DNA from: Oryzias latipes
Taxonomy: Eukaryota; Chordata; Actinopteri; Beloniformes; Adrianichthyidae
Reading direction: 5' to 3'
NCBI RefSeq assembly: GCF_002234675.1
Contig: NC_019879.2
Span: 4,212,619-4,276,618, forward strand
DNA: 64,000 nucleotides
The translations under genes and the position numbers were made by a program. A model generated the notes under the pieces. The model worked only from the letters and a program-made list of their open reading frames with translations. It made no database searches and was not told the origin of the DNA. Within the stretch, counting starts at the first letter, position 1, and every line of letters begins with the position of its first letter. This document shows positions 1 to 64,000 of the stretch, piece after piece.

Positions 1-10
1 TGTCACTCAC

Positions 11-755
11 CTTGATCCACTGCTGCGTTGTACTTCTCCAATGCCTCCGCTTGGTTCTGCTTTTTCCACAAAATCTCCCCCTCAATCCAGAATCTCCTGG
101 CTCTGCTCTCCGTTGCGAAAAGTTTGTGGACCAAGCCGCTGAGGACCACGTTGATTCTCCGCCCGTCGCCTTTGCTCAGCGCCTGCTTGCACTGTGTACA
201 GCCTCTGGTGGTGGTGGTGGAGTCCTCCTCCTCCTCCAAGCAGCGTTTGCAGAAAGTGTGTCCGCACTCCACGGTGGTGGGCTCGTGGAGCAAACACTTG
301 CACATGCGACACGAAAACAGATCCAGGGGCTCGTCCTCCTCGCAGTCTCCGTCCTCTGGGGCTCCGTCGCCACCTGAGCCGCCGGTTTTAGCGTTGAACG
401 TCGCGGGGAGACCCAGCTCTTTCTCCCGCAGAGTCCGGGCTATAGTGTCCACTAGATGGGGAAGCTCCTCTGGGTGAATTTTGCTCAGGTTGGCCGCTAT
501 GCAGTAGGAGTCGAGCGCCTCGGATATCCGGCCAGCGCGTGCCAGAGAGTCGGCCTTTCTCAGGTACAAGCCCCGATCCGGATGCTGCAGATCCGACAGC
601 TGGGAGCTGTAGATCTCCACGGCCAGGTCGTAGTCGCCCGCACGGTTAGCCTCCTCTGCTACCTCCAGCATCTCGGGGCAGATCCCGGCAGCCCCCGGGT
701 TGGAGAGCGGGTGGAGGAACTGCTCGGTGCGGTGGGATTCAACTCCCGCCTCCAT
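11..755 (-). CDS. lonrf2: LON peptidase N-terminal domain and RING finger protein, first coding exon (LONRF2 by context)
   Basis: Partial gene: only the first coding exon lies in the window, reading 755 to 11 and ending at a clean donor (CAAG then gtgagt) in phase 1 after 248 codons. Residues about 32-100 form TPR-like helices (EANRAGDYDLAVEIY, then PDRGLYLRKADSLARAGR). Residues 149-189 form a RING finger with C-x2-C, CGHTFC-x2-C and a final C-x2-C. A second TPR segment begins near residue 225 (EILWKKQNQAEALEKYNAA). This is the N-terminal plan of the LONRF1/2/3 family, putative E3 ubiquitin ligases whose LON substrate-binding domain would be encoded off the window. An in-frame ATG at 833-831 adds 26 residues; I prefer the ATG at 755-753 because the extension lacks family character. 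The paralogue is assigned from the neighbours nms, pdcl3 and tbc1d8 rather than from sequence alone; lonrf1 is the alternative. Confidence 0.85.
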
Positions 756-1289
756 GATCTTCGTTACACCGAACGACCAAAACGGTATATATTTGTCACG
801 GATAGTCTGACAGAAGCAGACAAAGTTTTCCACAGTCGGGAATTAAGATTTTCTTATTGCCATGTTTGTTAATCAGTGTTAGGCTAGAGCTGCCAGTGGA
901 AGTAGGTTAGAGTCATTTCCGATCAAATGAGAACCTTTTATAACATTTGTTGTTACGTGACAACCCAAAAAAGCCGACGAATTCTTAAAGCTAAAGAAGA
1001 AATGAGCGCTAAGGAGCTACGGGTTTCTTGAAGTTCGCCATTTTTTGTTTCTTTTGCTGGGCAACAATGTTCCATCCACAGAAAGAGTTACACTAGTGTA
1101 ACGGATTATTTTGGTTGATCCATTAGTTAAGTCCTCCCGGTTCATCAAGTAGGAAGCCCTTTTTCCACCGACTAGGCAGTAGTGACATTTTACAGTTACG
1201 ATTCCAACTAAACTCAAGCGAAGAAACTAGGAAAAATGACAAATCAATCAGTCACTTTGATCACATTTTAGCTACAGAGCACCGAGCTC

Positions 1290-1660
1290 CGTGGATCTGG
1301 CGGTTGTTGGCTTTATATAACAGACCTCGGGAACTGAAGCCAGGCAGAACGGCTAACGCTTGTTTAGCTAACCCCGAGTGCTCCTTTGCCGCCCGGAGAA
1401 GTCTGAAAAAATGTTGTTTCGGGCCAAATATTCTCCTCTTCTCGTCCCCGAACGAACCCGGACTTCATGGTTTGTCCCTCACGCAAGCGAAATCCCACGA
1501 AAAAATAAAGTTTCCACCGAATAAAAACATCTTACTAGCTAACCACCTAGCACGGACAGCTAAAACCGTCTTTGGATTTCATATACAGTTGTCCGAAGCA
1601 AGCGCAGCGTGACACGTGACCCACGATCTGAGCGACTATTGGCTGGTTCCGTGGCTTACT
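1290..1660 (-). promoter_or_regulatory. Promoter-like zone upstream of lonrf2
   Basis: A locally GC-richer stretch. On the minus strand a TATA-type box (TATATAAAG) lies near 1310-1319. Further upstream are an E-box CACGTG near 1612-1617 and an inverted CCAAT motif (attgg) near 1637-1641. Direction and spacing fit a minus-strand start near 1280, leaving about 500 bases of leader before the lonrf2 ATG. TATATAA also reads on the plus strand, so a divergent transcript cannot be excluded. No coding potential recognised. Confidence 0.35.
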
Positions 1661-4244
1661 TATATAACTTAATATTCTTGTATAACCTTTTACAGGCTAC
1701 AATCAATGCTTGAAAGTCGGTTTTTGTTTTAAAAACAATTAACACGTATTAGTTTTATAGCTTTAGCACGTGTTGTTGATGGAAAAGATAGGCCTTATTG
1801 TTTGCTTTTGGAATAAAACTCCCCACTCTTTGCTGGTTTTTATGCGCCAGCCTAATGTTTTATGTAACGTTTTATATAAGGAACGTGTCAGGTTTAGTTT
1901 TTCCCCTCCACCAGGACACCCTAGTATGCCACCTCACATGAGCAGAAAGAGCAGTCTCTTCTCAAGACCTCTCATTTAGAGTCAATTAACATTTTTTGTG
2001 GTTCCAGACACGTTTTCACAACAGCTGTGACCCAATTCTGACAGCTTCCACACAAAGGTACATTTAGTCCAAGTGACTCAGGCTGGGCAGGGAGTAACAG
2101 CAGCCCATCACCCCATTAATGAAGGAATTCAAATATAAATAGCCATACTCCAGTTAGAAATGATGGATGTTGGTATTCTAAAACACTGAGCTATTTTAAT
2201 TAGAACATGGGTGAGAAAAAAAGAGAGTGACAGAGGAGATCTGAGTTCTCTAAGTTTCAGAATAAAGTGTCCTAGTTGTGAATCTTGTGTCCCAGTTACA
2301 TTAACTGAACTGAGAGTAACATCCTGAAGCAGCAGTAACTTCATCCATCATTCTTGGCTGCCTTTTAGTGTTTTATTAATTTTTTTGTTTAGCAAATCCT
2401 CTGCTCAATTTTATATTTTTATTAAAAAATGATAAAATCAAATTTGCTTAGTTGGTCCATAGTTTTAGCTGTAGAACAAACAGATCATTTTCTCAGGGTG
2501 ATGGTGTCACTTTGAGGGTTTTAAGTAATAATAGAGAATCTTGACATCTACTGATGCAACAATGCATCAAACCACTTTCATTTTGCATCTACTTAAAAGC
2601 AAAAGCAGTGAATTTTTTATTGCTGGATATAAATTTAGGTGTATCCAAATATTGCAAAAGCATTGCTATTTTATTTTGTCTCAATTTTTGCCTCTGCCTA
2701 TGTTTTTCCACCCGGCTATTCATATTTTTGTTTGCTTAATTCTGATTTCTTGTTTTACCCTGACTTATAAATAAGCAAATAGTGTTAAAAAAAAGAGAGA
2801 AAGAGAATTAATAAATAAATGTAGGCGTCACTATAGAAAAGTTACTTTCACAGATCTGATATTTAGTAAAAACTAACAGAAGTCTCAGAATTCTGTTAGA
2901 GAATGAACAGAATTCTCTTTGAAATAATTCCATAACATCAAAGGGATGAAACACAGCAACTCAGTGAAATGCATGTTTTGATGCAGGCTCATCAAAACAT
3001 TTTTAGACGTGATCCACATTGTTTCTTACTGTTATCTCACTGATCTCATGTAATCTCGCTGTTTTCCCGACAATCAGTCATAAACACTTATCAGCGTACC
3101 TTCTTAGACGTCCTCCTGTTAGAACCGCCCTGCAGCATGCCTCAGCTGGACCCAAGTAGCAGTAAACAGTGTTGTACCTGACACCGATACAGGCGTTTAA
3201 AATGATAAAGTTTGAATCAGGACTTCCATAATTTCTGCCTCTAGTTACTTTGTCCTCGTAAAATCTTGACCAATGAGTGAAGAGATTTTTTTAGTTATGT
3301 AGTTCTGTTTACAAGATTTGGTTTGAACCAGGAAAGGCAGCTGGACTGCAGTTTGAATACAGACCAAACGCAGGGTTCAGGACTCAACCAAATGGTTTTC
3401 TCGGTCTGAATACCACCTTAGACTCAACCCAAATCTGCAAAGACAGTCTGACAGTTCTGCCCTGAAGTTTGATGTGAGTTCATTCTGTTTAAGCCCACAA
3501 AGACATTATTAAAGATGAGGAAACGTGGCTGCTGATCTGGAACTTTTAAAGCATATTTCATTGCATCAGAATGACAAACGACTGAGATTCAGTTCCCTGT
3601 GGCAAACATGGTGTCCAATATGTTCCATAATCAAAAGAGAGAAACATCCTCTTGTACAAAAACATCAGGGTGACTCATATTGATTGTCCTGGAAAATCAA
3701 ACTCATTGGACATGTCACAGTTCCTGCTGAAATACAATTCATTTCTCATGGGACAGCGGGCCTCATAGCAACATAACAAGTCTGCAGAAACCTGTCATGC
3801 TTCCTATAATACACCCTTTCCTAACAAAGCAAGCTTCAGTGACCGACATTTTACACAAATATTGTCTTTGTTTTCTCATTGGAGCATTAAAAACAGGAAA
3901 AAATAAAGAATGTCAGACATGCAGTGGTACCACGTTTACCTTCACCATCTTGTCTTTTATAAACAAAGGCACAAATAGCTGACATTGCAAAATTTTTCAC
4001 ACCAAATTGATGGAGTTGGTCCCAAAACCAACCATAAACAGGGAGGACAGTTGCTGCAGAAAAAAACTACAACTAAACACATTAATCATGTTGGCTATTG
4101 ACATAAGTTTAAGTTATTATTATTCAAATGAAACTTATTGTTGAAAGCAGCATGTTTCAAATATGAACACAGATGTGGAACCGATTATATGTTAAATTAC
4201 ATCTTGTGCATGAAAACTCAAGACTTCTTTAAAATTTCAGACCA

Positions 4245-4440
4245 AAATCCGTTTTTTAGGAGTTTTTCCTCACGGCGAAGGAAGGTCTAAGGGCAGGGAT
4301 GCCCAGTTTAGTTAGTCTGTTTAGTTAAAGTTTAGTGTTATCCTATTGAATTGTATGCATTTATGATCCTTTTGATTGTACGTTTAACTTTACAATTACC
4401 AGTATTTGAGCTTTACAAATAAAATTGAATTGAATTGAAA
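4245..4440 (+). repeat. LINE (L2-like) 3' end with ATTGA tail repeats
   Basis: The segment runs from a ttttttaggagtttttcctc-like start through gtctaagggcagggatg to a terminal aataaaattgaattgaattg. This is the familiar 3' untranslated end of teleost L2-type LINEs, closing in a short pentanucleotide tail. No open reading frame remains. A second copy lies in reverse orientation at about 49996-50230. Family assignment is from memory of teleost repeats. Confidence 0.55.
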
Positions 4441-4720
4441 ATTCAGAAAATTCAAATATTTTGGAATTGAATGTGGGGTTTTTTTTAGTTTTTTTTTTAA
4501 AACCCTTTGATTAAATCAACAAAACCTGAGAGATAGCATCAGTTATAAAACATTGGGTGAGTCAGTACGTTTTTGGTGACGACATTGTAAGCCTAAGATG
4601 CAAAAACTATTAATGAGCGTTCAGAAAAAATGCACCTTATTTCTGCACTGTGTCAAATATAATACAGACTACACATTTTTAAAATGGTTTAATTGATTTA
4701 TAAATAATTAGGAAGTGACG

Positions 4721-4747
4721 TTAGGGTGGAGTTAGGGTTAGGGTTAG
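4721..4747 (+). repeat. Short interstitial TTAGGG repeat
   Basis: Four TTAGGG-type hexamers with one interruption (ttagggtggag, then gttagggttaggg). Too short to indicate a telomere fusion; probably chance or repair-associated. Confidence 0.5.
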
Positions 4748-5402
4748 AATATATGTGAGCACTGCAGCAATTTGCATCTTGGCCTCATGTTTTAAGTGTG
4801 TCTAACATGAATTTCTTTCAGTTTTTGTGCTTGGTCACACATAAATACGTGCAAATAATATTAGCTAAAGAGTTAATTATCAACACATTTTGCATCCCTT
4901 GAATACAGCAAATCAATAAAATGAGTTGTTATGAGTTATTCTCACCATAAAGGTTTGAAAAATAGCTAAACTTTAACTATAATATAGTATCACATATCTG
5001 CAGGACGTCTTCTGGCATGTTAATAGAAAACATTTTAAAACCTAATATAGAATAGGATAGAATAGAATAGAATTCAGTAGATTAGAATTTTTATAACAGA
5101 CTCAACGTCCAAATGTCAACACTGTGAAGACAAGACATAAAGAAGAATTAAAATAAAAGTAAAACATAAATTATAAACTTAAAAACGACTATATTTCTAA
5201 CGTATTTATTGCTCAATCTGCTTCTTCTTACAACTAGCTCAAATAATTGATTCTTTTTTACCTTTTTATTTGTTGCCTCAGCAGAATAAATTTTTTAGTC
5301 TGCATCATGCGTTTGCTTTATCATTCAGTAACATGTGCAAGGACTCCTGACGGCCTGATTCTGTAACAACCACAACCATTATTTATGAACACACTCGCGC
5401 AT

Positions 5403-5440
5403 ACATGCACGCTCATGCATGCACGCTCATGCATGCACAC
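5403..5440. repeat. Small ATGCACGCTC-type tandem repeat
   Basis: About 2.5 copies of a 14-base unit (atgcatgcacgctc) lie in alternating purine-pyrimidine sequence that could adopt Z-DNA or a cruciform. No gene association. Confidence 0.5.
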
Positions 5441-8400
5441 ATGAGAAGCAGACCCCCATAACACACGGTCATTCCCTTAGAGCACCTGTCTTCCAGCTCG
5501 TGTAGCTCATTGTCAATGTGCTCTCAGTCAGTGGGAGTAAATAATCGGGACGGCCATCAGGAACACGTGAAAAATCCTGCTGCTGGCTCGCACACATGCA
5601 GCTAACAGTGGGGGGGCAGAGGGAGGGATGTTGCGGTTGCCATGGTGCTTTGAACACCTGATGTACCCTTTTCCGCTGGACTGGGCGCATGTGAGGATGA
5701 CACTCCCGTCGTTGCTTATCCCAAGTTGCATTCACTGTATTAAAAATTGATAATGTTTACATCAGGATTTTATCAACCATTTACCGTACAAATACTGAAC
5801 TAATACTCATAATTACAAAAAAAAAAACTCTGAAATAAACAGTGATTTGAGCACGCAGATCCACCTTACTCTTGAGGCATACTTACACCTGCAAAGGTTA
5901 AATTCTAGCTTAATTATCGTAATAAAAAGTTATTTACATTTAGTATTAATTTAAAAAAAAAAACAAGGACGAAAAAGTTGTTTGATCAAAACTGGAAACA
6001 GTGTCAGAAAAATATTTTTGAAATGCACAGCTTGCAAAAATAAAATAAAATAACCATGGGTGGTTTTTATGTCTTATTTTTAATTTAACTTTAGCTGTAT
6101 ATTACAGCATTATGAGTGTTTTACTAGTTCTGGGATATAAAGTTATTGCTTGTCAATTTTAAATAAGTCTTGAGTGTTGATGTACAAGATTTAGTCTAAG
6201 ACAGTCAAGTCAGGATGGCAAAGTCAAATTCCAGGTCAAGTTGGAAATATTAAATCAAGTCAAGACATAAAAAGGCAAAATAAGCAATAAAGACTTGAAA
6301 CTTAAAATGGTTAAAAGGCAAATTTAAAACAAACCTTGTCTAAAGTCCTAAACCGATGCTTAAAAATATACTGTTAACCATATACATACAGATTAAAAAG
6401 AAAAAAATAATTCTTTATGCTTATCACCAAAGATGAGCCTTGAACCAAAAGTGCTTTTTGTGGTTCGATACCACAAAGTTTGCTCAGTGCTCCGTCCCAA
6501 GCCTGAAGAACAGCAAGAAGTGACCGATGCAATGAACTTTGCCTGTAAAAGTAAATAAATTGTGTACAAAGTTTGAAGGTGCTAAACCTTTAAAAAAGAA
6601 TTTGACAAAAGCATTATTTCTTTAAATCATGAATGTAGAGTCTGTATTTCAAGACCCTAAATTTGAACTCTATTTTTAGAAACCTAACTTCAGTGTAAAA
6701 ATAATTTATAAACATATACATACAGTATGTCTTCTAGAGATAAAGGTAACCTTAGCTTAAATAATTTCTTGAATGTGAAGTGAATAAGGCACTCGTTTGA
6801 TTGTACAGTTACCTGATTGTGTAGCACAGCACACAAATAAACTTTCATGACACTCATGCGTGTGTGCATTCACAAACATTTCACATAGACCTATTTGTTG
6901 TGGTAAAACACTTATTTAAGTAATATTCACTTTCACAAAGCTTTAGCCCAATTTTGTGAATTTATACCAAAATGTTCAAAGGGTTAAATTAGGGATTACA
7001 CTAATCATTACTGATTTGATTTGATACCTTGGTTTTATTCTGACAGCGCAAGCCATATTTTCCAGACAAAAAATCAAATCAAGCAACAATAATTATCCAT
7101 TAATGTAAGAAATTCCTTTAAGAGCTTTTATAAGCTTTTGCTTTTCAATGCTGGTGTTAAACTAACAAAAATTCAGCATCTTTGCAGTAAAATAAATCTT
7201 TGTTTAACTGTTACACTGAATTTAAATTCTTGTGATTTTTTTTTAAATTAAATATTCTGCCCAGGTGCTTCTGAAGAACAAATAAAACATTTACCACAAG
7301 ATGGCAGTCTAAACCTAAACACAAGGTTTCATAAAAGTTTTCCTCACCCCACAGTTCCAGTAGTGTTCTCCAGACCTCCTGCTGGTTTTTCAGAACCTCT
7401 GTCATTCTTGCGGCTGATTACTACCTGTGTCAGGTGTGACATGAAGCAGCTATGGTCATGTAGATCTAATAGCAATTTGTGGTGGGGGACTTTCCTATTA
7501 TATGTAAACAAAACAACAGAACACACGTTTTTTTGGGTCACTTCCATCTTCCTATAATTCATGGCTTACCAAAGGTAGACAGATTTTCAAACAAAGACTC
7601 AACCAAGTGATCAACATTAATCGATTTAATCAATTAATACTTTTTTTTCCCTACCATCCAACCAGATCGATCTGTCTGAAGCAAGTAATTAACTAAAATG
7701 ACCTATACAATCATGGAATGGAATAAAACAGTTACATCAATCTTGGAAAATATGATTTGGATTGAGACGTGGTAGGTTTGTTTTACTGTAAAATAAAAAC
7801 GGCAAGTGCATCACAGAACATGTGATGTTAGAAACAAACTGATCGGCCCATCATTTCAGTCCAGTGTATGGAGACGCTTTAAATTTAGCCAAGACATGTG
7901 ACCATCCAGTTGGATGTGGAAAAACAACAGTGGGCTGAACTTTAGGAAACTAAAATGTGAATGGATTTGACATTAAGTTTTGTCTGCTTGTTTTTTTGTA
8001 CACATACTTAATTTAGACTTGGTTATCTTGCAGGAAAAACAAGGAAACTGGAAAACTTCACCTCCCCTGTTCAGTACCAGGTATTTCTCTCTGAGTTACA
8101 CTGGTGGAATTTTTGGCTAAAGATGTTCTGGATTGATTTTAGGTCAGTGAATCGAATCGTTCAAGATGGACTAATATTGGCTATGAATCATATCGTCAAC
8201 CACAAATTAGGATGTAAATCGAATTGTTTTTCAAATGAATCATTACACCCCTAAAAAATGCATTTGCACAGTTACTGATAGTCTGACAAAAGCAGAGAAA
8301 GTTTCTCACAGTCAGAAACGACGGTCTCAAAGTACTTCAGAGGATACTTCATCAGCCTTAATGGTACTCATTAAAATCTTTCAGCTTTATGGTGGTTCCT

Positions 8401-10734
8401 GCAGCTCATCATAGATCGTCAGGGATTGCTCACAGATACGTTCGTACCCAAATAACACGGCTTATTCTTGGAAATTACCAAGTCAGATGTTAAAATTGAC
8501 CTTGTTCTCCTTCTGGCATGAGTCACTACATGACTCCATAGCATTAGTAGATCACAACCAGGAACAGAATGCATAACATCAAAGCACGCTCATCTGAGTA
8601 ATTAATGCCATAAAAAGCTGCTCATATGAATTCCTCCTGCTACATCTGGGTGCCTTTTATCTGGTGTGGCAGCTTTCCCGCAAGCTGTATACGTGTCAGT
8701 GAATGTGTGCATTATGTCAGAACAGGAAGCAACAGAGCCCTTCTTTTGGGGGAACCACTGCCTCATGGACCAGTGTTGCAGGTTAGGGAAAACATTCAGA
8801 GGTCCTTTTTCCCTGACTGACCCTTGTGTCACGTCTATCTGGGCCTATAAGACATCACAGCTAATGCTCTGGCTTGGTGTCCCTAATCAACGCTGCCTGT
8901 CACTTGGCTGTCAGAGCCCACACTCTCTTTTCTTCATTGTCAGCAACACACCTTTGATTCAGTTTAAAATCAGCCTCATTAGGCTACGATTGATGCCAGG
9001 TGAGGACCCATTCCCCCTTTTGGGACTGTTGATTCTGTCTTCCTTTCTCACAACTTTCACTCATCAAGTCGGCTACTTATATGACCTGAAGGCAATTTCC
9101 TCCTGTTCATCACCATGTATGTATTTGACTCTGCTCGGCAGTGCCTGCTTTTGTAAAAAAAAAAAAAAAAATCATGTCCTTTCTATTACAAAACAGTTTT
9201 TCAACAGTAAAAAAAACAATCCTTCAAATTTAAACCTGGCATAAAACTAAAGCTGCATTACACCTCACAATGTGTTTACAAATGATAAATAAATAAGTTA
9301 TTCATAAAGTAATAAAGAGCTGATGAGGGATTTTCAGAGATTTTTGGTGTCTACGTCACTGTGCGGTTGATTACATCGGTGCAGACGTAACCTGAAAGAG
9401 ATCAGTGACTGGAAAGTCATGGCTGAGGGGGATGTGGGCAGAAAGTGGAGGATGGCGGTGTAGAATTGATCATTTTATTGTCATTGCACCATTCACTCAT
9501 ACAACATTTAAAAAGTGCCAACCAGTCATGGTGCAGGAATCGTATAAACATTCAGTTACATATACATTAAATTAGTACATAAAAATAAATACGGAAATGA
9601 ACAAAGTTTGAAAAAAAGAAAAGAAAAACAAAATGGAAAAATTGCTCAGATTCATTCACCATCTGTCTAGTTTTGTTTCACATCCCATAAAAACTGTGAA
9701 TTTCTTTTTTATTATTATTAAGAGTGGCTGTTAGATAAAAGCAGTATTTTAGTCTGTTTTTTTCTAGCTTTGTTCTATGTCTTAATAGTTCAAACAGACC
9801 ATGTCTGGGATGTGATGTTGATGCTTTATCTTTATGCAGAGTGCAGGTCTTCCGGTGTTGGAAAAAATTCAAAAATCTTCTGTGCCACGTTTGTGAGCCT
9901 CTGGGGAGCTTTCCTCTGAGCCACTGTGCAACTGGTGAACCTCATGCAAATGCAGCATGTTACAAAGTTTCTATGAAGCATTGATTGAAGAACACCAGAT
10001 GTTCCTAAGTGATGTTCTTGCTCATTGCAATGAAGAAGTTTAGTATCTGCTGGGAGCTTTTTTTTCAGCAGCTCATCAGGCCCTCCTTCATCTGAGCTTC
10101 CAGAAGTCAGTTTCTCTTTCTACACAATCCCCACTGAAAGTAAAGTAGAATAATGTCTGTTCTTTTCTCCTTATGCCGCCACACGAGCCACATGATTCCT
10201 ATAAGCTGACTAACACCTACCTGATATGAGTCCCACTACCATAGTTGAAGCTTGGTGGCAGGAAATGATGTAATGTGTTTCTCGACCTGTTTTTATGAAG
10301 CACTTCGAAAAACTGGTCTGCAGTGGTAAGACTCTGGTGGTGAGAAAGATGGAAGAATGCTGTGTGGATTTTATGGAGGAAAGCTACAACCAAAGTAATC
10401 AGGGAGACCGAGTAGTTGGTATATCATCTGAAATAAGGAAAGCAGATGAACTAACTTGATGGTGGAAATCATGTTCAGGGGTGTGCTAGGAAGACTTGCA
10501 TGACCAGTTGGGCACAAAGGAGGGAGAGTGGTTGGCATAGAAACAGAGAAATAGACTGATTCAGACCAATCACTGCATACCAACGTCCTCTGGCTCCAAC
10601 ATGGTGACGTCCACATAGAAAAAAAAATGGTGACTGAGTTGACTCCATTTGGTTGGAGCTGGAGGTAAGCCATTTTTTATGGGTGACGTCACACTCATTG
10701 AGCCTAGTTCTCTCGTACTGTCAATAGGTGTGAC

Positions 10735-11010
10735 AGAGGAGTTCAAATTCGAGGTGGGAGTGCACCAAGGATCAGCTTTGAGCTTTTGAGTTCTTGTTTG
10801 TTGTGGTGATGGACAGGCTGACTGGTGAGATTAACAGGAATCTTTGTGGGCCGTGATGTTTGCAGATGACATTGTGATCTGCAGTGAGCAGGTGGAGGAA
10901 CATCTGCAGAGGTGGACGTTTGCATTTGAAAGGAGAGACATGAAGTTCAGCTGCAGCAAAATAGACAATCTGGGTGTGAACAAGACAGACTTTCAGGTTT
11001 GGGTGTGATG
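10735..11010 (+). mobile_element. RTE-type LINE reverse transcriptase fragment
   Basis: Plus-strand translation, broken by frameshifts, gives EEFKFEVGVHQGSALS near the start, then a fragment ending VVMDRLTGEI, then VMFADDIVICSEQVEEHLQ. The HQGSALS and FADD blocks are reverse transcriptase motifs typical of RTE-like fish LINEs. The copy is short, frameshifted and lacks both ends. It is a dead relic. Confidence 0.65.
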
Positions 11011-11644
11011 TGTGACAAAAGATGACAGATTATGTGCGACAGAAGATGTTAAGGTCCAGAGTTTAGGCAGTCCTCAGTAATTATTGTGAACAATCTTGTA
11101 TTAAAACTTGTAGTGTGGAGGTTTGACGCCTGAACTACAGATGTGTTTGCATCCGTTTCCCCACTGCTCATCTCGGCAGGCTGTTTATTGAGCACACAAA
11201 TCATGCAGCAGGTTGGAGGTTTTATAATTGCTTACAAACAAGTCTGTCAAACTGAAAAACCTCCCTTGGGCTGTGAACAAAAACACAGCTACTACCAGAA
11301 AAAAGACAAGAGTGAGGAAATAGTTCATGCTCTGTGGAAAAAAACTGGGTAGATCTTCACTCTGCAGCTGCAGACAGCACCCAAAATGAATTGTGATAAT
11401 CTTTTCAGGTATCTTTTGCAGCCCATGGATTTAAGACAGGCTGAACACACAGGAAATGGACTAGGATGAGATATAACCCAAATGTGTGGAATATTAGGAA
11501 AACAATAAATATAAATAATTTAAAAAAAAAACAGGACACTTAGGCAATGGGCGAGGAGCATGCACCCAACACAGTGTTGCATGCTGGGACAAAATTGTCA
11601 TCTGATCTGTCACTGATTGTTTTTTGTCCAAAACAACTTTCAGT

Positions 11645-13290
11645 TTCAGTTTCAGTTTAGTTTATTTCAAACACAAAACAAATGAGAAAGTCAGCACACA
11701 GTGGTTTAAAAGACATAAAATAATACAGCGTGCTTGGGTTGAAGAGAAAATCTTGTCTGCTCCCACCCCTTTTTACAAAACCTTATGATGTGCGTATTCA
11801 ATACGCATATTGCTATTTACAGATAGTTACAAAACATTCACAATACAATTCTGCATGGCAACTGTGCTAAAGTGACATTTTTTTTAACTAATCGTTTCTG
11901 GCCTTATACATTTCTAATAGTGACTTCTTGTAGGATTTTTTGAATATTTGTAAACTTTTGCTTTTTTTTAAATCTTCATCCAATCCATTCCATAAATCCA
12001 CACCACAATTAGATAGACACATTTTCTTTTTTGTTGTTCGAATGCACTGCTTTTTGAAATTCAGTTTTTTTCTTAGATTGTAACTCCCGTCTCTGTCTTT
12101 GAACAGTTGCTGTAAGTTTATTGGAAGTAATTTGTGTCTGGCTTTGTACATGACGAGAGCTGTTTTCAGTTTCACTAGAGCCCATATTTTCAATAAACCC
12201 GACTTTAAAAACAGAGCATTTATATGTGTCCCATAATCCACTCCATGGACAATTCGAACAGCTTTTTTTTGTAAGATATATAAACACTGTAGGTTTGTTT
12301 AATAAGTATTTCCCCAAACTTGTGCACTGTACTGTAAATATGGTAGTATTATGGATGAATATATAAGTATATTAGTAAACGTGCCTTGTGAGTGAGAGTA
12401 TGGCGCGTTTTTCCCAACACTGCTATGCTTTTGGCAAGTTTAGCTCTGACCTGCTTCATTTGTGGCCTCCAGTTTATTTTGTCGTCCAGAATTACTCCAA
12501 GGAACTTGATTTCAGTCACTCTTTCCAGAACATGATTATCAATGGCAACTTTTATTTCTAAATCTGCAGGAATGTGGCGATTTCCAAAAATCATGAATTT
12601 AGTTTTGTTAACACTGAGGGACAGTTTATTTTTGTCAAACCATTGTTTTAGTTTCCCTAATTCTGTATTTACTGTTTTTACTATTGTACAGACTATACTT
12701 GTGTCGTCTGCATATAGAAAGTATTTGAGTGTATTTGATACCAAGCGCATGTCATTGATGTTGAGGATGAACAGTATGGGACCTTATATTGACCCTTGTG
12801 GAACTCCACAGTTTAAATTTAGCAGGGATGATTTACAGTCATCCAGTTGGACAACCTGTTATTAATGTAACTGTTTAACCATTCTAATACTGGTCCTCGT
12901 ATTCCATACTTTTCCAGTTTGTTTACTAAAATGTTATGGTCAATGTGTCAAAAGCCTTTTTCAGATCGACGAACACTCCTACTGCGAACTCTTTATTGTT
13001 AGTGCCATTTATAATTTCTTTGGTTAGTTGCGTAATGGCCATGGACGTTGATCTGTTTTTTCTGAAACCATATTGATAGTCGGATATTAGTTTGTGTTTT
13101 TGTATAAAACTTTCAAGTTTTATGAGGAATACTTTTCTAGTATTTTTGAGAATTGGCAGAGTAAAGACACTGGTCTGTAGTTTCTTAGTTGGTGTTTGTC
13201 CCCTGATTTGTGTAGTGGAATTACTTTGGCTATTTTCATTTTTTGTGGAAATGTTCCTGTTTGAAAGGATAAGTTGCAAATATAGGTTAG
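11645..13290 (-). mobile_element. Truncated non-LTR retrotransposon (L2/CR1/Jockey-like)
   Basis: On the minus strand three broken frames line up in order. 13279-12926 carries the early palm (YGFRKNRSTSMAI, then FVDLKKAFDT). About 12850-12780 carries GVPQGSI followed by a stop. 12750-12349 carries the catalytic YADDTS block and KTKFMIFG. 12317-11888 carries the C-terminal part, ending in a stop near 11888. The 3' end closes with an (ACTGAA)n-type tail, read on the plus strand as tttcagtttcagtttcag near 11640-11665. The endonuclease domain is absent, so the copy is 5'-truncated, and stops and frameshifts make it inactive. Clade is judged from motif style and tail only. Confidence 0.75.
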
Positions 13291-13299
13291 TGGGTCAAC

Positions 13300-16200
13300 A
13301 ATGGAATCGATTACCTTTTACTTTCGAAGCTGTTGGAGAGGTGCAAAGATTGGGAAGGTTACCAGCCAAATCCCAGACCCGGGATTATTTGAGCACATGG
13401 GAAATAACCACGTGAAAAAAAGGATCCAGTCTTTGGGTGGTGCTATGCTCTGTAAACGGTGCATGCCATTTCTGACTGCCTCTTCTCATGTCCTCACTTG
13501 TCTCTCACCAGTGGACGGTGTCCTGTGACTCAGTCCGATCGCACAGCATTGGTCACCAGGGGTTGATCATCATGAAGCTGAGTGACTATGGAGGCACACT
13601 GCAGAAGAGCAGAATGATGACTGTGTGTCCAGAGACTTTCCTTCTATGGACGGCAGCAATAAAGCTAATTAGTTTTAATCTGTTTATTTCTTTATATCTC
13701 GTTATGTAACAACTACAACCAAATGCACAGAACAAAGCAAGTCTGGGGATTTACGTTATGAATGTCTTCTACAGCCTCTATTTCATTTGAATGTGCACCA
13801 GCTGCTTCGTAATGGTGAAAGTGACTGATTTTAAAGCTTTCCCTCTTCTTTTAACATAAAATATTAATAAGTTGTCTGCAGTAAGAAGCTGTCCAAGGCA
13901 GCTGAACCAAAGCCAGAGATTCAAGTGTGCCAAATTTCTTCTTTAAAATAAAATACAACTGCATCTTACATGACATTTAAATGTTTATCAACCAAATGTA
14001 AGAGTCAAGCTCTTTCTGTTGCTCTATTTTCTTGTAAATGAATGCACCTTTTTTCACTTTAAAAGCATAAATGACCAAATCTTTTACACAAACGGCACAG
14101 ATGGGAGTGTCCGGTTCAGTGGTCTTTAGCGTTCAGGCTCATTTCACTAAATTTTTGTGTGGCAAAGAGCCACATCATTCTAAGATCAAGTGAGATCTAT
14201 CAATTGCCCGTTTCCTCATAGGAAAAAAGGAAAAACATAAAAGGTAATGGGGCCTGAGAAAACACTAACACACTGCATCACCATGACATGTGGGAAGTAG
14301 CCAGACACTGGTGGAGTATCCAAAAATTGTAAAAGAAGAGTAACTTTCAAAAAGAATACTACTCAAGTACCGGGTACGAGGTAAAGAAGAAAGCCACTCT
14401 AGTATAGTATAGAGATTGAGCAGATTAAATACAATTTGGACTTTAGTTTGGTTTGTTGTCAGATCTGTTTTATTGGTTCTGCTTCACATCAGGTTTAAGT
14501 TTCTATTCACAGCTGTTCTAGTTTCAGTAAATGACCCTCACTAAATTTAAATATCTGGTTTTCAGTTCATGCTTGTCATGTCATCGGATTTGTCACATTT
14601 TCCTCCCCTTGGGTCACACTTTGTTGTTGTTTAAGTTTATTTATCAAATGAATTCCTGCCATAAGGTCTCCTACCTTTTGTGTCCTACCTCACCCCCTTC
14701 CTGAATTTTTTGACAGAACTTAATGACCGTGCAAAATTGTTAATGAACTGATGGGGATCTTCCCTTTTAATGCCAACGGGGCTTTCACAAATAAAGTCAA
14801 ACCCCAGTTTTCTTTTCTTTTTTGAGTTAATTATTTAAATTTCTCATGATTTTCAAGGCGAGGCGAACCCAGATGCTGGAACCCAGAATGAAGACAGGCA
14901 AGTGGCAGGGAAGAAATAATTTTTTTTTCCGTGGATGGTTGTGGCGTTGGCTTGGCGAGGTCTGGACTAGACAGTGGCTTGTGGCGTGGCTGGAGGTGTT
15001 AACACAGTTTACGTAGGCCGAGAGGTCTTCGGGTTTTCCCAGGCGGCTTGGAAGAAGGTCCACACTGACGTCACTCGTGAAGTGGTTTTCCTGAGGCAGG
15101 AGAATAAGGTTAGAGCAGGAACGAGAGCATGCTAAGATAACCCATAGCAAGGCAAGACTGGGCTTAGTCACCATAAGGGGCAACGAACTGGCGTTGAATA
15201 CTGGAGCTGGGTCTCCTTTTGAGCAGCAGAGGGTGATGAGCTGAGTGACGACAGCTGGTGGCATTCAGAAGCAGAGCAGAGCTGGAGGGGGAGGAGTCTG
15301 ACAGAGGCACCATGACATAATTAATGTAATTACAATATTATTCTTTTACTAGTATATATTATAAATGATTCAAAAAATGTTTTAAAAAAATATTAACCAG
15401 TCAGTGATGAACAATAAATAAAAAAAATGTATCTAAATAAGTTGACATTGGTACAAGTGATTGCAGTACATTTAATAAAGGAAACAGAACACTGCACATA
15501 CAAATATGTGAGTTATGGGACCAAGTACTAAATCTACTGATCACAACCGACATGAGTACTTTATCTCCTTTTATCAATACTGATGCTGAAGCAGAGATGG
15601 ATCCTAAAGCTGTAATAATAGTTTAAATTGTATAAATTGTATTTAGTAATCCCTCTGTTTAGTAATTTGGGGGGTATTGAGATCAAGGGGTTGGGGACAT
15701 TGTGTGTGTTTTAATAGTTTTCTTTTTTTATAGTTTTTATGTAAAAGGTTATTATTATTTTTTTTTTCACTCTGAGCTAGAAATGCATGAAATGTGTTTT
15801 AAAAAATGGTTTGATTTGGTTTAAATATTTGTAGAATTATTCAACAATAGAAAACGTGCCTTTTTTGTGCGTGTTTAGGCTTTTTTTTAACTGTGGTTTT
15901 GTCACTTTACTAAATCACAAAACATCAACTTTTGTTGCTTTTTCACTACATTACATGCGACAGACTCAAATTAAAAAGTAAAATTGTTATCAGTGCTGTC
16001 AGGTGAACTCTCCAGGTGAGACCTGTATCCAGCAAAAAAAGGTAATTTGATCACAAATCACAGTTGTTGAAAGGGCGAACCGAACCCAACAAAGCAGAGA
16101 AAACACATTCATGCATGTTCCCTGAGTGGCACTAGAGACGCTTTGACTGTGTGAGATGAGACACAGAGGGTTATTTAAAAAGGTGAGGTCAGCTGAAAGG

Positions 16201-16835
16201 GGAAGCTGAGTTATGGGGTTAATAAGGGGAGGAACATTGATGTGTCTCAGTGACAAACCGATAGTTTGGATAAACCGCCCCAACAAAAAAGAAAAAAACA
16301 AACAAACCCAGGGACTATTTTTCTCTATACTTTCCCCTGAAAACAAATCCTGTCTTTTTTCTTTCTTTTTTTTACTTGTAAATTATTCCGTAAATATTAA
16401 AAGTCTGAGAAATGGTAAACATCAAATGTGTTCAGATATAGCAGTAATGTGTGCTTTGACTGTTTTCACAAATTCTTCAACAAAAAGAATCAAGCAAACA
16501 CAACATTTAGCTTTAATAGTTGACGTGTATTTTAAATGGACTATATTCTGCATGGACCACAACGATATAGTTAAGAATACTTTTAGTTCTCTATAGTTCA
16601 TTGTTTGCTGTTTGCTCTGACCCTTCTCCAACCGCCCTCATCCCTGGTCCGGTTCAATTTGATTTCTTTCAGGAGCATCAGAGAGCTGTCCCCTTTTCTT
16701 ATAGGGTTAACTGTTTGTAGTTATTTTGTTCTCATTTTGTCCAAGAACTGTGTGTTGAATATTTTTATTTTTCTGATTTAGGTTTGTTTTAGTTCTGCTG
16801 TAGTTTTGATAACTGCTTACATAAAGTTTGGGTTA
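13300..16835. other. Intergenic DNA without recognised genes
   Basis: No conserved coding exons seen. A minus-strand open frame at 14827-15264 is proline- and serine-rich without domain features and probably belongs to an unclassified repeat (about 14820-15310, relatively GC-rich against AT-rich flanks). The remainder is AT-rich simple sequence. Confidence 0.4.
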
Positions 16836-16837
16836 CT

Positions 16838-16965
16838 AACCCTTCTGCTAGCGTATGGGGTCCAGATGACCCCACCCTTACATTGACGTGTTCAAAGGTT
16901 CAGCGCACAGTCTTGTAGGGTCCAGATGACCCAACTCCCAACTACCTCAGAGCCCCTCACACCCC
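16838..16965 (-). repeat. Short copy of the CCCTTGTGCTATC terminal-inverted repeat family, hAT site empty
   Basis: taacccttctgctagcgtatggggtc, a ccagatgacccc block, attgacgtgttc and gttcagcgcacagtc follow in order. They read as the reverse complement of the end and start of the longer copies at about 60907-61307 and 63220-63868, joined by an internal deletion. At the point where those copies carry inserted hAT elements this copy reads straight through (cctacaagactgtgcgc on the reverse strand). Confidence 0.55.
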
Positions 16966-16979
16966 AAACGTAACGTTAC

Positions 16980-17290
16980 TGGTGCAGCAAAAATATTGGA
17001 GCTATCCATGTCCGCTCAGACGAGGAAAACAAAGACGTACATGGATCTATTTGTCTACAATGCATCAGAATTGAGCGTAGCGAGGAGCCTGAGGGTTGCT
17101 ATAGTAACGTCACACTTACAAGCTTTATCCAGCAGATCTTTTCATCTGCACCTGATTGACAACAATTTGAATACCCAGATATTCAATTTTAGTCTCAGAT
17201 TTCTTTATATCTGTCCTCCATAATGAAAGAAATGCCACAAGAAGATGTTAAAAACTCCAAGAACACAATTTTCATTGGAGGGGGTCTTCA
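16980..17290. repeat. Dispersed repeat family A, copy 1
   Basis: It shares blocks such as atattggagc, cagacgaggaaaacaaag, atacatcagaa-like sequence, a late tttctttatat segment and a final gggtctt with the copies at about 23325-23785 and 50325-50925. Probably a non-autonomous DNA transposon; no coding capacity. Confidence 0.55.
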
Positions 17291-18939
17291 GTGTGATTAT
17301 TCCCCAAGTCTATAAAAGTCAAAATTTTTAGAGATTTGTGCTCTAAAGTGCATCTTTGCATGTTGCTTTTTTGCAGCCCCCCTTTTTTTTGGTTTTGGTT
17401 GAAGTTTCTGACAAGCTCTTTTGCATCCGGATCCTCCACAAACCACAAAGCATGATTTTTTTTCCAGAAAAACTTTTAAAAGATTCAGATCTTCCATATG
17501 AGACCCACTATATTGCCAAAGTGCATGATATTCTGAACCTGTGACCATGAAACAGAACAGAACATCTGAAACTACTGGCATTAAAAAACAAGTTATGAAA
17601 GTTGTACTTTAGATGATTTTGCCAAACCTCCACATTGTTGTTACATCACCCAAAACAGACAAATAAATAACTCTATAAGTACAGCAAGTACATAAACTTC
17701 AGCATCACAATAAACAAAAAAAACTAAATAACTTGATAGTTTTTAGTAACACTTTGCACAATTTCTCCACTATACAAATTCAGTTGAATAGTTCCTAAAT
17801 AATGTAATGATATCCTCTGGAAAAAAAAAAGGAAAGTTATTTTATCATTTGTGTGCACAGGTGAAGAATGGACCCATTGAGTTGTAGATATCTAAATCTC
17901 CAGGGATTAAAATGCCATTTAAAAGTAAAATGTTGACCCAAAAGGACATCTTTTGACATTTTCCCTGTTTCTGCTTTTGTTTTGTTCTTATCGCGAAATG
18001 GTTGTTGTGGAGCCTGTTGCGTTTATTTGCACATTAAGTGTAATGAAGCTGCAACAGTTCGATAATCAGGCTAGATTGTGGCTTCAAATCAAATTACACA
18101 CAAAGAGAGACAACAATCAAGAGTCGTCTAACATGAGAAAACCACAACACACTCAAGAGACGAGACAGCTGCTGCTTCAGCTAACCAATCAGTCCTAAAG
18201 GCTGCAGAGAAAACCACCAAACTGCAGGACATCTTCACATCTTCCCACATTGCAGCTGAGCGCATCCCAAGCCTCTGCAGAGCCGCCGCCAGCGTGAAGC
18301 TATGTCACTACCGGGAGAGCCATCAGTTGCCTGGCAAACTCAATCTTTGCCGAGGAATATATGGTGGCTCACGTTGCCAAGAGGGACTGATGCTAATATT
18401 GTAGCAAGATGTGTTGTTAGTATGAGATCTGATGAGAGGAAGGCAGAAAAGTGGAGCTGTTAAAGCAGATTTATAAAGCTTTTGGGTTTTTCTTATAGGG
18501 AAATACTGCCACACATTTGATTTTGAACAACTTGGGCAAAATTCATATGCAGTAGGTTTAAGCGTAAAGTCAAAGTTTAAAGGATTTTGATCTAAAGTGT
18601 TATTGTTTAAAATAATGAATTCATATTTTTCTTTTATTGTAGTCAATTAAGTGCTGGTTGCATTGTATTTAGAGTTTGTCCATAGGGCGGATGTGGAATT
18701 CAGGAATTCCGAGGAATTAAGGAATTAAGGTCTTTTTAAAAGCAAAGAGTATAAACAAACTAGACAAAAAAAAGGACAGCGATATGACAAAAACGTCCTG
18801 AATCACAATTGACTGTATAGGAGAATGACTCAGGACAGAAGAAAAATTTCAAAATAAAACAGGAATTTACAAATGGATATTACATTTCATGGAGAAACGT
18901 AAAATGTTTTGCTGAAACTAAACAGAACCTAAAAAACTA

Positions 18940-19570
18940 TGGACAAACTGCTTTTTCTTTTTCTTCTTCTTCTTCTTCCGCCTGTCACTCCGGTTGGGAC
19001 ATAGTCCGCAAACAAAAGCTCTCCAGGCAGAGCGGTCTTGGGCGAGTTGGTCCAGCTGTCCCCCACGTTTTCCCCATGCTATTGGCCCCTGCTTCCAGAT
19101 CTCGGCGCCACGTACTCCTAGGTCTCCCTCCTTTTTTTTTCCCCTTGGGGATTCCATCTCACCGCCTGCCTTGTAGTGCTAGCTGCAGGTTTTCCCAGGG
19201 TGTGGCCAATCCATCGCCATCGTCTTTTGGAGACGTCTTCTCCTACTGGTTGCTGCTCCGTCCTGCTCCCATAACTCTTGGTTGCTGATGATGTTGGGCC
19301 AGCGCACCTCCAGGATTCTTCTGAGATGAAGGTCTGGAGTTTCTTCATCAGCTTAGTGGTAGTCCGTAGAGTAGTATGGGTTAAAGATCCTTATCTTGAG
19401 CTTGAGAGTCAGATCTGTTGCTCCCCGTATGTTCTTCAGCTGATGGAATGCAGCTCTTGCCTCAGCGGTGCGTACTTTGACGTCCGGGTCAGTTCCTCCC
19501 GGCTTGTCGACGGTGCTAGCAAGATAGGTGAAGTTTTCTGCCTCTTGACAAACTGCAGCTTTGTTAAAAA
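18940..19570 (-). mobile_element. LINE 3' ORF fragment (RTE-like tail)
   Basis: Minus-strand frames spell a LINE C-terminus across frameshifts: RRRRWIGHTLGK-like sequence, WNPQGEKKRRET, then LDQLAQDRSAWRAFVCGLCP. These match the usual W-x-GH, TPEGKRKRGRP and AQDRxxWRxxVxALCP blocks of fish LINEs. The end nearest 18955 is a run of ttc repeats, the complement of a GAA-rich 3' tail. Frameshifts make it inactive. Confidence 0.6.
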
Positions 19571-20302
19571 TAGGAAATGACTAAAGGTCACATGATAGTA
19601 GCTTGTTTAATGAATTCATCTGTGATGAATCCAGATAATATATAACTTAAATGATCATTTTATAAATGTACTATCTTGAGAAGTAAATACAAATTATTTG
19701 TTACGTTGTGAGGAACACCCTCGGATGCTGAGGGAAAAGGATGCTTTTGTCATCAGAAGTTCAAATTTAAACAACTATTTCAAGTCATGGAGGCTAAATA
19801 AGCATAAGGCAAATTGTTTGTTTGCAAAATAACAACAAAGAAGATCATTTATTGGTCTTTGCTTGTATTATTACAAATTTCCTAGTACCAGCAATTTTAT
19901 TGTTGACTGGGAACCAGCCTTAGTGGGGAGTAAACTGCCATGCAGTTAGGTTCTTGTAAGGGTTGAAGAAAACACGCAAGTGCAGAGTTCAACAAACTTA
20001 CCAATGAGGGGATTTTAGGTGTTTTCTTATGATTCATGTTAGTTATCTGAAACTTTGTGCCAAAAAAAACTGTTGCTAAATTTTCCTTTGTGTTTTTAGG
20101 TAGAGCTTTTTTCTAAATGTGTCTCGTGTTCATAATCAGGTTTAAGGTAACTAATCTTTACACACAGATGCTTTATTTTTGTTTATTGTCTTTAGTAGAC
20201 TGTAATAAGTTGATCTGAGTCAGATTCTCTGTCTTGTGACCCTTTTTGAACTGTTGGTTTTAGCCCATTCTAGCTCAGTTTTTACCAATGCCCTTTATTT
20301 AA

Positions 20303-20350
20303 CTATTATTATTATTATTGTTGTTGTTATTATTATTATTATTGTTATTG
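20303..20350 (+). repeat. (ATT)n/(GTT)n microsatellite
   Basis: Sixteen trinucleotides alternate between ATT and GTT runs. The hydrophobic open frame across it is an artefact. Confidence 0.9.
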
Positions 20351-21798
20351 TCTGCCTTTGGACTTTCCCATTTAATGCAGCCAGTACAATCTGGATAATT
20401 TATGGGTGGGTACTTTAACTTCAACATACAGATATAAACTTAACCCTAATAAATAATATTTGTAACAAAACCTATGGAGAAATATGTAAATAGTAAAATA
20501 ACTCTGTGTCTCTCTGTAATCTGAGTGAAAATCTGAATGCACCACCAATAGTTATCAAAACACTGCACTGTTTACACTCTTAAACTTAATATTACAGATT
20601 TAATAAAAAGATAAAAAAAAAAACTTTTTCTAAGCAGGAAAAACACCTAAAATCATATTGGAAAAAAAGATTCAATTTACTATAAACGGATCTGGTTAAT
20701 GGGATACTTTAGTTTTACTGTTCTTGACAATATTTAAGTGTATTTCAAAGATGATTCTCGGTCATTTCACTCTGTTAGCCATAAGGTACATAATGTTTAA
20801 ACGTTCTTTCTGCTCCTCATTTGAGACTCTTGATGACCACAGGTAAACATTGACACAGACACGTCTTTTTATGATATTTTGGACAGGCACCACATGACAA
20901 GCACCATAATTGTTCTCCAAAATGGACTAAAAGCATAGTAATGTGAGCAGGTCATGCTTCAGTAAAGCTTGGGAATAAAGACTGAGTATTCGCAGAGGCA
21001 GACTGAATACCTGGAATCCTAAATCACAGCAAGAATCTGGTGCATCTTCATGGAATACTGACAGAACTGTTTGTGTAGGCAAAGCTAAAGTGAAAGATTA
21101 GAAGAGTGGTAGTCAAATCTTAACTTGTCCTATACTTGTGAAGTACCTATTCTCTACAGCCTGCCTGTAACTCTATTTAATGAGTAACAAATGAATAAAT
21201 ACTGTCAACATGTGTTATTTGAGTTTAAAATGGTCACAAAAGCAACAAAAGCTTGTTTCAACCAAAGAAACACAGCGATCAGATGGAAAGTAAGCAGAAA
21301 GAAATGGAAGCATGAAGAGGTATGTTAAGCTTTTTACATTCATAAAGTCTATCTATTTTGAAAAGATACAAGTTTTTGCATCATTCATTTGCTCAATGTG
21401 TTGTGCTGCTGTCAAGAACCTTTGAATCTTGAATATTTGAAGGACCAGAGTTAGAAAAGGGTTGTTGTTTTTTTAAATCAAAACAACATCAAACAACAAT
21501 GAAGCAAACCAACAGTTGTGTTTTGGTGAATGAGAATGGTTTTGTTCCTCTGCATTTGAGTACTCCACTGCGTCCTCCCTGACAGAATGACCTGACCACT
21601 CTGTACCCAACAGGAGACTCTTTGCAGCTCTTATTCCACTCGCTGCAGTCTGCATCGTGCCGGTCCAGGTCCAGCTCAGCCTGCAGACCCCTGCTTTTTT
21701 CTGCTTGACTGTTCTGGGGAAACACTCCTGCTCTGCTTGCCTTATAGCTGAGGGAATGGCGAGCGATGCTCTTCTTCTGTTTCTCTGTTCCTATAGAG

Positions 21799-21980
21799 CA
21801 AGGGTGCCCAAATCCAGGCCTCAAGGGCCGGCCTCCTGCTGGTTTTCAAGAAATCTCGCCTTATCTGCTGCTGATTATCGGGTTCAGGTGTGTTTAGCCA
21901 AAAAGAAGCTTCATTGGCAGATTGGTTGGAAACCATGTAGGACACCGGCTCTCAAGGCCTGGATTTATAAAATACCTCTG
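21799..21980. mobile_element. hAT MITE with perfect 8 bp target duplication
   Basis: A 182 bp element begins CAAGGGTGCCCAAATCCAGG and ends GGATTTATAAAATACCTCTG. It is bounded on both sides by the same 8 bases, ctatagag (21791-21798 and 21981-21988). The 8 bp duplication, short inverted ends and lack of an ORF mark a non-autonomous hAT element. Confidence 0.85.
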
Positions 21981-22042
21981 CTATAGAGAGACTCTTCTTC
22001 TTCGAATAGTGTCCGGCAGGCTGTACACTAGGATGTGTAATG

Positions 22043-22060
22043 CCCCCCCCCCCCCCCCCC
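22043..22060 (+). repeat. Poly-C tract (18 bases)
   Basis: An uninterrupted run of 18 C just after the hAT MITE. Similar tracts occur near 32490, 37452, 37505 and 50996. Prone to sequencing length error. Confidence 0.95.
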
Positions 22061-22099
22061 ACAGGTGTTCCTTAGAATTTAATCAAATCTTATGATATA

Positions 22100-23320
22100 G
22101 ACCAGTTTGACGGAGGAAATGAATGACGATTCGTCGAACTCGTACATCAGAAACACATACAGACTGAAATGAAAAGGTAGAAATATTCCAATCACTGAGC
22201 CGTTCACAGAAATAAATAAATAATATATATGTATATATATAAAACCATAACAATATTTTATTTTTGTGCTCTAAAGTGTTAAATCTTTTTCAGCAACACA
22301 CGTATGGGAAGAAAAATATATGTGTGTAAATAGTTATCACATACATACAGTGAAAAAAGATTCAAAATAAAAAGAATACCAGCATTTTCTTTAGAGATTA
22401 TTAAGTCTCATATGATCATCTTTAATTCATGCATCAATTATCCAACAATGTGAATTCCATCTGAGTCACTGATAAAGAGTTTTTCAATGAAAAATTCAAC
22501 CTCTGCCTTCATTTACCCTAAATCCCCGAACTCAACAGGTGTCGACGTTGGATTAACATCTGACAGTAGCTCTGCCATCTATCCAGCTGAATAAGACTAC
22601 AGTTTATTCTGTCAATCATGGATATTCATGCATTTTTATTTTTATTTTGCTGTGCATGTGAAAAATTAGCGCAGAAACAGGATTATGTACTGTGAGTTCA
22701 TCATATAAAGTGTATTAGTTATTTTGATAATATAGTTTAATATTGCAGTACTGAATCTTATTGTTGAAAAACAAATGGCTTCTTGATTCTCCACGCGGAA
22801 GGAAGGACGAGCATACATTTACCGTTAAGACGTGGTGGACCATCAAAAACGATTATCTCGCCGTAATCCAACACGTGTGTGATGAGTTTGAATTTTCTGT
22901 GGTGGAAGATTTTCAAATGATTCCCGTAAACAACAAGGATGAGTCATGGAGGAAAAACACGGGCTGTTTGCATCGTAGGAGTGCCTCTGCCTCTCTCTAG
23001 AACATTAGCCAGCAGTACATGAAACATGAGGAAGGCTTCACTTAAAGATTATCCTGCTGGAAGTGGCACAGTGCCACATGTCAGAGATGGATATTTGCAG
23101 AAATACTGATTTTGATTCACCTGTTCACGACTCATTTTTATGTACAAGCTAACATCATTCGATGAATTGTCTGTTAGTTTAAAAAAAATCTATTTGATCT
23201 GGTAATGCGCAATTTTCAGAATAACAAACTAAAGAAAAAGGTGAAAGTTTGAGTTACATTAACAACTAAGCGAAAGCCTTGAAGGAAATTGATCAACTGA
23301 TTTGAAATGTATTTTCCTCA
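22100..23320. other. Intergenic DNA without recognised genes
   Basis: AT-rich with a (TA)n-like stretch near 22220-22240. A plus-strand frame at 22761-23000 has mixed composition but no start context, splice sites or family resemblance that I can support as a gene. Confidence 0.4.
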
Positions 23321-23324
23321 AAAG

Positions 23325-23785
23325 GTTAAATACCCACTCTGATCATGAAAAGCGTTCTCAGTGGTTTTTTGAGTATGAATCATAAAACCTGTGTTGGAGG
23401 ACATAGTTTCTGCAGAGCAGAAAAATTACAACCCCCAAACTAACATTGGCAGTGCAACAGAAATGGCACGCAGTGCTACAGTTCTGAGCCAGGCGCCAGT
23501 TGGGACGAGGAAAACTAAGTTGAACCTGGATCCAGTCGTCTATAAGTGGATGCAACACAATGGAGCAAAACAAAAAAAGAAGGAGCATCTGGCCCACTCA
23601 GCGTATTTTCTACCTAACAAATACACTCTTTTTCCAGCAATCATTTTCTTCTGCTCCTGATTTACAACAATATGAATAAAGAAACACCCAAAACTTCAAT
23701 TAAAGGTTCATTTTCTTTATAAATGTCCTCCATCATCAGAAAAGTGCAGCAAGAACAAAACAATTTTACATTGGAAAGGGTCGTT
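23325..23785. repeat. Dispersed repeat family A, copy 2
   Basis: Opens taaatacccactctgatcat, then carries gacatagtttctgcagagcag, an internal acgaggaaaactaag block, and closes ttggaaagggtcgtta. The same order of blocks is found at 50325-50925 (fullest copy), 16980-17290 and 56965-57130. No protein-coding potential. Confidence 0.6.
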
Positions 23786-24060
23786 ACACAAAATCTATTT
23801 TTCATCAATTGATGCACTTTCAAAGTTTGGGGATCAGAAATTAAAGTCAGTTCTTAACTTATGTTAATTGCATATACAGCGATTATAATTATAAAGATGT
23901 TGCTCTTACCAATTAAAAACTAATAAATAAATTATTTAAATTATTTTGGAAGGTGATTTCTAACAATTTCTCCATATAAATAAAAAAATAAAATGTTTCT
24001 TAAGGTAATGTAAACAGCAAACATAAACATACAATGGTAGTCCATTGTAAGCAAAAATAT

Positions 24061-25232
24061 CTATCCATCCATCCATCCATCCATCCATGCATCCATCCAT
24101 CCATCCATCCATGCCTCCATGCCTCCATGCATCCATCCATCCATCCATCCATCCATGCATCCATCCATCCATCCATCCATGCATCCATCCATCCATGCAT
24201 CCATCCATCCATCCATCCATCCATGCCTCCATGCCTCCATGCCTCCATGCCTCCATCCATCCATGCATCCATGCATCCATCCATCCATGCATCCATCCAT
24301 CCATCCATCCATCCATCCATCCATCCATCCATCCATCCATCCATCCATCCATGCATCCATCCATCCATCCATCCATCCATGCATCCATCCATCCATCCAT
24401 TTATGCATCCATCCATGCATCCATGCATCCATCCATCCATGCATCCATCCATCCATCCATCCATCCATCCATCCATCCATTTATGCATCCATCCATGCAT
24501 CCATGCATCCATGCATCCATCCATCCATGCATCCATCCATCCATCCGTCCATCCATGCCTCCATGCATCCATCCATCCATCCATCCATCCATGCATCCAT
24601 CCATCCATCCATCCATCCATCCATCCATCCATCCATTTATGCATCCATGCATCCATCCATCCATCCATGCATCCATGCATCCATCCATCCATCCATTTAT
24701 GCATCCATCCATCCATGCATCCATCCATCCATCCATGCATCCATGCATCCATCCATCCATCGATCCATCCATCCATGCATCCATCCATCCATCCATGCAT
24801 CCATCCATCCATGCATCCATCCATCCATCCATGCATCCATCCATCCATCCATCCATCCATCCATCCATCCATCCATCCATCCATCCATCCATGCATCCAT
24901 CCATCCATCCATCCATTTATGCATCCATCCATGAATCCATCCATCCATGCATCCATCCATCCATCCATCCATCCATTTATGCATCCATCCATGCATCCAT
25001 CCATCCATCCATGCATCCATCCATCCATCCATCCATCCATCCATCCATCCATCCATCCATGCATCCATCCATCCATCCATCCATTTATGCATCCATCCAT
25101 CCATCCATCCATCCATTTATGCATCCATCCATGCATCCATGCATGCATCCATCCATCCATCCATTTATGCATCCATCCATGCATCCATCCATCCATCCAT
25201 GCATCCATCCATCCATTTATGCATCCATCCAT

Positions 25233-25268
<36 letters not shown>

Positions 25269-26033
25269 CCATGCATCCATCCATGCATCCATCCATGCAT
25301 CCATCCATCCATCCATCCACCCATGCATGCATGCATCCATCCATCCATTTATGCATCCATCCATGCATCCATCTATCCATCCATCCATCCATCCATCCAT
25401 GCATCCATCCATCCATGCATTCATCCATCCATCCATGCATCCATCCATCCATCCATCCATCCATGCATCCATCCATCCATCCATCCATCCATGCATCCAT
25501 CCATGCATCCATCCATCCATCCATCCATCCATCCACCTATGCATGCATGCATCCATCCATCCATTTATGCATCCATCCATGCATCCATCTATCCATCCAT
25601 CCATGCATCCATCCATCCATGCATCCATCTATGCATTCATCCATCCATCCATGCATCCATCCATCCATCCATCCATCCATGCATCCATCCATCCATCCAT
25701 CCATCCATCCATGCATCCATCCATGCATCCATCCATCCATCCACCTATGCATGCATGCATCCATCCATCCATTTATGCATCCATCCATGCATCCATCTAT
25801 CCATCCATCCATGCATCCATCCATCCATGCATCCATCTATGCATCCATCCATGCATCCATCCATCCATCCATCCATCCATCCATCCATCCATCCATCCAT
25901 CCATCCATCCATCCATCCATCCATCCATCCATGCATCCATCCATCCATGCATCCATCCATCCATCCATCCATCCATGCATCCATCCATGCATGCATCCAT
26001 CCATCCATTTATGCATCCATCCATCCATCCATG
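24061..26033. repeat. (CCAT)n tetranucleotide array with GCAT/TTTATGCAT interruptions and higher-order units
   Basis: About 1.97 kb is built almost wholly of ATCC units, with GCAT substitutions and recurring variants tttatgcat, gcctccat, ctatccat and cacctatgcatgcatgcat. The marker cac(c/c)tatgcatgcatgcat followed by three CCAT and tttatgcat recurs near 25317, 25533 and 25741. The spacings are 216 and 208 bases, both multiples of four, so blocks of 52-54 units have been duplicated. Neither ATCC nor GGAT repeats contain stops in most frames, which creates very long artificial open frames on both strands. Collapsed or misassembled repeats are likely at this length. Confidence 0.97.
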
Positions 26034-26165
26034 TGCTTATCCTTTACCGGGTCCTGTACCGATGCCCAGATTTCCCTCGTCCCGGCCACTTCCTCCAGCT
26101 CCTCTGAGGGGACCCCATTCCTATTCTCTCCAGCGTGTCCTGGGTCTTTCCCGGGGCCTCCTTCT
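26034..26165 (-). mobile_element. LINE-derived segment adjoining the (CCAT)n array
   Basis: cttatcctttaccgggtcct, gatgcccagatttccctc, ccggccacttcctccagctc, ctccagcgtgtcctggg and ggggcctcc follow in order. This is a widespread teleost LINE segment (from memory), typically bounded by a short (CCAT)n tail. It suggests the neighbouring array grew from that tail. Clade not certain. Confidence 0.5.
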
Positions 26166-26394
26166 AAATATGTTATCATTTTTAACAACCAATAACCAAA
26201 TAATAATTTCTTCAAACATCTTGATTTGAGGTCATAAAGGAAAAACTTTGAAGCATCTAAGCTGTGCGTCATGAGGTCATGATCTATTTCTCTTTCAAAC
26301 TATAACAATGTCCCTGACCCAAGCGCGCACGGCAGACCCAGTGCTCCCATTCCCCTCAACTCTAATGGGTGGACTGGTGATGCGCGCGCGGGGG

Positions 26395-26520
26395 TGGCAC
26401 GTGCGCTGGAACTACGCACGCCTGCTCTGCTAATTGCGGATTGTGATTGGTTACCTGCGAGGACGCCAGGTTAAGTTGGGCGCCTTTAAAGTGCTGCTGA
26501 GGAGTCTGTTGTCAGAGCAG
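26395..26520 (+). promoter_or_regulatory. Putative nms core promoter
   Basis: A GC-rich island holds a perfect E-box CACGTG (26398-26403), an inverted CCAAT (ATTGG, 26446-26450) and a TATA-like CTTTAAAG (26484-26491). It precedes the initiation codon at 26600 by a plausible leader of about 80 bases. A transcription start near 26515 is inferred from spacing. NMS is known in mammals as a suprachiasmatic, clock-linked peptide, so the E-box is a reasonable candidate for CLOCK/BMAL1-type control; that link is inference. Confidence 0.45.
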
Positions 26521-26599
26521 TGACAGGCACGGCAAGCAGAGCCGAAACGAGCCAAGCCGAACCGAACCGGGCCGGATCTATTTTCTTAGGAGAAACAAT

Positions 26600-29500
26600 A
26601 TGACGGGTGTTCGACAAGTTTTTCTTCTGTTTTTGTTTGGGTTTCTCTGGTACCGAAGAACCACAGGTAAGTGAAGGAGTTTGTACGCTTTTATTAATAA
26701 ACATCTAACGACTAGTAACGATTAAAAGTATCGTTATTTAAAGTTTAATAGGGTATTATTTATTTTAATTCATAAGTGTCCCTGCTGAAATTTGCCTTTA
26801 ATGTGATATTTTAATTTGACCAAAGTAAAGAAAAACCTAAAAAAAAAATATACTGATTTTAATTAGATTAGCCTACTGTTATTAAAAACAGTGGTGGAAA
26901 CACATTTTAAAGAAAGTGACCCACCTGTAAAATATATTGGAGTTAAAGTGAATATTTCTTTTTTTTTTTAAATGAGTATAGATGTGTTTTTTGTGGAGGT
27001 CAGTCAGATACATGTATCTGGAGGGCTTTAGAGCAACAGATGATTGTTTTTTTTCTTTGTTTTTTCACTGTCAGATTGTTTATTTATATAAACATTTGGT
27101 TTGATTCATAATTGCTGCATTTAAAGACGCCTGAATGAATGTCGTCATGTAAAACTCTTTATAAGATGAGGGTAGATCTGCAAATAGGAGCAAAAATGTA
27201 AGTTGTTTTTTTTAAAGATTATTATTAGGAACATCCCATTGCCTTGTCTGGATTACAGATAATTAAAATTAAAGGTATTTTTATCCTGAGCCATTGGGTT
27301 TGCAAGTGTAGCGGGTCATGTCAAGGGTTTGGGTCTGGATAAAACTTGTTTCTGAAGCTGTACTTGAATGTGCAATAGAAAAAAAACCATTTGGGTGGGC
27401 TAAAAATATCTTAATGATAACTTGGTAAAAAAGATCAATTGATTCATTTTTTAACCCACTTATACATAAACTGATCCAAACACGGGAAATAAACCAATTT
27501 CAAAAAGTATTTAACATGTTCCAATTTATTATTTTCTCATATTTTTCAGCAAAAAATGACTAAAAACTGCAGGAAAAAAACTCAGGTTCTCATTCTTATG
27601 GGTTTTTTTCCTCTCCAGTAGAAAATCCTTATTAAAAACTTTTTTCTAGTGGAAAAAATACCGCTTTTTTTCTCCCCCAAAATCTGCCTTTTTATGTTTA
27701 CCTTAAAAATGTGTTTAAAAATTGCAAGACTCCTTCTTATTTCTCCTTTTTTTTGAAGATTTTGTATTTTATTTAATTAGAAAGTGCTTTTTGAGAAGAT
27801 TGCAGCCAGAATCTTTGGTCTTCATTTTTTGTTTGTCGTTTTTCTTCTAGAGGCAAGTCTTTTTGATCAATGGGAAGATGGCACAGCGCTGCAAAAGGTA
27901 ACAGACACTTTGTTCCCATAGCCCACGTCTATCCACACTAATATCCCTCCAGAACTGTCGGGTTCTGTCTTTACAGTCTCCATTCTGTAACGATGAACGC
28001 GCTGTTTCTCCAACATCAGCTCCATTTCTCGACAAACTCAGTGGTTAACTAACACTTTCTGCAGCTTAAAGTGCTTTTTTTGTGTATCCACAGCCTGATT
28101 TCAAGCCCAATATTAGTGTTACGCAATAAAATAAACCAGCAGTGACAGGAGGTCTGCAAAACATTGATTTTCATTATGACCAGTTTATGTTTTCCTCTAA
28201 AAAGAATTTAGATTGTGTTATTCTCTATTATGAAGCCATAAATAAATGGGTTTTCTGCAGGTGCGAGGCATCCGGAGTGATGATCTGAGTAATGTGTTGT
28301 GGAGGGACCAAAATGAGGTGAGCCAAGATGATCTGTATATCACTTATGCACTAACATGGACAGACCATAATCACCTAGACAACATAAACATTCATCCGGA
28401 GCGTTCGAGTAAAGTTTAATTGCGTGTATATTTAACTGTTGTCGGGCTGCAGGAACGGAACAAGGAGAAAAAGAGGGGCAAGGAAAGCAAAATAGGTTAT
28501 GGCACTTTAGTGAGGTTTTTTATTTATTTAGGTGACTTATTTTTGCGTTTTTGCTGTTTGTCACATTATAGTTTTAAATGCACAAGAGAGGGGATAAGAG
28601 TAAATATATAGGCTTGGTTGCATTTCTTTTCCAGAGTTCACCTGAACAGTTCTGTCTGATCCTCTGTGGTTCTGGAAGTCCCAGACATCTGAAAATATGA
28701 AAAAGATGCATTTACACGTCTGGATTAGACAACTTCTAAAAGTAGTGAGAGTTGGGCAGTTCTACGTTGAAATACTTTAGTTGGCAGTTTATCACAACCC
28801 AGCAGGAAAGACTATAACTCATTTGGACGTTTTTTTACCCCTAAAGAGTATCAAGAGGTTTTGCTTTAATTTGGCGAGTTGTGGCTGCAGTTGCTTCCAA
28901 ACATGGAGGTTTGAAGGTAGTGCTGAATGGAAAAAAGCTCGAACGTCCTGTGAGGAGAAGTTACTGGATGTGCTTGGAAGGAGATTCTGATGGATTGAGT
29001 GGCTCTAACCTGGTTAACCCTGAGGAAGAAAGGCAATCTGTTCACTTTTTCAAGACTTGAAATGTTTCTTTAAAAAAAAAAAAGTAATTTTATTGCAGAT
29101 GTTCCAGTGATTTTGGGATGGTGTCCCTGTCAAGGCAGCTGTCTACCCTTAAAGCTAGTCTTCCTGGTTGATTCTTTCTCTCCACTGTCACCTCATTCAT
29201 GCTCACTCTGACCTGAAACAGGCGTGATTTGACACATTTAATTAGTAAATATTGAATTTTTTATTAAATTACTAATGTGTTTGTTCATTTTGGTGTCTGT
29301 TTGAATAAGCGTAATTGAAAAACTATCCAAATACATTTTTAAACTTTTGAGTTCTTATTTAAAGGGTTGAAGACAGACAGAAGACTAAGATCTTTAGATT
29401 TGTTTTCCTTCTAAAATGAACTATAATGATTAGATATTGGCCCAATCAAATGATATAATGCCTTATATCTACTAGTGTAACTAACACGAAACTTCCTTTC

Positions 29501-30465
29501 CACACAGGAGCAAGTCCAGAATATTTTCAAAAGGGTAGGTTGTACCGTTTGCTGCATTAATGTGTTTTTTCTACATATTTTCCAACAATCTTTGACTTTA
29601 ACAATGTTCCCTTTTCACAGTTCCTGTTTCATTACTCCAAAGCCCGCAACTCTCTTGGAGCGGTACAACAAGAGGTCAGTAGCAAACGATGAAACGACAG
29701 TATTTTTGATCCATCGTGTTAATGAATTGTGTTTAAAAGGCTTAAGCTAACTTGCCACATTTTAAGAAAAACCAAAGATGTAACTGATGCTTCCACATTT
29801 CACCTGCGTCCCTCTTCTTCCTCCTGCAGTCTCACTCCGTTCACCCTCTGATGCGACTCTCACCAAAGCTCTCTCAGAGAAGAAAGAAGAAGGTGGTACT
29901 TCTGGTGAGAATGTTCCCAATACTTCAGCATTTACCACATCCAAGTCAGGATGGAAAAACCTGACATTTATGAGTATGTAAACACAATCTCAACACCTAC
30001 AAAAACATGAATATTGGAGGTGTTGAGAGTAAATACCTTTAGTTGCAAAACTTCATAAACAGGAAACCTCTAAACTAAAATGCTTTCCAGCTGACTTTGA
30101 AAATAAACTATTCAGAATTTAGACTCACCTTTAAATGCTCCAGTTTTACTTTTAGAACTTCAATTTCTTTTCTTTTTTCTTCAAATTCCTCCACCCCTTG
30201 TATGAAATTTGTGAAATTTCCTCATATTTGACCTTAATTGATTAATAAAAAGAAATATGGAGAAATTATGAATAGCTTTCACCCTACAGACTTGACACTA
30301 TTGCTCTTTGCCACCTTTTCAGGTAGAAAAGGGTAATTACGTCTAAGCTTTACACATCACTTAAAAAGCCATCACTGAATGTGTTCACTTGGTGCGCAGA
30401 CTAATCTTTTTCCACTCTTTTTAATTAAACAGAAGATTCGAGGCCTGCCGGAGGGGATGTTGTAA
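26600..30465 (+). CDS. nms: Neuromedin S-type neuropeptide precursor, apparently without the FRPRN-amide core
   Basis: Seven coding exons with clean GT/AG sites and consistent phase: 26600-26666, 27851-27897, 28261-28317, 29508-29534, 29621-29674, 29830-29904 and 30433-30465. Exon 1 encodes a signal peptide (MTGVRQVFLLFLFGFLWYRR). Exon 4 ends in IFKR, a dibasic cleavage site. Exons 5-6 encode a 34-residue peptide starting FLFHYSKARN and containing VHPLMRLSPKLSQ, followed by a basic RRKKK site. This is the diagnostic NMU/NMS precursor-related peptide (NURP/NSRP). The secreted precursor would feed peptides into the regulated pathway. After RRKKK the reading frame gives only VVLL, then KIRGLPEGML and a stop. 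No FLFRPRN-G amidation block is seen up to 30900. nms is chosen over nmu because pdcl3 and tbc1d8 follow, as in human 2q11.2. The last exon is the least certain; an alternative acceptor near 30321 is possible. Confidence 0.82.
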
Positions 30466-30594
30466 GGAAAAGAAAAAAAAAAAAAAAATCGAAAGCGAGA
30501 TTATTTTTGAAGAAAAGCAGCTGGATGATCAACTGAAGACAAGCCATATGCAGCATCTCCGGCTCCTCCTTCCAGATGGAAACAACTTTTCCTT

Positions 30595-30797
30595 AATAAA
30601 TTGTGTGTAAAGATGGAAAAAAACAAAACAGAACTGCACTGCCATGACTGCCATGCGTGTTCATGCTTCCTAACGCCACAGTTGTAGCAATGAGGAAGAC
30701 TCTGGTAGCGCTGCCTTGAAATGAGATTGGCGACAAAACACAAGTTGTAAATAATTTTTCAGCAAGTCCTTTATAATCAGCAGTGATACCAAATAAA
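30595..30797 (+). terminator. nms polyadenylation signals
   Basis: Two canonical AATAAA hexamers, at 30595-30600 and 30792-30797, lie 130 and 330 bases after the nms stop and before the convergent pdcl3 3' end. The tail-to-tail gap between the two stops is under 700 bases. Confidence 0.55.
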
Positions 30798-31132
30798 GAG
30801 CATTTAGGAAAAATATAATTAAGGCAAAGAAAAGGTGAATTCAATGTTAATGTATATTTTTTTGTGACAAAACTGTCATGTTATTAAAAAAAAATGACAA
30901 TTTATGTTTGGTGGCTCTCTCAGCACATGTTTACGACAAAGTGTACTGACAAACACGAGAGGAGAAATTTGGCAACACGGGGACTCTCTCAACAAGTGCC
31001 TTAGAGCAGGTTGATCGCCACCTACAGTTAGAAATATGAACTCCATGGTGAAGGCCACGCCCTTTCGCCTCTGCTCCAATGCTGCCAAACCCCATGCGGT
31101 TCCCTCTGGTTTGTTTCACGACTCTTTCCCGC

Positions 31133-34100
31133 TTATTCGTCGTCCTCCTCAGAGTCACCGTCCTTCCGTGTAGGAAGCGAGTTCCTGATTGATGACATCA
31201 ACTTGTCTTCTATTTGTTTCCTCGGGTTCTCCTCCAATTCTGTCTTCACCGCCCCGGATTCAGAAAGCCTCCACTCCAGCTCTGGATGAATTACAAAAAA
31301 ACATAATAAACATGTGATGGGACATGTCACGGGATAGACTCCGGTGACCCCGAAAGGGAACAAATGGATTACAAAGTGAATGAATAATAAACATGAACAA
31401 AGTCTAAACGCATTTTCTGCGTAAAAAGCAAGACAAACAAATGTTCTAGAATTATCCACATTTAAATTGAACATGTCCTAAAATAATGAGAATCATATTT
31501 AAGGACACTTTTTTGAAATAAACCAAGTTGCCAAACGTTAAAAGGACATTTGGCAAAATCCCAAACTAAGGTTACAAAACCCAAAAGTCTTTAAAACTTT
31601 ATTTAGAAAAACTGACATGACAATTAGCATAATCACCAAAGCGGTGAGTATTATTCACAGATGTTTGACATCCCACTAAAGGCTCACACACAAACAATAT
31701 TCTGAGAAATATTTGGAAATAACCATTGATGAGAGCTGTGGCAGTGTTTTAGCTACTGCTTACCTTCCACTTTGAGGTTCATGCCTCCAAACACCAGAGG
31801 ACCGATGAACTGCGCCTTCATCTCCCCTTCAAAGTAGACGAATATAGTGGGCAGGTTGCGGTCGGGGTAGTTTGGGATGCAAGTGGTGGAGATGGACTTG
31901 AGGAACTTTGTCTGGGGAAATTTTCGGGCCAGCATGTTCAGGTGCTGATTGATGAGGGTGCAGAGGGGGATGCTGGGGGAGAAAAAAAAAGAAGAAAAGG
32001 TTGCTTTAATGTTGAACACAATTTTAAAAAAAAGGAAAAAAATGCTGTTTAGATGCAGAATTTTATTCATAATTGGATAAAAAGATCAACGTCTAATATC
32101 ACTTTACTGTCAATATAATGATTCCCAAAAACAACAACGATGCAAAATTGAAAAGATGTTTGAGCATTTAGTTTCTAAAACAGTTTTAACACATAATGGG
32201 TGGTAAAAAAGAGGGTTATTATTATTTAAAGACTTATGTTAGCTGGAGCTTTGAAGATTTTTTTCCAAATGTTGCAGCCATCTGTGAGGTTTAGGTAGAG
32301 TTTGGATGCGAAGCAGGAACATCATTGAAGGCTCGCACTAAAATACTGTATTTTTACGACTACGGGGCGCCTTACTTAAAAGTCGTAAATTTTCTCCGAA
32401 ATGTATGGAGCGCCCTTTGGTAAAGAGGACGGAGAAGAGGACAGCATGAGAACAGTAAGGAGGGCAGTGAGGACGTGAAAGAAGACCCCCCCCCCCCGAA
32501 TAGTACAAAAATGCATGTGCAAAAGGCATGTGCATTAAGCAGAACAGCATCGTTTTGGTAACCCTGAAAATGCAAAGAGATACACTCATATCAGTTTAAA
32601 CAGCAAGCTGTCACACTTTTACTAAGACTGGGAGGAAGCGCTGGGCGAGTTACACCACAATTTGTGAATGGATTGTAGATGCTTGGGCTAACGAGTGTTG
32701 AGGGATGAGTGTGGGTGTTTGTGGAGCGCATACAGCGCGGTCAGTCAACGTTTTGGAGTTGAGAAAAGAAATAAAGAATGTTCCTCTGAAAGAACTGAGA
32801 CTGGCAACTGAGACGGACTCTGACGATGACAGACGGGAAGCTGGCGTGTTTGATAGAAATGTAGCCCAGCTGTTCATTTAGGATACAGAAGATGAGGACT
32901 TTGATGGATTTTTGGATGCTGATTGAGGACGGAAAAAATGTAAAAATAAATCACAACCAACTCAGTTTTGCTCCAGCTGCCTTTTTAAAAACACACACTA
33001 GCATGGATGTTTTACCAGTATGTTTGAACGTCCTCGCGGCGTGCGATTTGTAGGTGTTAAATACAGAAAAATCACCCAAAACTGAAACTGCACCCCAGTG
33101 CGCCCTATGGTCATGAAAATACGATGTCCTACAAAGAACTTTTAAATACAACTTTCAAGCCATCGGATATGGTGAAGGTAATCCTGCTAAACTAGTAGCA
33201 TAACAGATTATGTCTTTGGTTTTGAAAGTCTCTCGTCTTTCATTAGAAGCTGAAAAGTCTTATAGAAAAATCAAACTGTTAAAAATGAGCAAACATCTAA
33301 AGCAGGCGTCGGGAACCTATGGCTCGCGAGCCATATATGGCTCTTTTGATGGTACTGCGTTTGTTGCGGTCTACAGTAACCAGAATAAAGAACCTTAAAA
33401 GAGGTTAAGTCTCCGTGCCTCCGTGTGGGAAAGGGACACTACATTATTGTATGGCTCTTTCGAAATTACATTTAAAAATATGTGGCGTTTATGGCTATCT
33501 CAGCCAAAAAGGTTCCCGACCCCTGATCTAAATTTTAAGCAAACCTTCAAAATCTCTTCTATAAAAAACAAAAAGTAAATTTTGACTGAAAAGAGGAAAT
33601 CACCAAAGTAATTTTACTAGGCAGACAGTGATTACTGCATTTAGACGTTTTACAAACTGGTATTTAACAAGGAAGTACTTTAAGTGTTTTAAATCCAATA
33701 CTAAAGTTGAAAAAGGAATTTTAAAAAATAGTTTAAAAAAAAAGAAAAAATACATTTTAAAAAGATCCAGTGGCAAATATTCTGAAATTATAATTGGATT
33801 TTTTTTTTAAAAGTATTTTTCCAACAGCTTCCAACAATCTAATTTCCCAAATCAAATCTAGCAAAATTCATGTAAGCACTCCTGCTTCTTTCTATAGTAA
33901 AATTTTGCTTTTTATATCACAAAAGACCAGTTTTTCATTGTTGGCACGTTTTTGTATGCCCGTGTATTTAATCTCAATCGTCCTTAGTCTTTTCCCAGCA
34001 TGCATGCGTCTGTATGTGCTTTCATGAGACCCCCCTCACCCACAGAAATGCCCAGGGGTTTGTTGGTTTTGTTCCCCTGTTGCTTTTGCTGGCTTACCCC

Positions 34101-35551
34101 TGTTTGTAGAGGTGCAGCACCACCCAGATGCCGTCTCCAGCCTTGTTGACCTCTTTGACATAATCCTGTCCAGAGATTTCCCCCAGTTCCCCGAACACGT
34201 TCTTTAACTGAGTTGCTTTCCATTCTGCAAGACGCTTCTGTCTGGAAGGAGAGACGGCTTCCATCAGTTCACTTACAGACGGTGGGTCCCAAAGCGCAAA
34301 CAGCTTCACCCCAAAGGCTCACATGGCCGACCCTTTGAGACGGCAGAATTTCCCCAGAGAAGGGTTTTAGTTCAAAAACATTTCAGCAAGTTAACAATTC
34401 AAATCACTCAGAGTTCACACAATGAGTGCAAAAGAGACTCTGATCGATGGGAAATTTGTAAAAGGGTTAATCAAATGTAAAAACAACAAAAAGATAGCTT
34501 CAAATAAAAGAGTAGAAATAGATATGCAACTATACCAACCCCAACCACGAAACAAAGGAATGCTTTTGACCCACTGATATGATCTGGACCATAAATCCCA
34601 GTCTATGAGGTGCTGCAATTATTAGCTCTGTGTCAGTCTGAAAGTTTGGTGAAGGCTGCGTGATTCCTGAGACTAACCTGAGATCCGCTCCACCTCTGCT
34701 TACCTGTACATCTCAATGGCAGCCTCATCATCCTCACCAAACTCATCTTCATTTTCCTCCAGTTCGTCTAGTGTCATGTTTTCATATGTTTTGACTAGTC
34801 AAAGACAAAAAAAATAAAATTAAAAGGGACAACAATTTTCTGCTGATTATGTTTTGGGAATTATATGATTTTTGTTGGTTGAAAATGTTAGAGAAACATG
34901 AATTTTAAGGACTAGGGTGGTAGTTTCGAAGCATTCTGTTAGATCCAACTATCCTAATTCTAATTTATCTGTCTTACCAACAGACTGTTGCTGCTGCTGG
35001 ACAGCCAAAGTGTCCTCTTCTTCATCTTTAGGAACCTCTTTGGGGGGAAGAATTCCTTTTTTCCTCAAGATATCATTCCACTCGGTGTCTTCATTTGGAT
35101 CCTGGAAAAACAAAATGTGTATATATATGACATAATCACATAGTTTCATACGCCTCTGCTATACGGATTAAACAATCTTTAGAATAAACAGGATATGACA
35201 TCAAGAAGAGAGTTAAGAAAACTGGACCTTTGCTGCTAATATTAACACACACACACGAATCTTAAACTCTTATGGAGGCACCTTTACAAAATGTATTATT
35301 TGTACTTCGAACTAAATTAAACAACTTTATTAGTATAATGTTGGGGTTCAAATTCAGAGGGGAAAAAGGGGAAATAAAAATTATTCAGGAAGATGAGGAC
35401 ACAAAACGTGTAATACGCCCGTCTCCATTCAAACCCCTCCTCAATGTGTTCACAAATAATTAACCCCACTGGTATATTTTAGTTTCGCGGCTTCGCTCAG
35501 AGACGTACACCAAAGTATTACAGTAAATAAAATAGTTTTACCAACCTGCAT
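31133..35551 (-). CDS. pdcl3: Phosducin-like protein 3
   Basis: Six coding exons on the minus strand join in frame to 240 residues, the usual family length: 35551-35546 (ATGCAG), 35101-34978, 34794-34704, 34241-34098, 31972-31764 and 31281-31133. The protein opens [20 protein letters not shown], has an acidic linker ([16 protein letters not shown]), then a coiled region ([20 protein letters not shown]). The thioredoxin-like domain follows from about residue 85 ([18 protein letters not shown], then [17 protein letters not shown]), and the acidic tail ends SEEDDE. Known family role: cytosolic co-chaperone of the CCT/TRiC chaperonin in actin and tubulin folding, and modulator of VEGFR2 stability. 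No CxxC redox pair is present, as expected for phosducin-like proteins. The 2.1 kb intron between exons 4 and 5 carries transposon insertions. It is transcribed toward nms. Confidence 0.95.
32344..33125. mobile_element. pogo/Tigger-like DNA transposon relic in a pdcl3 intron
   Basis: The left end reads tgtatttttacgactacggg followed by gcgcc. The right end reads tgcgccctatggtcatgaaa followed by atacg, an imperfect inverted copy. Inside, broken plus-strand frames resemble the C-terminal part of a pogo-type transposase: [21 protein letters not shown], then [14 protein letters not shown], an acidic tail. Most of the transposase is deleted, so it cannot move itself. A 9-C tract lies at about 32489-32497. 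Confidence 0.6.
33303..33525. mobile_element. hAT MITE in a pdcl3 intron
   Basis: A 223 bp element starts CAGGCGTCGGGAACC and ends GGTTCCCGACCCCTG, 14 of 15 bases inverted-identical. It is flanked by atctaaag and atctaaat, an 8 bp target duplication with one mismatch. The short internal frame is not a gene. Confidence 0.85.
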
Positions 35552-35599
35552 TTTTTTCAGAGAAAATCAAACCACGGCTGTTCTCCCAAAAACGGAAGC

Positions 35600-37375
35600 A
35601 GAAGGAAAGCAGTGACGGCGATTCCGGCAGAAACAACAACCTAACATTTCTAAGGAGACTAAAGATAACCATAAGATAAATTCAGCTCGTATGTCATATT
35701 TTCATTAAAATGTTTTATTTCTTTTTTATTACTATTTCCCCCCAGAAAAAAAAACTTTTAAACATATTTAAAAAAGCTAGGAACTAATCCATCGCAGGTA
35801 CGACAATAATAAATGTGACAACAACTTCCTGTGGACTCGATATGACCATTTAAGGAAGGGGAGCGGAGCATTTCGTTTGACTCAGAACAGGTGCTGCAAA
35901 AACGCACGCATGCGCACAGAGTCGTGTTAACTAACTGAACGTCTAAATGTTGTCAGCATAATTATTTTACAAAGCAAATAAAAACAACTTTGTCCTCTAC
36001 TATTTCATATATTTCTGTTACTATATATATACATGCAATTTTATTTATTGAAAAAGTAAATTGTAAATTTATGAACGCATGTAAAATCTTCATCAAGTTA
36101 AAAATGTTGTTGCACTGGTCCATGTTAAAAAGTTGAGTTCTGTTCCAAAATGTGATTGTGTTTGTTAAATTTCTGGGAATGGTTCTGGGAATAATAACCT
36201 GGGTAGCGTGCTTTAAAACGGACAATATCTGTCAAAAAAAAAAAAAAAAAAACAGTTGAAGAACGGTTTAAGAACGAGATACCAATTGTGATGTGGATCA
36301 AGTTATCCAGATCACAACGAAAGGGTTTTCCTGCATGTGATGTACATTGATGACAGCACTACATAATTCAAAGAGAAGAATTTCTATTCAAACATTTTTG
36401 AAAACCTTCAGTGAAGAGGAAAAGTTTAACACACCGTGTTGATACCGTTAGTCAGCTGAACAAACAACATCAGTCAGTGTTAAATGTGAAAACGTGGTTT
36501 GTAAAGTAACATATTCGCTGTTCTCCTCAGATTTAAAGAGATTTTAGTGAGTTTTAGCAGATTGCACTCAGTTTCCGGAAGCTAAACCATCCACATGAGA
36601 CCTCGCATGTGACCACAATGAACAAAGACTTTAGAACCGTTTGGCTGAACCATGGACATGTACAAACTTGTCCTTAGTTTGCTAAGATGAAATCACAGGT
36701 CACTGAACTCATGAAGGTGGTTCAGGAGCTTGAAAAACCGGAAATGGCCCACCTCTTTGAACTGAAGACAGCTTTTGGACCATATTGCACACGACGTCAT
36801 CCTTATTTTTTATTTTTATTTTTTTTATTTCCAGCATCGTTAAGTCCTGTGATGCTTTCTTTAAAGAAAATACGCGAGGAAAAAAAATTGAATAGTATGA
36901 CAATTTTTTGAGTTATTTGTTGAATTGCATGTTTGTGCTGCTCTGTTTCAAAAATTCTCTGAGTTGCTTCTCCCATAGTTGTAGTGAGAAGCCTTAACAA
37001 TCATAACATTTCCTAAAACTCTTTCCTGCCCACCTCCCCAAATGACACAAATATAAAGTTGTTTAAACCTCAGAAGACTAAATATAATACCATGTTTATT
37101 CAGTAAATCAACTAATATTGTAGACAAGAGAAAAGGAAACAAACCGATCTGCTTGTTTTGCATGTTGCAATCAAACAAGTCTTTGTTCTCGCACATCACG
37201 TTTCTAACCAGAAACTAAATTCAGAATGACTGAGCAGGCTAGGCTAAATAAAGAACCAGAGTTCATGAATGTAGAAAAGATTTGTGCCATGAGATGAGAT
37301 GTTACTGTTGCCATGGCAACAGGAGAAAACTTATCTTTGAAAGACTTACAACAACTTACAACATTTCCTCTGAAG
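35600..37375. other. Intergenic DNA between pdcl3 and the 37.4 kb hAT element
   Basis: The first 300 bases upstream of pdcl3 should hold its promoter (minus strand; tgcttccgtttttgggag lies just before the ATG), but I see no TATA box. The rest is AT-rich without exon-like sequence. A perfect palindrome matching the RFX X-box consensus sits at 37307-37320. Confidence 0.4.
37307..37320. promoter_or_regulatory. Perfect X-box palindrome (RFX-type site)
   Basis: GTTGCCATGGCAAC is a 14-base perfect palindrome identical to the idealised RFX X-box (GTTNCCATGGNAAC form). It lies 1.8 kb upstream of pdcl3 and 3 kb upstream of tbc1d8. Binding is inference. Confidence 0.4.
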
Positions 37376-37383
37376 GTATAAAC

Positions 37384-38243
37384 CAGTGTTTTTCAACCTT
37401 TTTTGAGCCACGGCACACTTTAACCTTGACAAAAATCCCGCGGCACACCAGCCCCCCCCCCCCCCCCAAAAAAGCAGAAACTCATAGTCTGTTTTGATCT
37501 ACAGCCCCCCCCCCCCGGCAATCTGACGTGCATTTTTGTGATAAAGTTGCAGATGTTTTTTCTAAAAGATGTAATAAAAGTTAAGTTACATACAAACTGT
37601 ATGTTCGTTGTGGTTTCAATCCGTGTAACAAGGACGACTCATTGTACGCTGAGGCGCTGTCCCTTTAAGCCAATGCATCATGGGAGATGTAGTGTGAATA
37701 CGGCGAGAAAACGGCAGAAAGACTCGCGTCTCTGAGCTTCATGGTTTTGTTCACTTGTTCCACGGTCTGATACCGGATTCTGTGGAAAGCTACACCGCTA
37801 AAGCTTTAGCTGGTGTTTTTGTTGGAAATGAGTGAGTTATGAGCTAAATTGGAACAAGGAAGTTTAGACTTTAAACACTTCTGATTGGTCAGACTGATGA
37901 CATGTGATTAAGCCTTCAAGAATGATTGGTGGAGTCGTGGAGACAGTAAAAGCTGCGGGACTTTTCAGAAAACAGTTATAGCTGCAGCTTAATCGCGGTG
38001 CCGTCATTCTTATCAAAATGTCTTTAATAGAATCAGTTAAACACAAAGAAATAAGTATTTTATGATCTTTCATATTCCTAACTACTCAGTGTTTTATCAG
38101 GACCTGTTTGGATGAACAAAGAGCTGATTTCCTGGAGATGGTTAATGTTTTTAGATCAGTTAATGAGGGCAATTTTCCACGGCACACTTGACCATCTCCC
38201 ACGGCACACTAGTGTGCCGCGGCACACTGGTTGAAAAACACTG
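37384..38243. mobile_element. 860 bp hAT non-autonomous element with perfect target duplication
   Basis: Perfect 15-base inverted ends (CAGTGTTTTTCAACC and GGTTGAAAAACACTG) are bounded by gtataaac on both sides (37376-37383 and 38244-38251). Near the ends are several direct and inverted copies of ccacggcacact, a sub-terminal motif array as hAT transposases need. Two poly-C tracts lie at about 37452 and 37505. No transposase frame is visible, so it would depend on a source element elsewhere. The intact ends and duplication suggest a fairly recent insertion. Confidence 0.92.
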
Positions 38244-38339
38244 GTATAAACCACAAGAAACAAAGCAGATGCCTCTTGAGCTTGCATGAGGTTGCTTTTC
38301 TTTTCCCGACATCTGGAGTCATTCAAAGACATACAACTC

Positions 38340-38595
38340 TCAGATATGATGATGGACATGTGGCCAGACTGTGGTGGTTCAGACGTGTCCAGAGGAGAGA
38401 CAGTGGCTGTAGGTATTGATGGAAGGATGCTGAGTCTAGAGCTGCCAGGCTACTGGTCTGGAGGAAGACCAAAGAGGAGCTTTATGGATGCAGTGAAGGA
38501 AGACATGAAGGTGTTAGAGGAGAGGATGCAGACGATGGGGTTAGATGAAGGATGCTGATCCCTCTGAAGGGAAAAGCCGAAACGAAAAGATGAAT
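38340..38595 (+). mobile_element. RTE-like LINE 3' end
   Basis: Plus-strand frames give LWWFRRVQRRDSG and GGRPKRSFMDAVKEDMKVLE, matching the W-F-G-HVQRRD and GRPKRRxMDxVKEDM blocks at the C-terminus of RTE ORF2. They are followed by gaagggaaaagccgaaacga, the RTE-type 3' tail. Frameshifts make it non-functional. Confidence 0.65.
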
Positions 38596-38599
38596 ATTA

Positions 38600-40030
38600 A
38601 AGTTACTTTTTTCAATTTGATTGTCGTTTTGGTTACAGCTGTGGGATCGCCACGGCAAATCGCACCATGATTCAGAAACCTGACTTGGCTTCAGTTCTGC
38701 CCTTACTTAGCCAACTCTCTGAACTGACCTGGACTTGGGACAAGGACAAAAAACATTATAAATTATAGTAACAGAGCACTTGGTGGTTCCATTGTAAGAG
38801 AACAAACCAAGTCCTACTTTTCTAAGCTTCCTTGATGGTGCATGTCCAGGACGGCATGGCCATATTAATGTTTTTTCATTGAGCCTTTGTAAAAAAATGC
38901 AATAAATATTTTTAAATGAAATTATTTTGTGTAAAACAATTTATGTCCCACGGGTAATATAAAAGGAATGAGGCTGCAACAATTTAAGATAAAAAGTTAA
39001 GTCTTTTTCTTTTTTTATCATTCCCTTTTCTTTTTAACTGATCAACAAATGCAGAATTTTAAGTTAACATAACATGACATTCATTTGATATTGTTATAGA
39101 ATGTATTTTTAGATAAGCTTTGGTTTAAATTGAAAATTTTGAGCCGGTAAACAGAAACCAAATCTTATTTTTATTTTTTAAAAGTTTTGATGATCAACGT
39201 TTTACTTAATGTAATATTGATGAGTCAGGACGAACAACCGCATACGTCACACTTAAAATTGATGATCCCCCCCAAACGAGTCTAAGATTTTAAATTCAAG
39301 AGTAAAATGGAAAGTAAAAAAAAAAAAAAAGATTTGGAAGCGGAAGTGTAAGCTGACGAAACCTGGAAGAAAATAGAGGAGATTCAGTGACAGAGCTCTC
39401 ACTCTGAGTTTCTTTTTACACAGACCTTTCAACTCTTTAAAATAAAGTTATTTTAATTGGAAAAAAAAAATCAAGATCTGTAATTTTTTAAGACTCAGAG
39501 AGGATTAATTTGATATTATATGCAGTTAAATTAGAATTCTTTTTTTAAGAAAAATGGTTTAGAAAACAAACATCACATCTACTTTAATGCGCATAGAATC
39601 AGACTGTATCCTTGCAGCTATAAATGCATTTTATTACCTAACATAAGGAAGACTAATCATAGAAATAATACGTTTTTATTAACAATTCTAAATCTGAATT
39701 TACATAAATAACACACATAAACTTAATTCTTTTTAAAATAAAAAATAAGTACATAACTGAGAGAAATAAATAAAATAAAAAACAAATATTTGTATTTGCC
39801 TAATTCTACGTCAACTTTTGACACTAAAAAAAATGTGCGTCAGCTACAAAATTATAAATAAATGATTGGATGTGATATAGTATTCCTGTTGAACAGGAGA
39901 AGCTTATGGATGAATTTCATGTAAAAATGAAAGTGATAAAAATTAAGAAAAGAAATATGTGAGCAAGGTAATACATAATATTTATTTATTTTATTTTTCT
40001 TCAAGTGGTTTACAAAATAGTAACTCCTCA
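38600..40030. other. AT-rich intergenic DNA before tbc1d8
   Basis: No conserved coding sequence, RNA gene or clear transposon boundary recognised. NPAS2 and RPL31, which in human lie between PDCL3 and TBC1D8 (from memory), are not present here. Confidence 0.4.
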
Positions 40031-40325
40031 ATTCAGCTCCAGAGCGGAGCTCCGTTTGTCTAGACGATCTTTGTGTGGTGTGTTCAGCTGCTGTAAATCA
40101 GACGCGTTTTCCTCCAAACAGCGGACGTGAAGGGGAAGTCCGAAGCCTGCTTCAGGAAACGGGGGCCGGATAAGCATGGAAAAACCAGAAAACCCACCGC
40201 TGTAGAGTCGACCAGGTCGGCCCGGGACCCGGAGGAGGACAGGCGGAGACGCTTCCACGGCTCGACACGTACAGAGGGCAGCCGCCGGTCCCTCCCTCCC
40301 TCCCACAGCTGGAAGAAAGAAGAAA
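40030..40325 (+). promoter_or_regulatory. GC-rich 5' leader/promoter zone of tbc1d8
   Basis: A sharp rise in GC and CpG content relative to flanks (cggcccgggacccggaggag, then gcagccgccggtccctccct) immediately precedes the tbc1d8 initiation codon and continues to about 40510. This is the pattern of a CpG-island promoter. The long frames on both strands here reflect GC content only. Confidence 0.5.
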
Positions 40326-59369
<19,044 letters not shown>

Positions 59370-59853
59370 AATAAGCCAAAGTGAAAGAGGAGTAAACCCA
59401 TAACCTGTAATTGATATGAGTGAACTTGTGTTCAGGTGCATAGGCTAAAAGGCCTTATTGCGATCTGACACATTTACCGAGGTTAAGTGTTCCTGCAGCT
59501 GAACCTGGACGCCATGACCTAGAACTGACGACACACTGGAATCCTTTGAGCCAAACGTTTGATCCAGTTTTCAGTGACGGTCCATGTAATGGATGGCTGA
59601 CTTATGCAGGAACAATGCCAAATTAAATTGAAGTCAAGCGAAGATCTCTGCTGTCTCAAGTATCCTCAGTTTTTAATCAGCCTCACTAAAATGTTTACAC
59701 TGTAATTATTTACATTGTTAAAGGTTATAAACCTTTGGTTTATAAAACTTTCCCCTCACACGTGCTTTAAAAAAAGGCCTTATTAGAATTCATTACTGAG
59801 TGTGACTGAGAAGTGCTCATTTTCTATCTCTTGTATTATTTCTATTTCTTTAC

Positions 59854-59859
59854 CATTAA
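59854..59859 (+). terminator. tbc1d8 polyadenylation signal
   Basis: ATTAAA about 485 bases after the tbc1d8 stop codon is the first good signal hexamer in the 3' region. Inferred from position. Confidence 0.4.
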
Positions 59860-60074
59860 ATGTTTTAATATGCAAAGTCTCCAGTGAATGATATCCAGAA
59901 CTTTTTTTTTTAAACAGTTCTTCAAATCTTGCGGTTTGTATAGAGCAGTTGCAGTGCTTTTGGTTTTAAAAGAAACTACTTAGGTTTGGGGAAGTGTTAA
60001 AGTCAAAAATGCTTAAAAGTGTAATACCGAAAACAGCCACTGAGGAAAAACTCAAACATAATGTAGCTTTAGAA

Positions 60075-60800
60075 CTTTTTGAATCCCTTTCCAGGGTCGC
60101 AGGAACCAACCCAGCTACTGTAAGGCGAAGGTGGGATAAACCGTTAGTATGACGGAGTATCGGGGCAACCGCAAAAATGAACAAATATGAGAATAAATTC
60201 AAAAAATGATGAGAAAAAAGTCAAAATTTTACGAGAATTAAATTAAAAATTCAATATTTTGTGATGATAAAGTTTTAGGTTCATTAGTTATAAGTTGAAA
60301 ATGTACTAAATTAAAGTCATTTTATGATGCAAGAGGCCTCAGCAGCAAAAAAGAAGCAAAATCGTGTTTTAGGTCGATACAGTGAGTAGAGGACAGTAGA
60401 GGACATTGTAAGTGGTTACTTTAGCATGGCTTCCACAAATAAGGAAATGCTGACTCAACATTGAAAGCAGAGAAAGCAGTATAGTAGCAAAGGTCCAATG
60501 CATCATGGCAGATGGGTTCCTTTGATAAACCTTATTGCATTACCATAAACGCTTTATTCTTGTAGTATTATTCTCGTAAAATGTAGATTTTTTTTGTCTC
60601 AATTTTATGACTAGTGTATTTTTGACTTTTTTTCTCATAGCTTTACAATTTATTCTTGGATATTTTTTTCTTTGGTCTTAATACTCTGTCGTAAGTTAGA
60701 GATACCAGTCAACCTATGAAGCACGTTCTTGGACTGTAGGAGGAAGCTGGAATGTCTGGAGAAAACCCACACATGCACAGGGAGAACACGCAGCCCCAAA
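60075..60800. repeat. Teleost repeat split by a nested MITE
   Basis: The left part (ccagggtcgcaggaaccaac, then aaggcgaaggtggg) and the right part (accagtcaacctatgaagca, ttggactgtaggaggaagct, gagaaaacccacacatgcac, agggagaacacgc) belong to one common fish repeat. They are separated by about 550 bases. The insert begins near 60145 with agtatgacggagtat and ends near 60693 with the inverse atactctgtcgta, so it is a separate terminal-inverted-repeat element without coding capacity. Confidence 0.5.
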
Positions 60801-60906
60801 CTCAAACAAATGATTGAAAAAAAACCTCCAAACTGTACATAAACATTCCAGGTTTTAGTGTTTTTGCAGCTCTGGTAGTTTGAACTAATGCTTTTTTTTT
60901 GTTTTA

Positions 60907-61307
60907 GATAACCCTTGTGCTATCCTACGCACTTTGACATTGGGAATTGGTTCATCTAGACCCACTAGACCAGAGGTGGGCACTGAGGGCCGCATTCCTG
61001 CATGTTTTCCAGCATACCCTGCTCTGGCATGTTCTAATTGGCTGGACACACCTGAACCAGGTAATCAGCCATGAGTAGGGGAAGAGTATCTGGAAATCAT
61101 GCAGACACACCGGCCCTCGAGGCCTGGAATTGCCCACCCCTGCACTAGACAGTGCTCTGAACCTTTTTTCTTCAATGATTTGTGATCTTCACTGGTGTCC
61201 ATGGATTACATGAAATCTTTCCACCTTTATCCACCTTTGTCATGGTAGGGAGAACACGTCAATGGTCATCTTGACCCCATAGGATAGCACAAAGATTAAG
61301 ACTGCAC
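60907..61307. mobile_element. CCCTTGTGCTATC terminal-inverted element hosting a hAT MITE
   Basis: The host element runs from taacccttgtgctatccta to taggatagcacaaagatta, inverted ends of about 18 bases. At 60971-61142 it is interrupted by a 172 bp hAT MITE (CAGAGGTGGGCA to TGCCCACCCCTG). The MITE is bounded by cactagac on both sides (60963-60970 and 61143-61150), a perfect 8 bp duplication. Confidence 0.85.
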
Positions 61308-61382
61308 AGAATCCATGAAGGCACATGCACAGAGTGAAATATAAGAAAGAAGTAGGCAGAATGCTGCAGGAGCTCGGTGTGC

Positions 61383-61388
61383 TTTATT
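61383..61388 (-). terminator. neb polyadenylation signal
   Basis: tttatt on the plus strand is AATAAA on the minus strand, about 525 bases beyond the nebulin stop codon. Assigned by position. Confidence 0.45.
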
Positions 61389-61912
61389 AGCTACTGATTA
61401 AAGGTAGAGGACACGCCTTAGCCAGAACCTACATAATCGGAAGAAACAGAACACACATTGTGCTTGTGGCCAGCCTTCATCACAAAGGCAAAGATTCAGA
61501 AGTTTGTCATTTCAGGGTCTGTGTGTTTTTTGAGGATTCCAATCTCCACAAAAAGCAGTTTGCTTTTAGGAAAAAAAAGATCATAATAGTGTCTAATGAT
61601 TGAAATGTACAAACTATTGAGTCATGTTGCATGTTGGTTAATTTCTACAATGACGTCTTAGAGCAGTTTTTGTCATAGGAGGCAAGAAGAAGTATGTGTC
61701 ATGATTTAAAGCTTTTATCACATCCACAGGTGACGGGGAAGCAGAGTGTGACAGTGAGAAGAAATACCAACATCGATATACTGAAACAAAGAAAAACGAA
61801 AACCTAAAAGCTACTCTTTGGTGGCAGGAGGACCGGTCGGTCAGTCGGTCGGTTGGGCCTGTGGATGTGTCTCGCCCACTCTAGAGGGAGGGACCGTGGG
61901 CGGGCTCTGTCT

Positions 61913-64000
61913 TTAAATTGCTTCAACATAGTTGGCGGGCAGCATGCCGGTCTTGCCGGTGCGCTGCACGGTGCCGTACATCCAGCCTTCGTCGATGGAC
62001 TGTACGTTAACTATGACATCGCCGTCTTTGAACGACACCTCGTCGCTGTCGGCTGCCGTGTAGTCGTACATGGCACGTACGGTTTTCTGAAGGAAATGAA
62101 GGAACCGGTTAGTGTACTGTGCTTAAACATCTGACATAAAATGGAAAAAAAATACATGAAAGATTGTGGGCCTTTTAGGTTCTTTTGGATCAGAATTTGT
62201 CAAAACTGAGGAAGTTCTGGGTGTTGTCAGTAAAGACAATTTATTTGCTAAACATATTGTCATTAATCTTAGTCGGCCTCTTTACCTGCACACCAAAAAT
62301 CTATTCATTATCTGGTTTCTTGAGCTAATAAATTATCCAAGTGATCATGTAAAAAAAGGATGATCAGAATTCTTTTGTCCAATAATAACAGTTATTTGAA
62401 TAAAAGAAATGGGTCACACCTAGATTTCTCCCCAGATTTCCTATTTCTATCGACATAATACGTGTTTATGCTATTTTTGCTGTATTACTGTAACAGGGAA
62501 AATGGGCAAAAATGAAAGAAACCATAGTAAATGGTAGTCAAAGAGTGAGACGAAAACAAAAAGTCACATGTAGATGTTTGCTAAAAGCGAGTTTTTTGAA
62601 ACTAGATTTCAGAGATTCCATGTGAATATGTCAGATCTAATCCTTTTGGTTCTGTGATTATTGGTATTTTTGGTGATTAGTTTGTTACTGACCCCAGTGG
62701 TGGAGGGGTGTGAGGGGACGGAGGAGACAGTGGTCTGCTGGGTGGCCACAGATGACGACCTCTGCTGTAGCTCCACAGTCTTAGCCTGCTGGTAACCTGG
62801 AAATGTCAACAGGAAAGGGGAAAACAGTTGTAAATTCATGAAAACAGACCACTTTGGGTTATTATCCACAATCGTTTGGATTATTCACCAATAGAGCTGG
62901 TCATGAAGCCGTTGCTGTAGAGCGACAGGTGGTGGTCCGCATCCTGGGACACCTCTGACTTCTCATCCGCCATGCCGCTCAGGGCGCTGGTGGAGCGGGA
63001 ATGCTCCTTGCTGCGCCGCTGGGCTTGGACTATCAGGTCGTGAAAACATCGGATGAAATAACCACGATTATAAAAGAGGCTATGATGGATCTCACACGGA
63101 GGTTTAGAGAGGATCCTGTCACTGATCTTTCACATGTTCACTTACACTTCATAAATAGGTGTATTTGATTCATCCAAAACAATCTATAGACACTTTTTAT
63201 ACTTATTTTATGGGGTACTAATAACCCTTGTGCTATCCTAGGCACTTTAACGTTGGGAGTTGGGTCATCTAGACCCACTAGACCACATGTGTCAAACTCA
63301 TGGCCCGGGGGCCAAATGCGGCCCTCCACGTCCTTTCATGTGGCCCGCGAGAGCATAAAAGCTTTTAAGTAATAATAAAAATTGGTGTGTATTTATTTAT
63401 ATCTAGGGCTAATCAGACTTGAAATATGGGAAATATACATTAGAACTTAAACACTATCCATATAACCTAACCTGACAGAATCAAATGTAAAAGGATTTAT
63501 GCTAGAGTAACAAGCAAACGTATGTTTTCTATGCAACTGTAATTGTCACTTTAAAAAGTTATAATAAATAGATAAATGAGTAATTTAACATTAAGGAGTA
63601 GTTACATTTATTTTCATTACATTTAGTTACATGTATAAGTTATATCTGGCCCTTTGAGGACAGACACTATGCTGATGTGGCCCTAAGTGAAAATGAGTTT
63701 GACACGCCTGCACTAGACAGTGCGCTGAACCTTTTTTCTTCAATGATTTGTGATCTTCACTGGTGTCCATGGATTACATGAAATCTTTCCACCTTTATCC
63801 ACCTTTGTCATGGTAGGGAGAACACGTCAAAGTAAGGGTGGGGTCATCTAAGATAGCACAAGGGATAAGCAGATACCTCCTCATTAGACCAAATAGTAAA
63901 CCCAATTATAATCAGCTGGGAATTAGGCTAATCTGTCTGTCTATCTATACCACAGAATCATCGTCTCTGTTGGGGATCTTTTTTTTTCAAGCCTCACCTG
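61913..64000 (-). CDS. neb: Nebulin, C-terminal exons (serine-rich linker and SH3 domain)
   Basis: Partial gene running off the right edge. Minus-strand exons: 64000-63998 (last three bases of an exon, before gtgagg), 63023-62889, 62796-62693 and 62086-61913, all in phase. They encode a serine-rich linker ([16 protein letters not shown], then [17 protein letters not shown] and VPSHPSTTG) and a terminal SH3 domain of 57 residues. The SH3 shows [21 protein letters not shown] and LPANYVEAI, ending at TAA. The linker together with the NYVEAI end separates nebulin from LASP1 and nebulette. In the sarcomere, nebulin lies along thin filaments and its SH3 anchors the C-terminus at the Z-disc, binding proline-rich partners. 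It is convergent with tbc1d8. The exon at 62889-63023 may be alternatively spliced, as Z-disc exons often are; that is inference. Confidence 0.92.
63220..63868. mobile_element. Second CCCTTGTGCTATC element hosting a different hAT MITE, in a neb intron
   Basis: The host copy runs from taacccttgtgctatcctag to gatagcacaagggataa. Within it, about 63292-63712 is a hAT element starting CACATGTGTCAAACTCATGG and ending GTTTGACACGCCTG. The same 8-mer cactagac lies on both sides (63284-63291 and 63713-63720). The sequence after the insert (agtgcgctgaacc, then ttcttcaatgatttgtgatc) matches the 61 kb copy closely. The internal segment with tggcccgggggccaaatgcg is a common fish hAT family. Confidence 0.82.

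Follow-up and report, generated by a model that had tools for sequence, protein, structure and literature searches.

The nms orthologue of medaka (Oryzias latipes) has very probably been kept as a prohormone gene for a 34-residue NSRP (NMS precursor-related peptide; NMS-RP or Nmsrp in fishes) after losing the part that encodes the amidated FLFRPRN peptide. The gene lies in a 64-kb stretch of DNA, here called the window (C21:4212619-4276618), and the genome searched comprised 734,051,031 bases in 25 contigs.

A seven-exon model was built from the sequence alone on the forward strand between positions 26600 and 30465 of the window (Table 1). The frame is open throughout, all introns are of the GT-AG type, and two alternative donors of exon 6 (29892 and 29904) give two precursor lengths, with a coding sequence of 348 or 360 bases including the stop codon, corresponding to 115 or 119 residues. 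A candidate extra exon at 28453-28495 (AG...GT, ERNKEKKRGKESKI) was dropped from the model because its length has one base over and the frame would break. The precursor consists, in order, of a hydrophobic leader, a KR site at residues 65-66, the 34-residue peptide FLFHYSKARNSLGAVQQESHSVHPLMRLSPKLSQ, an RRKKK site, and the tail (VVLL)KIRGLPEGML before the stop. The leader is a presumed signal peptide; its hydrophobic stretch VFLLFLFGFL has a Kyte-Doolittle mean of 3.02 and lies just ahead of a further RR pair at residues 19-20. Exactly 34 residues separate KR from RRKKK. Poly(A)-type signals were located 3' of the stop codon at 30595, 30792, and 30883. The 119-residue protein used as a query against Pfam matched no family. 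Upstream, an ATCC-type tetranucleotide is repeated in tandem over 2 kb (24059-26032, 87% matches), and the array ends 568 bases 5' of the start codon.

Table 1. Exons of the nms model and neighbouring features, in positions of the window
Feature	Position	Strand	Remarks
nms exon 1	26600..26666	+	Contains the start codon and the presumed signal peptide (hydrophobic leader); donor CAG/GTAAGT
nms exon 2	27851..27897	+	AG acceptor, GT donor; frame kept
nms exon 3	28261..28317	+	AG acceptor, GT donor; frame kept
nms exon 4	29508..29534	+	EQVQNIFKR, KR cleavage site at end; donor AGG/GTAGGT
nms exon 5	29621..29674	+	First half of NSRP, FLFHYSKARNSLGAVQQE; matched by genome search with the peptide
nms exon 6	29830..29904 (or ..29892)	+	Second half of NSRP, SHSVHPLMRLSPKLSQ, and RRKKK; matched by genome search with the peptide
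nms exon 7	30433..30465	+	Acceptor TTTTTAATTAAACAG; KIRGLPEGML, TAA at 30463-30465; frame closes before any NMS core
pdcl3-like gene (phosducin-like 3), convergent	31136..35158	-	Open-frame limits; exons partly placed
RING-finger open frame	8-842	-	One RING model over the Pfam cut-off, TPR matches below
GRAM and RabGAP-TBC exons	48352-56400	+	GRAM: one match over, one under the Pfam cut-off

As far as the DNA tells, the FRPRN-G core is missing between the nms frame and the next gene. FRPRN did not occur in the six frames of the window, and the degenerate pattern [FYLWIMV][RK]P[RK][NQDSH] gave three matches there (565 +, 4236 +, and 48498 -), all outside the nms gene and none reading FRPRN. In the interval 29893-31100, which runs from the shorter end of exon 6 towards the next gene, neither an unsplit [FY]RPRNG nor a core interrupted by a GT-AG intron longer than 40 bases was present. 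Nor did this interval hold a relic of the FLFRPRN core above chance; its best FLFRPRNGR-like stretch scored 17/50 and was equalled or beaten by 85 of 300 dinucleotide shuffles. The mark of NMUR-ligand precursors, a C-terminal FLFRPRN with an amidation Gly after it, was thus not seen, in searches that are without a positive control because nmu was not found in the same genome. The original prediction had described a KR site, a 34-residue peptide, RRKKK, and a frame ending KIRGLPEGML, with no Phe/Tyr-Arg-Pro-Arg-Asn downstream; the exon model reproduced each of these elements and their coordinates, the pattern and split-core searches agreed with the absence, and its conclusion that the locus had dropped the NMUR ligand and survived as a gene for an NSRP-type peptide is supported and agrees with the sequence.

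It is very unlikely that an FRPRN exon was missed, whether as an unusual alternative exon, as a distant 3' exon past pdcl3, or through an assembly error. The core may be split by an intron, and absence of an unsplit core is by itself weak proof, because the same core patterns also missed nmu in this genome. Against a missed exon stand the lack of any GT-AG split core in the interval and of FRPRN in the window, as well as the order of features, in which the stop codon and the poly(A)-type signals precede the convergent pdcl3-like gene. The grouper is reportedly a case of the same loss.

A recognizable nmu was not found in the genome by the core patterns, rat NURP, the Pfam NMU model, or a scan of one exoc1-like region. 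The pattern F[RS]P[RS]NG gave 24 matches, none with [FY]-L/F-[FY]-R-P-R-N-G and a basic residue after it. The single match of a second core pattern, F-S-P-R-N-G, was a site already among these 24; a third pattern gave 12 matches, in none of which RPRN was followed by G and a basic residue, and a fourth gave none. All 26 matches of a further core pattern were inspected, and RPRN was present in 0 of the 26. The Pfam NMU model, which has 25 positions only, matched the genome five times (E 0.52 to 7.2); three of the matches were over the curated cut-off, and none of these three contained FRPRN-G. The best of the five (GYFLFR, then LCLKK) and the second (GYFLFRPRTSP) were taken by eye for chance or repeat. 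Across 14 control genomes, the same model had matches in two and matches over the cut-off in none. Rat NURP had no match in the genome, an outcome rated uninformative by the search tool itself. A search with the Sec3 domain gave two exoc1-like matches, on C4 and C11, and motifs were scanned near the former within 100 kb only (C4:60001-160000), among the best rows per motif. The best listed FLFHYSK-like stretch there, FIFHYSQ (C4:62134, minus strand, 34/40), is not immediately preceded by AG and shows no VHPL within the following bases that were read, and was rejected as NURP. An LFG..GYFLF(RP) context was common to several places in the genome, C4:83159 (minus strand) among them, which by eye appeared to be copies of a dispersed repeat mimicking the NMU motif GYFLFRP. 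The NMU core had no match in the PDB. The failure to find nmu probably reflects the limits of short-motif searches rather than true absence; neither presence nor absence of nmu is claimed for this genome, in which an NMUR ligand may be encoded elsewhere.

A decaying pseudogene whose frame has stayed open by chance is a most unlikely account of the locus. The loss of the defining hormone core and the very short last exon would suit decay; they are opposed by a model whose seven exons are joined at GT-AG sites and whose 348 or 360 bases are free of frameshifts and internal stops, by the retention of both cleavage sites with the 34-residue spacing, and by the response of the gene in other teleosts, since food deprivation raised hypothalamic NMS mRNA in the grouper and zebrafish, according to the account in Volkoff 2016 (PMC5126056).

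The identity of the peptide was assessed by comparison with the N-terminal sequence of NURP purified from rat (Mori 2017, PMC5585327), to which the 34-mer was identical in 17 of 32 columns (pairwise BLASTP E 1e-9). The FLFHYSK start and the VHPL motif are common to the 34-mer and NURP33/36 of prepro-NMU. By chance, FLFHYSK would be expected about 0.00016 times in six frames of 64 kb of independent bases. A whole-genome search with the 34-mer returned both nms exons of the window and one weak match elsewhere (C14, E 3.48), the surroundings of which were read by eye as a Tc1/mariner-like mobile element and which was discarded. The locus has what is looked for in an nms-type gene, namely a hydrophobic leader, a KR-flanked NSRP/NURP-type peptide and then a basic site, in a PDCL3 and not a PDCL2 neighbourhood. 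It also retains the 34-residue peptide with the mature Nms core gone, which is said to be the mark of teleost NMS-RP genes.

The neighbouring protein matched Pfam Phosducin (2.3e-10), and a genome search with one of the pdcl3-like exons found the window as the sole locus at E <= 0.001. In humans, NMS adjoins PDCL3. It is scarcely credible that the gene is nmu, or an additional copy of nmu, instead of nms: the 34-mer does resemble rat NURP well, which was the peptide used for comparison, but the neighbouring protein had PDCL3 as its best PDB match (E 1.2e-95, 322.6 bits), while a 118-residue chain labelled PDCL2 reached 156.3 bits, chains whose lengths differ and whose scores are not strictly comparable, and the GRAM and RabGAP-TBC exons further along fit TBC1D8, which lies near human NMS, so that they may represent tbc1d8. 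NURP shares its precursor with NMU, whereas the window gene adjoins a pdcl3-like gene and not pdcl2 and clock. The locus is most likely nms, judging from its PDCL3-like neighbour, as opposed to the order around Nmu in the mouse, where a described deletion contains, in this sequence, Clock, Pdcl2, Nmu, and Exoc1 (PMC4562154).

For the medaka nms product, processing and action can be proposed by analogy with mammalian NSRP and NURP and with peptide injections in fish. Through its leader the precursor would enter the secretory pathway, cleavage after KR and at RRKKK would be the work of proprotein convertases, and a carboxypeptidase would remove the basic residues. The secreted free-acid 34-mer would be the main candidate hormone and may signal through a receptor other than NMUR1 and NMUR2. 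Mammalian prepro-NMS likewise has a leader, KR, a 34-residue NSRP, and a basic site (NSRP34 and NSRP37 in Mori 2017, PMC5585327); there the amidated FLFRPRN peptide follows downstream, whereas here a tail of ten residues (fourteen with the longer exon 6) leads to the stop. NURP33 and NURP36 have been purified from rat brain, in which NSRP immunoreactivity is also present (Mori 2017, PMC5585327). We infer a receptor other than NMUR1/2 because rat NURP36 and NSRP37 did not activate rat NMUR1 or NMUR2 in the same report (PMC5585327), and such a receptor was also proposed in a 2021 review (PMC8283259). The separate receptor suggested in the original prediction is therefore an idea already in print and agrees with the inactivity of rat NSRP37 at NMUR1 and NMUR2, but in the accessible text of both sources (PMC5585327 and PMC8283259) no receptor is named for it and the receptor for NSRP/NURP is given as unknown.

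Results from rats speak against a strong hormone role: injection of NSRP37 did not cause the release of any anterior pituitary hormone that was assayed (Mori 2017, PMC5585327), and NSRP left food intake unaffected and had weak effects on temperature and activity, weaker than those of NURP, as summarized in the review (PMC8283259). In zebrafish and grouper, injection of the species-specific NMS-RP increased expression of NPY and orexin (Volkoff 2016, PMC5126056).

The NSRP-only form of nms in teleosts is probably already known rather than new. In the grouper, Li et al. 2015 reportedly described an nms proprotein without typical mature Nms in which a putative 34-residue peptide was retained, as is seen in the medaka gene, with a peptide of equal length. 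According to Volkoff 2016 (PMC5126056), an NMS-related protein has been described from the zebrafish (Chen et al. 2016) and from the orange-spotted grouper (Li et al. 2015), and the nms gene there yields an NMS-related peptide; both are species other than medaka, and the likeness is one of description. Loss of mature Nms in teleosts is unstated in the accessible text of Volkoff 2016 (PMC5126056) and of the other fish NMS/NSRP literature searched. The judgement that the form is known rests on that review and on what the grouper study reportedly states, taken together. On whether the finding had been published for teleosts, a point left open by the original prediction, NMS-RP itself is thus in print (PMC5126056), and the loss of mature Nms is reportedly so for the grouper. 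In African cichlids, a survey of prohormones records a single gene each for NMS and NMU (PMC4992253), and a clownfish survey names NMU isoforms and, in its accessible text, has no term that starts with NMS (PMC7067429).

With rather more doubt than confidence, teleost nms may be read as a hormone gene that has NSRP as its single product and a receptor of its own, by which fishes would separate NSRP from NMUR signalling. If this were so, knockout of nms in medaka or zebrafish would expose the function of NSRP with no NMUR ligand removed. An NSRP-only gene is a clean genetic handle for the receptor search. That opportunity is already given by the published grouper and zebrafish work, to which the medaka locus adds one more species.

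Among the other features of the window, the RING-finger frame may be lonrf2, LONRF2 being part of the human NMS neighbourhood. The GRAM exon had no match in the PDB. On the minus strand at 11891-13294, open frames with a YADD motif at 12714 resemble, by eye, pieces of a reverse transcriptase and probably belong to a degraded retroelement.
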